Shown here: one piece after another, positions 1 through 64,000 of the stretch
How the letters are laid out: each line of letters opens with the position of its first letter
How positions within the stretch are numbered: the first letter of the stretch is position 1
Assembly (NCBI RefSeq): GCF_016772315.1
Contig: NZ_CP053482.1
Location: forward strand, 1,922,001 to 1,986,000
Source: Thiothrix subterranea
Lineage (GTDB): Bacteria; Pseudomonadota; Gammaproteobacteria; Thiotrichales; Thiotrichaceae
Reading direction: 5' to 3'
DNA length: 64,000 nucleotides
The notes under the pieces: generated by a model
What the model was told of the DNA's origin: nothing
What the model saw: only the letters and a program-made list of their open reading frames with translations
Database searches by the model: none
Translations under genes and position numbers: made by a program

Positions 1-906
1 ACGGTTTTCCCAATGAAATGGTCCTGTATATTTACCGGGGCTGGCAATGAGCGTTTTGATAGAACCACTCGGATTGGCTTTATAAAGGAAATCTGAAAAC
101 CTTGAACGGTAGGCAAAAACAGGCGATGGATGTCCTCTTTTAGCAGTAAAGTGCAGATAATTTTCACCCGGTGGTACTAATGGTAATAAATGTGCATATT
201 TTCCATCAGTTAACATGAGTTTGTTTTTATCCTCTACATCGTCGCTAAGTGTGCTCAACGCCTCTTCAGTCGTTAAATGTAACTGTTGATCAATCGAATC
301 AGGGCCATAAAGAGGGCGTGGAAACAAAAACTCCCCCTCAAGTTTATGCCCAACCATAATCATGCGTTCACGTTGTTGGGGAATCCCATAATCCAAGGCA
401 TCGAGAATACGGTAACTGACTTTGTAGCCAATGTTGCGAAATGCACTAATAATTGCTTTCCAATCCTCGCCTTTGTTAGTACCGAGTATCCCCCTGACAT
501 TTTCAAACAGAAATGCCTTAGGTTGTAAATGATCAATAACACGGCAATAAGCCTCAAATAGTGTACCACGCTCATCGAGACGCCCAGATGCGCCACCTGC
601 ACGGCGTCCAGAAGCTGAAAATGATTGGCAGGGCGGCCCACCAATAACCAAATCAATATTTTCTGGCAAGTCATGAAGGTCAATTTTTCTTATGTCCGCT
701 TGTTCCACCTGCGTATGAGCGGACAACATGCCACCTAGATTAGCCTTTAAGGTATTGCAACACATACCATCTATATCGGTTGCATACACCACATCATAAC
801 CCGCCAAGTCAAAGCCAAGGTCAAGCCCCCCCGCACCGGTGAAAAAGCTAACGACCCTGATGCCTTTTCCCAGATCAATGCGTTGATGTTCATTCATTCT
901 GCTCAT
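1..906 (-). CDS. DNA (cytosine-5-)-methyltransferase, 3' end outside window
   Basis: Reading leftward from an ATG at 906 (or the in-frame ATG at 897) an open frame runs off the window edge, giving about 300 residues. C5-cytosine methyltransferase motifs occur in order: motif I FTGAGGLDLGF, motif IV GGPPCQSFS with the catalytic Cys, motif VI ENVRG, and motif VIII QQRERMIMVG. The target-recognition region would follow and is only partly visible. The enzyme would methylate cytosine in DNA, probably as part of a type II restriction system, but a partner nuclease is not in view. It begins 16 bp after ntrX on the same strand and is AT-richer than its neighbours, which suggests a later insertion behind the ntr block. 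Specificity cannot be told. Confidence 0.93.
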   Translation of the reverse strand, partial: MSRMNEHQRIDLGKGIRVVSFFTGAGGLDLGFDLAGYDVVYATDIDGMCCNTLKANLGGMLSAHTQVEQADIRKIDLHDLPENIDLVIGGPPCQSFSASGRRAGGASGRLDERGTLFEAYCRVIDHLQPKAFLFENVRGILGTNKGEDWKAIISAFRNIGYKVSYRILDALDYGIPQQRERMIMVGHKLEGEFLFPRPLYGPDSIDQQLHLTTEEALSTLSDDVEDKNKLMLTDGKYAHLLPLVPPGENYLHFTAKRGHPSPVFAYRSRFSDFLYKANPSGSIKTLIASPGKYTGPFHWENR

Positions 907-921
907 TTCGTGGTATCCGGC

Positions 922-2310
922 TTAACGTCCGTATTTTTTCGGGTCGACATTCAGGGAACGCATTTTACGGTACAAATGGGTGCGTTCCATTTTTACCTGA
1001 TCGGCGAGTTTGCTGACATTGCCATCGGCTTGCTTGAGTTGATAAATCAGGTAATCGTGCTCAAACTGTTCGCGGGCTTGGCGCAGTGGCAGGTCAAACA
1101 AGCTTTCGGGAATTTGCCCGATTTCTTGCGAAAATACCGGAATTCGCGTCCCCACCGATTCTTCCACCTCATCCAACGACACTTCGGTTTCAGTACCCAA
1201 AATCAGCAAGCGTTGTACCAAATTGCGCAATTCGCGGATATTGCCCGGCCAGGTGTGATTGCGCAGAAAATTTTGTGCTGCCAGCGAAATGTGTCGGTAC
1301 GGTAAACCGTCTTGCGCGGTCAAAATATCAACGTAATGATTCAGCAATTCCGGCACGTCTTCGGGGTGATCGCGCAAGGGCGGAATCATGACCGGCACAA
1401 CATTCAGCAGGTAATACAATTCCTCATTGAATTTACCGCCGTGCACATCGTCCAGCAAATCGTGGGAGGAGGACACCATCAAGGTAATATCCAACTCCAC
1501 CCAATCGCTGCCACCGACACGCATAAAGCGGTTTTCCTTGAGAGTATGCAACAAACGGGTTTGGGTATCCTGATCCAACTCGTAGATTTCAGCGAGGAAC
1601 AGCACCCCGCCATTGGCTTCATCCAACAAGCCGTATTGAACTTTGCCCTGCTCTTCACGCCCAAACAACAAATAGCTGAGCGCCAGCGCACTGTCTTTAC
1701 CCGCACTCGTACTCAAAGCGGCACGCACAAACGGGCGATTTTTACGGTTACTAAGCGCGTGAATGTGGCGAGCAAAGGTTTCCTTGCCTGTTCCCGGCTC
1801 ACCGTACAACAGCACGCGGCTATCGTGTTGCGCAATCCGTTTGGCCTGTTCGCGCAAACGTTGCAAGGTCTGGCTGCTCCCCACCGGTTCGAGGGAACTG
1901 ACCATTTGTTTGCGCAAGCCTCGATTTTCTTTTTCCAATTGGCTGGCACGCAAGGCATTGCTAATCGTCAGCAGCATTTTCGCCATCGACAGCGGCTTTT
2001 CAATGAAATCGTGAGCGCCGAGTTTGGTGGCTTCCACGGCGGTTTCAATCGTGCCATGCCCCGACATCATAATCACCGGGCAACACAGCGTATCGTTTTC
2101 ACGCCATTCTTTGAGCAAGGAAATACCATCTTGCCCCGGCATCCAAATATCGAGCAAAATCAGATCAGGTTTGCGGCTGCGGTGCAATTCGCGGGCTTTG
2201 ACGGCGTTTTCAGCCGTGACCACCCGATAGCCTTCGTCTTCGAGAATCTCACTGACAAGCTGACGAATATCCGGCTCGTCGTCCACCACCATAATGTATT
2301 GTGCCGTCAT
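922..2310 (-). CDS. ntrX: NtrX-type response regulator (REC-AAA+-Fis HTH)
   Basis: The 462-residue protein has a receiver domain (acidic pocket near the N-terminus, phospho-acceptor D54 in LLDIWMPG, K105), an AAA+ domain with Walker A GEPGTGKE at about 170-177, and a C-terminal Fis-type helix-turn-helix (GNVSKLADQV...HLYRKM). It lies 11 bp downstream of the cognate kinase gene ntrY. Two departures from true sigma-54 activators are visible. The stretch where GAFTGA should lie (about 217-226) reads FGREEQGKVQ, and the Walker B segment is LFLAEI instead of LFLDEI. Loss of GAFTGA is known in part of the NtrX family, which then cannot remodel sigma-54 holoenzyme. This copy probably acts as a DNA-binding regulator of another kind. 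Confidence 0.9.
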   Translation of the reverse strand: MTAQYIMVVDDEPDIRQLVSEILEDEGYRVVTAENAVKARELHRSRKPDLILLDIWMPGQDGISLLKEWRENDTLCCPVIMMSGHGTIETAVEATKLGAHDFIEKPLSMAKMLLTISNALRASQLEKENRGLRKQMVSSLEPVGSSQTLQRLREQAKRIAQHDSRVLLYGEPGTGKETFARHIHALSNRKNRPFVRAALSTSAGKDSALALSYLLFGREEQGKVQYGLLDEANGGVLFLAEIYELDQDTQTRLLHTLKENRFMRVGGSDWVELDITLMVSSSHDLLDDVHGGKFNEELYYLLNVVPVMIPPLRDHPEDVPELLNHYVDILTAQDGLPYRHISLAAQNFLRNHTWPGNIRELRNLVQRLLILGTETEVSLDEVEESVGTRIPVFSQEIGQIPESLFDLPLRQAREQFEHDYLIYQLKQADGNVSKLADQVKMERTHLYRKMRSLNVDPKKYGR

Positions 2311-2321
2311 CTCTCTACTCC

Positions 2322-4496
2322 CTATGCCGAATTCACTGGAAACTTTACGCTGAGTATAGCGCCTCCGCCCTCATGATTGCGGGCGCTGAGGTGTCCGCCA
2401 TGCTCTTCAACGATTTTTTTAACGATGGCTAAGCCTAATCCTGTGCCTTTGTGTTTGCTAGTGACATAAGGCTCGAACAGGCGCGGCAGCAATTCTGGCG
2501 CAATCCCAGGGCCATTATCGCGGACACTGAGCAGTGCTTGCTTGGTATCCATGAGGTATTGGGTGCTGATGGTCACGTTGGCGGGGCTGACGTGATGCTC
2601 TTCCAAGGCTTCCAGCGCATTTTTGGTCAAGTTCACCAGCAATTGGCGCAGGCGGTGAATATCCAAGGATAGCGCGGGCAAATTCGGTTCCAGGTGCAAT
2701 TGAATCTGCACTTGCCCTTCATTCAGGCGATAGAGTTCCGCAATTTCCTGTACCAGCGCATTCAAATTCACCGCTTGCAGGCGCAAGCTGGGGGCGCGGG
2801 CGTAGTCGCTAAAGGCATTCACCATCGACTTGAGATTGTCGACTTGTTGCACAATGGTATTGGTCATGCGTTGCAGGAAACTGGCAGAATCGGCACTGAG
2901 TTCGCCTGACAATTTGCGGTTCAAGCGTTCCGCCGAGAGCTGAATCGGGGTCAGCGGATTTTTGATTTCATGCGCCAAACGCCGCGCCACTTCGCCCCAA
3001 GCCGCATCGTGTTCGGACTGAATCAAATCGGTCACATCATCAAACACCAGCACCGAACCTTGTTGCCCCGCCAAGCCTTGCGGCAAACACGCGCCTCGGC
3101 ACACCAAAATGACGCGCCCATTGTCGGTATTCAGGGTAATTTCCGCCTGCCATTCACGCCCGGTGAGCATGTCTTGCCAATGCGTTTGCAACATGTCAAT
3201 AAAGGGCTGCAAAGAAGGCAGCTTGTCGCCCAATTCACGCAAAGTTTTACCGACGTGATCCAGCAACGGTTGGCGCAAAATGCTGTTAGCTGCTGAATTC
3301 ACCCGCCGAATCGTGCCGGTTTCATCCAGCGTAATGACGCCGGATGACAAATGCTCCAGCACCACGTGCAGGTAATCGTGTTCCTGTTGCAACTGGCGGC
3401 GGGCTTGCTCACGTTCCACCCGCGCATCGGACAAACGCTTGGTCATGGTATTGAACGAACGCGCCAAGATGCTGAAATCATCGCGTTCCGAGACAGGCAA
3501 TTTCTTATCCAAATCACCAGCAGCGACTGCAAGCGTGCCTTCCACCAGCGTGCGTACCGGGCGAGTCAAGCGCCGCGAAAACACAAACGCTGCCCACAAG
3601 GAAAACAACGTGGTCAACACCATAATCACGATAATCATCAGGCGAAACATGTTCTTGAGTACGCCACGCTGATACACCAAGCTTTTGTACTCATTACGCG
3701 CCGATAACACACTTTCAGCCAAATCGCGTTCTTGTTTCGCTATCGGAAACCGCGCCGTCAGAATAGCCCGATGCTCGTTATCTTTCCCATAACGCACCCT
3801 CACGGCAATGCGCGAAAACATTTCGCCATCACTGCCGGGTTCGAGGGTAGAATAATAGGGGCGTATTTGCATCATGCTAAACAAGCTGGCACTCGGCATT
3901 TGCGGAATCAGCGTTTCGGTATCCTCCAACGCCAGCGCCAACAATTGCTGCTCATCGTCAAGCAACAAAATTTCGTTCGCGCCAATCGTCAGCAGTTGTT
4001 CCAACAATAAGGGGATTTCCGCCAACGTATTGCCACGCAAACTGGGGGTGAAACGTTCTAACATGGTGAAATATTGCCGGTGACGGGTTTTAAGCGCCAG
4101 ATCGCTGAGATCCAAGGAATCATCCAGTGCGCGTTCCACCGATACCGAAAACCAGCGGTCAATGCGCGTGCCAATCAAATTCACCGCAAACAGCGACACA
4201 AAAAAGACTGGCAATAAGGTCAGAATCAAAAAACCCGTCATTAAGCGCAAGGTAAAGCGCGAACCGGCTTGGCGAGTGCGCCATTGATTAAACACTTTGA
4301 CCAAATTACCCAGAATAACCGCACTCAGCAATACCAGCGTCAACACGCTGAAATAGAAATGCCAATCCCCGTAACGTTTCAGATTGTCGGGGCTAAGCGT
4401 CGCCAGATTCAATAACACCAGCGACACCATCAGTAACAAAAATACCAACAGTAGCGGCAACCATTGCCACCAACGGCTTTTTAAGGAATCGGCCAC
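2322..4496 (-). CDS. ntrY: NtrY-type sensor histidine kinase
   Basis: The 724-residue membrane kinase has hydrophobic segments at about 13-33, 48-65, 88-108 and 285-310, then HAMP, a PAS domain, HisKA with the H-box LAHEIKNPLTPIQLSAERL near residue 500, and an ATPase domain (NLTKNALEAL, DNGPGIAP, GTGLGLAIVKK). This is the standard NtrY architecture; NtrY/NtrX pairs respond to nitrogen, redox or envelope cues in different proteobacteria. The start overlaps the end of the upstream DUF4390 gene by 16 bp, so it is probably translated from the rsmB-DUF4390-ntrY-ntrX transcript. Confidence 0.92.
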   Translation of the reverse strand: MADSLKSRWWQWLPLLLVFLLLMVSLVLLNLATLSPDNLKRYGDWHFYFSVLTLVLLSAVILGNLVKVFNQWRTRQAGSRFTLRLMTGFLILTLLPVFFVSLFAVNLIGTRIDRWFSVSVERALDDSLDLSDLALKTRHRQYFTMLERFTPSLRGNTLAEIPLLLEQLLTIGANEILLLDDEQQLLALALEDTETLIPQMPSASLFSMMQIRPYYSTLEPGSDGEMFSRIAVRVRYGKDNEHRAILTARFPIAKQERDLAESVLSARNEYKSLVYQRGVLKNMFRLMIIVIMVLTTLFSLWAAFVFSRRLTRPVRTLVEGTLAVAAGDLDKKLPVSERDDFSILARSFNTMTKRLSDARVEREQARRQLQQEHDYLHVVLEHLSSGVITLDETGTIRRVNSAANSILRQPLLDHVGKTLRELGDKLPSLQPFIDMLQTHWQDMLTGREWQAEITLNTDNGRVILVCRGACLPQGLAGQQGSVLVFDDVTDLIQSEHDAAWGEVARRLAHEIKNPLTPIQLSAERLNRKLSGELSADSASFLQRMTNTIVQQVDNLKSMVNAFSDYARAPSLRLQAVNLNALVQEIAELYRLNEGQVQIQLHLEPNLPALSLDIHRLRQLLVNLTKNALEALEEHHVSPANVTISTQYLMDTKQALLSVRDNGPGIAPELLPRLFEPYVTSKHKGTGLGLAIVKKIVEEHGGHLSARNHEGGGAILSVKFPVNSA

Positions 4497-5059
4497 AGCA
4501 CTCCATCACTTTCCAGTGAATAGCGATCAGAAAATAAAGACTTCAATTTCAACGGCAACTCCAAAGATTGCTGGGTCAAGGTCGCGGTCACAAAAATAGC
4601 CGCATTATCCCCCCACGCATCCTCCGGCACGGCGGGCAGCCGATAGTCGCTCAAGGTTCCCAATTGTTCCAAGGCAGCGGGCAGGTTCGGGAAATTCCAA
4701 TTCTGCTTGGTGTCTTCGCGCACGACCTGATATTGCTTGCTCAATGGGTGGTATTTTAGTTCAGTTTTGACCACTACCAAGGGTTTTTGGGTATTCCACC
4801 ACCAAGTATTGTGCCATTCCAAGGTAAAACGGGTTTCGTTTTGCAGCGTCAAACCGTTGAGCAAGCCTTCGCGTAAATAATCACTCAGGTCGTAATCCAA
4901 CTTGAGGCTGGTCATTAACTGCTTGGGTGGCTGAATCCGAATCGAAAATTCCTGAAAGCGGATGCTGTTTTCAGCCGCCTGCACGTGTCCAAAGCCAGTG
5001 CACAGCACTAGCAGCCCTGTCACCAAAAACCGCTGCAAAAGGGATCGTCTGCTTATCAC
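4481..5059 (-). CDS. DUF4390 domain protein, exported
   Basis: The 192-residue protein has an N-terminal signal peptide (Arg-rich start, then FLVTGLLVLCTGFG, cleavage after VQA) and a beta-rich body with a conserved WHNTWWW segment and a C-terminal LESDGVLWPI. This matches DUF4390, a periplasmic family of unknown function typically encoded between rsmB and ntrY in gammaproteobacteria, as here. The start codon overlaps the rsmB stop (ATGA) and its end overlaps ntrY, so translational coupling is likely. No catalytic residues can be assigned. Confidence 0.85.
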   Translation of the reverse strand: MISRRSLLQRFLVTGLLVLCTGFGHVQAAENSIRFQEFSIRIQPPKQLMTSLKLDYDLSDYLREGLLNGLTLQNETRFTLEWHNTWWWNTQKPLVVVKTELKYHPLSKQYQVVREDTKQNWNFPNLPAALEQLGTLSDYRLPAVPEDAWGDNAAIFVTATLTQQSLELPLKLKSLFSDRYSLESDGVLWPIP

Positions 5060-6369
5060 GTTGTTGTTTCCTGCACTGCTTTGCCCAATAGTGCGTAATA
5101 AAATCCATCCATGCCCTGTTCACCCGGCAGAATTTGCCGCCCGACGCTTTGAGCATGACCCCAGACACCCGCAAGCGGCGCCTGGTAAGCGTCAGGGTGC
5201 TCTGCCAAGAAAGCTTCCACCTGACGGCTGTTTTCATCCGGCAAAATCGAGCACGTCGCATACAACAACTGCCCGCCGGGGCGCAAAGTATGCCACAATG
5301 TGCGCAATAAACGTGCTTGTTCTTGTTGCAATTCGGCAATATCGCTGTCGCGGCGTAATACTTTAATATCCGGGTGGCGACGAATGACGCCGGTTGCCGA
5401 ACACGGCGCATCCAGCAAAATACGGTCAAATACCTGCCCATCCCACCAGCTTGCCAATTCCCCCGCATCTGCCGCTATCAGTTGTGCCTGCAAATTCAAG
5501 CGCGTCAGGTTTTCGGTAACACGTTTGAGGCGTGATTCGCTGTCATCCAGCGCCATCAAGTGCAAACCGTCAGTGCGTTCTAGCAAATGGCTGGTTTTGC
5601 CGCCGGGCGCAGCGCAGGCATCCAACACGCGCATTCCGGCTTGGCAATCCAGCAACGGGGCGGCGAGTTGCGCAGCGGCATCTTGCACCGACACCGTGCC
5701 GCTGAAAAAGCCGGGGAGTTGTTCCACACCGACGGGGGTTTGCAAAATCAGGGCGCTGTCAACGGCGGGGACGCGTTCTGCCGCGATGCCTGCCTCTTGC
5801 AGCAAGGCTTGATACGCTGCGGTGGTTTGCAGCCGTTGATTGACGCGCAAGGTCATCGGCGCGTGGGTATTGCTGGCGCTGAGGATGTCTGCCCAAGCGT
5901 CCGGCCACGCGGTTTGCAGGCGTTTGAGTAACCAGTCGGGGCAAGCATAACGTGCCGTAACGCTGCTATCCGCTTGCACCAACAGTTCGGCTTGCTCCCG
6001 GATGAACGTGCGCAACACACCGTTCACCAATTTACCCGCCCACTCTTTTTTGAGCTTTTTGGTGGCTTTAACGGTTTCGTTGACGGCGGCGTGGTCGGGT
6101 TTGCGCTGGTAAATGAGCTGGTAGAGGCCGATGCGTAACAGGCATTCCACATCCTTATCTGCCGCTTTTAACGCTTTTTTTACCAGCTTGTTGAGGATGG
6201 CGCTTAAACGCTCGTGCCAACGCAAGGTGCCGAAACACATATCACGCAACAGCGCCTGATCTTGTGGATTCAGGGTCGCGATCGTGCGGTCTTGCAACAC
6301 TTCGGTAAGCGATTCGCCTTCGTAAATCACCCGTTGCAAGCACAACGCCGCTGTCGCACGGGCGCTCAC
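5056..6369 (-). CDS. rsmB: 16S rRNA (cytosine(967)-C(5))-methyltransferase RsmB
   Basis: The 437-residue protein matches RsmB in length and layout. A helical NusB-like RNA-binding domain covers about the first 140 residues. A SAM-dependent methyltransferase follows, with motif I VLDACAAPGGKTSHLLE, motif IV DAPCSATGVIRRHPD and motif VI YATCSILPDEN. The Cys residues of motifs IV and VI form the catalytic pair of the Nol1/Nop2/Sun family. It methylates C967 of 16S rRNA. The GTG start at 6367-6369 overlaps the TGA of fmt in its restored reading frame, the normal fmt-rsmB coupling. Confidence 0.95.
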   Translation of the reverse strand: MSARATAALCLQRVIYEGESLTEVLQDRTIATLNPQDQALLRDMCFGTLRWHERLSAILNKLVKKALKAADKDVECLLRIGLYQLIYQRKPDHAAVNETVKATKKLKKEWAGKLVNGVLRTFIREQAELLVQADSSVTARYACPDWLLKRLQTAWPDAWADILSASNTHAPMTLRVNQRLQTTAAYQALLQEAGIAAERVPAVDSALILQTPVGVEQLPGFFSGTVSVQDAAAQLAAPLLDCQAGMRVLDACAAPGGKTSHLLERTDGLHLMALDDSESRLKRVTENLTRLNLQAQLIAADAGELASWWDGQVFDRILLDAPCSATGVIRRHPDIKVLRRDSDIAELQQEQARLLRTLWHTLRPGGQLLYATCSILPDENSRQVEAFLAEHPDAYQAPLAGVWGHAQSVGRQILPGEQGMDGFYYALLGKAVQETTT

Positions 6370-7291
6370 AATTGCACCCCTAGTAACGAACGTCCGTTGA
6401 GGAATTGTTCTGCCGTGAGGCGTTTGCCGCCGGGGAGTTGCAGGCTGAGGATGCGCACCACACCCTCACCCGTGGCAATGTCGATGCCGGATTTGCTTTC
6501 GGCAATGACTGTGCCGGGGGGGAATTCCCTTCGACTTCGCTCAGGGAACGGGAGGCGAAGAGGCGTAAGGGTTGCCCTTCGTATAAGGTAAACGCCACCG
6601 GATACGCATCGAAGGCGCGGATGGTGCGGTCAATCACTGCCGCTGTTTGTGTCCAGTCGATTTGCGCTTCTGCCTTGGTGAGTTTGTGAGCGTAATTAGC
6701 AAGCGCGTCGTCTTGCGCTTCGGGTTGCAGTTTACCGGCTTCCAGCAATGCCAGCGTGTGCAACAATGCGCTTGCGCCCTGTGTTGCCAACTTGTCATGG
6801 ATGCTTTGCCCGCCATCCGTCGGGGTAATCGGGCAAACCACTTTGTGTAACATATCGCCCGTATCCAAGCCTGCCGCCATTTGCATAATGGTCACGCCGG
6901 TTTCGGTATCACCCGCCTGAATTGCACGCTGAATCGGTGCCGCCCCACGCCAGCGCGGTAAAAGCGACCCGTGAATATTCAAACAACCGTGACGCGGAAT
7001 ATTCAATACCACTTGCGGCAAAATCAGCCCGTAGGCGGCAACAATCAGCACATCCGGCGCGTAAGCTCGCAGCTTATCCTGCTCTTCCACGGCTTTCAGC
7101 GACAGCGGCTGTTCAACCGGAATGCCTGCATTCACCGCCACTTGCTTCACCGCGCCAAAAGTGAGTTTGCGTCCACGACCCGCCGGGCGGTCGGGTTGGC
7201 AATACACCGCCACGACCTCATGCCCTGAGGTGAGCAAGGCTTGCAAAGCGGGGACAGCAAATTCGGGTGTGCCTGCGTACACGACCCTCAT
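6366..7291 (-). CDS. fmt: Methionyl-tRNA formyltransferase, frameshifted near the 3' end
   Basis: The N-terminal formyltransferase domain is intact ([37 protein letters not shown] with the catalytic region). It formylates initiator Met-tRNA. As read, the frame stops at 6380 with a nonsense tail after about residue 240. In the other frame, from about 6516 down to 6366, the genuine C-terminal domain appears ([18 protein letters not shown] ... [20 protein letters not shown]) and its TGA overlaps the rsmB GTG start. The frame switch coincides with a run of seven G at 6516-6522; eight would restore the gene. Just upstream in the gene lies an inserted palindromic repeat coding SLSEVEGNS. This is either a homopolymer sequencing error or a real frameshift in a near-essential gene. 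Confidence 0.9.
6525..6548. repeat. Dispersed palindromic repeat inserted in fmt
   Basis: The segment has TTCCCT and AGGGAA at its ends and the core TTCGACTTCGCTCAG at 6530-6544. It adds about ten codons ([10 protein letters not shown]) to the C-terminal domain of Fmt that the family does not have at this place. Similar cores are known as dispersed repeats in many bacterial genomes, from general knowledge. A related 15-base core (13 of 15 identical) lies inside tnpB at 21533-21547. Confidence 0.6.
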
Positions 7292-7836
7292 GCGATAATC
7301 GCTTTGGCGGCGGCAGCCCGTTTTTCTGCCAACTTAGCCTGTTCTTTTTCCCACTTTTGCACCACTTTACGGGCTTTTTGCTGTTTGGGCGTCGACAGGT
7401 AATCGACAAACAATTTGCCTTCCAGATGATCCATTTCATGCTGAATACAAATCGCCATCAGCTCATCAAAATCTTGTTCCAGTACCTCGCCGTCACGGGT
7501 CAGGGCGCGTACCCGAATGCGTTCGGCGCGAGTCACCGTTTCGTAATAATCGGGAACCGATAGACAGCCTTCCTCGTGCTCAATTTTGCCTTCTTTGTGC
7601 AAAATTTCCGGGTTGATCAGGCACAACCGCTCCGTTTTCGTTTCCGAAATATCCAAGGTGATAATGCGCTGGTGAATGTTGACCTGCGTCGCCGCTAACC
7701 CAATACCTTGGTTGGCGTACATGGTTTCAAACATATCATCCACAATCTGTTGGATGCTCGTGTCAACCTGGGCAACCGGCGCGGCTTTCTTGCGCAAACG
7801 CGGGTCTGGATGGTGTAAAATCTCTAGTTTTGCCAT
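7288..7836 (-). CDS. def: Peptide deformylase
   Basis: The 182-residue protein carries the three deformylase motifs: GIGLAATQV (motif 1), EEGCLSVP with the metal-binding Cys (motif 2) and HEMDH (HExDH, motif 3, two metal-binding His and the catalytic Glu). It removes the formyl group from nascent proteins, the step that follows Fmt activity. Its end overlaps the fmt start by 4 bp, the usual def-fmt pairing. The tail beyond motif 3 is Lys/Ala-rich and somewhat extended. It is divergent from the LysM gene at 7933. Confidence 0.96.
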
Positions 7837-7932
7837 TGTAAATACCGAAAATCTAAAAGTTCTGAATGTTTTTCAGGCCATAGTTTATTATAAACCGCAC
7901 ATCCAACCCATAATAACGACAAGGATACCACC

Positions 7933-9057
7933 ATGCGGCATTCTTCTGCTTTCTTCTTGAATACCCTGTGCATTAGCATCGGGGCGACCCTTGTGCTTAG
8001 CGGCTGCGGCGCAACCACCACTACCCCTCGCGGGGGCGCTGACCCTTACGATAAGTATTATGGGCAAGTGACCGCGCAAGCAAGTGATGTGATTGATTCC
8101 AGCAGCATTATCATCAATCCCGCCGCGCCCAATACGTATGTGGTCAAACAAGGCGATACCTTGTGGGGCATTGCCCGTAAATTCCTGAATACGCCGTGGC
8201 ATTGGCCGGAAATCTGGGATAAGAACCAGCGCATTGCCAACCCGCATCAACTTTACCCCGGTGATGTGTTGACCTTCGATTACGCCAATAGTGCCAGGGC
8301 TGGCAATGGCGATAAGTTGCAGCCGCGCCTGCGCGTTGACCGTCATGGGCAAGGTGAACCGATTGCCACCTTAGCCGAATTCATGCTGTGGCCACGGGTG
8401 CTGGATGAGGCAACGATTAAGAATGCGCCCTATATCCTCGCCTCACGCGATGATCGCCAGTTGATTACCGAAGGCGAAACCATTTACGTCAAAAACCTGC
8501 GCAATGCAGCAGCCGGGACACGTTGCGCCATTTTCCACCCCAACAAAGCCTTGCACGACCCGCGCACGGGGCAATTGCTAGGCTATGAAGTGACTTATGG
8601 CGGCTACAGTCGGATTGAGCGGGTGGATAATACCGCAACCGCAACCGTGGTAGATGCGAAGCGCGAAATCCGCAAAGGCGACCGCTTGCTGGCACCGTTG
8701 GATGACGTGGCTTATTTGAATGGGGTGATTCATGCGCCCAACACCAAGATTCGCGGCGATATTGTTTCCTTGTTTGATGCGGAAGCGATTAGCGGCAACC
8801 ACATGATTGCAGTCATCAATAAAGGCTTGCGTGACCGCATTGAAGTCGGGCATACGCTGGGTGTTTACACCGACGGTAAATACGTGGTGGACGTGGTGGA
8901 ATCGTGCAAAGCCAAATCGGGCGCGGTGTGCAGCCAATTACCGCCTGAAAAAGTGGCAAATCTGGTGATTTACAAAGTGACTGACCGGGTGAGTTACGGG
9001 CTGATTATGGATGCGACCCGTGAGGTGAAAGACGGGGATAAGGTGGGGAATCCTTAA
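7933..9057 (+). CDS. LysM-domain lipoprotein
   Basis: The 374-residue protein starts with a lipoprotein signal peptide (lipobox LSGC at about 23-26) and an early LysM domain (NTYVVKQGDTLWGIARKFL ... NPHQLYPGDVLTF, about 56-105), which binds peptidoglycan. The remaining 260 residues resemble the conserved C-terminal region of LysM proteins encoded divergently from def in gammaproteobacteria. It probably sits in the outer membrane or periplasm and touches the wall. The ribosome binding site AAGGA precedes the ATG. Function beyond wall binding is unknown. Confidence 0.85.
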   Translation: MRHSSAFFLNTLCISIGATLVLSGCGATTTTPRGGADPYDKYYGQVTAQASDVIDSSSIIINPAAPNTYVVKQGDTLWGIARKFLNTPWHWPEIWDKNQRIANPHQLYPGDVLTFDYANSARAGNGDKLQPRLRVDRHGQGEPIATLAEFMLWPRVLDEATIKNAPYILASRDDRQLITEGETIYVKNLRNAAAGTRCAIFHPNKALHDPRTGQLLGYEVTYGGYSRIERVDNTATATVVDAKREIRKGDRLLAPLDDVAYLNGVIHAPNTKIRGDIVSLFDAEAISGNHMIAVINKGLRDRIEVGHTLGVYTDGKYVVDVVESCKAKSGAVCSQLPPEKVANLVIYKVTDRVSYGLIMDATREVKDGDKVGNP

Positions 9058-9060
9058 CAA

Positions 9061-9088
9061 CACGGGGGCGAGAGATACTCGCCCCGTG
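9061..9088. terminator. Bidirectional hairpin between LysM gene and pntB
   Basis: An inverted repeat pairs CACGGGGGCGAG (9061-9072) with CTCGCCCCGTG (9078-9088) around a 5-base loop with one bulged G. It lies between two convergent stop codons, so it can end transcription from both sides. The flanking T-run is weak. Confidence 0.6.
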
Positions 9089-9101
9089 CTAGTCGCTGTT
9101 A

Positions 9102-10478
9102 TTACAGCTCTTTCATATTGGAAATGAGTTCATTCGCGACCGCCTGCCCGTCGCCATACAGCATCCGGCAGTTGTCAGCGAAGAACAGGTGGTTCTCAAT
9201 CCCAGAGAAACCTGCACCCTGACCACGTTTCACCACGATTACGTTTTTGGCGTAATCCGCGTTCAGAATCGGCATTCCGTAAATCGGGCTGTTCGGGTCA
9301 GTCCGCGCAATCGGGTTCACCACGTCATTCGCCCCAATCACTAACGCCACGTCAGCCGTGCGGAACTCTTCGTTGATTTCATCCAAGTCGTAGATAATGT
9401 CATACGGCACACCCGCTTCCGCCAACAACACGTTCATGTGACCCGGCATCCGCCCGGCAACCGGGTGAATCGCAAACTTGACGGTCACGCCGCGTTCTTG
9501 CAATTGCTTGGTCATTTCCCAAATCTTGTGCTGCGCCTGTGCCACTGCCATGCCGTAACCGGGGATGATGATCACCTTTTCCGCAAACGCCATCATGATT
9601 GCCGCATCCGGGGCTTCAATTGCCTTCATTGAACCGCTGACTTCTTGCGCTTCGCCAGTGGTTTCGCCGAAATTGCTGAACAACACGTTGGTAATCGGGC
9701 GGTTCATCGCCTTTGCCATCAATTGTGTCAACAACGTACCGGCGGAACCCACCACAATGCCCGCAATCATCATCGCCGGGTTATCCAACACATAGCCTTC
9801 AAAACCCACCGCAAGACCCGTGAAAGCGTTGTAAAGAGAAATCACCACCGGCATATCCGCGCCGCCAATCGGCAAGGTCATCATCACGCCAAACACCAGC
9901 GCCAGTGCGAAGAACAAGAACAGCACAAACATGCCGTAATCCGTGCCGCTGGTCGCAATGCCCAAGCCTATCCACGCGGTGAGAATAAACAACCCGGCGT
10001 TGATGCGTTGCTGATTCTTAAAGCGGAATGCGCCACGCAATTGTTTCAAGCCTTGCAGCTTACCAAACGCAATCAATGAACCAGAGAACGCGATAGCACC
10101 AATCAGCGCACCCGCCACCGCCAGTGCCTGCACTACCGGATCCATTTCATGCTGCTTGATCAGTTCGACCGCTGCAATCGCTGCTGCCGCACCGCCGCCC
10201 ATGCCGTTGTAGAGCGCAATCATCTGCGGCATATCGGTCATGGCGACTTCTTTACCGGTTTTCCAGGCAATCCCGCCGCCGACCGCAATCCCGATGAAAA
10301 TCAACAAGTAATTGCTGTTAACGCTAGGGTGGACAAAGGTAATCAGCGTTGCCAGCACCATGCCGATGCCCGCCCACACAATTCCGCGCCGCGCCGTGAC
10401 CGGCGAAGCCATTTGCTTGAGGCCGAGAATGAACAGCACGGCGGCTGCCAGATAAAAGATTTCAACAAACAGGTTCAT
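9102..10478 (-). CDS. pntB: NAD(P) transhydrogenase subunit beta
   Basis: The 458-residue protein is mostly membrane-spanning in its first 260 residues (repeated Gly/Ala/Ile-rich helices, GGADMPVVISLYNAFTGLAV). It ends in the NADP(H)-binding domain III (GYGMAVAQAQ, GRMPGHMNVLLAEA, GANDVVNPIA). It is the beta subunit of proton-translocating transhydrogenase, which couples the proton gradient to NADPH formation. It is the last gene of pntAA-pntAB-pntB, separated by 2 bp from each neighbour-sized gap, consistent with one operon. Confidence 0.95.
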   Translation of the reverse strand: MNLFVEIFYLAAAVLFILGLKQMASPVTARRGIVWAGIGMVLATLITFVHPSVNSNYLLIFIGIAVGGGIAWKTGKEVAMTDMPQMIALYNGMGGGAAAAIAAVELIKQHEMDPVVQALAVAGALIGAIAFSGSLIAFGKLQGLKQLRGAFRFKNQQRINAGLFILTAWIGLGIATSGTDYGMFVLFLFFALALVFGVMMTLPIGGADMPVVISLYNAFTGLAVGFEGYVLDNPAMMIAGIVVGSAGTLLTQLMAKAMNRPITNVLFSNFGETTGEAQEVSGSMKAIEAPDAAIMMAFAEKVIIIPGYGMAVAQAQHKIWEMTKQLQERGVTVKFAIHPVAGRMPGHMNVLLAEAGVPYDIIYDLDEINEEFRTADVALVIGANDVVNPIARTDPNSPIYGMPILNADYAKNVIVVKRGQGAGFSGIENHLFFADNCRMLYGDGQAVANELISNMKEL

Positions 10479-10480
10479 GT

Positions 10481-10768
10481 TTATTTGCCCCCTTTGCTGC
10501 TTTTAAACATTTCCAACATCCGCTCAGTCACGACGTAGCCGCCGACCGCGTTACCCGCCGCCAGCACCACCGCAATGAAACCGACCAGTTGTTCCATAAA
10601 GCCTTCCGCTTGACCCAAGACGACCATTGCGCCGACCAAAACGATGCCGTGGACGAAGTTTGAACCCGACATTAGCGGGGTGTGCAGGATAACCGGCACT
10701 TTGGAAATCACTTCATAGCCGACAAACCCGGCAAGGATGAAGATGTAAATGGCGATAAAACCTTCCAT
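10481..10768 (-). CDS. pntAB: NAD(P) transhydrogenase subunit alpha, part 2 (membrane)
   Basis: The 95-residue protein has three hydrophobic helices (IAIYIFILAGFVGYEVI, FVHGIVLVGAMVVLG, LVGFIAVVLAAGNAVGGYVV). It corresponds to the C-terminal membrane part of E. coli PntA. A separate small subunit is the three-gene form of the enzyme found in many alpha- and gammaproteobacteria. It lies 2 bp after pntAA and 2 bp before pntB. Confidence 0.93.
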   Translation of the reverse strand: MEGFIAIYIFILAGFVGYEVISKVPVILHTPLMSGSNFVHGIVLVGAMVVLGQAEGFMEQLVGFIAVVLAAGNAVGGYVVTERMLEMFKSSKGGK

Positions 10769-10770
10769 TG

Positions 10771-11898
10771 TTATGCTCCTTCAACCAGTTGGCGAATGGC
10801 GGCGTTCATAATTTTGCCTTCGTGGGTGAGTAACGCGCCTGCAATCACTTCGTCGCTAAAATCGGGGGCATATTCGCCGCCTTTCAGCATGGGGGTGAGG
10901 AAGTTCAGCAGGTTTTTGGCATACATCTCCGAGGCGTGTACCGGCACTTGGCTAGGCACATTGAGTGGCGCGTGAATGGTCACGCCATTATGCACGATGG
11001 TTTTGCCCGGTTGCGTCAGGGTGCAGTTACCGCCACCTTCTGCCGCCAAGTCGATAATCACCGCGCCGGATTTCATGCCGTCAACCGTGGATTCAGGGAT
11101 GATTTTCGGGGAAGGACGACCGGGAACGGCAGCGGTGGTGATCAGCACATCAGCGGTAGCAATGTGTTTCGCCAAAGCCTCTTGCTGTTGCTGCTTTTCT
11201 TCAGCGGTCAGTTCGCGAGCGTAACCGCCCGTGCCTTCCGCCGTAATGCCAAGTTCGATGAATTTTGCACCGAGGGATTGCACTTGTTCTTTGGTAGCAG
11301 AACGCACGTCATAGGCTTCAACCACTGCACCCAAACGCCGTGCAGTCGCAATCGCTTGCAAACCCGCCACGCCGACGCCAATGATAATGACTTTGGAGGG
11401 GCGAATCGTGCCCGCCGCTGTGGTCAGCATCGGGAAAAAGCGTGGTGCAAGGTCAGCGCCCATGATCGCGGCTTTGTAACCGGCGATAGCGGCTTGCGAA
11501 GACAGTACATCCATCGACTGCGCCCGTGAAATCCGTGGAATCAGTTCCATCGCAAAGCTGGTGATGTTTTTGGCGTTGAGTGCCGCAATCCGTTCAGGGG
11601 ATTGGTAAGGCTGTAACATGCCGATGAGCACGCTGCCATCTTTCAGTTGCGCAATTTCAGCGTCAGACGGGGGTTGCACTTTGAGTACAATATCCGCTTG
11701 TTGATACAGATCGCTGGCGGCAGCAACTAGCGTTGCGCCAACAAATGCTGTATCAGGAAGGTGTGCCGCAGCACCTGCACCGGCTTCGACCAGTACTTCC
11801 GCGCCGAGTTTGCTGAGTTTGGCAATGACGCTGGATTCGATGGCAACCCGACGCTCGCCCTCGGCGGTTTCCTTGGGCACAGCCACTTTGATTGACAT
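10771..11898 (-). CDS. pntAA: NAD(P) transhydrogenase subunit alpha, part 1
   Basis: The 375-residue soluble domain I carries the Rossmann NAD(H)-binding motif GVGVAGLQAIATARRLGA around 174-191 and the N-terminal alanine-dehydrogenase-like fold (KVAVPKETAEGERRVA; SFAMELIPRISRAQSMD). It transfers hydride from NADH to domain III in PntB. It is the first gene of the operon; a ribosome binding site (GGAGAC) sits before the ATG, and about 165 bp upstream is free for a promoter. Confidence 0.95.
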   Translation of the reverse strand: MSIKVAVPKETAEGERRVAIESSVIAKLSKLGAEVLVEAGAGAAAHLPDTAFVGATLVAAASDLYQQADIVLKVQPPSDAEIAQLKDGSVLIGMLQPYQSPERIAALNAKNITSFAMELIPRISRAQSMDVLSSQAAIAGYKAAIMGADLAPRFFPMLTTAAGTIRPSKVIIIGVGVAGLQAIATARRLGAVVEAYDVRSATKEQVQSLGAKFIELGITAEGTGGYARELTAEEKQQQQEALAKHIATADVLITTAAVPGRPSPKIIPESTVDGMKSGAVIIDLAAEGGGNCTLTQPGKTIVHNGVTIHAPLNVPSQVPVHASEMYAKNLLNFLTPMLKGGEYAPDFSDEVIAGALLTHEGKIMNAAIRQLVEGA

Positions 11899-11990
11899 AG
11901 GTTCTGTCTCCAGAAGGTAGAGTGGTGATAAGGGTCAATATACTAGCGGAATATTAGCAGGGAATGAAATATTTCATGCGGGTAGCATTA

Positions 11991-12024
11991 AAAGAAAAGC
12001 CGAGTAAAAACCCGGCTTTTCTTT
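11991..12024 (-). terminator. Rho-independent terminator after the OmpA-domain gene
   Basis: A perfect 12-bp stem pairs AAAGAAAAGCCG (11991-12002) with CGGCTTTTCTTT (12013-12024) across a 10-base loop. Read leftward it ends in a T-rich arm, so it fits the end of the 12064-12660 gene. Confidence 0.8.
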
Positions 12025-12063
12025 ATCGAGACCCTACGTGTTTACGGTAGGTAGAGGCAGCGC

Positions 12064-12660
12064 TTAGCGAGTGCCGTTCGCAACCACGTCAACACGACGG
12101 TTAGCGGCACGGCCTGCTTTAGTGCCATTGTCAGCAACCGGTTGTGACTCGCCTTTGCCTGTCGCTTGGATAGCAGCGGCTGGAACGCCTTTGCTCGCCA
12201 AGTAATTGGCAACGGCACTGGCACGCTGTTCAGACAACTTTTGGTTGTAAGCATCAGAACCCACGCTGTCGGTATGACCGGTTACGCTGATGCCGCTTAC
12301 TTTTGCGCCTGCCAAACCAGCCAAGAACTGATCCAAATTCGCTTGACCGGCTGGCTTCAGAATGGCTTTGTCAAAGTCAAAGTTAGTATCTGAGGTCAGC
12401 GTCATTTTTTGAATCGGTGTCGGCGGCGGCGGTGTTACTGGCGGTGGTGGTGGCGTTACCGGTGGTGGCGGCGGTGGCGCAGCTTCGCAGCCTTCTGGCA
12501 TACTGCCGTATTGTGCCTTAACGCACTCGTCAGCGCTGTTTTTGACGGGTTTGCCATCGCCATTTTGAACGTATTTGCCGTCTTCCGCCTGAGCAGTAGT
12601 CATCATCATTGCTGCCATCAGGGCAGCTACGCTAATGCTTGCAACTTTCTTCAGAGTCAT
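12064..12660 (-). CDS. OmpA-family outer-membrane/peptidoglycan-associated protein
   Basis: The 198-residue protein has a signal peptide ending AQA, a short module with two Cys (ECVKAQYGSMPEGCEAAP), a Pro-rich linker of about 20 residues, and a C-terminal OmpA domain (FDFDKAILKPAGQANLDQF, VTGHTDSVGSDAYNQKLSEQ, ANRRVDV). The OmpA domain binds peptidoglycan diaminopimelate. There is no eight-stranded barrel, so the protein is probably periplasmic or membrane-anchored by a partner. A strong AAGGAG site lies before the ATG. The N-terminal module is shared with the gene at 12934. Confidence 0.88.
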   Translation of the reverse strand: MTLKKVASISVAALMAAMMMTTAQAEDGKYVQNGDGKPVKNSADECVKAQYGSMPEGCEAAPPPPPPVTPPPPPVTPPPPTPIQKMTLTSDTNFDFDKAILKPAGQANLDQFLAGLAGAKVSGISVTGHTDSVGSDAYNQKLSEQRASAVANYLASKGVPAAAIQATGKGESQPVADNGTKAGRAANRRVDVVANGTR

Positions 12661-12858
12661 GTTGATCTCCTTAAGCCTGGTTTTTGAGTTTAGATTGTTG
12701 AACCCCGTACTCCCACACCCATGAAATATTAATTCTGTCGGCAGGAGGCGTAAGTTGTGACTATAGTGTCTTAAATATACAACAACGGCTAGGATTATAG
12801 GTTACTTTGTGGTTAAGTTCCTATAGCCAAGCAAAATTTTCTTTGTCAAGACCCAAAG

Positions 12859-12892
12859 AAAAGCCCCCTTACCGCGAAGCAAGGAGGCTTTT
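12859..12892 (-). terminator. Terminator hairpin after the small OmpA-module paralogue
   Basis: AAAAGCCCCCTT (12859-12870) pairs with AAGGAGGCTTTT (12881-12892) with one mismatch and a 10-base loop. It lies 41 bp past the stop of the leftward gene at 12934 and ends in T-rich sequence on that strand. Confidence 0.7.
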
Positions 12893-12933
12893 TAAACCGT
12901 TTATGAATCAAGCGATTTGATTCATTGTACGGT

Positions 12934-13269
12934 TTATTTCTGGTAGCGCTTCATGCTAGAACGTGCTGCCGGATCCATTTGGACGGGGCCTTTGTAGTTG
13001 CCTTTTGCTTTCACTTTAGGCACAACAGGCGCACGAGGTACAGCGCGTGGCGTCGGTGCTGGCGCAACCGGTGCAGCAACCGGAGCCGCTGGTGCTGCTT
13101 CACAGCCTTCTGGCTCGAAGCCGTATACCGCTTGGACGCATTCGCCAAAGCTGTTTTTAACCACAACGCCGTCGCCATTTTTGACAACTTTCATGTCAGC
13201 CGCGTGCACGCCAGCGGTAGTCAGCATCAGCGCTGCGAAGCCAATGCCTGCAATGTGTTTGAGAATCAT
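12934..13269 (-). CDS. Small secreted paralogue of the OmpA-family protein, without OmpA domain
   Basis: I chose the ATG at 13269 because AAGGAG lies seven bases upstream and a signal peptide follows at once (LKHIAGIGFAALMLTTAG, cleavage after VHA). The 111-residue product repeats the module of the 12064 protein almost word for word (VVKNGDGVVVKNSFGECVQ ... PEGCEAAP), then has an Ala/Pro/Val-rich segment and a basic tail (VKAKGNYKGP, SMKRYQK) where the other has OmpA. It is a partial duplication of its neighbour with a changed C-terminus. Function unknown; a cell-envelope role is inferred from the signal peptide and paralogy. Confidence 0.8.
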   Translation of the reverse strand: MILKHIAGIGFAALMLTTAGVHAADMKVVKNGDGVVVKNSFGECVQAVYGFEPEGCEAAPAAPVAAPVAPAPTPRAVPRAPVVPKVKAKGNYKGPVQMDPAARSSMKRYQK

Positions 13270-13395
13270 GGTGATCTCCTTGAAGTCTAAGTTTTGAGTC
13301 GTAAAGTTGGATTTTGCTTTATGTTTGAGCGTAGCATTCATACCACAATTGTGTATATTGCACGACAAACGCACGATACGCCACAGGTAAATGCT

Positions 13396-14220
13396 ATGCA
13401 AGGCAAAAACGGATTAAGTCCCTCAGCAATCAATGAATTGCTCAATATTATGAGTCGCTTGCGTGACCCGACGGGCGGTTGCCCTTGGGACATCAAGCAA
13501 ACTTGGCAAACGATTTTGCCCTACACCCTAGAGGAAGTGTACGAGGTAGCCGATGCCGTCGACCGCCATGACGCGGTGGCGTTGTGTGACGAGCTAGGCG
13601 ATTTGCTGTTCCAGATTGTGTTTATGGCGCAAATTGCCAGTGAGCAAGGTTTGTTCGATTTTGATGACGTCGCTGCTGGCATTTCCCGCAAAATGCTGCG
13701 CCGCCACCCGCATGTCTTCGGCGATACGGTATACGCCGATGAGCGTGAGCAAAAACAAGCATGGGACGCGATTAAGCAAACCGAGCGTGGCACAAAAAAG
13801 GACGACACCGGTTTCTTTGCCGGAATCCCCGCCGCCATGCCCGCGTTACGCCGCAGCCAGAAACTTCAACGCCGCGCTGCCGCCGTCGGCTTTGATTGGG
13901 AACATTGGCAACAGGTCATCCCCAAAATTCAGGAAGAACTCGACGAAGTGGTGGATGCCGTTACCAACGACGAATCGCAAAGCCGGATTGAGGAAGAAGT
14001 CGGGGATGTGCTCATGGGTGCGACCAATTTGGCGCGTTTGTTGGGGGTGAATGCTGAAAATGCCTTGCGTTTATCCAACCAAAAGTTTGAACGGCGCTTT
14101 GGGCGGGTCGAAGCGATACTCGCGGCTCAGGGGATTTCATTGGAAGCTGCCGCGCTGGAACAGATGGAAGATGCGTGGAATATCGCCAAACAAGAAGAGA
14201 AACAGACAGACGGTAGCTAA
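13396..14220 (+). CDS. mazG: Nucleoside triphosphate pyrophosphohydrolase MazG
   Basis: From the ATG at 13396 the product has 274 residues, near the usual 263. It holds two MazG domains: the first has CPWDIKQTW and LEEVYEVADAV with DELGDLLFQIVF, the second IQEELDEVVDAV and EEEVGDVLMGATNLA. The ExxE and ExxD residues bind Mg2+. It hydrolyses NTPs to NMPs and diphosphate and lowers (p)ppGpp-linked stress. The frame extends further upstream to 13294, but that stretch overlaps the promoter of the divergent gene and has no family similarity. Confidence 0.93.
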   Translation: MQGKNGLSPSAINELLNIMSRLRDPTGGCPWDIKQTWQTILPYTLEEVYEVADAVDRHDAVALCDELGDLLFQIVFMAQIASEQGLFDFDDVAAGISRKMLRRHPHVFGDTVYADEREQKQAWDAIKQTERGTKKDDTGFFAGIPAAMPALRRSQKLQRRAAAVGFDWEHWQQVIPKIQEELDEVVDAVTNDESQSRIEEEVGDVLMGATNLARLLGVNAENALRLSNQKFERRFGRVEAILAAQGISLEAAALEQMEDAWNIAKQEEKQTDGS

Positions 14221-14696
14221 AAGCGCATAAAAAACGAAGCCCCCGACGAACGGGGGCAGTCAACACGGGCAAATGTTATTATTATTGTCTTATTGTTATT
14301 GTTGTTCTCAAACAATCATCTCCTAATAAAGTCCCCCTGTGTTATCCACAGGGGGTAGAGGAGTCGAGATATGGTCAGGCGCTTTATTGTTATTAATGTT
14401 TATGCCTACTCGCTATCTCTTGGGGCTTGCTGATAAATGCTTTCCTTAACCCTTTCTTATTATTGTTGTCGTCCCTTTCCAGACCTTCTAGTCTTTGCCG
14501 TCTCAGTCTGTGCAAGGGTTATTGCAACGCCCGTGCCAACCACACCCTGTCACACTTAAATCATTAATTTAATTGATTAAACAATAATTTTATTGGAAGT
14601 GACACAGTGGCTTGGCAGGTGTGGATGCTGTCAGAAAGTGACAAAATTGACAGGTGAAGTGTCAGGTCTGAACTAAGATTTTTAATCCCGCGAATC
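14221..14696. other. 476-bp intergenic region between convergent mazG and ruvA
   Basis: No coding frame is convincing here. The region holds a GC hairpin at 14239-14257, a second perfect 9-bp hairpin at 14333-14355 (CCCCCTGTG/CACAGGGGG), a TTATTG-rich stretch at about 14276-14310, and an AT-rich block at 14560-14595. Six TGTCA/TGACA pentamers lie at 14548, 14600, 14629, 14639, 14648 and 14660. One pair forms TGTCA-N5-TGACA at 14629-14643. It could hold a small RNA, a long ruvA 3' UTR or regulator sites, but none is proven. Confidence 0.5.
14239..14257 (-). terminator. Terminator hairpin, leftward
   Basis: GCCCCC (14239-14244) pairs with GGGGGC (14252-14257). On the minus strand a run of six T follows about four bases after the stem (A-run at 14229-14234 on the plus strand), so it is best read as ending leftward transcription from the ruvA side, 440 bp past the ruvA stop. 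Confidence 0.6.
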
Positions 14697-15296
14697 CTAG
14701 TTCAGACTGGCGCGAAGCGCTTGGCGGATCATGTCTTCCACACTCAAGCCTTGATTTTCGTAAGCAGCAATCATTTGGCTGGCTTGCGCGGGTTTATAGC
14801 CGAGTGCTAACAGTGCATTGACGGCCTCGTCACTGACCGATACGGATGGAACGGGAGCGCTAACGGCAATCCCCGTGCTACTGCTTGCTTCGGCTTTGGG
14901 CAAACGGTCACGCAACTCAATGACTAAGCGCTCTGCCGTTTTCTTGCCAACGCCCGGAATGCGGCTCAAGCGGGCAATATCCGCCGCGTGAATCACTTGA
15001 TTGAATTCCACAGGACTCATGCCCGACACAATCGCCAGCGCCATTTTGGGGCCAACGCCATTCACTTTGAGCAAGTGCCGGAACAGTTCGCGTTCGGTTT
15101 GGGAGCTGAAGCCGTACAGCAATTGCGCGTCTTCACGCACCACAAAATGGGTGTAGAGCGTCACTTCTTGGTGCAATTCTGGCAGATCGTAGAACGTGGT
15201 CATCGAAGCCTGCACTTCGTAGCCCACGCCATTCACATCCAGCAGTAAATCGGGGGGTTGTTTGATGAGTAATTTGCCGCGTAATAATCCAATCAT
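14697..15296 (-). CDS. ruvA: Holliday junction branch migration protein RuvA
   Basis: The 199-residue protein starts [10 protein letters not shown], has the OB-fold domain I, the helix-hairpin-helix domain II ([19 protein letters not shown] and [19 protein letters not shown]), and the C-terminal UBA-like domain III ([18 protein letters not shown]) that contacts RuvB. It binds four-way junctions as a tetramer. The start overlaps the ruvC stop by 4 bp. ruvB, which normally follows, is not here; convergent mazG lies next after a long gap. Confidence 0.96.
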
Positions 15297-15796
15297 GCTA
15301 CGGTACTCCTAAGACGTTGTTGCAAGTGACTCGCATGAGCATGGCACAATGCCACCGCCAGCGCATCTGCTGTATCGACTTGTAACCGCCCTTGCAAACT
15401 GAGCAGCAGTTTGACCATGTGTTGCACTTGCGCTTTATCCGCACCACCTTTGCCGACGGTGGCTTGTTTGACTTCTTTGGGGCTGTATTCGGCAACGGGC
15501 AATCCCGCAATCACCCCGGCGCAAATCGCAGCCCCTCGCGCTTGCCCCAATTTGAGTGCTGACGCGGGGTTGTTGGAGACGAACACGCTTTCAATTGCCA
15601 TTTCAAGCGGCTGGTATTCGCGAATAATGCGGGTCAGTTCGCTGAAAATCGTTCCCAGCCGTTCGGGAAAAGACGCATCGCCTAAGCGCAAGCACGTGCT
15701 GAAAACGTGCTGATTGCGTCGCCCATCCGTGTCGATAATCCCGATTCCGGTGATCCGCGAACCGGGGTCAATGCCCAGAATCCGGCGGGTGGTCAC
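15293..15796 (-). CDS. ruvC: Crossover junction endodeoxyribonuclease RuvC
   Basis: The 167-residue protein has the RuvC acidic active site: Asp in [11 protein letters not shown], Glu in [19 protein letters not shown], and the two Asp in [15 protein letters not shown]. It resolves Holliday junctions together with RuvAB. It follows yebC directly and is coupled to ruvA, the standard yebC-ruvC-ruvA order. Confidence 0.96.
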
Positions 15797-16546
15797 TTAA
15801 CCATGCGCCGCTAAATCGGCATCGTTGAAATCGGCATTGGTGAAGACTTCTTGCACGTCATCCAAATCTTCGAGCATGTCGATCATTTTCAATAGCTTAG
15901 ATGCCGTGTCACCTTCCACGGAAGTCAGGTTATCCGCCCGCATGGTAACTTCATCGTGATCTGGCGTGAAACCTGCCGCAATCATGGCAACTTTGACGGC
16001 GGCGAAATCTTCCGGCGTGGTAACGATTTCAGCCGAACCGTCGTCATCCATCTGAATGTCATCCGCTCCGGCTTCGAGCGCGGCTTCCATGAGCTTTTCT
16101 TCATCCAGACCGGGGGCAAAGTTCATCACACCGATTTTCTTGAATTGGAAGGCGACCGAGCCATTCGTGCCGAGGTTGCCGCCGTGTTTGGTGAGGGCGT
16201 GGCGCACTTCGCCCACAGTGCGGTTGACGTTATCGGTCATCGTTTCGACGATCACTGCAATCCCACCGGGGCCGTAGCCTTCGTAACGCACTTCGACGTA
16301 GTTGTCGGTGTTGGTTTCACCCGCGCCGCGTTTGCAAGCTTTTTCGATGGTATCGCGGGTCATATTGGCACTCAGCCCTTTATCCACGGCGAGGCGCAAG
16401 CGCGGGTTGGTGTTGGGGTCGGAGGTTTTGCCTTCGCGTGCCGCTACGGTGATTTCGCGGATGATTTTCGTCCAGATTTTGCCGCGTTTCTTATCAACCG
16501 AGGCTTTCTGGTGTTTGATGTTTGCCCATTTACTATGACCGGCCAT
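15797..16546 (-). CDS. yebC: YebC/PmpR-family transcriptional regulator / translation factor
   Basis: The 249-residue protein begins [20 protein letters not shown], the family signature, and has the expected length and three-domain layout ([35 protein letters not shown]). Members bind DNA or, as more recent work indicates, relieve ribosome stalling at proline stretches. The ruvC stop abuts this gene, giving a probable yebC-ruvC-ruvA operon. Confidence 0.94.
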
Positions 16547-16701
16547 GTCGAACTCTCGTTTTCAGTCTCAAAAAGTGCCGATCAGTTTAGCATAATTGCG
16601 GAAAGTTTCAGACTTCCAGCAGAAAAATGGACGGGTGGCGCTATTCCGCGCTGCTGGCTTTCTGCGCTACTATCCTCGCTTTCGATTCTGGGCTTATTCG
16701 C

Positions 16702-19425
16702 ATGGCAGCACTTTCCAACCGCAAGACTATCCGTGGCAACGCGCTGGCGTTCGTCAAAGAATGGGGCAATGAAACGCGGGAGGAAGCCGAAGCCAAGTCC
16801 TTTTGGGATGCGTTTTTTGCCATTTTCGGGGTCAATCGTAAAAGTGTCGCGGCGTTTGAACATGCCGTCGAGCGCACCGATAACACCAAAGGCTTTATTG
16901 ACCTGTTTTGGAAAGGCGTGTTGCTGGTTGAACACAAATCACGCGGTAAATCCCTCGATAAAGCCAAGTCGCAAGCCTTTGATTATTTCCAGCAGATAAA
17001 AGACCAGCGCGACCGCCCACGCTACGTGTTGTTGTCGGATTTTGCTCGCTTCAAATTGTATGACCTTGATCGGCGTTTGGAGCATGACATTGCCATTGAG
17101 GACTTGCCGGACAAGATCGAGTTTTTCGATTTCATGGCGGGGTTGGAGAATCACGGGGAAAGCATTCAGGAATACGCGCTGAATATTAAGGCGGCGGAAC
17201 GCTTGGGCAAGCTGCACGATGCGCTACAGGATGCGGGTTGTGCGGGGCATGAGCTGGAAGTGTTTTTGGTGCGTATTTTGTTCTGTTTGTTTGCGGAAGA
17301 TACAGGGATTTTTTCCCGCCACCAGTTCTACAACTACCTCGAACATTTTACTGCGCCAGACGGTTCTGACACCGATTCACGCCTAAACAAGCTGTTTCAA
17401 ACCTTGGATAAGCCGGTGCAGGCGCGGGGCAAGCATTTGCTGGCAGAGTTGAACGATTTTCCTTATGTGAACGGTCATTTGTTCGGTGAAAAGCTGGATT
17501 TGCCGTCGTTTGATGCGGAGATGCGCGAGGCTTTGCTGGATTGTTCGCATTTTGATTGGGGCAGTATTTCACCTGCGATTTTTGGTTCGTTGTTTCAGTC
17601 GGTGATGGATAAGGCGGCAAGGCGTGAATTGGGCGCACATTACACCAGCGAAACGCACATTTTGCGCTTGATTAAGCCGTTGTTTTTGGATGCATTGTGG
17701 GCGGAATTCAGCGCGATTCAACAGGGTGGCAATCGTGACAAGCGTAAGAAGTTGGCGGCGTTTCAGCAGCGTTTGACGGCGTTGCAGTTCCTTGATCCGG
17801 CGTGTGGGTGCGGTAACTTTCTGATCATTACCTACCGCGAATTGCGTTTGTTGGAATTGGCGGTGTTGCAGGCGCAGCACGGTGATGCGCATCGGGGGTT
17901 GGATATTACGGTCGAGCCGACGATTAAGCTGGAGCATTTCCACGGCATTGAGGTTGAGGAATGGCCGGTGCGGATTGCGGAAGTGGCGATGTGGCTGACG
18001 CAGCATCAGATGAACCGCGAATTTGCGCGTCAGTTTGGGCGCGAACCGGATTTGCTGCCGTTGAAATCCTCAGCGCATATTGTGATTGGCAATTCGCTGC
18101 AACTCGATTGGGCGGCGGTTGTTAAGCCTGCCAACCTGAATCACATCATCGGCAATCCGCCTTTTGTGGGTAAAAATTTCCGTGGTGAGGCGCAAAATGC
18201 CGATATGGATAAGCTGTTTGGCGCGTTGAAAAACTATAAAAGTTTGGATTACGTGACTTGCTGGTTTTACAAAGCGGCGCAGTTCATACGCGGAACACGT
18301 ATCACAGCGGCGTTTGTTTCCACCAATTCGATTACGCAAGGCGAACAGATTGCACCGTTATGGCAACCGCTGCTGGATATGGGTATCCGTCTGCATTTTG
18401 CACACCGTACCTTTTCGTGGGATTCTGAAGCACGCGGCAAAGCGGCGGTACATGTGGTGATCGTGGGGTTTGCCAACTTTGATACTGAGGGCAAACGCAT
18501 TTTCGACTACCCCAATATCAAGGGCGAACCTGTCGAAATTGCTGCCAATAATATTAATCCCTATCTGATCGACGCACCCAATATAGTGGTTGATAATCGG
18601 ACAAAACCGCTGTGTAACGTGTCTGAAGTTGTGTACGGTAATAAGCCTGTGGATGGTGGATTTTTGTTGCTATCGCCTGATGAAAAAACCGCGCTATTGG
18701 CAAAAGAACCCCTTGCTGCAAAATGGTTAAAACCGCTGCTTGGTGCGGAAGAATTCATTAACGGCAAGGAGCGTTGGTGTTTGTGGTTAGTCGGTATTCA
18801 GCCTAATGAATTGCGTGCCTTGCCAGAAGTCATGAAGCGTGTTGCTCAAGTTAAAGAAATGAGGTTAAACAGCATAGATGCTGGTGCGAGAAAATTAGCT
18901 GAGTGTCCAACACAGTTTCGTGACACAAAAAATCCATCCAGCTATGTACTGATTCCAAGGGTGTCATCAGAGCGTCGTGAGTATGTACCAATGGGATTTT
19001 TTGACCAAAATACCATTTCTACCGACCTTAATAATATGATTCCTAATGCAACACTCTATGAGTTTGGTGTGCTGGAAGCCAAAATGAACATGGTTTGGAT
19101 GAGCGCCGTTTGTGGACGTTTGGAAAGCCGTTACCGCTATTCTGCCAAGCTGGTTTACAACAATTTTCCGTGGCCTGATGCCGACGACAAGCAGCGCAAG
19201 AAGGTGGAAGTCGCCGCGCAAGCGGTGCTGGATGCGCGGAAGAATTACCCGACCTCAACCTTGGCGGATATGTACGACCCGACTTCCATGCCGCCGGATT
19301 TGCGCAAAGCCCATACCGCATTGGATAAAGCGGTGGATCAGTGTTACCGCAAGGAAAAATTCAGCAGTGATATGGAACGGCTGACGTGGTTGTTTGAGCG
19401 GTATCGGGGGTTGGTGGGTGGTTGA
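16702..19425 (+). CDS. MmeI-like type IIL restriction-methylation enzyme
   Basis: I prefer the ATG at 16702, which gives 907 residues (MmeI has 919); the frame is open back to 16627 but that stretch is unlike the family. An N-terminal PD-(D/E)xK nuclease shows D67...E77-x-K79, with the same spacing as MmeI D70/E80/K82. A helical spacer follows, then the N6-adenine methyltransferase with motif I DPACGCGNFL near 364 and motif IV NPPF near 485, and a C-terminal target-recognition region. Such enzymes cut and methylate from one chain and need no separate methylase. None is nearby. Recognition sequence unknown. Confidence 0.88.
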   Translation: MAALSNRKTIRGNALAFVKEWGNETREEAEAKSFWDAFFAIFGVNRKSVAAFEHAVERTDNTKGFIDLFWKGVLLVEHKSRGKSLDKAKSQAFDYFQQIKDQRDRPRYVLLSDFARFKLYDLDRRLEHDIAIEDLPDKIEFFDFMAGLENHGESIQEYALNIKAAERLGKLHDALQDAGCAGHELEVFLVRILFCLFAEDTGIFSRHQFYNYLEHFTAPDGSDTDSRLNKLFQTLDKPVQARGKHLLAELNDFPYVNGHLFGEKLDLPSFDAEMREALLDCSHFDWGSISPAIFGSLFQSVMDKAARRELGAHYTSETHILRLIKPLFLDALWAEFSAIQQGGNRDKRKKLAAFQQRLTALQFLDPACGCGNFLIITYRELRLLELAVLQAQHGDAHRGLDITVEPTIKLEHFHGIEVEEWPVRIAEVAMWLTQHQMNREFARQFGREPDLLPLKSSAHIVIGNSLQLDWAAVVKPANLNHIIGNPPFVGKNFRGEAQNADMDKLFGALKNYKSLDYVTCWFYKAAQFIRGTRITAAFVSTNSITQGEQIAPLWQPLLDMGIRLHFAHRTFSWDSEARGKAAVHVVIVGFANFDTEGKRIFDYPNIKGEPVEIAANNINPYLIDAPNIVVDNRTKPLCNVSEVVYGNKPVDGGFLLLSPDEKTALLAKEPLAAKWLKPLLGAEEFINGKERWCLWLVGIQPNELRALPEVMKRVAQVKEMRLNSIDAGARKLAECPTQFRDTKNPSSYVLIPRVSSERREYVPMGFFDQNTISTDLNNMIPNATLYEFGVLEAKMNMVWMSAVCGRLESRYRYSAKLVYNNFPWPDADDKQRKKVEVAAQAVLDARKNYPTSTLADMYDPTSMPPDLRKAHTALDKAVDQCYRKEKFSSDMERLTWLFERYRGLVGG

Positions 19426-19459
19426 TAAACCTTATTAAGTTATGTTACTGATGTTAAAA

Positions 19460-19498
19460 AAGAAACCCCTCCCAACCTCCCCTTATCAGGGGAGGAGC
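19460..19498. repeat. 39-bp repeat, left arm framing the DUF559 gene
   Basis: This arm is the exact reverse complement of 19948-19986. It contains the hairpin CCTCCCCT-TATC-AGGGGAGG (19476-19495) preceded by CCCCTCCCAA. A third, interrupted copy lies at 26825-26889. Confidence 0.9.
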
Positions 19499-19559
19499 AA
19501 GAATGGATGCCTTTGAGCGGTTTGATTTGAGCCTAATGGCGTTCTTTTGCTAACGTTAA

Positions 19560-19994
19560 ATGATGAAAAGTCGCTGTTATCAACCCTATCATGACAACCT
19601 TGTTGCATTAGCACGGGTTAACCGGAAAAACCCGACGCCTGCTGAATACAAAATGTGGTCAGAGATTCTGCGCCGTAGACAATTGACAGGTTTTAAATGT
19701 TTGCGTCAGAAGCCTATTGACGGTTATATCGTTGATTTCTACTGTGCAGTATTAGCTTTAGTCATTGAAATTGATGGCGATAGTCACACTGATAAAATGG
19801 AATACGATACAGAACGTACCCGCATCCTCAACGCTTATGATTTACAGATCATCCGTTACACCAACGATGAAGTCCTTGGCAATCCACAGGGAGTTTATCT
19901 ACACCTCATAGAACAAATCCTCGCCAGATTGGAGGTGCTGTCTCTTAGCTCCTCCCCTGATAAGGGGAGGTTGGGAGGGGTTTCTTCTGCGTAA
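19560..19994 (+). CDS. DUF559 endonuclease-like protein within an inverted-repeat cassette
   Basis: The 144-residue protein carries the DUF559 core, a very-short-patch-repair-like nuclease fold: PTPAEYKMWSEILRRRQL, FKCLRQKPIDGYIVDFYC, and EIDGDSHTDKMEYD, with the acidic residues D and E of the putative active site. It has no demonstrated function in most genomes. The gene lies between two perfect 39-bp inverted repeats, and the right arm encodes its last residues (SSSPDKGRLGGVSS). The whole unit spans 19460-19986. The arrangement suggests the nuclease and the repeat belong together, perhaps as a small selfish or repeat-spreading unit; that is inference. Confidence 0.85.
   Translation: MMKSRCYQPYHDNLVALARVNRKNPTPAEYKMWSEILRRRQLTGFKCLRQKPIDGYIVDFYCAVLALVIEIDGDSHTDKMEYDTERTRILNAYDLQIIRYTNDEVLGNPQGVYLHLIEQILARLEVLSLSSSPDKGRLGGVSSA
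19948..19986. repeat. 39-bp repeat, right arm framing the DUF559 gene
   Basis: It is the perfect inverse of 19460-19498 and overlaps the 3' end of the DUF559 coding frame, which it extends by SSPDKGRLGGVSS before the stop at 19994. Confidence 0.9.
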
Positions 19995-20036
19995 TATCAA
20001 GTCATCAGTTGTAAATCAGTAAATATTTCGCCAGAA

Positions 20037-20201
20037 TCAGACTTCCATCATCTCAAAATCGTCCTTGCCCACGCCGCAATCCGGGCAGCGCCAATCATCG
20101 GGGATCGCTTCCCAAGGCGTACCCGGTGGAATACCTTCATCTGGCAGTCCACTTGCTTCGTCGTAAATCCAACCGCACACCACACACATCCACGTTTTCA
20201 T
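20037..20201 (-). CDS. Rubredoxin
   Basis: A 54-residue protein reads [18 protein letters not shown] at its start and [16 protein letters not shown] later, giving the two CxxC iron-binding knuckles of rubredoxin. It is a one-electron carrier in the cytoplasm. It is monocistronic between the DUF559 cassette and the TnpB element. Its likely redox partner is not in the window. Confidence 0.95.
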
Positions 20202-20438
20202 TTGTAATACCACTTATCGCTTAAAATCATGGCTTGATTCTCAAGTAAATCGCCGGATTAAGCAAAAAGACGGATGCTGTCAGGGTTTGAAACAGTTACC
20301 ATAAAATCTATCTAAATCTATTCAAACTTCATCATTTTGGTTATTTTTATAAAGGCGTAGTGCCGTTTATCCGTAAAGGATAGCAGCAAAAGCACGGGAG
20401 GCTAGACAACTATCACGCCATGCCGCATTCTATTTTCC

Positions 20439-21671
20439 ATGATTATCAGCCACAAAATCCGCCTCAACCCGAACAATAAGCAAGCCACGTACTTGGCGAA
20501 AGCCGCCGGTACAGCGCGGTTTGCCTACAACTGGGCGTTAGCGGAATGGCAAACCCAATACGCGGCATGGAAGGAAGACAACACCCAGCCAAAACCCAAC
20601 CAGATGGGCTTGCGCCGCCAATTGAACGCCATCAAACGCGAACAATTCCCGTGGATGCTCGAAGTCACCAAAAACGCCCCACAAATGGCGATTATCCAAC
20701 TCGGAAGCGCGTTCAAAAACTTCTTTGCAGGGCGTGCCAAGTACCCGCAATTCAAAAAGAAAGGCAAAAGCCGCGACAGTTTCACCCTCACCAACGACCA
20801 GTTCAGCCTTAACGGTTGCCGCATCCGCATTCCCAACCTTGGGTTAGTGCGGATGCGGGAAACGTTACGCTTTTCCGGCAAAATCCTCTCTGCCACGGTT
20901 TCCCGCACCGCTGACCAGTGGTTCGCCAGCATCACCGTGGATACCGACCAACATCACCTCCCGCCTGCCGAAAACCAAGGTACGGTGGGGGTGGATTTGG
21001 GTGTATCCGCGCTGGCAACGCTGTCAACGGGGGAAAAAGTGGTCGGGGCGAAGCCGCATAAAGCCTTGCTTTCCCGCCTAAAACGGCTATCCCGCAGCCT
21101 GTCCCGCAAGGTCAAAAGCAGTGCCAACTGCCACAAGGCAAAACAAAAACTGGCAAAACTTCACGCACGTATCGCCAACATCCGCCAAGACAGTTTGCAC
21201 CAACTCACCACGGATTTGACCCGCCGTTTCCACACTATTGGCATCGAAGATTTGAACGTATCGGGCATGGTGAAAAACCGTCATTTATCCCGCGCGATCA
21301 GTGACATGGGGTTTTTCGAGTTTCGGCGGCAACTGGAATACAAAGCCGATATGCGGGGTGCGGTGGTCGTGGTGGCTGATCGGTTTTTTGCTTCGAGCAA
21401 GACGTGTTCTGCTTCTGGCTGTGGGCATAAAGTGGAAAAGCTGCCGCTGTCGGTACGTGAATGGACTTGCTCCGTTTGCGGCGCGATCCATGACCGTGAC
21501 GTAAACGCTGCCAAGAATTTGCAAGAATATGCTTCGGCTACGCTCAGCAACCACGCCGTGAGTTACACGGTGTCTGCCTGTGGAGGGGAAGGCGCTGGTC
21601 TTGAGCGAAAGCCGAAGACGAAACCAGCCCCTGTGAAGCAGGAATTCAACACCATGACTACTTTTAGTTAG
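20439..21671 (+). CDS. tnpB: TnpB RNA-guided endonuclease (IS605 OrfB family)
   Basis: The 410-residue protein has the N-terminal OrfB helix-turn-helix region (ARFAYNWALAEWQ), a RuvC-like nuclease with D186 (GVDLGVSALATL), E270 (IGIEDLNVSGM) and D354 (HDRDVNAAKNL), and a zinc finger (CSASGCG...CSVCG). All three acidic residues are intact, so it may be active. TnpB proteins cut DNA guided by an RNA made from the element's right end and promote element retention. The segment at 21533-21547 carries a dispersed repeat core (TTCGGCTACGCTCAG). Confidence 0.92.
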   Translation: MIISHKIRLNPNNKQATYLAKAAGTARFAYNWALAEWQTQYAAWKEDNTQPKPNQMGLRRQLNAIKREQFPWMLEVTKNAPQMAIIQLGSAFKNFFAGRAKYPQFKKKGKSRDSFTLTNDQFSLNGCRIRIPNLGLVRMRETLRFSGKILSATVSRTADQWFASITVDTDQHHLPPAENQGTVGVDLGVSALATLSTGEKVVGAKPHKALLSRLKRLSRSLSRKVKSSANCHKAKQKLAKLHARIANIRQDSLHQLTTDLTRRFHTIGIEDLNVSGMVKNRHLSRAISDMGFFEFRRQLEYKADMRGAVVVVADRFFASSKTCSASGCGHKVEKLPLSVREWTCSVCGAIHDRDVNAAKNLQEYASATLSNHAVSYTVSACGGEGAGLERKPKTKPAPVKQEFNTMTTFS

Positions 21672-21672
21672 C
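21594..21672 (+). ncRNA. Candidate omega/re-RNA scaffold at the tnpB 3' end
   Basis: The last part of tnpB can fold. GCTGGT (21594-21599) pairs with ACCAGC (21623-21628), or GTCTT (21598-21602) with AAGAC (21615-21619), and CCTG (21630-21633) pairs with CAGG (21639-21642). In this family the guide RNA scaffold overlaps the 3' end of tnpB and its guide lies just beyond the right end. The exact end and guide are not known here. Confidence 0.3.
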
Positions 21673-21749
21673 TATAGGTAGATTTGGGTAGGTTTGAAAT
21701 AACGGATTTTGTACTATTAATCTTATCAATAAAGGAATCGAGTGTTGTC

Positions 21750-22145
21750 ATGATCTGGGTATTGTTTGGTTTGACGCTAATGGTGGTCGCGTGGCTGGCG
21801 TATCGCGCTGGGTGGAATCAAGGGCTGCTGAAAGGCTACAAAACAGGCGCGGGCGACGGTTTTAAAAAAGGTCACGAAGATGGCATGAAAGCCGGTCTCA
21901 AAGCGGGCATTAAAGAACACATGGTCACAACCTTGGTCGATGCCAAACCCATTCCGGGGATGCACGAAGACTTGCATCAGCAAGTAAAAGACGAGGTGCT
22001 GAAAGCGCTCAATACCAAACCTGAACAGAAAAAAGCCAATCCCCCCAACCCCAGTTTTATGAAAATGTTGTGGGAGGAATTCGGTGGCTGGTTACTGATT
22101 GCTTTGTTCGTGTTGCTGCTTGTATACCTGTTCCGATCGGGGTAA
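21750..22145 (+). CDS. Small two-helix membrane protein, unknown function
   Basis: From the ATG at 21750 (preceded by AAAGGAATCGAG) the product has 131 residues. A hydrophobic helix lies at the N-terminus (VLFGLTLMVVAWLAYRAG) and another at the C-terminus (WLLIALFVLLLVYLF). Between them is a Gly/Lys-periodic stretch (KGYKTGAGDGFKKGHEDGMK), like the short repeats of glycine-zipper or phage-tail-like linkers. I do not recognise a family. It stands between the TnpB element and another unknown gene, 43 bp ahead of it. Confidence 0.6.
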   Translation: MIWVLFGLTLMVVAWLAYRAGWNQGLLKGYKTGAGDGFKKGHEDGMKAGLKAGIKEHMVTTLVDAKPIPGMHEDLHQQVKDEVLKALNTKPEQKKANPPNPSFMKMLWEEFGGWLLIALFVLLLVYLFRSG

Positions 22146-22188
22146 AAACACACGGGAGTTTTCCCATAACTAAAGTGATGCCGCACCC

Positions 22189-23370
22189 ATGAAAACAGCA
22201 CCCCGTGAAATCGCTACCCCTTGCCCGCAAATGTCCCTGAAAGTGCCGCAAGGCATGACGCAGGTGGAATTTTTTAACAGCCCTGCCAATCTGAAAAACC
22301 TTGCCGAAGAAAACGGCTTGTTCCGTACCCCAGAAGATTTGCTGCTCTACCGCAAGTTGGTCGGGCATAGCGTGGAATTCGACACCTCGATTATTCTGGA
22401 TTGTTCGCGCCGCATTCTTGACCCGCTGGGTCGCCCGGTACGCCGCGATCAGATGAAACGTCAGGAAAAGAAAGTCTGGTCGAAGATGACGCAAATCATC
22501 TGCGATTACATGTTTGAGAAATACCCCGACCCCGCCGAACACCTGATTTTATGCGGGGAAGCCAGTCTGGATTCGACCTGGCCGTTGAACAAACCGGGCG
22601 TGCCCAGTATCCGCATGATTCACAATCACTTCATGGTGTTCCCGATGGCAGAATTGCGCAATGCCAAGGAAGCCGATGCCAATAACCCCAACCTCACCGA
22701 CAGCGGGCATAACACCTTGTTCTTACGCCAATTAAGCGATGCTTACGGCAAGTTTTTGGAAGTGTTGGATTTGCAAATCCTCAAGCTATTGCCCACCGAA
22801 GCCGCCTCCCTGCAATTGACCGGCTACCCGCAAGGTTTGCCGTGTTGGGAAGTCATCGGCGGTGCGGAACGCTTGAAAGACCAGTATTTCTGGCACGAAT
22901 ACGAGCAAGTATTGCGTGGCTTTTTGGATTTCTACCGCACCTTCTTTTCGCTGGTCGCCACGGGCGAAGCGCGAGTGCCGGATAATGCCAATTTCCCGCA
23001 CCAGATTGACGATGTGCTGCTGGGCAATCAGCGTTTTGTGCGCGTGGCACGCGATTTGCGCGAAAAAGTGATTCAAGACCCGCAATTTGCCAACGATATT
23101 CGCTGGCGACCGGCGTACAAGCAAATCCTGTTCCGTGATGACAAGGGGCGCTTGGTGGTAACGATTTCGCAGAATTCGGTGGGCAATGCGATCACCGAAT
23201 TGTTGGGCATTGTGGTGAAACGCCAAGTCGATTCCGAGGCTTACGCCGCCGTGGAAGAAGGCTTGGTGAGCCGTTTGCTGGAAGTGAGTGAACGCTTGCG
23301 AGCCGCTAATCTGGGGGAAATGCTCTCCGCCCCATGCTGGCCGAATGGTCATTATCAACCCTGCCGTTAA
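22189..23370 (+). CDS. Conserved-looking cytosolic protein, unknown function
   Basis: A 393-residue protein without signal peptide or membrane helix. The middle shows SIRMIHNHFMVFPM, which loosely recalls the His-rich segment of HIT/GalT-type nucleotidyl proteins but lacks a clear HxHxH, so I do not assign it. Codon use matches the core genome and the length is full, so it is probably a real gene. It is followed 18 bp later by a TSUP exporter on the same strand, and the two may be co-expressed. Confidence 0.65.
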   Translation: MKTAPREIATPCPQMSLKVPQGMTQVEFFNSPANLKNLAEENGLFRTPEDLLLYRKLVGHSVEFDTSIILDCSRRILDPLGRPVRRDQMKRQEKKVWSKMTQIICDYMFEKYPDPAEHLILCGEASLDSTWPLNKPGVPSIRMIHNHFMVFPMAELRNAKEADANNPNLTDSGHNTLFLRQLSDAYGKFLEVLDLQILKLLPTEAASLQLTGYPQGLPCWEVIGGAERLKDQYFWHEYEQVLRGFLDFYRTFFSLVATGEARVPDNANFPHQIDDVLLGNQRFVRVARDLREKVIQDPQFANDIRWRPAYKQILFRDDKGRLVVTISQNSVGNAITELLGIVVKRQVDSEAYAAVEEGLVSRLLEVSERLRAANLGEMLSAPCWPNGHYQPCR

Positions 23371-23388
23371 GCGAAGTGCATTACCCGA

Positions 23389-24159
23389 ATGAACGTATTA
23401 TCTGACCCGTTAACGCTGACCATGGCGGTGCTGGCGCTGCTGATCGTCGGCATTTCAAAAGGCGGCATGGGCGGCGGTTTGGGGGTATTGGGCGTGCCGT
23501 TAATGGCGCTGACCATGCCCCCGGCGCAAGCGGCGGCGATTTTGCTGCCGATTTTGTGCGTGATGGATTTGATGGCGCTGAAAGCCTTTTGGAAACGCTG
23601 GTCATGGGCGCACCTTCAGCAATTATTGCCTGCTGCCATTCTGGGGATTGTGATTGGCGCGTTCACCTTTACGTATTTTCGTGCCAGCGATGTGCGTTTA
23701 TTGGTGGGGCTGATTGCGGTCGGGTTTGCATTGAATTATTGGTTCAAGCCCTTCCAGCGCTTGGCGATGGGCAAGCCGGGGGCAAAGGCGGGGCTGTTTT
23801 GGGGCAGCATTGCGGGGTTCACCAGTTTTGTGGCTCATGCCGGTGGCCCGCCGGTGAATATTTACCTGTTGCCGCAAAAGCTGGATAAAACGGTGTATCA
23901 GGCGACCACGGTGCTGTTTTTTACCAGTGTGAATTACGTGAAGCTGATTCCTTATGCGGCGTTGGGGCAATTCAACAGCACCAACATGGGAGCGTCGGTG
24001 CTGTTATTGCCGATTGCAGTGTTAGGGATTTGGTTGGGCTACAAACTGCATCACCGGGTGCCGGAAAAGCAGTTTTTTCAAGTCGCTTACGTGTTTTTGT
24101 TCCTCACCGGCTGTAAGCTAATGGTTGACGGTATGCAAGGCTTAGGAGTGTTGGGATGA
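23389..24159 (+). CDS. TSUP-family (TauE/SafE) anion exporter
   Basis: The 256-residue protein has about eight hydrophobic helices and the family's repeated motifs (GISKGGMGGGLGVLGVPLMA near the N-terminus; GFTSFVAHAGGPPVNIYLLP in the second half). TSUP proteins export sulfite, sulfonates or related organosulfur anions, or import them. The substrate cannot be told. Its end overlaps the next gene by ATGA, linking it to an FAH-type hydrolase. Confidence 0.88.
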   Translation: MNVLSDPLTLTMAVLALLIVGISKGGMGGGLGVLGVPLMALTMPPAQAAAILLPILCVMDLMALKAFWKRWSWAHLQQLLPAAILGIVIGAFTFTYFRASDVRLLVGLIAVGFALNYWFKPFQRLAMGKPGAKAGLFWGSIAGFTSFVAHAGGPPVNIYLLPQKLDKTVYQATTVLFFTSVNYVKLIPYAALGQFNSTNMGASVLLLPIAVLGIWLGYKLHHRVPEKQFFQVAYVFLFLTGCKLMVDGMQGLGVLG

Positions 24160-25034
24160 AACTGGGAACGTGTGTGTATCAACAACAAACGTATGTGTGC
24201 CTAGCAGCAGGCGATACGGTGCTGCTTCCGGCGTTGGATACGGCGTTTGATCAACCCGCGTGGCGCGATATGTTGGCGCTGATTGATAGCGGTATAGACT
24301 TGCAGGCCGTGCGTAACACCTTGACGGCGGCAATGCGCGTGCCATTGGCGGACGTGACCTTGCTGGCACCGATTCCGCGCCCGCGCAAAAACGTGATGTG
24401 TTTGGGGCTGAATTATCTGGAACATGCGCAAGAAACCGCGAACCAAATCGGGCGCACCGGCAAAGCGCCGCAATACCCGATCGTGTTTACCAAATGCCCG
24501 ACCAGCGTGATTGGGCATGAAACCGCTGTGCCGTTTGACCCGGATACTTGCTCACAATTGGATTGGGAAGCGGAATTGGGTGTGGTGCTAGGCAACGGCG
24601 GCAAAAAAATTGCGCGTGAGAATGCCTTGGCGCATGTGTTTGGTTACACCGTGATCAATGATTTGAGTGCGCGGGATATTCAGTTGAATCACAAGCAGTA
24701 TTTCCTCGGCAAAAGCATCGACGGTGGTTGCCCGATGGGGCCCTGGATTGTGACGGCGGATGAGATTGCTGATCCGCAGGCGCTGGCGATTGCGTGTCGG
24801 GTGAATGGGGTGACGAAACAGGCATCGAATACGCGCCAGATGATTTTTGATGTTGCCAGCATTATTGAATGGCTGTCGCGGGGGATGACGCTGGAAGCGG
24901 GGGATGTGATTGCCACGGGTACGCCAAGTGGCGTGGGCTTTGTACGCGAACCCCCGGAGTATTTGCAACCGGGGGATGTGGTGGAATGTGAGGTGGAAGG
25001 CGTGGGCGTGTTGCGCAATACCATTTCAGCCTGA
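24156..25034 (+). CDS. Fumarylacetoacetate hydrolase family protein
   Basis: The 292-residue protein has an N-terminal extension of about 75 residues and the FAH catalytic domain: MCLGLNYLEHAQETA, FTKCPTSVIGHETAV, LDWEAELGVVLGNG (metal-binding Glu), YTVINDLSARDIQ and GDVIATGTPSGVGF. Family members cleave C-C bonds of acylpyruvates or decarboxylate oxaloacetate with Mg2+ or Mn2+. It is translationally coupled to the TSUP exporter and convergent with the Mob/Moe fusion, the two stops overlapping by 9 bp. Confidence 0.9.
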   Translation: MKLGTCVYQQQTYVCLAAGDTVLLPALDTAFDQPAWRDMLALIDSGIDLQAVRNTLTAAMRVPLADVTLLAPIPRPRKNVMCLGLNYLEHAQETANQIGRTGKAPQYPIVFTKCPTSVIGHETAVPFDPDTCSQLDWEAELGVVLGNGGKKIARENALAHVFGYTVINDLSARDIQLNHKQYFLGKSIDGGCPMGPWIVTADEIADPQALAIACRVNGVTKQASNTRQMIFDVASIIEWLSRGMTLEAGDVIATGTPSGVGFVREPPEYLQPGDVVECEVEGVGVLRNTISA

Positions 25035-27485
25035 CCAACCAAACACCTGCACCTGTACCACATCGCCCGGTTCGACCGTGGCGGTTTCTTCCGGCAAGAT
25101 AATCAGGCAGTTACCCTTGCTCATGGAACTCAGCACGCCCGAACCCTGATAGCCCGCCTTGTCCACCACCAGCTTGCCCGCTTCACGCCGGACAATGCCG
25201 CGTTGGAATTCGGTGCGCCCCGGCTGCTTTTTCAGGCGGCTTTGGCAGATGGCGTCCAACAGCAAGGGTTCATACTCGGTTTCACCCGCCAGCTTCAGCA
25301 GCGCGGGTTGCACGAATTGCAGGAATGTCACCATCACCGCCACCGGATTCCCCGGCAAGCCAAAGAACAACGCCTTGCCCAAGGTGCCGAATGCCAGCGG
25401 ACGACCGGGTTTGATGGCGATTTTCCAGAAGTTGATTTGCCCCAGTTTAGCTAAAATGCCTTTGATGTAATCCGCTTCGCCCACCGATACCCCGCCGGAA
25501 GTCAGCACCACATCCGCCGCCGCTGCCGCTTGTTGCAACGCTGTTTCGATACTGGCAGGGTCATCACGCACCACCCCCATATCAAGGATGTCGACATTAA
25601 GCTGTTGCAACATGCCGTATAGCGCGTAACGGTTGCTGTCATAAACCTGCCCTTCCGCCAAGGTTTCGCCGATGGAGCGCAATTCGTCACCTGTTGAGAA
25701 AAACGCCACCCGCAACGGGCGCATCACGCTGACTTCAGCAATTCCCAACGATGCTAATACGGCTAAATCTGCCGGATTCACGCGATGTCCTGCTGGTAAG
25801 ACGGTGCTGCCCTGCGCAATGTCTTCCCCTGCTTGGCGCACGTTTTGTCCGGCGCGATGACCCGTGCCGATACGAATGTAACCCTCTGCCCCAGCTTCGG
25901 TGTGTTCCTGCATCACCACGGTATCCGCACCAGCAGGCATGGATGCACCCGTCATAATACGCACGCATTCACCCTTGCCGCATTCGCCGCTGAAGGCTTG
26001 CCCTGCAAACGCTTTGCCGATCACCCGATAAGCGCGGCTGTCATCCCCCGGCAAATCATCACTGCGCAAGGCATAGCCATCCATCGCCGAATTGACGTGA
26101 TTAGGAACGTTGAGCGGGGAAATGACCGCGTGTGCCAACACCTGCCCCAAGGCATCGCGTAACGGGCGTTTCAGCGCGGGCGCAACCGCTTGCAAGTTTG
26201 CCATAATGCGGCGGCGGGCTTCGGTGATCGACAGACTGCCAGGGTCACGCGCATCGGCACAGCTAGGCGCAGTGCGAATGGTGGCGTTGGTATTAGTGAC
26301 AGGGGCAAGCTGGCGAGTACGCCATTGCAGGATAAACTCGGCAATGCTATCCGGCTGATTCAGATCCAACTTGGTGACATGTGCCGGAACATCCAGCGTC
26401 ATATCATCGGTTGCCAGCGCAATCACATGGCTGTCATTCGGGTACAGCAACGGTTTGCCAACGCTGGGGCGATACACTTCGATTTTGGGAATCGCGGTGT
26501 GCTTAAAGCCTTCCACCAACACCAGATCGGCGCAATCACGGTTGACTAAACGCAACACATCCACCAGTTCCGGTTCGCGCTGGGTTTTGCACTCCTGCAT
26601 CATTGCCATGCGTTTGCGTGATGCCAGCACGACTTGGTCAGCACCGGCTTCACGGAAGCGGTAGCTGTCTTTGCCCGGTGTATCCAATTCCAAATTGTGA
26701 TGCCCGTGTTTGATCACCGTCAGGCTCAGACCGGCAGCTTTCAGGCGCGGAATCAATTCGGTCAGCAAGGTGGTTTTGCCCGTGCCGCTCCAAGCGCATA
26801 CGCCGATTACGGGAAAACCATTAGAAGAAACCCCTCCCAACCGCCCAGCCGCTTCAACGCGGCGCTTCGCCCCCTTATCAGGGGAGGAGGAAGATTGTTC
26901 CAGCTCGGCCTGCTGTTGCGGGGTGTTGATATTGCGGAACATGCGGCGGCAATCGGAAAAATCGACGCTTGCCATGCGGTGCTGCGCGTACCACAAGTCA
27001 ATCTTACGGTCGCCATTGGCAAGGAAGGCTTGCAGGCTGGGCAATAAACTCACCGGCAATAGCGCGTGAACCGGTTGCAAGCGTTCACCATCGTGCGCCA
27101 CGGCGATTTCTGCCTGCTCACGTTGCAAGGCTGCCAACAAACGGGCGGCGGTATCCGCTGCCAATTCCGGCGCATCACAGGGAATGGTGAGGATGTAATC
27201 CGTTTGTGCCGCTTGCATCGCCGCTGCAAATCCCGCCAACGGCCCTTGATAGTCACTCAGATCATCACTGATCACTGGATAGTGGTATTGCTGGTAACGT
27301 GCCTGATTGCGGTTGGCATTGATCAGAATAGCATCGACCTGTGGCTGTAAGGCTTCCAGCAGGTATTCGACCAAGGGGCGACCGTGCAATTCGAGCAAGC
27401 CCTTGTCCTGCCCACCCATGCGGCTACCTCTGCCACCTGCCAGAATAACGCCGGTAATCCGGGGAGTGCTATGCGCTTGCGTCAT
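25026..27485 (-). CDS. MobA-MobB-MoeA triple fusion, molybdenum/tungsten cofactor synthesis
   Basis: One 819-residue frame joins three enzymes. Residues about 1-197 are MobA guanylyltransferase (VILAGGRGSRMGGQDKGLL). About 225-395 is MobB, a GTP-binding adapter (CAWSGTGKTTLLTELIPRL; VLVEGFKH). About 415-819 is MoeA molybdopterin molybdenumtransferase (NSAMDGYALR, IMTGASMPAGADTVVMQEH, TSGGVSVGEADYIKG, FGLPGNPVAVMVTF). Together they insert the metal and attach GMP. The MobA-MobB linker (residues about 198-220) is built from a copy of the dispersed repeat seen around the DUF559 gene. It is the last gene of tupA-tupB-tupC, coupled to tupC by ATGA. Confidence 0.93.
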   Translation of the reverse strand: MTQAHSTPRITGVILAGGRGSRMGGQDKGLLELHGRPLVEYLLEALQPQVDAILINANRNQARYQQYHYPVISDDLSDYQGPLAGFAAAMQAAQTDYILTIPCDAPELAADTAARLLAALQREQAEIAVAHDGERLQPVHALLPVSLLPSLQAFLANGDRKIDLWYAQHRMASVDFSDCRRMFRNINTPQQQAELEQSSSSPDKGAKRRVEAAGRLGGVSSNGFPVIGVCAWSGTGKTTLLTELIPRLKAAGLSLTVIKHGHHNLELDTPGKDSYRFREAGADQVVLASRKRMAMMQECKTQREPELVDVLRLVNRDCADLVLVEGFKHTAIPKIEVYRPSVGKPLLYPNDSHVIALATDDMTLDVPAHVTKLDLNQPDSIAEFILQWRTRQLAPVTNTNATIRTAPSCADARDPGSLSITEARRRIMANLQAVAPALKRPLRDALGQVLAHAVISPLNVPNHVNSAMDGYALRSDDLPGDDSRAYRVIGKAFAGQAFSGECGKGECVRIMTGASMPAGADTVVMQEHTEAGAEGYIRIGTGHRAGQNVRQAGEDIAQGSTVLPAGHRVNPADLAVLASLGIAEVSVMRPLRVAFFSTGDELRSIGETLAEGQVYDSNRYALYGMLQQLNVDILDMGVVRDDPASIETALQQAAAAADVVLTSGGVSVGEADYIKGILAKLGQINFWKIAIKPGRPLAFGTLGKALFFGLPGNPVAVMVTFLQFVQPALLKLAGETEYEPLLLDAICQSRLKKQPGRTEFQRGIVRREAGKLVVDKAGYQGSGVLSSMSKGNCLIILPEETATVEPGDVVQVQVFGWSG
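26825..26889. repeat. Third copy of the GC palindromic repeat, in frame inside the Mob/Moe fusion
   Basis: Positions 26825-26842 and 26871-26889 match the two halves of the 39-bp DUF559-flanking repeat. In place of one T, 28 bases are inserted that form a hairpin of their own (GCCGC-TTCAAC-GCGGC). The net change of 27 bases keeps the reading frame. The encoded linker reads SSSSPDKG-AKRRVEAAG-RLGGVSS. Confidence 0.85.
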
Positions 27486-28204
27486 GATAAACCTGCTCCT
27501 GAGTGGTGGTGAGTACTGGGCGTTAACGGCACAATCGTAGCCAAGCGTAACGCACTGGTAACGGTTTGCAAAATGCCGTCTTGCAAATGCAGGTGTTGGT
27601 TGACCAACGAGGAAAAATAATCCGGGTCATGGCTGGCAATCAACAGCGCCATACCGTCGTCGCGCAATTGGCGCAACAATTGAATAGTGCGCAGGCGAGC
27701 ATCCTTATCCATATTCGCGGTAGGTTCGTCCAGCAACAATATGCGCGGCTGACGCAACCAAGCCCGTGCCAACGCCACCCGCTGGTATTCACCACCGGAA
27801 AGCGTTTTCGCCGCAGTATCCGCAAGGTGTTCTAAACCTGCCCATTGCAAGGCTTGGCGGATGCGTTCGTGCCGTTGCGCCTTATCCACGGCACGGGGCA
27901 AGGCGTAATTGAGGTTGTCACGTACACTGCCTTCAAACAAATACGGTTGCTGGTGCAAATACAGCACGCTATCGCGCAGCCGTTTGCGGTATTGCGACCA
28001 ATTCAGCAGGCTAAAGCCAGTATCTGCCTCAAACTGCTTAGGCTGATCAAAACCACCGAGAATGCGCAGCAAGGTGGTTTTGCCTGCGCCATTAGCGCCC
28101 GTCAGCAGGCAACATTCGCCCTGACTCAGGCGCAATGCCAGCCCATTTAAAATCGGGCGTTTGCCGTGGTATTGATGAATCTGACGAAAATGCAGTGTAT
28201 TCAT
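27482..28204 (-). CDS. tupC: Tungstate ABC transporter, ATP-binding protein
   Basis: From the ATG at 28204, which overlaps the tupB stop, the product has 240 residues. It shows Walker A TGANGAGKTTLLRIL, signature LSGGEYQRVALARAWL and Walker B ILLLDEPTANMD. It energises the permease TupB. The frame is open further upstream but that part overlaps tupB. Its end overlaps the start of the Mob/Moe fusion by ATGA, tying uptake to cofactor synthesis. Confidence 0.9.
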   Translation of the reverse strand: MNTLHFRQIHQYHGKRPILNGLALRLSQGECCLLTGANGAGKTTLLRILGGFDQPKQFEADTGFSLLNWSQYRKRLRDSVLYLHQQPYLFEGSVRDNLNYALPRAVDKAQRHERIRQALQWAGLEHLADTAAKTLSGGEYQRVALARAWLRQPRILLLDEPTANMDKDARLRTIQLLRQLRDDGMALLIASHDPDYFSSLVNQHLHLQDGILQTVTSALRLATIVPLTPSTHHHSGAGLS

Positions 28205-28902
28205 GAACCTATGTACCCTTTGCCTTGAAAATGATGCAGCAAAATATTGAGGGTAAACGCCAGCACCAGCAACACCATGCCCAGCGCAATGCCTTGAGCA
28301 AATTCGCCTTTGCTGGTTTCCAGCGCAATCGCCGTGGGAATATTGCGGGTATGGTGCAAAATATTGCCACCGAGCATCATCGACGCACCCACTTCCGAAA
28401 TAATGCGCCCAAAGGACGCTAATACCGCCGCCAGCAAGCCAAAGCGGACTTCGTAGGTAACGGTCAATAAAGCGCGAAACGGTGATGCGCCCAAAGTGCG
28501 TGCTGTTTCCCACGCCCGCCGATCCGCCGCTTGCAGGGCGGAATGCCCAATGGAAACCAGCATCGGAAACGCCAACACAATTTGCCCCAAGACTATCGCC
28601 GTCTGCGTAAACAGCAGGCGAAATTCGCCCAGTGGCCCTTGGCGTGACAGCAACAAATACAGCGTCAACCCAATCACCACCGTCGGCACAGACAGTAAGG
28701 TACTGAACAGCGAAATCGTCAAGCGTCTACCGGGAAATTGCCCATACGCCAGCACAAAGGCCAACAGCAAAGCGGGCGGGGTGGCAATGAGTAAGGCAAT
28801 GGCGGAAACTTCAAAGGAAATAGCGACGATTTCCCACAATGCCGCATCCCCGTTGAACAACAGGGATAGGGCTTCAGCGGTGGCATCCAGCAAACTTGCC
28901 AT
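28201..28902 (-). CDS. tupB: Tungstate ABC transporter, permease
   Basis: The 233-residue protein has about five to six membrane helices and the binding-protein-dependent transport motif near the centre (ETARTLGASPFRALLTVTY), which contacts the ATPase. Similarity is to TupB/WtpB-type permeases for tungstate or molybdate. It lies 6 bp after tupA. Confidence 0.9.
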   Translation of the reverse strand: MASLLDATAEALSLLFNGDAALWEIVAISFEVSAIALLIATPPALLLAFVLAYGQFPGRRLTISLFSTLLSVPTVVIGLTLYLLLSRQGPLGEFRLLFTQTAIVLGQIVLAFPMLVSIGHSALQAADRRAWETARTLGASPFRALLTVTYEVRFGLLAAVLASFGRIISEVGASMMLGGNILHHTRNIPTAIALETSKGEFAQGIALGMVLLVLAFTLNILLHHFQGKGYIGS

Positions 28903-28908
28903 GCGTGC

Positions 28909-29784
28909 TTATTGAGCCGTGGCGGGTGCTGCGGTTTTAGCGTCGGTGTTCGCGGTGCTGGTGTCGGCATTCGGGGTAAACAGCACAGAACCATTGACTT
29001 TAAATTCACCAATCGCTTGTTGCCCTTCGGCAGACACCAGCCAATCAATCAAGGCTTGAGCGCCAGCATGGTTAATGTCGGGGTAACGGGTTTGGCTCAC
29101 CGCCATGATACCGTAAGGGTTAAACAGGTCTTTGTCGCCTTCGTGGAGGACTTTCAGGGGGGATTTGTCCGCCACCGATAACCAGGTTCCCCGATCCGCC
29201 AAAGTGTATGCCGACAGTTCGCCCGCCATTTGAATCACTTTTTCCATGCCATCGCCCGCCTCACGGTACCAGTCACCGGCAGGTTTGAGTTTGGCGGTTT
29301 CCCACAGTTTCAGTTCTTTCTTGTGTGTACCGGAATCATCGCCACGGGAAATAAACAGCGCGGCTTTGCTGGCAATTTTGCCGAACGCTTCCGGGGCAGT
29401 GGTGGAACCTTTAAGTGCGGCGGGGTCTGCTTCGGGGCCTAGCACAATGAAATCGTTGTACATCACCGGGTAACGCTGGTCGCCGAAGCCTTTTGCGACG
29501 AATTCTTTTTCCGCAGCGGGCGCGTGAGAAAGCACCACATCCACGTCGCCATCTTCACCCATTTTCAGCGCTTTGCCCGAACCAACCGCAATCACTTGCA
29601 CACTGTAGCCAGTTTTCGTCTCGAATTTGGGCAGGATGTCTTGCAATAAACCGGAATTCTCGGTGCTGGTGGTGGTCGCCATTTTGATGACTTTGGGGGC
29701 GGCGGGGGTGGTTTCCTTCGCCAGCAGTAACGGGGTGCTCAACAGGGTTAAGCTCAATAGGGCAGCGGTCAGTAAAGGCTTCAT
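28909..29784 (-). CDS. tupA: Tungstate-binding periplasmic protein
   Basis: The ATG at 29784 has AAGGAG just upstream and starts a signal peptide (LLTAALLSLTLLSTPLLLA). The 291-residue product shows TTTSTENSGLLQDILPKFE, the TupA signature that chelates the oxyanion, and SRGDDSGTHKKEL. TupA proteins bind tungstate with high affinity. The C-terminus has a low-complexity Ala/Thr tail. It is the first gene of the tup-mob operon; a 175-bp upstream region lies between it and hsdS, with no regulatory element I can name. Confidence 0.92.
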   Translation of the reverse strand: MKPLLTAALLSLTLLSTPLLLAKETTPAAPKVIKMATTTSTENSGLLQDILPKFETKTGYSVQVIAVGSGKALKMGEDGDVDVVLSHAPAAEKEFVAKGFGDQRYPVMYNDFIVLGPEADPAALKGSTTAPEAFGKIASKAALFISRGDDSGTHKKELKLWETAKLKPAGDWYREAGDGMEKVIQMAGELSAYTLADRGTWLSVADKSPLKVLHEGDKDLFNPYGIMAVSQTRYPDINHAGAQALIDWLVSAEGQQAIGEFKVNGSVLFTPNADTSTANTDAKTAAPATAQ

Positions 29785-29959
29785 GTAGATCTCCTTGGTT
29801 ATAGGGGTTAAGCGGTAGAGCAATCCCTATGCCATCTGCAAAAAAGCCCCTGAAAATAGTACTTAAGCCAAGGTTGGTAAAGGTTGCGGGGCGGAAAATT
29901 GGGTTATTGTGTCTAATTTGCTGGAATCCGTTAGGGTCAAAATGTCCCAACACGCTTTT

Positions 29960-31132
29960 TCACAACTCGCCCGCAAACGCCCGCTGACTCAGCGCGTTGA
30001 ACTGCGCTTCGGCTTGCGCTTGTGACGCTTTCAGCTTCGCCTTCAAACCTTCCACTTTCTGCACGCGCCGCGCAAATTCCCGCTGCAACTCAATCAGCGG
30101 AACTGGTAAAAATAAGTTTTGAATCTGCTCTTTTGTTATGGCTTCACGTGTAGCACCTGCTGATTTTGCAACATTCATCAGAAGTTTTTTATATGATTGA
30201 TTAACTAGTGTATAAAGCAAGTATTCAGGAACAAGTAGCTTAGCCCGAATAATACATACATGCTGATTAACTCGTGCAGGCAAAATAGCATTATCAACAA
30301 TTGCACACCGACAAACAGACGCACCTGTTATATTTAGCAAAACATCATTTTCTTCCACAACGACATTTGATAATTTATTTGCTTGTTTATCTGTTAGAAA
30401 TGCCAAATTTTTGTGAAGAAATTGACAATCATGAATATTAAGGCTTCTAATTAAAGAAACTCCTTCGCTTATATATGATTCTTTACCTCCTGTTGGCGTT
30501 GAACCACTGCCAATTTTTTCCGCCAAACTACCAAGCGGCTTAACATCCCATCCCTTCGGGTTCGTTACCGGATCACCAAACATCTCCAAAAATACCGACC
30601 GCAAGAACTCATCCGCCAGTTGAAGCGCTTGCTGGCGTTTGCGGCGGATGGCATCGGCTTTGTCGAGGATGGCGGCGATGCGTTGTTGTTCGGGGAGTGG
30701 TGGGAGGGGGATTTCATGTTCCCAAAAAACACCCATTGCAACACGAGGCATTTTTGCCCCAGCCGTTTGACTAGATACCCACTCTACAAATTTTGGTGAA
30801 CGCAGATAATAGGCAAGATATGTTCGATCTAGTCTATTTTTGTCTGGTAACATTGGAATCAGCTCGGTTGTTCCAATGCCTTTTTCATCAGGAAGGATGA
30901 CCTTGTTCAAATAAGGGCGCAGTTTAGAATAAAGAACATACCTTTCATCAAACCAGTGAGTCGAACTACCAGCTTTTGAGTAGGGCTGAATATCTTTTTT
31001 AAGAAGTTTGCCCGTGTCTGATTCAATGTGATCAAGTGTTATTTGCCAAATATTTTGATCATTATTTGTATTTTTCACTTTTAATGGTTTTGATGGCGCA
31101 ACTTCAGATAGTTTTGCATATTGCCAACTCAC
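29960..31132 (-). CDS. hsdS: Type I restriction-modification specificity subunit HsdS
   Basis: A GTG start at 31132 with GGAG upstream gives 390 residues. Two target-recognition domains (about 1-140 and 200-350) alternate with conserved helical spacers (LPPLPEQQRIAAILDKADAI after the first; LIELQREFARRVQKVEGLK after the second). It sets the DNA sequence recognised by HsdM and HsdR. The recognition domains are visibly AT-richer than the spacers, a mark of domain exchange. Its partners hsdM and hsdR lie upstream on the same strand, separated by toxin-antitoxin genes. Confidence 0.93.
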   Translation of the reverse strand: MSWQYAKLSEVAPSKPLKVKNTNNDQNIWQITLDHIESDTGKLLKKDIQPYSKAGSSTHWFDERYVLYSKLRPYLNKVILPDEKGIGTTELIPMLPDKNRLDRTYLAYYLRSPKFVEWVSSQTAGAKMPRVAMGVFWEHEIPLPPLPEQQRIAAILDKADAIRRKRQQALQLADEFLRSVFLEMFGDPVTNPKGWDVKPLGSLAEKIGSGSTPTGGKESYISEGVSLIRSLNIHDCQFLHKNLAFLTDKQANKLSNVVVEENDVLLNITGASVCRCAIVDNAILPARVNQHVCIIRAKLLVPEYLLYTLVNQSYKKLLMNVAKSAGATREAITKEQIQNLFLPVPLIELQREFARRVQKVEGLKAKLKASQAQAEAQFNALSQRAFAGEL

Positions 31133-31151
31133 AGCAGGTTCTCCGTTGTTC

Positions 31152-31212
31152 TTATTCCAGAAATTGGAATAACGAGCGGGCTTATTCCAGTTTGGAGGCT
31201 AAATTGGAATAA
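31152..31212. promoter_or_regulatory. Two tandem palindromes (TTATTCCA/TGGAATAA) before hsdS
   Basis: TTATTCCA (31152-31159) faces TGGAATAA (31165-31172) across 5 bases, and a second pair TTATTCCA (31182-31189)/TGGAATAA (31205-31212) follows across 15 bases. Four identical half-sites within 61 bp, starting 20 bp upstream of the hsdS start, look like a double operator. The regulator is unknown; the ribbon-helix-helix antitoxin encoded at 31841 is a candidate. Confidence 0.5.
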
Positions 31213-31222
31213 GGCTCTTGCT

Positions 31223-31247
31223 CCCTTCACCCCTTGCGGGGGAAGGG
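31223..31247. repeat. GC-rich hairpin repeat between fic and the hsdS operator
   Basis: CCCTTC-A-CCCC pairs with GGGG-GAAGGG around TTGC, with a single bulged A, and is followed by a G-rich tail to about 31261. It resembles the common CCCTCACCCC-type dispersed repeats. It could slow transcription after fic. Confidence 0.45.
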
Positions 31248-31271
31248 CTGGGGATGGGGGGTTCTTCCAAC

Positions 31272-31841
31272 TCAAGGGATTGCCTCCAAAGCATCAAAAA
31301 TGCACTGTTCCATCAACGCATAGTCACCCGCGTGTGATTCCTTAGAAGCCTGTATCCAGCGGCTAGGCTCAAGTCGCAACAGGTCGATAGGATGCCCCGC
31401 CCGTTCAGCCAATTGTTCAAGGTATTGTAACTGGGTACGCCCGTTACCCTCGCGGAAGGGATGCACGTAATTGACATCCCCCATAATCCGCCCCGCGTGA
31501 CGGGCAAACTCACTCGCTGTCAGGTTGCGTAAGTAATGCTTGGCAACGATACGCTTGTGGACATCCGCCATTCCCGTCCCAATAAATTGGCGGAACTGGA
31601 AATCCTGACCACCCTTACTGATTTCAACCGTGCGGATTTCACCCGCCCATGCGTAAATATCCTGAAACAGATTCCGATGAATGGCTTGAAGATGGGCAAG
31701 ATCAAAATTTCCTTCTGGGCAACCCTGTTCCATGCGTTGGCTAACGAGCAGCCGTTCTGCCATGTCCAATTCGGCACGGCTTTTAAGCCCCAGCTTATTT
31801 TTGAGGACGCTGTAATCCGGTGGGTAACAATAACTATCCAT
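31272..31841 (-). CDS. fic: Fic-family AMP-transferase toxin
   Basis: The ATG at 31841 shares one base with the stop of the antitoxin gene. The 189-residue protein has the Fic core: FQDIYAWAGEIRTVEISKGG (flap region) and the active-site loop HPFREGNGRTQLQYLEQLA. The catalytic His, Phe, Gly-Asn-Gly-Arg are present, but the third residue after GNGR is Leu where the family motif HxFx(D/E)GNGRxxR has Arg. Fic proteins transfer AMP or other groups to target proteins such as gyrase and are held in check by an antitoxin. It sits between hsdM and hsdS. Confidence 0.88.
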   Translation of the reverse strand: MDSYCYPPDYSVLKNKLGLKSRAELDMAERLLVSQRMEQGCPEGNFDLAHLQAIHRNLFQDIYAWAGEIRTVEISKGGQDFQFRQFIGTGMADVHKRIVAKHYLRNLTASEFARHAGRIMGDVNYVHPFREGNGRTQLQYLEQLAERAGHPIDLLRLEPSRWIQASKESHAGDYALMEQCIFDALEAIP

Positions 31842-32170
31842 CAACCCATGTCTGCAAACAGGCTTTTGTCTTGCAGTTTGCGGGTCAGGTAGGCAATGCG
31901 TTGTTCATCTGACCAGCCTTTCGCATCGAATGACGCAAACAAGGCTTTTTCCTTGCCGGTCAGCGGGTTGCTTTCAATCGCGCTCAAGTGATGGCTGATT
32001 TGCCGCCGTTTAAGCCGTACCGGAGACACTTCAGCAGTATTGGCTTGTTGCAAAGCTTGCATACCCGCCTGCAAGATTTCACTTAAGGCTTGGGTAACAG
32101 AGGCGTACTTGCCCTGCTTGACTTGGACTTGAATATAACTTTCAACGTGTTGCGGCAGTGATATGTTCAT
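31841..32170 (-). CDS. Ribbon-helix-helix antitoxin paired with Fic
   Basis: The 109-residue protein begins with a ParD-like ribbon-helix-helix (MNISLPQHVESYIQVQVKQG, then YASVTQALSEILQAGMQAL). Its C-terminal half (HLSAIESNPLTGKEKALFAS ... WSDEQRIAYL) resembles the short helical inhibitors of Fic proteins, whose key element is a Ser/Thr-x-x-x-Glu helix; here SAIES is close but not exact. It would bind both DNA and the Fic active site. Tight coupling to fic supports a toxin-antitoxin pair. Confidence 0.75.
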   Translation of the reverse strand: MNISLPQHVESYIQVQVKQGKYASVTQALSEILQAGMQALQQANTAEVSPVRLKRRQISHHLSAIESNPLTGKEKALFASFDAKGWSDEQRIAYLTRKLQDKSLFADMG

Positions 32171-32216
32171 GATTATCTATCTGTTACGGCTCTGTACGAA
32201 TTATACCAGACTTTGC

Positions 32217-33803
32217 TTACAGCATCCCTTCCAGCGCTTCCAAATCCTCCAAAATCTCGCTCTCCAACGCCTTCAACTTCCCCAAAATCACCTTAGGCGC
32301 ATCATAGCGCTCTTCTGCATACACCACTTCCTTGTAGCGGTTAATCGAAAGATCGTACTTGTTCGCCGCAATCTCTGCCTTTGCCACCACAAACGCCTGC
32401 TGGGTCTTATCGCCAAACGCCCCCGCAATCGCTTCCTCTGCGGCATTCGCCAGCACCAGCGCCCGGTATGCCTGCCAACGCGCAATCACCTGCGGCAAAT
32501 CATTCGCCTCCTGCGGGGTACGTTTATCATCCAGCGAATAGCCATCCGCCAGCACATCGTAAAACCACACCCGTTCCGTCGTGCCGCCTTTGGTGAACAG
32601 CAAAATCGCCGTGGAAACGCCCGCATACGGCTTAAACACCCCGCTCGGCAACGACACAATTCCTTCCAACTGATTGTTTTCGATCAAACTCTGGCGTAAC
32701 TGCTGATGCGCATTGCTCGACCCAAACAGCACCCCATCCGGCACGATTACCGCAGCCCGCCCGCCCAATTTCAACGCCCGCAAAATGTGCGCCACAAACA
32801 GCAACTCGGTCTTTTTGGTCTTCACCACACCCAACACATCGGGGTTCACATTGCTCTCATCCAAACTGCCCTTGAACGGCGGATTGGCGAGGATCACATC
32901 GAAAAAATCCTCTTCCTGACGCGGAAAATTCGCCTTAATCGACTTGCTCAAACTGTCCTGATACAAAATATTCGCATCACTCACCCCGTGCAGCAGCATA
33001 TTCATGCTCGACACCCGCAACATGGTGGTATCGAAATCAAACCCCCAGAACATCTGGCTATTGATATGCTCGCGGTACTCGCTCAATAAATCGCCGGAAT
33101 AATGCACATTGCCGTCATCATCGGTAAACGTGCCATCCGCGCTGGAATACGTGCGGTTCAAATACTCCATCGTCCGCGCCAAAAAGCCCGCCGTCCCACA
33201 CGCCGGGTCACACACCGTTTCCGTGGGCAACGGCGCAACCAATTCGATCATGGCGTCGATAATGTGGCGCGGCGTGCGGAACTGCCCGTTAATCCCCGCC
33301 GTGGTCAGCTTGCTCAACAAGTATTCGTAAATGTCGCCTTTGGTATCGCTTTTGGTCAGCTCCAGCTTATCCACCATCGCCACTGCCGCCGCCAGCACCG
33401 ACTCGTTTTTAATCGCCAAATCCGCGTCTTGCATGTATTCGCCGATATTCACCAGCCCGCTCAAGGCTTTGCCTTCCGCGCTCAGGTCATCGTTAGGCTG
33501 CTCGCCCATCTGGGTGAAAAACGGGTAAACATTATCCTTCAAGTGCGTGTACAGCGCCTTACCGGAGAGGTTCTTGAAGTTTTTCCAACGTAACAATTGC
33601 CCCTCTGGTGTCGTCGGAAAAATCAGCGTGACGGATGCGCCGCGTGCGGCTTTGCGTTCTGCTGTTTCTTCCTGCATATCCAGCATCCGCGCAAACAGCA
33701 GGTAACTGATCTGCTCGATCACGGTTAAGGGGTTAGTGATGCCGCCTGTCCAGAACTTTTCCCAGAGTTTGTCGATGTCGTTGCGGGCTTGTCCGGTAAG
33801 CAT
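32217..33803 (-). CDS. hsdM: Type I restriction-modification methyltransferase HsdM
   Basis: The ATG at 33803 (AAGGAC upstream) gives 528 residues. An N-terminal helical domain ([20 protein letters not shown]) is followed by the N6-adenine methyltransferase with motif [11 protein letters not shown] near 196 and motif IV NPPF near 305. It methylates adenine and forms the M2S core. It is the first gene of hsdM-antitoxin-fic-hsdS; the antitoxin starts 46 bp after it. Confidence 0.94.
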
Positions 33804-33914
33804 GGGGTGTCCTTGTACGGATTGGGGCGAATAGTGTGGCTGGCTGGCAAGGGTTTGGCAATAGGCTTTCATGTGCTACCATAATGGGTAACATCGAAAC
33901 CGGAGTAACGCGCC

Positions 33915-34241
33915 ATGCAAACCTTTTCCATCCGTGACCTGCGCGAGAAAAGCGGGGAATTGAGCCGCGAAGCCGAAGCGGGACGAGCTTCATTAATCAC
34001 CAAACGCGGCGAACCGATTCTGGTGGCCTTGCCCTTCACCGCTGCACTACTGGATAGCGGCATCAAAGTTGCGCTCGCAGAATATTTATTCAAAGAAGGT
34101 ATTCTATCGTTGGGCAAAGCTGCCAAAATTGCCGGAATGCCCTATGTGTTGTTTACCGAACACCTGAGCCGCATGGGTATTCCCGTGGTGGACTACCCAC
34201 CAGAAGAATTGGAGGATGAGCTGCGGGTTGTCAGCCTATGA
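33915..34241 (+). CDS. Phd/UPF0175 antitoxin of pair 1
   Basis: The 108-residue protein joins an N-terminal Phd-like antitoxin fold (TFSIRDLREKSGELSREAEA ... LITKRGEPILVALPF) to a UPF0175 segment (ALAEYLFKEGILSLGKAAKIAGM). It would repress its own promoter and neutralise the DUF3368 toxin, whose start overlaps it by 4 bp. It is divergent from hsdM. Confidence 0.85.
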   Translation: MQTFSIRDLREKSGELSREAEAGRASLITKRGEPILVALPFTAALLDSGIKVALAEYLFKEGILSLGKAAKIAGMPYVLFTEHLSRMGIPVVDYPPEELEDELRVVSL

Positions 34242-34729
34242 GTTTATTGATCGTCGCGGATACCGGGCCGCTGGTGATTCTTGCCAAACTCGACCATTTG
34301 CCACTGTTACGCCAGCTTTATACAGAAATCCGCATTCCCGAAACGGTTCTGGTTGAGGCAACCACCTTGGCATATCGGCAGGATGCTAAACGTATCGTGG
34401 GATTTGCTGCCCAATACGCGCAGGTCATGCCGGATATTGCCGAAGATGACCCTGATTATCTGGATTACGGTCTGGATGCAGGCGAAACCCAAGCCATTTC
34501 ATGGGCAAAACGCACCAATTGCCCCGTGTTACTGGATGAACGACGCGGCAGGGTAGTTGCCAAGCAGGAACACCTTGCTGTGTTAGGTACAGTCGGTTTG
34601 CTGCTCAAAGCAAAACAGGCGGGGCTAATCCCAGAAATCAGCAGCCTTCTGGATGCTATGCTCAAACACGATTACCGCCTTGCACCTGCGCTAATCCAAC
34701 AAGCAAAAATGTTAGCGGGTGAGAGTTAG
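34238..34729 (+). CDS. DUF3368 PIN-like toxin of pair 1
   Basis: The 163-residue protein shows the PIN-like pattern: ADTGPLVILAKLDHLPLLRQL at the N-terminus with the first Asp, a central Glu/Asp (DAGETQAISWAKR), and LLDERRGRVVAKQ. DUF3368 proteins are predicted ribonucleases, usually paired with UPF0175 antitoxins. Confidence 0.85.
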   Translation: MSLLIVADTGPLVILAKLDHLPLLRQLYTEIRIPETVLVEATTLAYRQDAKRIVGFAAQYAQVMPDIAEDDPDYLDYGLDAGETQAISWAKRTNCPVLLDERRGRVVAKQEHLAVLGTVGLLLKAKQAGLIPEISSLLDAMLKHDYRLAPALIQQAKMLAGES

Positions 34730-34840
34730 GAACATGCACGAAACATCTTCTGTAGGTCAGGCTTCAGCTCGACAGTGTAGCTTTTCCATAAGCAGACTCC
34801 TACAATCAGAGCCATCTATTCACGTCCTAGAGGGCGAACC

Positions 34841-35107
34841 ATGCAAATCACGCTCGAAATACCTGATCATCTGCTACCTCCACAGCAAGACAAAACCTCG
34901 CTTGCCCAACAACTGAAACTGCATACCGCATTGCTGCTGTTCCAAGCGGGTACACTGTCACGCGGGGCTGCGTGTGAATTTGCAGGTATTGATATTTATA
35001 GCTTTCTTGCCGCTTGCAAACAGTACCGTATCGAAACCATCAGTACCGATATAGACGAAATCGAAGCCGAAGTAACGCGATTTAAACAGCTTCGTGCCGC
35101 TGCATGA
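34841..35107 (+). CDS. UPF0175 antitoxin of pair 2
   Basis: The 88-residue protein has the plain UPF0175 form (LEIPDHLLPPQQDKTSLAQQ, LLLFQAGTLSRGAACEFAGI) without a Phd domain. The next gene starts inside its stop codon. Between pair 1 and pair 2 lie 111 bp that hold no gene. Confidence 0.85.
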   Translation: MQITLEIPDHLLPPQQDKTSLAQQLKLHTALLLFQAGTLSRGAACEFAGIDIYSFLAACKQYRIETISTDIDEIEAEVTRFKQLRAAA

Positions 35108-35580
35108 TCATTATCGCGGATAGCTCAGCACTGGTTGCCGTTTCCACCTGCCAAGCCCTTGGTTTACTGGATGCACTGTTTGGAACGGTATTAGTGCCAA
35201 CGGCGGTTTATGATGAAGTATGCGCACCGGGCAAACCACAGTCGGAAGCCTTGAAAAGTTATCTATCGGGTAAAGTTCGTAGCATCGACATGAGCCAGCA
35301 ACGGTTGCACAAGACCGCTGGCTTGGGTAAGGGAGAATTGGAAGCGATGCTCCTCTACAAGTCGGTGTCTGCCAATGTTTTATTGATTGATGACCAACGC
35401 GCAAAGAAATCAGCCTTTGCCAATGGCTTGGAAACGATGGGTAGCTTAGGTTTGCTGCTACTAGCAAAAGACGAAGGGCTGTTAACCGAAATTACTCCCC
35501 GTGTTCGCCTATTGGAACATTCCAACGCTTACTTGAACCCATTGCTAATCGAACAAGTGTTACAGCGTGCGGGGGAGTAA
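35104..35580 (+). CDS. DUF3368 PIN-like toxin of pair 2
   Basis: The 158-residue protein shows IIADSSALVAVSTCQALGLL, GLGKGELEAMLL and LLIDDQRAKKSA, the acidic pattern of the PIN-like fold. Its 3' end overlaps the convergent hsdR by 21 bp. Confidence 0.85.
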   Translation: MIIIADSSALVAVSTCQALGLLDALFGTVLVPTAVYDEVCAPGKPQSEALKSYLSGKVRSIDMSQQRLHKTAGLGKGELEAMLLYKSVSANVLLIDDQRAKKSAFANGLETMGSLGLLLLAKDEGLLTEITPRVRLLEHSNAYLNPLLIEQVLQRAGE

Positions 35581-38500
35581 AGACTTCTTCCGCAAAAACG
35601 GCTTCAACACCGCAAACAATTCCCCCGCATCCGCCTCGCTAAACACCCCATCAATCCCGCGATAATCCACGCTGGTAAACGGCGCGTCATACAGCGTATC
35701 CACCGGAATGCTGCCGTGTTCCGCAATGTAGTTTTTCAGCAAATTCATAAAGCGCACCTGTTGCGCCGTTAGCGTCGGGTGCTGATGCAAAAAGGTGGTG
35801 AAATGCTGTTCCACCGCCTGCACATCCAGCCCCACCAATTCGCGCACCGTTTCCTGCAACTGTTCGGCGGTACGCCCATAAAACTGATTCAACACCTCTA
35901 AACTCACACCGGGGTGACTGGTCAGAATGGTCGAGGTCAGGGTTTGCAATTCAAGCGCAGCAATCGCCTGACCATTGCGGATTTTCTGAAAAATCGGATT
36001 CTCTGTAATCATTCCATCCAGCAGCACTTTTAGGCGGCGACGGTACAGCAATGCCTCGTTTACTCCCGCAATCTTCACCTCACGCTCCGCTTTTTCTAAT
36101 CCGCCATCCTTGGTTTTCGTGGTCGGCGTGCCGTAGCTCACGCTATCACCCGTTTGGCGGTATTTCATAATGCCGCGCAATTCAGTGCGCACCCATTCCA
36201 GCCGTTCCATGCTCAAGGCTTGCCAGAATTCGGCGCGGCGCACTTCGGCAATTACCGCGTCTTTCTGGCGCACTGCCTGAATATTGACGGCGAGTTTATC
36301 CAGTTCCGCCAGCAAAGCATCGCGCTTATCCGCCAAACAACTCGCTTGTTCCACCCAACAGCGTTGCAACGTCGCCATGAGTTTGTCGAACTGGGTAGCG
36401 TGTTTGTCGCGCAATACCCGTGCCGCCATCAATGGCGCGATTTTGCTGGCAAGCAAATGGCGGGTTGCGGCAGTCATGCGCTGCAAGGCATCGGTTTCTT
36501 GCAGCACCCGCACATTGCGCAACTCGCGCTGCACCGCAATGCTGTCTTCCGGCAAGTCGTTCAAATCCGCCCGCAGCAAGGCAAGTGCCGTATCCAATGC
36601 CGCCGCATGATTGGCTTTAAGTGCCGCATCCACCAATTCCAGCCGTGCCTCAAACAAGGTTTGCAACAAGGCTTTGCTGCCCACGTCATCCGGCTCTTTA
36701 TATTCCTGCTCAAAAAACGTGAAATTGTCGTAATGGTCAAAAATGCGGAATTCGGTTTTGTGCTTGCCAGTACCAAACAAGTTGGGGCAAAGGCGTGTGC
36801 CGCGCCCAATCATTTGCCAGAACTTCACCCACGACATCACTTTTTTGGCAAACACCAGATTGACCACTTCCGGCACATCAATGCCGGTGTCGAGCATGTC
36901 CACCGAGATGGCGATGCGGAAATCGTGGTTGCCCTTCTTTTTGAATTCCTTGATCAGGCTTTCGACCTTGGGAATCTGGTTGTGAATCACCTTGCAAACT
37001 TTGCTGCCGTATTGCGGGTAGAGCTTGCAGAATAAGGCTTCGAGGTGTTCCGCGTGGTCTTGGCGTTGCGCAAAAATAATGGTTCTGCCTACCAGCGAGC
37101 CGGTTTCATCTTTGATGCCGTGATTCATTAGGTTTTCGAGAATGGCGCGGTCGGTGTCTACGCTGAATATTTTGCGCCCAATATCTTTGCCTGCAATCGT
37201 GGTGATACGCGCTTGTTCCTCGCCCAAATCAGCTTCGAGTTGCTGCTGTTGTTCCTTGCTCAAATCCTTGTAGTGAATGCCGTTACGCAGGAATTCGGTG
37301 GTTAAATCCTTGGCACGGAACGGGGCAAGGTACGGCGGATCGTTATTGATTGCCGCATCCAGTCCGAATTCATAGGTCGGGTCAGTGGTTTCGCAATCGA
37401 AAATGTCAAAGGTGTTGCGGCTGATGAATTTCACGGGTGTCGCGGTCAAGCCCAATTGCAGCGCGTCGAAATAATCGAACAAATCACGGTAGCGGTTGTA
37501 AATACTGCGGTGCGATTCATCGGCAATGATCAGGTCGAAAAAGCCCACATCAAGCTGGGCAAAGCGGCTCATCATGCCGGGGTAAGTGGCAATGTAAATC
37601 CGTGCGGATTGGTCGATGCGGTTGGTTTCGCCAATCACGCAACGCGGCTCACTCGGCAAATTGTGCTTAAAGGCTTCATCGGCTTGGGTGCGCAATTCCT
37701 TGCGATCACACAAAAACAGCACCCGTTTTGCCCAGCCGGTGCGTAACAGCAATTCCGCCAGCGCAATCGCCACGCGGGTTTTACCCGTGCCTGTGGCTTG
37801 GATAATCAAGGCTTTGCGGCGTTGTTGCTGGAAATGTGCCGCCACGGTTTTAATCGCCTCAATCTGGTAAGGGCGGTCGGCAATTTTCAGTTCAGGGTTG
37901 TGTTGTTCCAGTGCGGCGACGCGGTAATGGCGCTGGTAGATCAGGTAATCGAGGCTGTCTTTGCTGTAAAAACCGTATACGGGGCGGTAGGTATTGTACT
38001 GGTGATCGTCCCAGATAAAGGTTTCGTAGCCGTTGGTGTAAAAAATTACCGGACGCTGGTAGCCCATGTGTTCGAGCGCATCGGCATACAGACGCGCTTG
38101 TTCTCGCCCCGCTTGCAGACTTTTATTGCCGGACTTTTTGGCTTCGATCACCGCCAGCGGTTGCCCATTGTCACCCCATAGCACGTAGTCGGCGCGACCT
38201 TTGCCGGAGACGTTATCGGGGTAATCCACCACGAATTCCACACTGACTTGTGCAGGCTTGCCCACATCCCAACCGGCTTTTTGCAGCATGACATCAATCA
38301 GCAAAGCGCGGGTTTGCGCTTCGTTCCAGTGCAGGGAATTGGCGACTTGTTGGCTGGCGGCTTGGCGTTGGGTGGCTTCGGGCGGCGAGGGTGGGGAAAG
38401 GCGTTCGCTGTGTTGGGTGCGTTCGCGTTCCAATGCTTCGCGGGTTTGCTGCAACTCGTCTTCGAGCTTTTTGAGTTGCTTGGCACTGATGCGCGGGTCG

Positions 38501-38913
38501 GCAACGCTGCTAAACGGCGCAATCTTGGCGGGTGAATAGTCGTAGTAACGCACTGCCATGTACGCGGCAATTTCATAGGCTTTGCCCAGCGCAACGTGCG
38601 CACTGCGGGCATCGCCGTTGCCACCGTGCGCGGTATCATTGCCCTGCACCCGCAAAAAATGCAGTTGGTCGAGCAAAGCGCGGCTGACACAACCTGTGAA
38701 TACGCTGTCTTTCAACAAGTCGTAAAAACTGGCTTGGGGTAAACGCGGCAAACGTTCGAGGTGATAAATCGTGCGGGTAACTTCTTCGGCAAAACCCCGC
38801 AAGCGCGTCAAAGCACTGCCGGGATCAAGGAACAACACCGCTTCTGCCAAACCGCCAAGGTTAGCAAGCGTGTCGTGATGCGGGCGCAGGAACGCAAAGT
38901 TGGTGGATTGCAT
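35560..38913 (-). CDS. hsdR: Type I restriction endonuclease subunit HsdR
   Basis: From the ATG at 38913 the protein has 1117 residues. The N-terminal DUF4145-like region and a coiled coil (about 150-190, KKLEDELQQTREALERE) precede the nuclease domain (AVIEAKKSGN near 255), then the SF2 motor with Walker A ATGTGKTRVA near 372 and motif II DESH near 467. A long C-terminal helical domain follows. It translocates and cuts DNA lacking the host methylation. It is separated from hsdM by two TA pairs running the other way, an unusual order. Confidence 0.94.
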   Translation of the reverse strand: MQSTNFAFLRPHHDTLANLGGLAEAVLFLDPGSALTRLRGFAEEVTRTIYHLERLPRLPQASFYDLLKDSVFTGCVSRALLDQLHFLRVQGNDTAHGGNGDARSAHVALGKAYEIAAYMAVRYYDYSPAKIAPFSSVADPRISAKQLKKLEDELQQTREALERERTQHSERLSPPSPPEATQRQAASQQVANSLHWNEAQTRALLIDVMLQKAGWDVGKPAQVSVEFVVDYPDNVSGKGRADYVLWGDNGQPLAVIEAKKSGNKSLQAGREQARLYADALEHMGYQRPVIFYTNGYETFIWDDHQYNTYRPVYGFYSKDSLDYLIYQRHYRVAALEQHNPELKIADRPYQIEAIKTVAAHFQQQRRKALIIQATGTGKTRVAIALAELLLRTGWAKRVLFLCDRKELRTQADEAFKHNLPSEPRCVIGETNRIDQSARIYIATYPGMMSRFAQLDVGFFDLIIADESHRSIYNRYRDLFDYFDALQLGLTATPVKFISRNTFDIFDCETTDPTYEFGLDAAINNDPPYLAPFRAKDLTTEFLRNGIHYKDLSKEQQQQLEADLGEEQARITTIAGKDIGRKIFSVDTDRAILENLMNHGIKDETGSLVGRTIIFAQRQDHAEHLEALFCKLYPQYGSKVCKVIHNQIPKVESLIKEFKKKGNHDFRIAISVDMLDTGIDVPEVVNLVFAKKVMSWVKFWQMIGRGTRLCPNLFGTGKHKTEFRIFDHYDNFTFFEQEYKEPDDVGSKALLQTLFEARLELVDAALKANHAAALDTALALLRADLNDLPEDSIAVQRELRNVRVLQETDALQRMTAATRHLLASKIAPLMAARVLRDKHATQFDKLMATLQRCWVEQASCLADKRDALLAELDKLAVNIQAVRQKDAVIAEVRRAEFWQALSMERLEWVRTELRGIMKYRQTGDSVSYGTPTTKTKDGGLEKAEREVKIAGVNEALLYRRRLKVLLDGMITENPIFQKIRNGQAIAALELQTLTSTILTSHPGVSLEVLNQFYGRTAEQLQETVRELVGLDVQAVEQHFTTFLHQHPTLTAQQVRFMNLLKNYIAEHGSIPVDTLYDAPFTSVDYRGIDGVFSEADAGELFAVLKPFLRKKSLLPRTL

Positions 38914-39151
38914 GAGGGTAAATTCTAAACGAACTCCACCGCTCACCGCCGTGATGATGATCACTTAATCATCGTAAACGCAGGTTGGTAAAATAGAGAC
39001 GAGGATTAACGTCTAAAAATAATGCGATAAGTCAAATAGTCATTAAAAAAGCTGCTAATAGTTATATCTGTTGTCGAAATTTATCCCGAAATATCTATAT
39101 GATTAGGCATACCTTTTGAGTGTTGTGTGACGTGTGTCAAGGGGCTTAATC

Positions 39152-39805
39152 ATGCGTATTTTGATTGTGGATGATCACCCGTTATTCCGTGAGGCTTTAG
39201 GCAGTCTGCTTGAACGTTTTTACCCCAGTGCAGCGGTATTTGAAGTCGGTTCGGTGGAAGAAGCCGCAGGCGTGGTGCGCCAATATGCACCGTTCGATCT
39301 GATTATGTTGGATGTTTTTCTACCGGGGCAAAGCGGTGTGGCGGGCTTAGAGACGTTGCACGCCAGTGTTGCAGAGGAGACCCCGATTGTGATTATGTCC
39401 GGCTCGGACAATTCAGAGATGATGAATCAAGCACTTGCCAAGGGTGCGCGAGGTTATATCGCGAAGTCAGCGGGCGTAGGCGATGTGAAAAATGCGTTGC
39501 ATTTGATTTTAGCGGGGGAAATTTATATTTCGCCGTCGATGTTAGCCGAGGTGCGCCAACGCGCTGAACCGAAAGACCCACCACCCCCGAATTTGCCACC
39601 ACCGACTGATCACAGCGGATTGACGCCGCGTCAGCGCGATGTCATTCGCTTGATGGCGCGGGGTTTACCCAATAAATCCATCGCCAGAGAGCTGAATTGT
39701 TCGGATGGCACGGTGAAACTGCATGTGAGTGCGATTTTGCGCACCCTCCATGCGCGTAATCGGACAGAAGCGGTGCAGGCCGCAACACGTTTAGGGGTGT
39801 TGTAA
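39152..39805 (+). CDS. NarL/LuxR-type response regulator
   Basis: AAGGGG eight bases before the ATG at 39152 decides this start over the GTG at 39134. The 217-residue protein has a receiver domain (VDDHPLFREALGSLLERF; IMLDVFLPGQSG with the phospho-acceptor Asp) and a C-terminal LuxR HTH (LTPRQRDVIRLMARGLPNKS ... AILRTLHARNRTEAV). A Pro-rich linker joins them. The kinase gene starts 18 bp later, so they form a two-component system. Target genes are unknown. Confidence 0.92.
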   Translation: MRILIVDDHPLFREALGSLLERFYPSAAVFEVGSVEEAAGVVRQYAPFDLIMLDVFLPGQSGVAGLETLHASVAEETPIVIMSGSDNSEMMNQALAKGARGYIAKSAGVGDVKNALHLILAGEIYISPSMLAEVRQRAEPKDPPPPNLPPPTDHSGLTPRQRDVIRLMARGLPNKSIARELNCSDGTVKLHVSAILRTLHARNRTEAVQAATRLGVL

Positions 39806-39823
39806 TTGACCCAGTGAGGATTC

Positions 39824-40795
39824 ATGCAGGCACAACCACCGATTCAGGATGAGGCGTGGGACACGTATTTACGGCGGCATTATTACCGTTTGCTGGTGCA
39901 GGTAATTTTGCCGCTGATCCTGACGACGGTGGTGTTTGTGCTGGGCGGGGTCTTTTGTAGCGTTATTTCGTGGTGGTATTGGTTGCTGGGCTATGTGGGG
40001 CTGGCGGGATTATTGTTTCGATTCGGGCACGCTTTACACGCCGAATTGCAGGAATTGTTTGCGGCGCAATTGCACTGCACCGTGATTGAACGCGAAGCGC
40101 ATTGTTTGCAGCGCGATGCTGCTGTTGGGCATTCTGTCCGCGTTGTTACCCATGAAATTAATAACCTGATCGGCATTGCTAAAATGTCGGTGGATAACCT
40201 GCGCTATTCCCCGGTGGCTATGCCAAAAGACATAGACCGCTTGGAAAAAGCCTTGGGGTATATGACCCAAGTAACCCATTTAATACTGGATGGGATAGGT
40301 AATAAGCACGCGACTACCCGCACGCTTTCGCTGGCAGAACTGCAAGATGATGTGCGTTTATTAATAGGGCATGGGCAATCTTACCCGCAGGTGGCGTTGT
40401 CGGTGGTGTTCCCGGTGGATGCGGCACAGTACCGTTTTGAGGAACGCACCGGGGCGACTTATCTGATTATCCATAACTTGGTGAAGAATGCGTTGGAGGC
40501 GGTGGAAGAGCGGTTCGGGGAACAGTTGGGGGGCGAGGTTAGGATTACGGCTGAAGTCTTTAGTAATCAGATAGTTATTGCGGTGGAAGATAATGGGGTG
40601 GGGATGACGGCGGAGCAGATCGAGGCGGTGATGCGGGGGAATGGGCAGAGTTTTAAGGTGAATGGGCATGGGTTGGGGCTGGGGTTTGTGCGGCAGACCT
40701 GCATTCAAGGAGGAGTAAAGTTTACATTAAGGAATGCAGATCATGAAAATGGCAGTGGACTAAGTGTTCATTTTTGGATGAATTTATATTTATAA
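39824..40795 (+). CDS. Membrane sensor histidine kinase
   Basis: The 323-residue protein has two adjacent hydrophobic helices near the N-terminus (VQVILPLILTTVVFVLGGV and WYWLLGYVGLAGLLF) and no large periplasmic domain. The H-box with H110 (THEINNLIGIAKMSVDNL) and the ATPase boxes (IHNLVKNALEAVEE, VEDNGVGMTAEQIEAV, GHGLGLGFV) follow. It probably phosphorylates the regulator encoded just upstream and senses a membrane or cytosolic signal. Confidence 0.9.
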   Translation: MQAQPPIQDEAWDTYLRRHYYRLLVQVILPLILTTVVFVLGGVFCSVISWWYWLLGYVGLAGLLFRFGHALHAELQELFAAQLHCTVIEREAHCLQRDAAVGHSVRVVTHEINNLIGIAKMSVDNLRYSPVAMPKDIDRLEKALGYMTQVTHLILDGIGNKHATTRTLSLAELQDDVRLLIGHGQSYPQVALSVVFPVDAAQYRFEERTGATYLIIHNLVKNALEAVEERFGEQLGGEVRITAEVFSNQIVIAVEDNGVGMTAEQIEAVMRGNGQSFKVNGHGLGLGFVRQTCIQGGVKFTLRNADHENGSGLSVHFWMNLYL

Positions 40796-40814
40796 AGTCT
40801 ATGGCTAACGCTGT

Positions 40815-40844
40815 ATGGTAAATAATGACCATATTATTTACCAT
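40815..40844. promoter_or_regulatory. Perfect 12-bp AT-rich inverted repeat
   Basis: ATGGTAAATAAT (40815-40826) is exactly inverted as ATTATTTACCAT (40833-40844) around a 6-base loop. It lies 19 bp after the kinase stop and 125 bp before the AT-rich gene at 40970. It could be a terminator without a good T-run or an operator. Confidence 0.45.
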
Positions 40845-40969
40845 GATTATCAATGAATTTGAGAGATAAAAGGCTTCTAATTATTCAATGGACGTGTGTC
40901 ATGAATAAGCAGGTTTATGACTTTTCATCTCTGTTCGTTCAGATGTAATCTTGAATAGAGGGTGATTCT

Positions 40970-41446
40970 GTGTATAAGCATATTGACAAATCTGATCCTT
41001 TTGATACATCTACGACAAGTTACTGGGTGTATTTTGTCGCCAGAGATTATATTCCTGGTCATGCGTTTGTGATGTGGAACAGCCAGAATAATAATACAGG
41101 TTCATTACGAAATGATCATTCGTTTGGTATTTACCCTGATCTCGACAATAACGTTAAAATTCTGTTTGGAACAGTAACAGGAAAATTAATTCAGGAAAGT
41201 TCAAGTAGCTTATTGTCTGCTGATAACGGCATAGCAGTGAAAGTTTCAAAGAAAATATATGATTATACTTGGAGTAATTCAGAAAACATTAGAAAACAAG
41301 TTGTTTCATACAATCTATTCAATCAAAGCTGCGTGGATTTTGTCGACTTAACAGCAAAAGCTATTGGATTGAAAACACCAGATTCTGAAGGATTCTATAA
41401 TCATCCTCAGCTATTTATAAATAGGATTCAGGAAATAAATGACTAA
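40970..41446 (+). CDS. Putative cysteine-peptidase/amidase-like protein, unknown
   Basis: A GTG start with GAGGGTG upstream gives 158 residues without a signal peptide. The sequence GHAFVMW, a later DHSFGIYPD and SCVDFVDLTAKAIGL recall the His-first, Cys-last order of permuted NlpC/P60-like papain folds that act on peptidoglycan or amide bonds; this is a motif-level guess. The gene and its follower are strongly AT-rich against GC-rich neighbours, suggesting transfer. With the exported protein that follows it could be a toxin/immunity pair. Confidence 0.6.
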   Translation: MYKHIDKSDPFDTSTTSYWVYFVARDYIPGHAFVMWNSQNNNTGSLRNDHSFGIYPDLDNNVKILFGTVTGKLIQESSSSLLSADNGIAVKVSKKIYDYTWSNSENIRKQVVSYNLFNQSCVDFVDLTAKAIGLKTPDSEGFYNHPQLFINRIQEIND

Positions 41447-41486
41447 GTTTTTAATATGAACTTGATGGAAAATTTGGAGAAATCTA

Positions 41487-42086
41487 ATGAGAAAGAATAT
41501 TTATTCACTGATAGTCGCGACGTTTTTTTTCGCATTTACGTCTATTAGCGAAGCTTATGATCCAATAGGTGCTGAAAAAGTAGTATCTAATGTTATAAGT
41601 TTGAAAGTTAGATCAAATTGTTACAACTCGGATGATGATAGATCAAGATGGGAGGCTCCGTCAGGGTGGGAAATTTTAGGTCATAATCTAAATATAATAG
41701 GTACATTTGGAAAAACCAGGCACAATGTATCTACATCTGCTGGAAATAAAACAACAGTTTCGGAGAACTATATTAAAACCAGTTTTAATTCTCTTTTGGA
41801 TGCTGCTGCTAATATTAAAGATGGGAATAAAGCTAAAGAGATATCGGCAAAAATAAGATCTGATATGGAAAGTTTACTTGATGCAAGGAGTAGATATATG
41901 TCGTCTCATTCAGCTATTGAGCTATACGGATATTGTGAAGGTGTAAGTACGATAACTAGACCTTGCTCATCAGGTGGTAAATTTGAGGCTACAGTAAATG
42001 TAACTATCAAAAAGATATTAGCTGATGAGGATGTGTCTAAAATGGTCGAATCTTATCACACGATAATAGCGGGGCTGAATAAATAG
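41487..42086 (+). CDS. Exported protein of unknown function, partner of the 40970 gene
   Basis: The 199-residue protein has a clear signal peptide (IYSLIVATFFFAFTSISEA) and a mature part with four Cys (SNCYN, YGYCEG, RPCSSG among them) and a helical middle. I recognise no family. It follows 40 bp after the 40970 gene with equal AT-rich codon use, so the two probably arrived and are expressed together. A periplasmic immunity role is speculation based on this pairing. Confidence 0.6.
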   Translation: MRKNIYSLIVATFFFAFTSISEAYDPIGAEKVVSNVISLKVRSNCYNSDDDRSRWEAPSGWEILGHNLNIIGTFGKTRHNVSTSAGNKTTVSENYIKTSFNSLLDAAANIKDGNKAKEISAKIRSDMESLLDARSRYMSSHSAIELYGYCEGVSTITRPCSSGGKFEATVNVTIKKILADEDVSKMVESYHTIIAGLNK

Positions 42087-43550
42087 TTAGAGTCCTAACT
42101 TCTCCCACATCCCATCCACGCGGGATTTCACCGCCGCATCCATCACAATCGGCGTACCCCATTCCCGCGTGGTTTCCCCCGGCCATTTATTGGTCGCATC
42201 CATCCCCATCTTCGACCCCAAGCCCGACACGGGCGAGGCGAAATCCAGATAATCAATCGGCGTATGTTCGATCAGCGTGGTATCCCGCGCCGGATCCATG
42301 CGCGTCGTCATCGCCCAGATCACATCCTCCCACTTGCGCGTATTCACATCATCATCCACCACGATAATGAACTTGGTGTACATGAACTGGCGCAGGAACG
42401 ACCACACCCCCATCATCACCCGTTTGGCGTGACCGGGGTATTGCTTCTTGATGCTCACCACCGCCATGCGATACGAACAGCCTTCCGGCGGCAGATAAAA
42501 ATCCACAATTTCAGGAAACTGCTTCTGCAAAATCGGCACAAACACTTCGTTCAACGCCAAGCCCAAAATCGCGGGTTCATCCGGCGGTCGCCCGGTATAC
42601 GTGCTGTGGTAAATCGGGTCTTTGCGGTGCGTAATGCGCTCAATGGTAAACACCGGAAAGCTATCAATCTCATTGTAATAGCCGGTATGGTCGCCATAAG
42701 GCCCTTCAGGAGCCATGTCGTCGGGGTAAATATGCCCCTCCAACACAAATTCCGCCGATGCCGGTATCTGCAAATCCGAGCCGATAGCTTTCACCAATTC
42801 CGTCCGCGAACCGCGCAACAACCCCGCAAACGCATATTCCGACAGCGTATCCGGCACAGGCGTGACTGCACCCAAAATCGTTGCCGGATCAGTCCCAATC
42901 GCCACCGCAATCGGAAACGGCTTGCCCGGATTTGCCTGCTGAAACTCGCGAAAATCCAAGGCCCCGCCGCGATGCGACAACCAGCGCATAATCACGCGAT
43001 TTTTGCCCAATACTTGCTGGCGGTAAATCCCCAGATTCTGGCGTTTCTGATGCGGGCCTTTGGTGATCACCAATCCCCACGTAATCAGCGGTGCGGCATC
43101 CCCCGGCCAGCAATGCTGAATCGGCAGTTTGCTCAAATCGACTTTATCGCCTTCCACCACCACTTGCTGACACGCCGCTTTGCTGACCACTTTCGGAGCC
43201 ATATCCAGCACTTTGCGGAAAATCGGCAGCGCATTCAGCGCATCCTTAAACCCTTTCGGCGGATCAGGCTGCTTGAGCAACGCCAGCAATTTGCCCACTT
43301 CGCGCAAGGCATCAGTGGATTCTTCACCCATGCCCAATGCCACGCGGCGCGGCGTGCCAAACAAGTTGGCGAGTACCGGCGTGTTATGCCCTTTGGGATT
43401 TTCAAACAGCAAGGCGGGGCCACCCGCACGCAATACGCGGTCGGCGATTTCGGTCATTTCCAGATACGGGTCAACTTCCACGCTAATGCGTTTGAGTTCA
43501 CCCATTTTTTCCAGTTGTTGGATAAAGTCGCGTAGGTCATGGTATTTCAT
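42087..43550 (-). CDS. ubiD: 4-hydroxy-3-polyprenylbenzoate decarboxylase UbiD
   Basis: From the ATG at 43550 the product has 487 residues, close to E. coli UbiD (497). It starts [19 protein letters not shown] and contains the conserved [42 protein letters not shown] (prenyl-FMN/metal site Glu and His) and TGRPPDEPA. It decarboxylates the ubiquinone ring precursor with prenylated FMN. The upstream open stretch to 43904 overlaps the divergent prenyltransferase gene and is not coding. Confidence 0.95.
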
Positions 43551-43636
43551 GGCAAGGATAATAGCGGAAATTTTCCTAAGCTGACTATGAGCTTGCGTAT
43601 AATCCGGTTTTTTGCAGCGCAATAGTAGGCAACACG

Positions 43637-44572
43637 ATGGCACAAGAACCCGATCTGAGTTTGCGGCAGCAGCCGTTGTTACGTTATTGGCTGGCAACCC
43701 GCCCCGCTTTTCTGGCGGCAAGTGTCGTGCCTGCGCTGGTGGGCGCGGCAGCAGCCTGGGCGCAAGGGTATGCCTTGCACGGCTGGTTACTCGTGTGGAC
43801 ATTGCTGGCGGTGATGCTGGTACACGCGGGCATGAATGTGCTGAACGATTACTACGACGAGCAAAATGGCACGGATCGGCGCAATACCCAACGCTTGTTC
43901 CCATTTACCGGCGGTAGCCGCTTTATCCAGAACGGCGTATTGAGCGCGGGGGAAACCTTGGTGTTCGGCGCGTGGTTGCTGGCGGTGGCAATGCTGATCG
44001 GAGTGGGCTTGGCATGGCAAAGCGGGATGGATTTGTTGTGGATTGGTCTGGCGGGTTTAGTGATTGGTTGGGGTTATTCCGCACCGCCGTTGAGTTTGAA
44101 TAGCCGGGGCTTGGGCGAACCGACGATTGCCCTGAGTTTTGGGATTCTTACCCCGTTGGGCGCGTGGTTTGTGCAAACCGGAACGTTGGCGTGGTATCCG
44201 ATCGTGATCAGTTTGCCCTTGTCGTTGTTGATCATGAATATTTTGCTGATTAACCAGTTTCCCGATCGCGAAGCCGATGCTGCCAGTGGCAAACACCATT
44301 GGGTGGTGCGTTTTGGGGCGGATATGGCGGCAAAAGTTTACCTAGCCGCAGTCTTGCTGGCAACGCTGTTACTGGTGTCGTGGGTAATGCTGGATGTATT
44401 ACCACCGATGGCGTTGCTGAGTGCTTTGCCGTTGGGAATTGCGTTGCGTGCCGGTTTGCAATTGGTGGAACACGCCCACGCGCCGCACAAGCTTGAACCG
44501 GCGATTAAAATGACGATTGGCAGCGCGGTATTGCACGGCGTGCTGTTGTCCTTGGCGTTATGGCTGGTATAG
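43637..44572 (+). CDS. UbiA-superfamily prenyltransferase, MenA-like
   Basis: The 311-residue membrane protein has about eight helices and both Asp-rich motifs of aromatic prenyltransferases: [11 protein letters not shown] and [17 protein letters not shown]. The closest pattern is 1,4-dihydroxy-2-naphthoate prenyltransferase (MenA), which attaches the isoprenoid tail of menaquinone. No other men gene is in view, so the substrate is uncertain. It is divergent from ubiD and 7 bp before truD. Confidence 0.82.
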
Positions 44573-44579
44573 TTCGCGC

Positions 44580-45644
44580 ATGAACCCAACTACCTTTGAT
44601 ACCACGGGCTTTGCCCGCGCTTATGCTGCCCCGTTACGCGGCGAATTCCGCAGTCTGCCGGAAGATTTTATCGTCGATGAACAAATGGAGATTGCCCTCA
44701 CCGGCAGTGGTGAACATTTGTGGGTGCAAGTCCGCAAAACCGGCGCGAATACCGACTGGGTAGCGGGGCAACTCGCCCGCTGTGCCGGTGTGCCTGCCAA
44801 GGAAGTCGGTTACGCGGGGCTAAAAGACCGCCATGCCGTCACCACGCAATGGTTTAGCCTGCAATTGCCGGGCATGGCTGACCCGGATTTTGCGGCATTG
44901 CCTGCTGAAATCGAAGTCCTCCAGCAACAGCGGCATGACAAAAAGCTACGACGCGGCGCGTTGGAAGCCAACCGTTTCATCCTTACCTTGCGGCATTGCA
45001 GCGGCGATTTCGCCGAAGCCGCTGCGATTTGCGAACAAATCAGCCAGCACGGCATTCCCAATTACTACGGCGACCAGCGTTTCGGGCATAACTTTGGGAA
45101 TTTGCGCAAAGCCGAACGTTGGTTTGCAGCGGGTGTAGAGCCGAAGCAACGTAACCAGCGCAGCTTGTATTTGTCGGCAGCGCGTTCGTGGATTTTCAAT
45201 AATGTGTTGGCGCAACGGGTCGCAGACGGAACCTGGAATCAGCGCGTGCCGGGCGATGTGTTTATGTTTGAAGGCGGCAGCGCCTGGTTTGCCGACGATG
45301 CGAGTGCGGAATTGCCTGCACGGTTGGCAACGCAAGCCATCCACCCGACCGGCGTGTTGTGGGGACGTGGCGAATTGCCCACAGCAGGCGAAGCACGCGA
45401 GTTAGAAGCCGAACAAGCCGCACGTTTCCCGATCTTTTGCGCCGGGTTGGAAAAACAGGGGCTGAAACAGGAACGCCGTGCATTGCGTGTCAATGTGGGT
45501 ACGGTGGGGTTTGAGGTGGTGGATGACAGCACCTTGCGCCTGAGTTTTGCCTTACCAGCGGGGGCTTATGCCACGGTGGTGTTGGAACAGTTGGGGACGT
45601 TTGTGGTGCCGCTACAAATTCAAGCTCACGCCGTGTTGCCGTAG
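44580..45644 (+). CDS. truD: tRNA pseudouridine(13) synthase TruD
   Basis: The ATG at 44580 gives 354 residues (E. coli TruD 349). The catalytic Asp lies in VGYAGLKDRHAVTTQWF near residue 82; the family segments FRSLPEDFIVDE and GIPNYYGDQRFGH are present. It makes pseudouridine at position 13 of tRNA-Glu. Confidence 0.95.
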   Translation: MNPTTFDTTGFARAYAAPLRGEFRSLPEDFIVDEQMEIALTGSGEHLWVQVRKTGANTDWVAGQLARCAGVPAKEVGYAGLKDRHAVTTQWFSLQLPGMADPDFAALPAEIEVLQQQRHDKKLRRGALEANRFILTLRHCSGDFAEAAAICEQISQHGIPNYYGDQRFGHNFGNLRKAERWFAAGVEPKQRNQRSLYLSAARSWIFNNVLAQRVADGTWNQRVPGDVFMFEGGSAWFADDASAELPARLATQAIHPTGVLWGRGELPTAGEARELEAEQAARFPIFCAGLEKQGLKQERRALRVNVGTVGFEVVDDSTLRLSFALPAGAYATVVLEQLGTFVVPLQIQAHAVLP

Positions 45645-45782
45645 CCATTCTTTGCGTTCACGGTAGTGACACCCGCTCAGCACGAAATTGCTGGTCGTTC
45701 AGAAAATAGCCTTGATTTTTTAAGCGTAAGCTCGCTAAATAACACGAGATTTTTATGTATCGAGTCAAAAGGACACCTAGCA

Positions 45783-46358
45783 ATGGCTCAACCAGCACGC
45801 AAACACGACACCCCTCCCGCAACCTACGCCGACCTATTGCAACTGCCGGAACACCTCACGGGTGAAATCCTCAACGGCGAACTGCACACCATGCCGCGCC
45901 CCGCCATTCGCCATGCCCGCGCCTCCTCCGTGCTATCTGGCAAATTAGCGCCAACGTTTGACTTTGACAACACAGGTTCAGACGGCTGGCTAATCTTATT
46001 TGAACCTGAACTGCACCTCGGTGACAAACCGCACATCCTCGTCCCCGACTTGGCAGGCTGGCGACGCGAACGCCTGCCCAGCCTACCGGATACCGCATGG
46101 CTGGAACTTGCCCCTGACTGGGCATGTGAAGTCCTCTCCCCCTCCACTGCCAGCAAAGACAGAATCCTCAAAATGCCTATCTACCGCGCCGAAGGGGTGG
46201 AATGGTTCTGGATAGTTGACCCCGAACACAAAACCTTGGAAGCCTACCAATCATCGGGCGGGCATTGGATTTTGCTGGGTGCGTGGGGCGACGACGACGT
46301 GGCACGCATCCCACCGTTTGACGCCATAGAAATTTCGCTGGCAGCGCTGTGGATATAA
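45783..46358 (+). CDS. Uma2-family (DUF820) putative endonuclease
   Basis: The ATG at 45783 gives 191 residues. The order YADLLQLPEHLTGEILNGEL, ILVPDLAGWRRERLPSLP, CEVLSPSTASKDRI and EWFWIVDPEHKTLEAY is typical of Uma2 proteins, which have a PD-(D/E)xK-like fold with Glu/Asp residues at those sites. They occur singly and in large numbers in some bacteria; function is unsettled. An AT-rich 138-bp stretch precedes it with no other gene. Confidence 0.85.
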   Translation: MAQPARKHDTPPATYADLLQLPEHLTGEILNGELHTMPRPAIRHARASSVLSGKLAPTFDFDNTGSDGWLILFEPELHLGDKPHILVPDLAGWRRERLPSLPDTAWLELAPDWACEVLSPSTASKDRILKMPIYRAEGVEWFWIVDPEHKTLEAYQSSGGHWILLGAWGDDDVARIPPFDAIEISLAALWI

Positions 46359-46431
46359 CGTTACGGGTCAAGCGGCAAACATTCAATGGATGTTTTGACA
46401 TGAGTACGACGAAAATACCGTATTGCCGGGC

Positions 46432-47026
46432 TTAAACCACGACTACCCACTTCGCCAGCATCGTTACCAACCCGGCAGGGTCGATAGGCTTGCTCAAATA
46501 ATCGTTCATCCCCGCTGCAATGCACTTCGCCCGTTCGGTGGAAATCGCGTGGGCAGTCATGGCAACAATCGGCAAATGCACCCATTGCGGCTGTTGGCGA
46601 ATCAATTTAACCGCTTGATAGCCATCCATTTGTGGCATTTGAATATCCATGAATACCAGATGAAAGGTGTTTTTCTCCAAAGCTTCCAGCGCTTCGAGGC
46701 CATTATTCGCCACCGTGACCGTCACACCTAAACGCTGCAATAATTCACCCGCCACTATTTGATTCAACAGGTCATCTTCCACCAACAAGACCTGTGCCGC
46801 TTTGAATAGCCCCGTGGCTTGCGCGAAGGGTGTATTAATCGGCACAATATCGACACATGCCGCAAACGCCACGCCAAAACTGAACGTGCTACCGCGCCCT
46901 TCCACGCTTTCCAGCCTGATTTCACCGCCCATCAGCCGCGCCAGCGATTGACTGATGGCTAAACCCAAACCGCTACCGCCGTGCCGCCGCGAAAAGGAGC
47001 TATCCGCTTGCGCAAACGGTTTAAAC
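46432..47026 (-). pseudogene. C-terminal part of IS-split BvgS-like hybrid kinase
   Basis: After the insertion point the frame resumes with FKPFAQADSSFSRRHGGSG and GLGLAISQSLARLMGGEI (end of the ATPase domain). A receiver domain follows (VLLVEDDLLNQIVAGELLQR; HLVFMDIQMPQMDGYQAV with the phospho-Asp). It continues exactly the reading frame of 48433-49910 once the IS and one 9-bp duplication are removed. Confidence 0.9.
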
Positions 47027-48432
47027 CATCTCCTTATACACAAGTTCCCAAGCTGATGTAAGATAAGCAATTTTCACTCATGAACTGGTCATCTACCGAA
47101 CTCACCGATCTTGATTTGGGAGACAAGCGTCTCGAAACACGAGCCGCTCATATCCTCAAAGCCATGCTGAAAGCCCCCCAGTCCAGCATCCCTAAGGCTT
47201 GCCAAAGTTGGTCAAGCACCTTGGCGACGTACCGTTTCTTCTGGAATGAAGCGGTGAGCCATGATGCTTTGATGGCATCCCACTTTGAAGCGACAGAGTG
47301 CCGAATTCGTCAACAAGATTCGCGGATTATCCTGTGTATTCAAGATACGACCGAACTGGACTTCAATGGACAGGAAACCGAGGGTTTAGGGCGGTTATCC
47401 TACGACAAGCAACGCGGGATGTACCTGCATCCGACCTTGTGTATCACCCCAGAACGTTTGCCGTTGGGCATCACCGATACGTGGATGTGGTCACGGGGAT
47501 TGAGCAAAGCTGCCGACCAAGCCAACCCCAGCATCAAAGAAAGCCGCCGTTGGATTGAAGGGTATGAGCGAGTAGCCGAACTGGCGGCACGCTGCCCTGA
47601 ACACCGCCTCATCTATGCGGGCGACCGTGAAAGCGACTTTTACGACTTACTCAAACGGGCGCAAGCCTTGGATTACCCGGCTGACCTGCTGATACGGGCG
47701 CAACATAACCGCGCCTTGGGGGATGACCTCAAACTGTGGGACGCCATTGATCAACAACAGGCGTTGACTCGTATCACCTTTACCAAACCGCGCAAGCAGG
47801 GTGAAAAGCCCCGTAAAGTGGTACAAGAAATCAAGGTGTTACGTTATACCTTGCGTCCCAAGAGTAAGCATCCGATGCTATTAACCTTAGTTCAAGCCAA
47901 AGAAATCAACCCACCCGCCGGAAAATCGCCCCTCATTTGGCGTTTAGTCACCAACCGTTGTGTAGAGACCGCCGATGCTGCCTGTGAACTCATCGACTGG
48001 TATCGAGCGCGTTGGGAAATCGAAATGTTTTTTGATGTCCTGAAAGTTGGCTGTCGCGTCGAAAAACTGCAACTGGACACCAAAGAGCGCATCGAAAAAG
48101 CCCTAGCGCTCTACATCATGGTGGCCTGGCGGATTATGTTTCTGATGCGGTTGGGGCGTACCTGCCCAGAACTTCCGGCTGATCTGGTGTTTGACCCCTT
48201 GGAATGGAAAGTCTCCTTCCGGCTCGGCAAAAAAGCACTACCCGATGGCATACCTACCCTCAATCAAGTGATCCGCAATCTGGCAGAACTGGGGGGCTTT
48301 TTGGGCAGAAAATCCGATGGCGAACCGGGGGCTAAAAGTATCTGGTTAGGCTATTCACGAGTGCTGGACTGCATTTATGGCATTCAGATGGCTAGTGAGT
48401 TGGGAATGGATTGATTTGTGTATAAGGAGATG
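47027..48432. mobile_element. IS4-family (IS50-like) insertion sequence, 1406 bp
   Basis: Perfect 17-bp terminal inverted repeats bound it: CATCTCCTTATACACAA (47027-47043) and its inverse (48416-48432). The target GGTTTAAAC is duplicated at 47018-47026 and 48433-48441, 9 bp as expected for the IS50 group. One intact transposase gene fills it. The clean ends and duplication point to a recent insertion. Confidence 0.95.
47080..48414 (+). CDS. IS4-family transposase (IS50/Tn5 group)
   Basis: The 444-residue protein has the N-terminal [18 protein letters not shown] domain, a DDE core with first Asp in [12 protein letters not shown], second in [12 protein letters not shown], and Glu in the YREK-like signature [18 protein letters not shown]. 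Tn5 transposase has the same plan and cuts DNA by a hairpin mechanism. All key residues are present, so it is likely functional. Confidence 0.93.
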
Positions 48433-49910
48433 GGTTTAAACAGTTTCGCCTGTTGCGCCACACTGATGCCCATGCCGGTGTCAGTCACGCTGAATTGCAA
48501 GCGGACAATGGCAGCGTCAGCCGTCAAGCGCGTCACCCGGATACACACCTCGCCCGCATTCGCGAACTTAATGGCATTACTCACCAGATTCAGCAAAATC
48601 TGCGCAAGGCGTTGCGGGTCGCCAATCAAACACGGCGGTACATCCTCAGCGACGTGAATCTGAAACCCCAAGCCTTTTTGCCGCGCTTGCTCTTCAAACA
48701 AATAGCTGAGTTGCTGCAAGACGTTACTGAGCCGAAATGCCATGGGATTCAACGCCAACTTGCCCGCTTCGATTTTCGCCACATCCAAAATATCGTCGAT
48801 AATGCCCAGCAACATCTTGGAAGACGACTGCATTTTATTCAGGTAATCTGCCTGTTGTGCAGTCAAATCCGTTTGTTGCAGCAAATACCCCAAACCAATC
48901 ATCGCATTCATCGGGGTACGGATTTCATGGCTCATATTCGCCAGAAATTCGCTCTTGGATTGATTGGCACGTTCCGCCTCTTCCTTGGCTTGTTGCAGCG
49001 CGGTATTCAAGCGGGTCAGTTTACGATTCCAATAAATGCTGCCCAGCAAAATCAGGGTTGCACCGATAACGAGTTTCCACAACAGGGAATAATCCGTCGT
49101 TTCAACCACGTAGACCGAATTCCAATTACGCTTAACTGCCTCGTGATCGGCTTGCGTCAAAGAGTCGACGGCTCTTTGCATAATGCCCAGCAATGGCGGG
49201 GAATCTTTGCGCACTGCAACCGAAATGGGGTAGTTGTAATCGAGTTTGCCGATGATTTTTAGGTTGTACAGCCCTTGCTGAATAATCTGAATGCCGTGCG
49301 CAAACGAAGCCACGCCAGCGTAAGCCTCACCGTTTTCCACCCTTTCAAACAGCGCATCGGGGGTTTCCGCCTCAATAAAAAGGGTATTGGGGTAGTCTTG
49401 GCGCAACTGTGTGCCAATTGCGCCGCCGGTGGGAATAACGATTTTTTGATCCGCAATATCCGCCAACGACTGCACAAACGGTCGACCAGATTTAGCGAGC
49501 AAAACATGCGATGTTTGATAATAAGGCGTGGTGAAGGACAAAAAATCTTCACGCTCTGGGGTTTTGACTGCCCCAGACAAGAAATCGCACTTGCCTTCGC
49601 GGACAAACTGCAAGGCTTCACCCCACGTACTGCTCAACACCGGCTGTAACGGGATATTCAAGCGTTGCGAAAAAAGTTGGAGGTAGTCGGCAAAAATGCC
49701 TTTGTGTTTGCCATCTTCTAGGAAGTCGTAGGGTTTCCAGACGGGGCTGAAGCAATAGCGCAGCGGTGCGCCTTGGCGTTGGTCGAGCCATGTTTGTTCT
49801 GCGTTGGTCAGAACGATGCGGGTGGTGGGTGGGGCTTGCTCAACAGCCGGAGCATTCGCCGTTGAAAAGATCAACAGACCACACAAGAGGATGATGAGCA
49901 AGGGTTTCAT
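48433..49910 (-). pseudogene. N-terminal part of IS-split BvgS-like hybrid kinase
   Basis: It starts with a signal peptide ([18 protein letters not shown]), then a periplasmic solute-binding domain of the SBP_bac_3 type (about 30-270), a membrane helix ([19 protein letters not shown]), HisKA with [18 protein letters not shown], and most of the ATPase domain ([32 protein letters not shown]). Transcription now meets the IS, so the ATPase glycine-rich box and receiver are lost from this fragment. The intact gene would have been about 690 residues. Confidence 0.9.
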
Positions 49911-49993
49911 ACGCACAACGAATAGGTCACGGAATCAGGGATACAAGTAATAGTAGCGTATCTGTCGAATGAATATCACACATTGCTATTCTC

Positions 49994-50056
49994 AGAGGCT
50001 AAAAAAACTGATATAAACAGTAAAAAACAACAAAATTTTGTTGGATTTAAGCCTCT
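49994..50056. promoter_or_regulatory. Nested inverted repeats upstream of the RloAB-like pair
   Basis: An outer pair AGAGGCT (49994-50000)/AGCCTCT (50050-50056) encloses the 16-bp perfect palindrome CAACAAAATTTTGTTG (50028-50043), with an ACTG-N7-CAGT element between. It lies 26 bp before the ATG at 50082. It looks like an operator or a structured leader. Confidence 0.5.
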
Positions 50057-50081
50057 ATAAGGATTTTTCGCGTACCGAACT

Positions 50082-51284
50082 ATGCTACATCACTTCAAAT
50101 TTGAAAATTTTTACTCGTTCGCGGCAGCGGTAGAAGTCTCTTGCGTGCTGGGCGGACAGAGTCCGAAGAATGACCTGTCCTGCCTTGCCGATACCGGCGA
50201 CAGGTTGAGCAAGCTGTTGGCGGTTATCGGGCCGAATGCTTCGGGGAAAACCAATGTATTAAAAGCACTGGCTTTTTTGCAGTGGTTTGTCGCCGATTCT
50301 TTTTCTGCGCAACAGCCGAATGACGACATCCCTATCGAACACCATTTTTTCAGTGAGAACCCTAATTCCACCTTCCAGATAGTGTTCGACTATCAAGGGC
50401 AGTTGTACCGCTACGAACTGACCCTAAATAAACAACAGGTGGTCTACGAAGCGTTATTCGTCAAAACCAGCAAGCTGTACAGCTATATCTTTAAGCGGGA
50501 ATGGAATGAAAAATCCCACCAATACACTATCGCCCAAAAAGATTTCGGCTTTGACAGGAAAGAAGCTGCCAAGGTACGCCAGAATGCCAGTCTGATTTCT
50601 ACGGCGGCGCAATACGGGGTAGAACTTGCTACGCAGATGCGGCTAGTTTGCGGAAAGATTTTCACCAATGTGAATAGCCTTGGGCGCGTCTCCACCGCTT
50701 CTCGCATTGATGAATTACTGGAAGTTACCGAAGTGTTTCAGCGCAACAAATCGTTGGGCAAACAAGCCTCTGACTTGCTGTGCAAACTCGATTTAGGCTT
50801 GCGGGGAATCGTCATTAAGTCTGAAACCGTCACTGACCCCAAAACCCAGAAAAGCTTGGAAATCAGCGCGCCTTACGGGATTCATCGCAACGGACAAGCG
50901 GAACGCCAACTGGAATTGTGGCGTGAATCCAGTGGGACACAACGCGCTTACACGTTACTGAGTATTTTATTGCCTGCTTTGACCTTGGGCGGCGTTGCTG
51001 TCATTGATGAACTGGAAGCGGATTTACACCCTGATATGTTAGTGCCACTGCTGGAATTGTTTATCAATCCAGCCACCAATCCCAAGCAAGCACAGCTTAT
51101 TTTCAGTTCGCATTCGCACGAAATTCTGGAAATGTTGAGCAAAGATCAAGTGTTGTTGGTAGAGAAAGACCCGCAAGGCAACAGCGAAGCGTGGTTGCTC
51201 AGCGATATGGAAGGCGTGCGCCGGGATGATAATTTGTATGCCAAATACCGCTCCGGCGCGTATGGCGCAGTTCCCAATCTTTGA
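50082..51284 (+). CDS. RloA-like AAA15-family ATPase (AbiL-type defence)
   Basis: The 400-residue protein shows Walker A VIGPNASGKTNVLKAL near 50-60, a long insert, then SSGTQRAYTLLSILLPAL (signature-like), Walker B VAVIDELEADLHPDML and a SSHSHEILE switch. This is the SMC-like ATPase of the COG1106 group, known as RloA or AbiLi when linked to a RloB gene. Such pairs abort phage infection or act as toxin-antitoxin. The next gene overlaps its stop. Confidence 0.87.
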   Translation: MLHHFKFENFYSFAAAVEVSCVLGGQSPKNDLSCLADTGDRLSKLLAVIGPNASGKTNVLKALAFLQWFVADSFSAQQPNDDIPIEHHFFSENPNSTFQIVFDYQGQLYRYELTLNKQQVVYEALFVKTSKLYSYIFKREWNEKSHQYTIAQKDFGFDRKEAAKVRQNASLISTAAQYGVELATQMRLVCGKIFTNVNSLGRVSTASRIDELLEVTEVFQRNKSLGKQASDLLCKLDLGLRGIVIKSETVTDPKTQKSLEISAPYGIHRNGQAERQLELWRESSGTQRAYTLLSILLPALTLGGVAVIDELEADLHPDMLVPLLELFINPATNPKQAQLIFSSHSHEILEMLSKDQVLLVEKDPQGNSEAWLLSDMEGVRRDDNLYAKYRSGAYGAVPNL

Positions 51285-51295
51285 CAGGTAATCGC

Positions 51296-51799
51296 GTGGC
51301 AACTGTAAAAAAGCGCAAAGCTAATCGCACCATCCTGATCATGGGAGAAGGCGCAACGGAAAAGGCATTTCTGAAACACCTCAAAAACCTATACGGGCAA
51401 CGCGGCTCTGGTTTAGCCATTACCATTCGTTCAGCAACAGGTGGTAGCCCCGAAGCTATCGTGCGCTACACCGAAAATATCATCAAAAATCACGCCTATG
51501 ATCGTGTTGCCATTTTGATGGATACGGATGTTGAATGGTCGAAAGAAGCCCGCGAACGTGCCAAAAAGTGGAACATCACCCTGATTGGCGCAACGCCCTG
51601 TATCGAAGGGTTATTGCTGCGTATTTTAGGGCATACACCACCGCATCGTTCGGAAGAGTGTAAACAGGTTTGTGTCAGAATTTTCGGAGGTGACTTGATG
51701 GATGAAATGACCTACAGTGTACTAATAACCACACCTATCCTAGAAAAACAACGCCAACATATTACTGAACTTGAAAGCTTATTAGCTCTTTTTACCTGA
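51296..51799 (+). CDS. RloB-like TOPRIM-domain protein (AbiL-type defence)
   Basis: A GTG at 51296 gives 167 residues; a TTG at 51281 that overlaps the rloA stop is the alternative. The TOPRIM pattern is TILIMGEGATEKAFLKHL (Glu) and VAILMDTDVEW (DxD), which binds Mg2+ for phosphodiester chemistry. RloB is the probable effector that the ATPase regulates. Arg/Lys-rich segments could bind tRNA or DNA. Length is slightly shorter than typical RloB. Confidence 0.85.
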   Translation: MATVKKRKANRTILIMGEGATEKAFLKHLKNLYGQRGSGLAITIRSATGGSPEAIVRYTENIIKNHAYDRVAILMDTDVEWSKEARERAKKWNITLIGATPCIEGLLLRILGHTPPHRSEECKQVCVRIFGGDLMDEMTYSVLITTPILEKQRQHITELESLLALFT

Positions 51800-51846
51800 A
51801 AACCCGATCAATAAATACAGACATAATTTGGAAGCAGTTAAGTGAT

Positions 51847-53772
51847 TTAACAATTGTCAATCCATTCGCTAATGCTCTCAGGCATGTAAAGCTCATGCTT
51901 CGCACGTGATATTCCAGTATAGATGTGACTAATCGTTTTAGCATAGTTCTCGTTGATAACGCCAGATTGACCAATGACATCATTTAGAAGAAGAACGCGA
52001 TCAAACTCAATATTCCGGCAATCCCAGACACGTCGAACAAGATAAATATCTTCCTGAGGTTGAGGCATAGAACCTTGTAAAATAGCATTCAACTGCTGGC
52101 GGTTAAATCCAGAACGAATCAAACGATCAATCTGAACAAGAGCGGGTTCTCTTTGTCGGTTTTTATCAAAAAAATCATCCCAAGAATGTGAGCCAACAAA
52201 CTCATGATGCCTTGATTTGTCATCGCTATTGTTGAGGAATGAGATTGCACTATTAATCAGCCAATCTATTTCTTTTATTTGAGTGTTAAAAATGTGATAT
52301 TTTGCTGATTGATGATGTAATGTGTATATGATCCAAAAAACTGACCAGAAACTCTTTGCTAATATTGCACAAGGTTCATCCGGTATTTGGAATTTTTTGT
52401 AGGAGATAAATTTAGTGGTTTTAGTTTTATTACCTGAAAACTCGACAGTTGGACTTATAGGATGCCGCTCAATTAATTGATTATAAAGCCCAGTCATATT
52501 TGATCCAGCACGTACTGAATGCGTAAGTGTATTTTTTCTTAAAGTCGATGGCAAACTGTGGGGCTGAGTAAGTCCCTGTAAATTTTGATAATAATCTCCA
52601 AAAGTGAATACAGGTTGTGTACTTTGTTGAAGCAATTGAATGATTGCTGGTGATAAATCATGAGCTTCATCAACAACAATATGTGTACAGTGGCTTGGTA
52701 TTCCCATACCTGTTAGTGCCAAAGCTTTAACCAAATGATAATTACGGATAGGGAGCAGAATACGATCTCGTGGAATACAAATTAGTTCCCATAAGTGTTT
52801 AGCAACAGTCAATAATGCTGCTTGCTGAATAAGTGTTAGTTGACGTACATACTGTTTTGGAATATGTTCACGAGTGATTGCCGGATCAGTCGAAAGACAA
52901 AAATTTTTCACAACAAATTGGGCATCTTTGGCAATTACTCCACGTCTATACTCCCCAATATCGTAACACTCAAGTTTTTCTTCCAGCTTGTCATGTGAAA
53001 AAATATACTGGTCTGAAACAATTTGTTGCTTGCCATATCTGCCATTAATATTTCGTACTGTTTTCAAAACTCCTGTGTTTATCAAGGATATAGCGATATA
53101 TGCAAACGTATAGCTGCGTACTCCCGGAATACGGGCTTTCAATGCTGATATTTGTTCCTGTGTCTCAGCGAGAAACAATGTCTTTTCTTTGTCTATGGCA
53201 TCTACTAAATGCGAAATTATCCATGTTTTACCACTGCCCGCATAACCTTGAATATCAATAGACTCATCCTTATCAGATAAAATTATATTGACAATTCGTT
53301 CTTCCTCTTTGGATGCAAAATTGGTGTTGGAACTTTTTTTGTTCAAAAGTCGACTAGGAAAAAAATCAGACTTTTCACTGTTCTTGAATTCCCAGTTCCA
53401 CACCCATTGTTCTTCCCACTTTAAATATTTTTTATCCTGAATCTGTTCCGCACTCATTAATTGAATCTGAGATTGGACGAGAAGTGATTTTCCTATTAAG
53501 CATTTTTCTACATTCAATGCATCCACAAATTCATGTTGCACTTCCTGAAGCGTAAAACTGCCAGACGACGTGATAAAGTTAGAAATAAATTGTTCAGCTC
53601 GGAAAAGCAAGTTCTCATCAGATTTGGCTACAGCTAATAATGTTGGCAGCCCCTGTATCAACAGCAATGCTGCTAACTCCTCAAGGCGTAGGTTGACGAT
53701 TATTGATTGAACATCAACATCCGGCTGAATAAGTTTATCCAGCTTCTCTTCGGTGATAGGGATATATAGCAT
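51847..53772 (-). CDS. SF1 (UvrD/Rep-like) helicase with an unknown N-terminal domain
   Basis: The 641-residue protein has about 175 residues of unrecognised N-terminal sequence, then motif I IQGYAGSGKTWIISHL, motif II HIVVDEAHDLS, motif III FTFGDYYQNL and a motif VI-like IYTGISRAKHELYMP. It is probably a DNA or RNA translocase. The gene is AT-rich and convergent with the RloAB pair (stops 48 bp apart), a setting that suggests a defence role. It has no obvious nuclease motif. Confidence 0.75.
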   Translation of the reverse strand: MLYIPITEEKLDKLIQPDVDVQSIIVNLRLEELAALLLIQGLPTLLAVAKSDENLLFRAEQFISNFITSSGSFTLQEVQHEFVDALNVEKCLIGKSLLVQSQIQLMSAEQIQDKKYLKWEEQWVWNWEFKNSEKSDFFPSRLLNKKSSNTNFASKEEERIVNIILSDKDESIDIQGYAGSGKTWIISHLVDAIDKEKTLFLAETQEQISALKARIPGVRSYTFAYIAISLINTGVLKTVRNINGRYGKQQIVSDQYIFSHDKLEEKLECYDIGEYRRGVIAKDAQFVVKNFCLSTDPAITREHIPKQYVRQLTLIQQAALLTVAKHLWELICIPRDRILLPIRNYHLVKALALTGMGIPSHCTHIVVDEAHDLSPAIIQLLQQSTQPVFTFGDYYQNLQGLTQPHSLPSTLRKNTLTHSVRAGSNMTGLYNQLIERHPISPTVEFSGNKTKTTKFISYKKFQIPDEPCAILAKSFWSVFWIIYTLHHQSAKYHIFNTQIKEIDWLINSAISFLNNSDDKSRHHEFVGSHSWDDFFDKNRQREPALVQIDRLIRSGFNRQQLNAILQGSMPQPQEDIYLVRRVWDCRNIEFDRVLLLNDVIGQSGVINENYAKTISHIYTGISRAKHELYMPESISEWIDNC

Positions 53773-53831
53773 TACGTCTTAACACATCCATTTTTGAGCA
53801 AGTGCACAATATCAGGATAGTAGCGCATCCC

Positions 53832-54482
53832 TCACACTAAAATCACGATAAGTTCTTTCGGCCCATGCACCCCATACGCCAGCGTCTGCTCAATATCCGC
53901 CGACTTCGACGGCCCGGAAATCAGCAGTGCATTGGTCGGCATTCCCGTTTGCACCCAGCCTTGCGCCTGCACCGCTTCCGCAAACGTGGTGTAAAGCTTA
54001 TCCACTTCCAGCACCGCAATATGCACGGGCGGAACCAGCGACATCAAACGTGGCTCATCCGCACTCGGCATCACGATCAACGTTCCCGTTTCCGCAATCC
54101 CGCCAGTCGTGCCCGTGAAAGCCGCATCCACCCCGTAAAACAGCTCCTGTTTCCAACTTTCAATCGGTTGGTCGTAAGTTTTGAGGGTGGGAAAGCGTTC
54201 GGCTTGCGCGTGAATCTGTTTACCCAGCACCGTTTCTGGCGAAACTAACAGATTATTCAAACCCTTGGCTGTACACACTTGGCTGACGACATCCAGCCAT
54301 GAATCGGGTGTGGCGTGATGCACTTCCGCCCGTACTGCCACCATACGTTCGGTAAAACGGCGTACTCGTTCCGCCGCATCCCAATCGTAACGGCTCAGGT
54401 AATCGCGTTCGCTAAAGCCGCACTCCGGGCGTTGCGGTTCGCGCAAACGAGCGAGAATATTAGCGCGTGCCGTATTACTCAT
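53832..54482 (-). CDS. lutC: Lactate utilisation protein C (LUD domain)
   Basis: The 216-residue protein has the LUD fold (GVDAAFTGTTGGIAETGTL; GPSKSADIEQTLAYGVHGP), a CoA-transferase-like domain found in LutB and LutC. LutABC is a three-protein L-lactate dehydrogenase. The start overlaps the lutB end by 8 bp. Confidence 0.93.
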   Translation of the reverse strand: MSNTARANILARLREPQRPECGFSERDYLSRYDWDAAERVRRFTERMVAVRAEVHHATPDSWLDVVSQVCTAKGLNNLLVSPETVLGKQIHAQAERFPTLKTYDQPIESWKQELFYGVDAAFTGTTGGIAETGTLIVMPSADEPRLMSLVPPVHIAVLEVDKLYTTFAEAVQAQGWVQTGMPTNALLISGPSKSADIEQTLAYGVHGPKELIVILV

Positions 54483-55890
54483 GGTCGACTCCCAGATGCT
54501 TTACTTGTTGGTGCAAGGTCGATTCCGCCAATTTTGGCGCACTACGTACCGTCGTCCACGCCCCTAAATTCGTCGGCAACATGCCTTTGAAGTGCGTCGC
54601 CAGCGTCGAACCCGCATGATAAATCGTCGGATGCGTTGCCGCCCACGCCCACGTTTTCCACGTCGCCGCTTCACTCAAAGTACGGCGTTTGCCCGAACCG
54701 ACGGTGTTGGTATTTGCGGTATCCTTGCGCACCCCGTCATAACGCAAGCGGTTGAGAATACTGGGAATCGGAATCCGAACCGGGCAAACCTCGCTACACG
54801 CGCCGCACAAGGTCGAAGCCTGCGCCAATTCACCATGCACATCCACCCCGGCTTTTTGCGGCTCTAAAATCGAGCCAATCGGCCCCGGATACACCGTGCC
54901 GTAACTGTGCCCACCAATGCGCACGTATACCGGGCAATGGTTAATACACGCCCCGCAACGGATACAGCGCAGCGTCGCCAGCAATTCGGGATCGCTGTAA
55001 ATATTGGAACGCCCATTATCCAGCAGCACCAGATGCACCTCTTCGGGGCCATCCTTTTCCCCCGGCTTACGCGGGCCGGAAATCATATTGAAGTAGGTGG
55101 TAATCGGTTGCCCCGTCGCCGAGCGCGTCAAAATGCTCAGTAGTGGTGGCACATCGAGCAAGCTTTCCACCACCTTTTCGATGCCCGTGACCGCGATGTG
55201 CACCGACGGCGCGGTGGTCGACATCCGCCCATTGCCTTCGTTTTCCACCAGACACAGCGTACCGGTTTCCGCCACCATGAAATTCACGCCGGAAAGCCCC
55301 ACGGGTGCGGCATAAAACTTGTCGCGTAAAATACGCCGCGCGGTTTGCGTCAACTCATCCACGTCTTCGGTGTAGGGAATGTCGGGGAATTTTTCGTGGA
55401 ACAGCTTGGCAATCTGTATGCGGTTTTTGTGAATCGCGGGCATGATAATGTGCGATGGGGTTTCACCATCCAGTTGGATAATGAATTCGCCGAGGTCGGA
55501 TTCTAGGCATTCAACACCTAAGGCTTCGAGGAAATGGTTCATGCCCATTTCTTCCGACACCATCGACTTGCCTTTGATGATCGACTTGGCGTTGTGCTTT
55601 TGCAAAATCGACAACACGATCTGGTTAGCTTGATCGGTGGTTTCAGCCCAATGCACTTGGATGCCATTACGGGTCAGGTTGGCTTCAAGGGTTTCCAGCA
55701 ATTCCGGCAGTTTGCTTAGGGCATTGGCGCGGATCGCCATGCTTTGGGTACGCAAGCGTTCCAGCTCCACCTTATCGGGGAATTGGTCGAGGCGGCGTGT
55801 CATCAAGCCATCCATCGCACGGTAGAAATTGGCGCGAACTTCGGGCTTGGCGAGGTTGGCGCGGACAGTATTGCGGAATTCGCTGCTCAT
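54475..55890 (-). CDS. lutB: Lactate utilisation iron-sulfur protein B
   Basis: The ATG at 55890 overlaps the lutA stop. The 471-residue product joins a LUD domain (PVGLSGVNFMVAETGTLCLV) to a ferredoxin-like part with two CxxCxxC...CP clusters (CIRCGACINHCPVY; CGACSEVCPVRIP), predicted to carry 4Fe-4S centres. It moves electrons from L-lactate oxidation. Confidence 0.95.
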   Translation of the reverse strand: MSSEFRNTVRANLAKPEVRANFYRAMDGLMTRRLDQFPDKVELERLRTQSMAIRANALSKLPELLETLEANLTRNGIQVHWAETTDQANQIVLSILQKHNAKSIIKGKSMVSEEMGMNHFLEALGVECLESDLGEFIIQLDGETPSHIIMPAIHKNRIQIAKLFHEKFPDIPYTEDVDELTQTARRILRDKFYAAPVGLSGVNFMVAETGTLCLVENEGNGRMSTTAPSVHIAVTGIEKVVESLLDVPPLLSILTRSATGQPITTYFNMISGPRKPGEKDGPEEVHLVLLDNGRSNIYSDPELLATLRCIRCGACINHCPVYVRIGGHSYGTVYPGPIGSILEPQKAGVDVHGELAQASTLCGACSEVCPVRIPIPSILNRLRYDGVRKDTANTNTVGSGKRRTLSEAATWKTWAWAATHPTIYHAGSTLATHFKGMLPTNLGAWTTVRSAPKLAESTLHQQVKHLGVDHE

Positions 55891-56636
55891 ACTGCATTCC
55901 CTCCCGTTCTTTCCCACAAAAACTCGGCAATGTGCTGGTGCGGAATCGCATCGCCTTGCTTTGCCATTACCCCGCCAATATTCATCAAGCAACCGCATTC
56001 CTGACTGATCAAACGATCCACGCCGGTATTGCGGATATGGGTCACTTTATCCAGCACCATCGCCGCCGAAATTTCAGGCTCTTTCACCGCAAACGTGCCG
56101 CCGAAACCGCAACATTCCGGCTTGCGGGCGTGTTCCACCCGTTGCACATTGCTGAGTTGCCCCAGCAAGGATTCGATCTTGTCGGCAACACCCATTTCAC
56201 GGCGGGCGGAACAGGACGTGTGTACGGCGACTGTTACGGGTTCGCCCAAATCTTGCAGCTCAATCTGCAACACATCGACGAGGAATTCGGTGAGTTCAAA
56301 CACGCGGCTGGCAACATCCACCGCTTGCGCCTCATCCGGCTGCCCCGCGAACAATTCAGGATAATGCACTTTCATCATCCCCGCGCACGAGCCTGACGGA
56401 ATCACGATAGGGATGGGTTTGGGGAACAGCGCGATTTGCGCCCGTGCCACAGAACGCGCTTCGTCGCGGTAGCCGGAGTTCCACGCGGGTTGTCCGCAAC
56501 AGGTTTGCGCAGGTGGGAAAATGACTTTCACCCCCGCACGTTGGATCAATTGCATCGCTGACACGCCTGCTTGCGGGTACATCAGGTCGACGAGGCAAGT
56601 GCCAAAAAAGTAGATGGTATCGGGTTTTGTTGTCAT
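55887..56636 (-). CDS. lutA: Lactate utilisation iron-sulfur protein A
   Basis: The 249-residue protein has two cysteine-rich CCG domains (PPAQTCCGQPAWNSGYRDE; RKPECCGFGGTFAVKEPE), as in GlpC and heterodisulfide reductase subunits, which bind an iron-sulfur centre. It begins 6 bp after the regulator gene, heading the lut part of the operon. Confidence 0.95.
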   Translation of the reverse strand: MTTKPDTIYFFGTCLVDLMYPQAGVSAMQLIQRAGVKVIFPPAQTCCGQPAWNSGYRDEARSVARAQIALFPKPIPIVIPSGSCAGMMKVHYPELFAGQPDEAQAVDVASRVFELTEFLVDVLQIELQDLGEPVTVAVHTSCSARREMGVADKIESLLGQLSNVQRVEHARKPECCGFGGTFAVKEPEISAAMVLDKVTHIRNTGVDRLISQECGCLMNIGGVMAKQGDAIPHQHIAEFLWERTGGNAV

Positions 56637-56642
56637 TAGAGC

Positions 56643-57392
56643 CTACCTGCCTACGAGTGTTAGGTGACGCAGCGAACGCACTTTACGGGCTTCGTCTGCG
56701 TCGATGGATTTGAGGGAATCTTCCACAAAAGCCAGATGTTCTTGCGCCGCTTTACGGGCGCGTTCGGGGTCACTGGCAACCACAGCCTCCATCAGTTCAC
56801 GGTGCTGCTCCTTGAGCGGATCAAATACCCGTGGAATGGTGTAGAGCTTATCCAGATTGTGCGAAATGCTGTTTTGCAGCAGTTCAAATAGCCCGCGCAT
56901 GACGTGCAACAGCACCAGATTGTGCGAGCCTTCAACGATGGATAAGTGAAAAGCCGCATCGGCACGCGCTTCGTCCATTGGGTCATCACTGCCATGCAGT
57001 GCAATCATCTGCTCGAAATGGGCGCGGATATTGGCTTTATCCTCATCCGTCGCCCGCAACGCGGCATACCACGCGGCATTGCCTTCCAGCGCGTGGCGGA
57101 TTTCCAGCACATCGAAACGGTATTCAGGGTTATCGCGAAACAATTCCACCAGCGGATCAACACAATGGTTTTGGGTAACTTGTTGCACAAATGTCCCACC
57201 CCCAGCACGGCTGACCAACAAGCCCTTGCTGATCAATTTCTGGATGGCTTCACGCAACGATGGGCGTGACACCTCCAATTGTTCAGCCAATTGGCGTTCA
57301 GCGGGTAAACGATCCCCGTGTTTGAGTCCCTGCGTGGCAATCATGGTTTCGAGTTGCTCGGCAATCTGGTCGGAAAGTCGGATCTTTTTCAT
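56643..57392 (-). CDS. lldR: FadR/LldR-type GntR transcriptional regulator of lactate genes
   Basis: The ATG at 57392 gives 249 residues; the frame extends six codons to 57410 but these lie within the operator. A winged HTH (GDRLPAERQLAEQLEVSRPS) is followed by the FadR-type ligand domain (YRFDVLEIRHALEGNAAWYA; AFHLSIVEGSHNLVLLHVM). LldR-type proteins release DNA on binding lactate. An LldR-like palindrome overlaps the region just before its start, pointing to autorepression. Confidence 0.9.
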   Translation of the reverse strand: MKKIRLSDQIAEQLETMIATQGLKHGDRLPAERQLAEQLEVSRPSLREAIQKLISKGLLVSRAGGGTFVQQVTQNHCVDPLVELFRDNPEYRFDVLEIRHALEGNAAWYAALRATDEDKANIRAHFEQMIALHGSDDPMDEARADAAFHLSIVEGSHNLVLLHVMRGLFELLQNSISHNLDKLYTIPRVFDPLKEQHRELMEAVVASDPERARKAAQEHLAFVEDSLKSIDADEARKVRSLRHLTLVGR

Positions 57393-57397
57393 GCACT

Positions 57398-57410
57398 CTG
57401 GTCTTACCAA
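57398..57410. promoter_or_regulatory. LldR-type operator before lldR
   Basis: CTGGT-CTT-ACCAA matches the LldR/PdhR consensus TTGGT-N3-ACCAA at 9 of 10 half-site bases and lies 6 bp upstream of the lldR ATG. Confidence 0.7.
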
Positions 57411-57449
57411 TTTTGATAAGACCGAGTGTAGGAGGTTTTAATCACCCAA

Positions 57450-59102
57450 TCAAGGAATCATCCACGGGAACACATACGCTTGCAGCGTGGTAATAATCCC
57501 CACGATGGTTGCAAACATCAGGCTGTGTTTGAGCGTAAAGCGGAACAAATCCGACTCTCTGCCCACCAACCCGGTTGCTGCGCAAGCGACCGCGATGGAT
57601 TGCGGCGAAATCATCTTGCCGGTCACGCCACCCGTGGTATTCGCTGCTACCAGCAAGGTGTCTTGCACGCCGATTTGATGCGCGGTATTCGCCTGCAAAC
57701 TACAGAACAGCGCGTTGGATGAGGTATCCGAACCTGTCAGGAACACACCCAACCAGCCAAGGAATGGCGAGAAGAACGTGAACATTGCGCCAGTACCCGC
57801 CAACAGCAACGCCAAGGTTGCAGACAAACCGGAGTAGTTAGCAATGAACGCAAACGCCAATACCATGCCGATGGTGTAGATCGGGCGTTTCAATTCGCTG
57901 ATGGTTTCGCCAAAAGTACGCAGCCCTTCCAGCGGCTTCATGCGTAATACGAACAAGGTAATAATGGCAGCAATCAGGATGGCAGTACCCGTCGCCGAGA
58001 ACCAGTCAAACTTGTACATCGCCTCATACGGCTTGGCTTCGGCAACAATCGGCGGCATTTTAGTGACGAGTTTATCGAGGTAGGGAATCGAAAACTTGAA
58101 CACCCAAGCTTCCAACATACCGTCTTTACCGAACAGTGCTTTGAACGGTTTCAAGCTCCAAATCGTCACCATCACGGTGAGGATAACGAACGGCGACCAC
58201 GCTTTGATGATTGCACCAGCGGAATGGGTCGGTTCAGCTTGTTGCTGGGCTTTGGTACGTTCTTGACCGGGGAAACGGAAGATATTTTTCGGCTTCCACA
58301 CTTTCAGGAACAGGGTCAAGCTAATCAAGCTCACAATCGCAGAGGTGATGTCCGGCAGTTCAGGCCCAATGAAGTTAGCCGTCAGGAATTGAGTTACAGC
58401 GAAGGTAACACCTGCCACCAAAATTGCGGGGTAGGTTTCTTTGATACCGCGCCAGCCATCCATAATCGCCACCAACCAGAACGGGACGATGACTGAGAGC
58501 AATGGCAATTGACGACCTGCCATTTGCCCAATGTGGAACGGGTCAAGCCCAGTGACTTGCCCAGCAACGGTAATGGGGATGCCCATTGCGCCAAACGCCA
58601 CGGGTGCGGTATTCGCAATCAAACACAAACCAGCCGCATACAGCGGGTTGAAACCCAAGCCAACCAACAAGGCGGCGGTAATCGCAACCGGTGCACCAAA
58701 GCCTGCCGCACCTTCCAAGAACGCGCCGAAAGCAAAGCCGACCAGCAACATTTGCAGGCGTTGGTCTTCCGTTACCGATAGCACCGAGCTGCGGACAATA
58801 TCAAACTGCCCCGTTTTTACGGTGATTTTGTAAAGGAAAACAGCGGTGATGATAATCCATGCAATCGGCCACAAGCCATACAGGAAGCCATATCCGGCAG
58901 ATGCCAACGCCATTGGAACTGGCATTTGGTAAAACAGAATGGCAACTGCCAACGCCAGCACCACGGTAATCGTGCCAGCGATATGCCCTTTCATACGCAA
59001 CACAGTGAGTGCCATGAAGAAAAAAGCGATAGGAATCAAAGCAATCAGGCTGGACAGCCAGATATTGCCTAGCGGGTCATAGACTTGCGCCCAAGTTTGC
59101 AT
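57450..59102 (-). CDS. lldP: L-lactate permease
   Basis: The 550-residue protein has about a dozen helices and the size of E. coli LldP (551). Family segments include [40 protein letters not shown] and [16 protein letters not shown]. It imports L- and D-lactate with protons. It is the first gene of lldP-lldR-lutABC and is divergent from dld. Confidence 0.95.
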
Positions 59103-59161
59103 AGGGAATCTCCTCCACAGAGAACGAGCATAGCGGTAATATTTCCTCCGAAACTGGCATT

Positions 59162-59174
59162 TTGGTATTACCAG
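59162..59174. promoter_or_regulatory. LldR-type operator, lldP side
   Basis: TTGGT-ATT-ACCAG differs from the TTGGT-N3-ACCAA palindrome at one base. It lies 60 bp upstream of the lldP start in the shared lldP/dld promoter region. Another half-site (TACCAG) follows at once. Confidence 0.65.
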
Positions 59175-59255
59175 ATTACCAGTTTTGCGATACTATGGGC
59201 AGAACCAACAGATTGTCAATGATTCTATAGCGTTATCACCTGAATTCGCGATAAT

Positions 59256-59268
59256 TTGGTAAGACCAA
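59256..59268. promoter_or_regulatory. LldR-type operator, dld side
   Basis: TTGGT-AAG-ACCAA is a perfect palindrome of the LldR type, 28 bp before the dld start. With the site at 59162 it can control both divergent promoters together. Confidence 0.75.
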
Positions 59269-59296
59269 AAGCAGAACTATCGAGAGGAGAAACTTA

Positions 59297-61006
59297 ATGC
59301 CCAGCCATACACTCGTGCAGCACTTAGCCGAAATTGTCGGTGAAGCCAACATTGCCACCAATCCACGTAAAACCGAGTATTACCGCAGCGGCTTCCGGTC
59401 GGGCTGTGGCACGGCGTTGGCGGTGGTGTTTCCGCAAACGCTGCTGCATTTGTGGCGCGTGCTGCAAGCTTGTGTGGATGCGAACACCATTATCATTATG
59501 CAGGCGGCGAAAACCGGCTTGACGGAAGGCTCGACCCCCAGCGGGGACGATTACGACCGTGAAGTGGTGGTGATCAATACACTGGCGATGGACGATTTGG
59601 TGCTGTTGAACGGTGGTGAACAGGTGTTGAGTTTTCCCGGTGCAACGTTGCACAAGTTGGAAAAGCTGCTCAAGCCGTTGAAACGTGCGCCGCATTCGGT
59701 AATCGGCTCGTCCTGTTTGGGCGCGTCGATTGTCGGCGGGGTGGCGAATAATTCGGGCGGGGCATTGGTTAAGCGTGGCCCCGCTTACACTGAAATGGCG
59801 TTGTTTGCGCAGGTGAATGAACAGGGCAAGCTGGAAATGGTTAACCATTTGGGGATTGCCTTGGGTGAGTCGCCTGAGGAGATGATTACGCGGCTGGAGT
59901 CTGGCAATTTTGCGAAAGACGGGGTGGATGATGGCGGTAAGCTGGCATCGGCTCGCGACTACGTGGCGCGGTTGCGCGATGTGGATGCGGCAACACCAGC
60001 GCGTTTCAATGCCGATGAAAGCCGTTTGTTTGAAGCCAGCGGGTGCGCGGGGAAATTGGCGGTGTTTGCGGTGCGCTTGGATACGTTTCCGATGGTGCAG
60101 CAGGAACAAGCGTTTTACATCGGCACGAATGACCCGCAGGTGTTGACGCGCTTGCGCCGCCACATCCTCAGCCAGTTTGCGAATGTGCCGGAAGTGGGCG
60201 AATACATGCACCGCGATATTTTCAATATTGCGGAAAAGTATGGCAAAGATACGTTTCTGACGATTGAAAAGTTGGGGACGGATGTGATGCCGAAGTTGTT
60301 TGCGTACAAGGGGCGTACCGATGCGACGTTGAACAAGTTGCCGGTGTTGCCCAAATATTTGAGTGATCGGGTAATGCAGGGGGCAAGCCGTTTGTTTCCG
60401 CAGCATTTACCGGATCGTTTGCTGGAATTCCGTGACCGTTATGAACATCACTTGATTTTGAAAATGAGCGAGGGCGGGATTGCCGAGGCGCAGGCGTTTT
60501 TGCCGGAATTCTTTGCGGATACGGGTAATGCGGGGGCGTATTTTGAGTGTACGCCGCAGGAGGCGAGTAAGGCGTTTTTGCAGCGGTTTGCGGCGGCGGG
60601 CGCGGCGATTCGTTACCAGACTTTGTTCAGTGATGAGGTCGGCGAGGAAATGTTGGCGTTGGATATTGCATTGCGGCGTAATGATGCGGATTGGGTGGAA
60701 GTATTGCCGGAACACATTCGCAGCCAGATTGAACATACGCTGTATTACGGGCATTTTATGTGCCACGTTTTCCATCAGGATTATATTTTGAAAAAGGGTG
60801 CGGATGCCCATGCGGTGAAAAAGGCGATGTTGGCGTTGCTGGATGCGCGGGGGGCGAAGTATCCGGCGGAGCATAATGTCGGGCATTTGTATGAGGCGGA
60901 AAGTGGCTTGCGGGAGTTTTACAAAAAGCTTGATCCGACCAATACGTTTAATCCGGGGATTGGGAAGATGGAGAAGTATAAGAGGAATTGTAGTTGTTGT
61001 GGGTAG
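59297..61006 (+). CDS. dld: Quinone-dependent D-lactate dehydrogenase
   Basis: The 569-residue protein matches E. coli Dld (571). The N-terminal FAD-binding part has AAKTGLTEGSTPSGDDYDRE and VIGSSCLGASIVGGVANNSGG; the C-terminal membrane-binding and cap region ends AEHNVGHLYEA and PTNTFNPGIGKMEKY. It oxidises D-lactate to pyruvate at the inner membrane, passing electrons to quinone. AGGAG lies before the ATG. It complements LutABC for the other isomer. Confidence 0.95.
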   Translation: MPSHTLVQHLAEIVGEANIATNPRKTEYYRSGFRSGCGTALAVVFPQTLLHLWRVLQACVDANTIIIMQAAKTGLTEGSTPSGDDYDREVVVINTLAMDDLVLLNGGEQVLSFPGATLHKLEKLLKPLKRAPHSVIGSSCLGASIVGGVANNSGGALVKRGPAYTEMALFAQVNEQGKLEMVNHLGIALGESPEEMITRLESGNFAKDGVDDGGKLASARDYVARLRDVDAATPARFNADESRLFEASGCAGKLAVFAVRLDTFPMVQQEQAFYIGTNDPQVLTRLRRHILSQFANVPEVGEYMHRDIFNIAEKYGKDTFLTIEKLGTDVMPKLFAYKGRTDATLNKLPVLPKYLSDRVMQGASRLFPQHLPDRLLEFRDRYEHHLILKMSEGGIAEAQAFLPEFFADTGNAGAYFECTPQEASKAFLQRFAAAGAAIRYQTLFSDEVGEEMLALDIALRRNDADWVEVLPEHIRSQIEHTLYYGHFMCHVFHQDYILKKGADAHAVKKAMLALLDARGAKYPAEHNVGHLYEAESGLREFYKKLDPTNTFNPGIGKMEKYKRNCSCCG

Positions 61007-61029
61007 GCTCGGATGCGTGGGGCTTTCTG

Positions 61030-61779
61030 TTATCCTTTTGATTCTGAATGACTTAGCATCGCTTTCACTTCATTGATGCTATATGCGGGGTTACGCATGT
61101 GCAAAACGGCGTGGCAGTTGGGGCAAACAGGTCGTAAGTCTTTGATAGGATTGACACCATACTGAGCTTTGATTTCAGCAAGTGGGCGCAAATGATGAAC
61201 ATGAATGTAGCCTTCCGCAACTTTGCCGTAAATGTTGCCGAAATTAAAGCCACAAAGACAGCAAGTTGTCCCATGTGCAGCAATGCACTGGCGACGCGCT
61301 TTTGGGTTACGTTCATAGGCGTTTACTGCTATGCGGTATAAGCCACCTTCAAGTAAGATTTCATTGGAAATGACTTCATCCGTAGAAGCAAAGACTGCCG
61401 TTTCAACCCAGCCCAATTGTTCAAATGCTTCCGCTGCTGCTGGAAGAAGTTTCCAGATAAATCCCTTGGGGGTTTGCCATCCTGATGACCAGACTGACCA
61501 CCAACGATGAGTGTTATCGGGGCGCAGATCAGGTTTGATACCCAATTCGTCACAAAGTCTGTGCCCCAATTTACCATAAAGTAAATTGATTTGAGCGTGT
61601 CCGCCAGAAATGCCAGCCCAAAATGCAATCTGTTTGGCTGTTGCTGAATAATTGGGGGCTTGGTAATGGGCTTGAAAGGCTTTGATGTGCAGGTCAGTTA
61701 TTGATGACCGGATTTTTGTGAGTCCAACGACATACTGGTCAACAGAAGGTATATTTTGCATTTCATACAAATGTGCCAT
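61030..61779 (-). CDS. HNH endonuclease domain protein
   Basis: The 249-residue protein has an N-terminal half of unknown fold and a C-terminal HNH module with zinc ligands (CCLCGFNFG; VCPNCHAVLH) and the active-site pair HVHHLRPLAEI. The layout recalls type IV McrA-like restriction proteins with an N-terminal DNA-reading domain, but this is not established. It is convergent with dld. Confidence 0.8.
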   Translation of the reverse strand: MAHLYEMQNIPSVDQYVVGLTKIRSSITDLHIKAFQAHYQAPNYSATAKQIAFWAGISGGHAQINLLYGKLGHRLCDELGIKPDLRPDNTHRWWSVWSSGWQTPKGFIWKLLPAAAEAFEQLGWVETAVFASTDEVISNEILLEGGLYRIAVNAYERNPKARRQCIAAHGTTCCLCGFNFGNIYGKVAEGYIHVHHLRPLAEIKAQYGVNPIKDLRPVCPNCHAVLHMRNPAYSINEVKAMLSHSESKG

Positions 61780-61880
61780 TCAACAATACTCGTTTGGATA
61801 AGATGGGTTAGTGTATTTTATATCCATCATGTTACACATCCAAGTGATATGCTTTTTGAAAAGCACCTGAGGGACAGCAA

Positions 61881-62108
61881 ATGAATGCACACAACCGTAT
61901 CACCATCAACCCTAACATTTGCCACGGCAAACCCACCATCCGTGGGTTACGTTACCCCGTGGAAACCATGTTGGAGCTATTCAGCGCGGGCATGAGTCTC
62001 GATGAGATTCTGGACGATTACGAAGACTTGGAACGCGAGGATTTGCTGGCAGTGCTGGCGTATGCCGCCCGTCTTTCCCAAGTCAAACGCATTGAAACGA
62101 CATTGTAG
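61881..62108 (+). CDS. DUF433 domain protein (VapB45-like antitoxin)
   Basis: The 75-residue protein shows RITINPNICHGKPTIRGLRY and GMSLDEILDDYEDLEREDL, the DUF433 pattern with a winged-helix-like fold. DUF433 genes usually precede a DUF5615 PIN-like toxin, which is missing here. It is therefore an orphan, or the toxin has been lost. Confidence 0.85.
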   Translation: MNAHNRITINPNICHGKPTIRGLRYPVETMLELFSAGMSLDEILDDYEDLEREDLLAVLAYAARLSQVKRIETTL

Positions 62109-62148
62109 TCGATGCACATTTGCCACTTGAGTCACTATGAAAAAATTA

Positions 62149-62622
62149 CTACTCATCTACAACAGTCAGTGCGTAATTCAGTAACTCTTCGCTAAAATGG
62201 GTTTTGGAGTTGCGCAAAATTTCAATATAAGGGTTTAGTGAAGGAATCATGCCTTTGCGCTTGGCTTCAATCAAAACGCCGAGACTGCCAATGATTTTGA
62301 CTTGGTTGATTTGTGCGACTTTTCGCCCTGCTTTCTCGTCAATCAACAGATAATCAGCATTCATGTTTTTGTACAATACGATAGAGGTTAATTCACCCTT
62401 GTCGATTGTGTCGCCACCGATAATGTGCAAATCAAGATGCGATTCTTTCACTTTTCCTTGTAAATAATTAGCAAGTTTGGCTGAGCCAGCTTTATTTCCG
62501 ACAGTAACTTCTTCATAAACAGTCTGTGAAACTCGGACTTCGCCAAATAGTGAATCCAAAACATCCAAGCAATCGCACAGTGCCAAAGCGACTAAAGGCG
62601 AGCTGTCCGCAATAATAATCAC
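62149..62622 (-). CDS. DUF3368 PIN-like toxin of pair 3
   Basis: The 157-residue protein shows IIADSSPLVALALCDCLDVL, DKGELTSIVLYKNM and LLIDEKAGRKVAQ, the same pattern as the products of 34238 and 35104. Its start overlaps the antitoxin stop by 4 bp. It is AT-richer than pairs 1 and 2. Confidence 0.85.
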   Translation of the reverse strand: MIIIADSSPLVALALCDCLDVLDSLFGEVRVSQTVYEEVTVGNKAGSAKLANYLQGKVKESHLDLHIIGGDTIDKGELTSIVLYKNMNADYLLIDEKAGRKVAQINQVKIIGSLGVLIEAKRKGMIPSLNPYIEILRNSKTHFSEELLNYALTVVDE

Positions 62623-62882
62623 GCCAAATCCTTTGCCAGCATATCAATTTCGGCTTGCAGTTCCTCAACATTGTCGTAGGTTTGTGGCTCAATCCCGCGT
62701 TGGCGGCATTCGTAGAGAAATTCGTAGCGGTCAAGGTCGCCAACGAATTCAGCCGCAGCACCCGCCGATAGTTTACCACGTCGATAAAGATCAATAGCCG
62801 TATTCAGTTTAAGTAGGCGTATAAGCTCTTTTGGTGTTTGATAAGCAAAGAATTTTTCTGGAATATCGAGCGTCAACTGCAT
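62619..62882 (-). CDS. UPF0175 antitoxin of pair 3
   Basis: The 87-residue protein (LTLDIPEKFFAYQTPKELIR ... GKLSAGAAAEFVG) resembles the 34841 product more than the Phd-fused form. It precedes and overlaps the DUF3368 gene. Confidence 0.85.
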   Translation of the reverse strand: MQLTLDIPEKFFAYQTPKELIRLLKLNTAIDLYRRGKLSAGAAAEFVGDLDRYEFLYECRQRGIEPQTYDNVEELQAEIDMLAKDLA

Positions 62883-63016
62883 GAGATTTCTCCACTAACG
62901 AGATACATGATCATTGTGGCACGCTCCAACCGCTCTCGCAAACTTGGATGTTTACGTCTGTGGCTGATAGCCCACTTGCGGGCAAACGGATTTGGCGACA
63001 GTGAGGATTGAATGTC

Positions 63017-63505
63017 CTAAGCAACCTTTCTCAAACGCAACGCCCACACCGCCGCAACCAACGCCGACAAAAACGAAACCAGCGCCCAATTCGCCAGCGA
63101 AAGTCCCAAAATGACCAGTTCTTCGTCTTCGCATAAGCCGCTGACTTCAAACAAGCTGGGAATATTATCGCTGAGGAAATACACCAATTGCTCAATCAGA
63201 TTCGGATTGCTGCCTGCGCATGAAGCGCTGCCCGGCGGCTGCAATTGCAGCCAAGTCTGATAACCTGCCGTTGCAGTTCCTACGCCTGCCAGCAAAATCA
63301 CCAGCCCGCCCCATACTTTTTCACCAAACCCCGTCGCCGCCAGCAACCCAAACACCGCCAGCAGCATAAATAACAACCGCTGAAAAATGCACAAATAACA
63401 CGGGTGAAGATCCAGCCAAGCGGTCAGCACAAAGCTGCTTGCCGCGAGACTCATGGCAATCAGGCCAAGCGCCAGCCATAGGGTTTTAGAGGTTACTGTC
63501 AACAT
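63017..63505 (-). CDS. dsbB: Disulfide bond formation protein B
   Basis: The 162-residue membrane protein has four helices and the two redox pairs of DsbB: C36-x-x-C39 ([10 protein letters not shown]) and C96/C125 in the second periplasmic loop. It re-oxidises DsbA and passes electrons to quinone. It has no dsbA beside it. Confidence 0.93.
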
Positions 63506-63650
63506 GTGTCGGGGTTTCCTGTATTTTCACAATGCTTATCGTACAAGAATTAGCAGCACCCCACAGTATGAAATCCCTTATTGCGGTTGTTTTCTTTTCC
63601 GGGGTAGGCTGTGTACAGTAGGTGTTTGGATGCGGTTGAGAGAGGCGATT

Positions 63651-64000
63651 ATGGATACGAAGGCAAACCCTGTGCAATTGGTGGATCGTTTCGGGCGGCA
63701 AGTCACGTATGTGCGGCTGTCCGTGACGGATCGCTGCGATTTGCGTTGCGTGTATTGCATGTCCGAAGACATGACCTTCGTACCGCGTGAACAATTACTC
63801 ACCCTAGAAGAAATGACACGCTTGGGCAAAGCCTTTGTGGAGCTGGGGGTGAATAAAATTCGGATTACGGGTGGCGAACCCCTCGTGCGCCGCAATATTT
63901 TGAAATTGTTCCAAGATTTGGGGCAACTCGACGGCTTGCGGGATCTGACCGTGACCACCAACGGCACGCAATTGGCGCGTTACGCCAAAGACCTGCAAGC
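63651..64000 (+). CDS. moaA: GTP 3',8-cyclase MoaA, 3' end outside window
   Basis: The ATG at 63651 follows GAGAGAGG; an in-frame ATG at 63630 is possible. The first 116 residues show the radical-SAM motif CDLRCVYC (CxxxCxxC) and [11 protein letters not shown]. MoaA starts molybdenum cofactor synthesis by rearranging GTP, upstream of the steps done by the Mob/Moe fusion at 25026. Confidence 0.95.

Follow-up and report, generated by a model that had tools for sequence, protein, structure and literature searches.

A small gene for a DUF559 nuclease in Thiothrix subterranea lies between two exact inverted copies of a palindromic repeat, which raises the question of whether the nuclease and the repeat form a single unit and whether this unit spreads through genomes by means of the enzyme that it encodes. 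The gene belongs to a stretch of 64,000 nucleotides of contig NZ_CP053482.1, hereafter the window, to which all coordinates refer unless another genome is named.

A nuclease gene framed by inverted arms

The left arm (19460..19498, + strand) consists of a tip, AAGAAACCCCTCCCAA, followed by a hairpin, CCTCCCCT-TATC-AGGGGAGG, and the right arm (19948..19986, - strand) is its exact reverse complement. The two arms of 39 nt each are thus 100% complementary, with 449 nt between them, and are the sole perfect pair among the two inverted pairs of at least 20 nt present at 18.5-28.5 kb. Their hairpin cores, assigned to the arm family F1, lie at 19476..19495 (+) and 19951..19970 (-), and CCTCCCCTTATCAGGGGAGG, present in both arms, is predicted by folding to form an 8-bp hairpin. 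An open reading frame of 144 aa (19560..19994, +), identified by Pfam as DUF559 (PF04480, E 4.5e-29), runs through the right arm, which encodes the C-terminus of the nuclease. The exact complementarity of the arms, their own hairpins and the coding role of the right one had all been put forward in a preliminary description of this DNA and are confirmed on the sequence. On the opposite strand, the arm displays a pyrimidine stem, a purine stem, TT and the mirror purine block GGGAGGGG, which is the layout of intrastrand-triplex motifs carried on a single strand (CCTCCCC-TGATA-AGGGGAGG-TT-GGGAGGGG). The arm ends are AAGAAACCCC and GGAGGAGC and do not harbor the GTAG tag of REPs. No Rfam match was obtained in the 18.5-28.5 kb segment of the window. 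This 0.5-kb stretch is best read as a repeat-family member that is complete and encodes its own nuclease, in the order arm, DUF559 gene, inverted arm.

The encoded protein retains all residues of the conserved set (E29, D59, E70, D72 and H76), and its predicted fold is nearest to 3hrl, to the catalytic domain of I-Bth0305I and to Vsr; it is therefore modeled as an EDxHD/PD-(D/E)XK nuclease with the acidic/His set in place. Besides DUF559, Pfam returned only a weak MTES_1575 match and no HUH Y1 transposase, PADLOC gave very weak matches only, and the NCBIfam Vsr family TIGR00632 was not matched at E 0.01. The product of the other DUF559 gene of this genome (L020) scores 22.1 against TIGR00632, for a cut-off of 97.85, and lies outside the Vsr family.

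Outside the unit, a gene coding for an MmeI-type IIG restriction-methylation enzyme (16627..19425, +) is its neighbor on one side, and a TnpB (IS605 OrfB) gene (20439-21671) lies directly beyond it on the other. The site is shared by a close sister genome (G009), 97% identical around it, which is devoid of the window segment 20289-21703 that holds TnpB.

Repeat copies in the T. subterranea genome

The F1 hairpin was found at 19 distinct places in the window's genome (G000) with at most two mismatches, counting both arms of the unit, and the reversed pattern gave 0 matches, so the repeat is indeed dispersed, as had been supposed. Loci L004, L009 and L011 are arm-spacer-arm pairs. The further copy reported 7 kb away inside another gene is also present: this solo copy (26825..26897, +; tip 26825-26846, hairpin 26868-26887, with a second small hairpin between them) is imperfect with respect to the arms of the unit and lies in frame within an 819-aa open reading frame (25026-27485, - strand). 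This frame codes for MobA, MobB and MoeA as one fusion, and the repeat sits at the MobA/MobB junction. A search for the TMECO-type pattern (see below) with slightly widened gaps identified 32 further stretches in this genome.

The second of the two DUF559 genes of the genome, L020, has its own inverted arms, with 116 identities over a 131-column alignment, unlike those of the window. Since both genes are framed and by different arms, the framing belongs to the gene and not to a single repeat. In some arms (L017, L019, L086, L109, L110 and L120), an additional hairpin separates the stem from the mirror purine block, and the three-block layout is otherwise kept.

Framing of DUF559 genes across bacteria

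Framing was scored by aligning the 400 nt ahead of the domain locally with the reverse-complemented 400 nt that follow it; the best match was taken, and scores above 16 were retained, a threshold set from the highest shifted control (16.0, phylum sample). Among relatives, 29 of 51 DUF559 loci exceed this value, these loci including fragments, contig-edge loci, large fusions and one locus of unsure position (L024); their shifted windows reach at most 13.5 (0/96 above threshold). The phylum sample took, for 60 Pseudomonadota genomes, the single best DUF559 gene per genome; these are the 61 DUF559-positive genomes without that of the window. Inverted arms surround 42/60 of these genes against 0/30 Vsr loci, the latter being taken from a longer list and scored in windows that reach less far outward than for DUF559, because the Vsr profile is shorter than the gene. 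A triplex-type motif lies at most 350 nt away from 43/60 DUF559 genes and from 0/30 Vsr genes. Shifted windows of the phylum sample gave 0/57 above threshold, and in a subset of Pseudomonadota loci taken after the threshold had been fixed, 24 of 31 are above 16.

A wider sample consisted of the best 80 of 559 confirmed DUF559 loci from GTDB genomes of Chloroflexi, Planctomycetota, Spirochaetes, cyanobacteria, Bacteroidota, candidate phyla and others. Within these best 80, 58/78 loci are framed by inverted or direct repeats, leaving out L305 (too short) and L284 (match to a run of N; 59/79 with it), and the shifted controls gave 2/143 for inverted and 6/143 for direct repeats. The frames are mostly C/G-rich hairpins of the BoxC/triplex kind, and a few are of another nature, such as the long non-BoxC-like arms of L291. 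Apart from these samples, a DUF559 gene of N. gonorrhoeae (L253), on a 2.17-Mb record filed as a plasmid that resembles a chromosome, is framed by direct repeats. Unframed genes amount to 18/60 in Pseudomonadota and 20/78 in the wider sample. Whether DUF559 genes are always framed had been posed as a test: both genes of the window's genome are framed, as are 42/60 and 58/78 of the two samples, which makes framing usual and not invariable. All units of the survey were located via DUF559.

Link with BoxC/PIT/triplex repeats

Most arms have the three blocks that characterize the BoxC/PIT/intrastrand-triplex repeats of Escherichia coli, whose TMECO consensus is 5'-CCCTCNCCC-N3-6-GGGNGAGGG-N3-GGGNGAGGG[GTC-]-3' (PMC4666352). 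The strict motif is present in 39/61 genomes that harbor DUF559 (profile match of E 1e-15 or better) and in 13/188 others (Fisher p 5.5e-19), and the same comparison by genus gives 27/40 against 7/92 (p 2.7e-12). Repeats of this class are thus far commoner with the gene than without it, and not equally common in both. Of the 39 motif-bearing DUF559 genomes, 33 have five or more matches, so that the unit's own arms do not account for these matches. Against it stand the 13 of 188 genomes that bear the strict motif without DUF559, some in tens of copies; REPs without a RAYT are on record too (PMC3733652). In addition, the copy number of F1 does not track the cognate nuclease (p 0.70), and that of F3 does so weakly (p 0.034).

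The spread of these repeats is left unexplained in the main text of PMC4666352, which reports no mobility gene near triplex motifs, counts 23 motifs in E. coli K-12 and contains neither "ycjD" nor "nuclease". K-12 has a DUF559 gene, ycjD, with fabI on one side and sapF on the other. A BoxC lies about 170 nt past its 3' end, which is itself overlapped by a BoxC-like remnant. No BoxC was found in the short upstream stretch, and no inverted frame was detected around ycjD.

Nuclease subfamilies and arm families

Arm family and nuclease subfamily are matched within the genus, and arm sequences differ between nuclease subfamilies. Over 26 framed units, arm similarity correlates with protein identity (rho 0.77; 0/1000 permutations as high). 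The correlation is not significant in the phylum sample (rho 0.11, 93/1000) and is modest in the wide sample (rho 0.20, 6/1000); these correlations are limited to the 129 framed units whose domain contains no stop. On the nuclease tree, six arm-family labels require 6 changes, against a mean of 14.1 when shuffled (0/200 as low), and F1, F2 and F3 take one change each. Support on this tree is good for only 3 of its 23 inner branches, and close copies favor such clustering. Simple inheritance accounts for part of it, as 4/5 F3 units and 2/3 F1 units lie at a common site. Elsewhere the flanks differ: 8 of 11 F2 units have no detectable flank in common with another F2 unit (three share flanks), and for F1-F5 together this is the case for 14/23 units with respect to their own family. 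An F1 unit 70% identical to that of the window was found in genome G008 at an unrelated site with different flanks.

Gene-less pairs in the sister species

The close sister G009 has 54 F1 matches against 15 in G000. Among 30 of its loci we selected 16 gene-less pairs, which measure 97-106 bp, and set apart L204, L196, the unit itself and the loci with a single arm. L204 was set aside because its flanks match those of the G000 pair L004, so that it is common to both genomes. By reading of the alignments, at least five single-arm loci also have G000 counterparts (L194, L200, L208, L213 and L214, corresponding to L011, L012, L005, L006 and L014, respectively), which together with L204 makes at least six copies common to G009 and G000. 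For 13 of the 16 pairs, the aligned G000 stretch does not contain F1; for two of them, L201 and L209, the match covers a single flank or is interrupted by 2 kb. No G000 ortholog was paired with L191, L202 and L218. A search of the genus with 13 pairs identified at least eight sites where at least one congener matches the joined flanks without interruption, with lengths of -3 to +35 nt relative to the query, and for L209 and L217 such matches occur in at least nine congeners each. At L201, the end of an IS605-type TnpB element abuts the repeat tip. CRISPR-like repeats with a spacing of about 70 bp (G000:C1:1256131-1260018 and 1268814-1269404) match the left flank of one G009 repeat pair.

Filled and empty junctions differ by small indels, and no target duplication was seen by eye at the 16 pairs among the diverged species compared; without a clean duplication, the chemistry of insertion is not readable from these junctions. 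Two sites also hold different families depending on the species. L211, inside a 623-aa open frame, is occupied by F1, F2, F4 or F5 according to the species and is empty in two, and all inter-flank lengths (10/10, two of them from weak flank matches) are multiples of three. The L206 site holds a terminator-like hairpin in five species, where six others show pairs belonging to several families. Long open frames, which are not proven genes, contain nine of the 16 G009 pairs.

Among the species compared, no nuclease-carrying full unit was caught present and absent at one site. For L020, the flanks are absent from the 320 kb of G009 chosen on a synteny guess, and for the L035 unit the gene that hosts it is not matched in any of the other 15 congeners. 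The supposed presence and absence between strains is accordingly borne out for repeat sites, which vary between related species, and not for full units nor cleanly to the base.

The nuclease domain within other proteins

In six Bacteroidota loci (L309, L327, L337, L341, L345 and L351), the DUF559 domain lies in frame within one MetH open frame, with one common linker; the order B12-binding_2, DUF559, B12-binding was confirmed by Pfam in the three that were scanned (L309, L351 and L337). The domain occurs at a different MetH site in L356 and in another enzyme gene in L358, and was also found inside HsdM (L085) and in a DUF1156 methylase frame (L035).

A possible mode of spread and its alternatives

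We regard the unit as a REP/RAYT-like repeat-spreading system in which a nuclease of the homing-endonuclease type has replaced the transposase, a proposal that we hold to be evenly poised between right and wrong. It draws on what the sequence comparisons show, namely the framing over many phyla, the match of subfamily and arm in the genus, the presence and absence of pairs, the different families at one site, and the target duplication that was not seen. The same idea, with a Vsr-like nuclease, had been advanced in the preliminary description and has broadly survived; its active part, spreading by the nuclease, is what we infer, and the F1 copy numbers given above do not speak for it. The arm, which can fold as a hairpin and has the purine mirror block of the intrastrand-triplex motif, would be recognized by its cognate PD-(D/E)XK/EDxHD nuclease, as sequence or as folded DNA. 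The enzyme would nick or cut beside the arm, and host repair or recombination would then copy the unit, or a gene-less pair, to new or already occupied sites. The nuclease would thus drive the spread by cutting at its cognate arm, and the insertion itself would be the work of repair. The pairs of about 100 bp and the single arms may then represent gene-less derivatives of the nuclease-carrying unit. Such a cut at a folded arm followed by repair copying agrees with the class of enzyme, with the absence of visible target duplication and with the different families per site. A more speculative extension, which we consider somewhat doubtful, is that DUF559 proteins are the missing mobilizers of the BoxC/PIT/triplex superfamily over most phyla: transposase-free, reading a folded and possibly triplex end, spreading by repair and capable of entering coding genes without loss of frame, either as gene-less pairs or as the complete nuclease domain (MetH, HsdM).

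The main alternative makes DUF559 a homing endonuclease that parasitizes repeats spread by other means, cutting pairs and having its gene copied between the arms. We consider it unlikely, as on its own it explains neither the association of repeat and gene across genomes (39/61 against 13/188) nor the joint movement of each subfamily and its arm family to different sites. It is less probable still that the protein is an ordinary Vsr-like repair or restriction-linked nuclease that merely tends to adjoin repeats. MmeI enzymes methylate adenine, so the MmeI-type gene that the window's DUF559 gene follows leaves no 5mC damage to be mended; the homologous unit of G008 has flanks unlike those of the window; and Vsr genes are framed in 0/30 cases. 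In favor of such a role are the position of the window's gene behind the MmeI-type gene and the functional link between the Caulobacter DUF559 protein VsrA and a cytosine methyltransferase, as reported in PMC12907096. As a model for the whole family VsrA may apply, but it does not explain the repeats. To a similarly low degree, one may suspect that the repeats are moved by some transposase, be it a RAYT, a different HUH enzyme or an IS, and that DUF559 is cargo. The layout is REP-like, HUH elements make no target duplication and none was seen here, and a TnpB element touches the repeat tip at L201. In Legionella pneumophila, DUF559 and a transposase occur in repeated segments described as recombination hotspots (PMC12308824). 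The matching of subfamily and arm nonetheless points to the nuclease itself. Finally, a small gene lying by chance between two common hairpins is hardly conceivable and was rejected on the shifted controls (0/96, 0/57 and 2/143) and the Vsr loci (0/30).

Comparison with known systems

Rickettsia palindromic elements, likened here by description, are short palindromes lying in frame within genes, as in the present case; we know of no coding partner for them. Gene-less inverted-repeat pairs of about 100 bp, similar to the termini of a longer unit, recall MITEs, although the unit has no DDE transposase; no target duplication was seen by eye among these diverged species. Unlike the EDxHD homing endonucleases (I-Bth0305I, 3r3p) and Vsr, the nuclease is repeat-framed, and no intron or intein was seen.

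The closest repeats are BoxC/PIT/triplex sequences (TMECO; Holder et al. 2015, PMC4666352), which share the pyrimidine stem, the purine stem, the short loop, the mirror purine block, the occurrence as inverted pairs and a very wide range; the letters of F1 (CCTCCCC...) differ from those of the E. coli consensus (CCCTCNCCC...). The repeat class was thus already known from that work. No tie between DUF559 and BoxC/triplex-type repeats was found in the literature searched, bioRxiv and most subscription journals lying outside its scope. What we call new is that known repeats and a known domain are joined into a REP/RAYT-like unit built around a different enzyme. With a gene partner, the spread of BoxC/PIT becomes testable in E. 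coli K-12, which carries ycjD, and a very common domain of unknown function would gain a role. With REP/RAYT systems (REPtrons; Di Nocera et al. 2013, PMC3733652), the unit shares dispersed palindromes, inverted copies framing one gene, repeat-specific gene types, solo pairs and in-gene copies, and it differs from them by a PD-(D/E)XK/EDxHD nuclease in place of the HUH tyrosine transposase and by the absence of the GTAG tag. It would thereby add to REP/RAYT a nuclease-driven counterpart, through which genomes could be destabilized and proteins could receive in-frame insertions.
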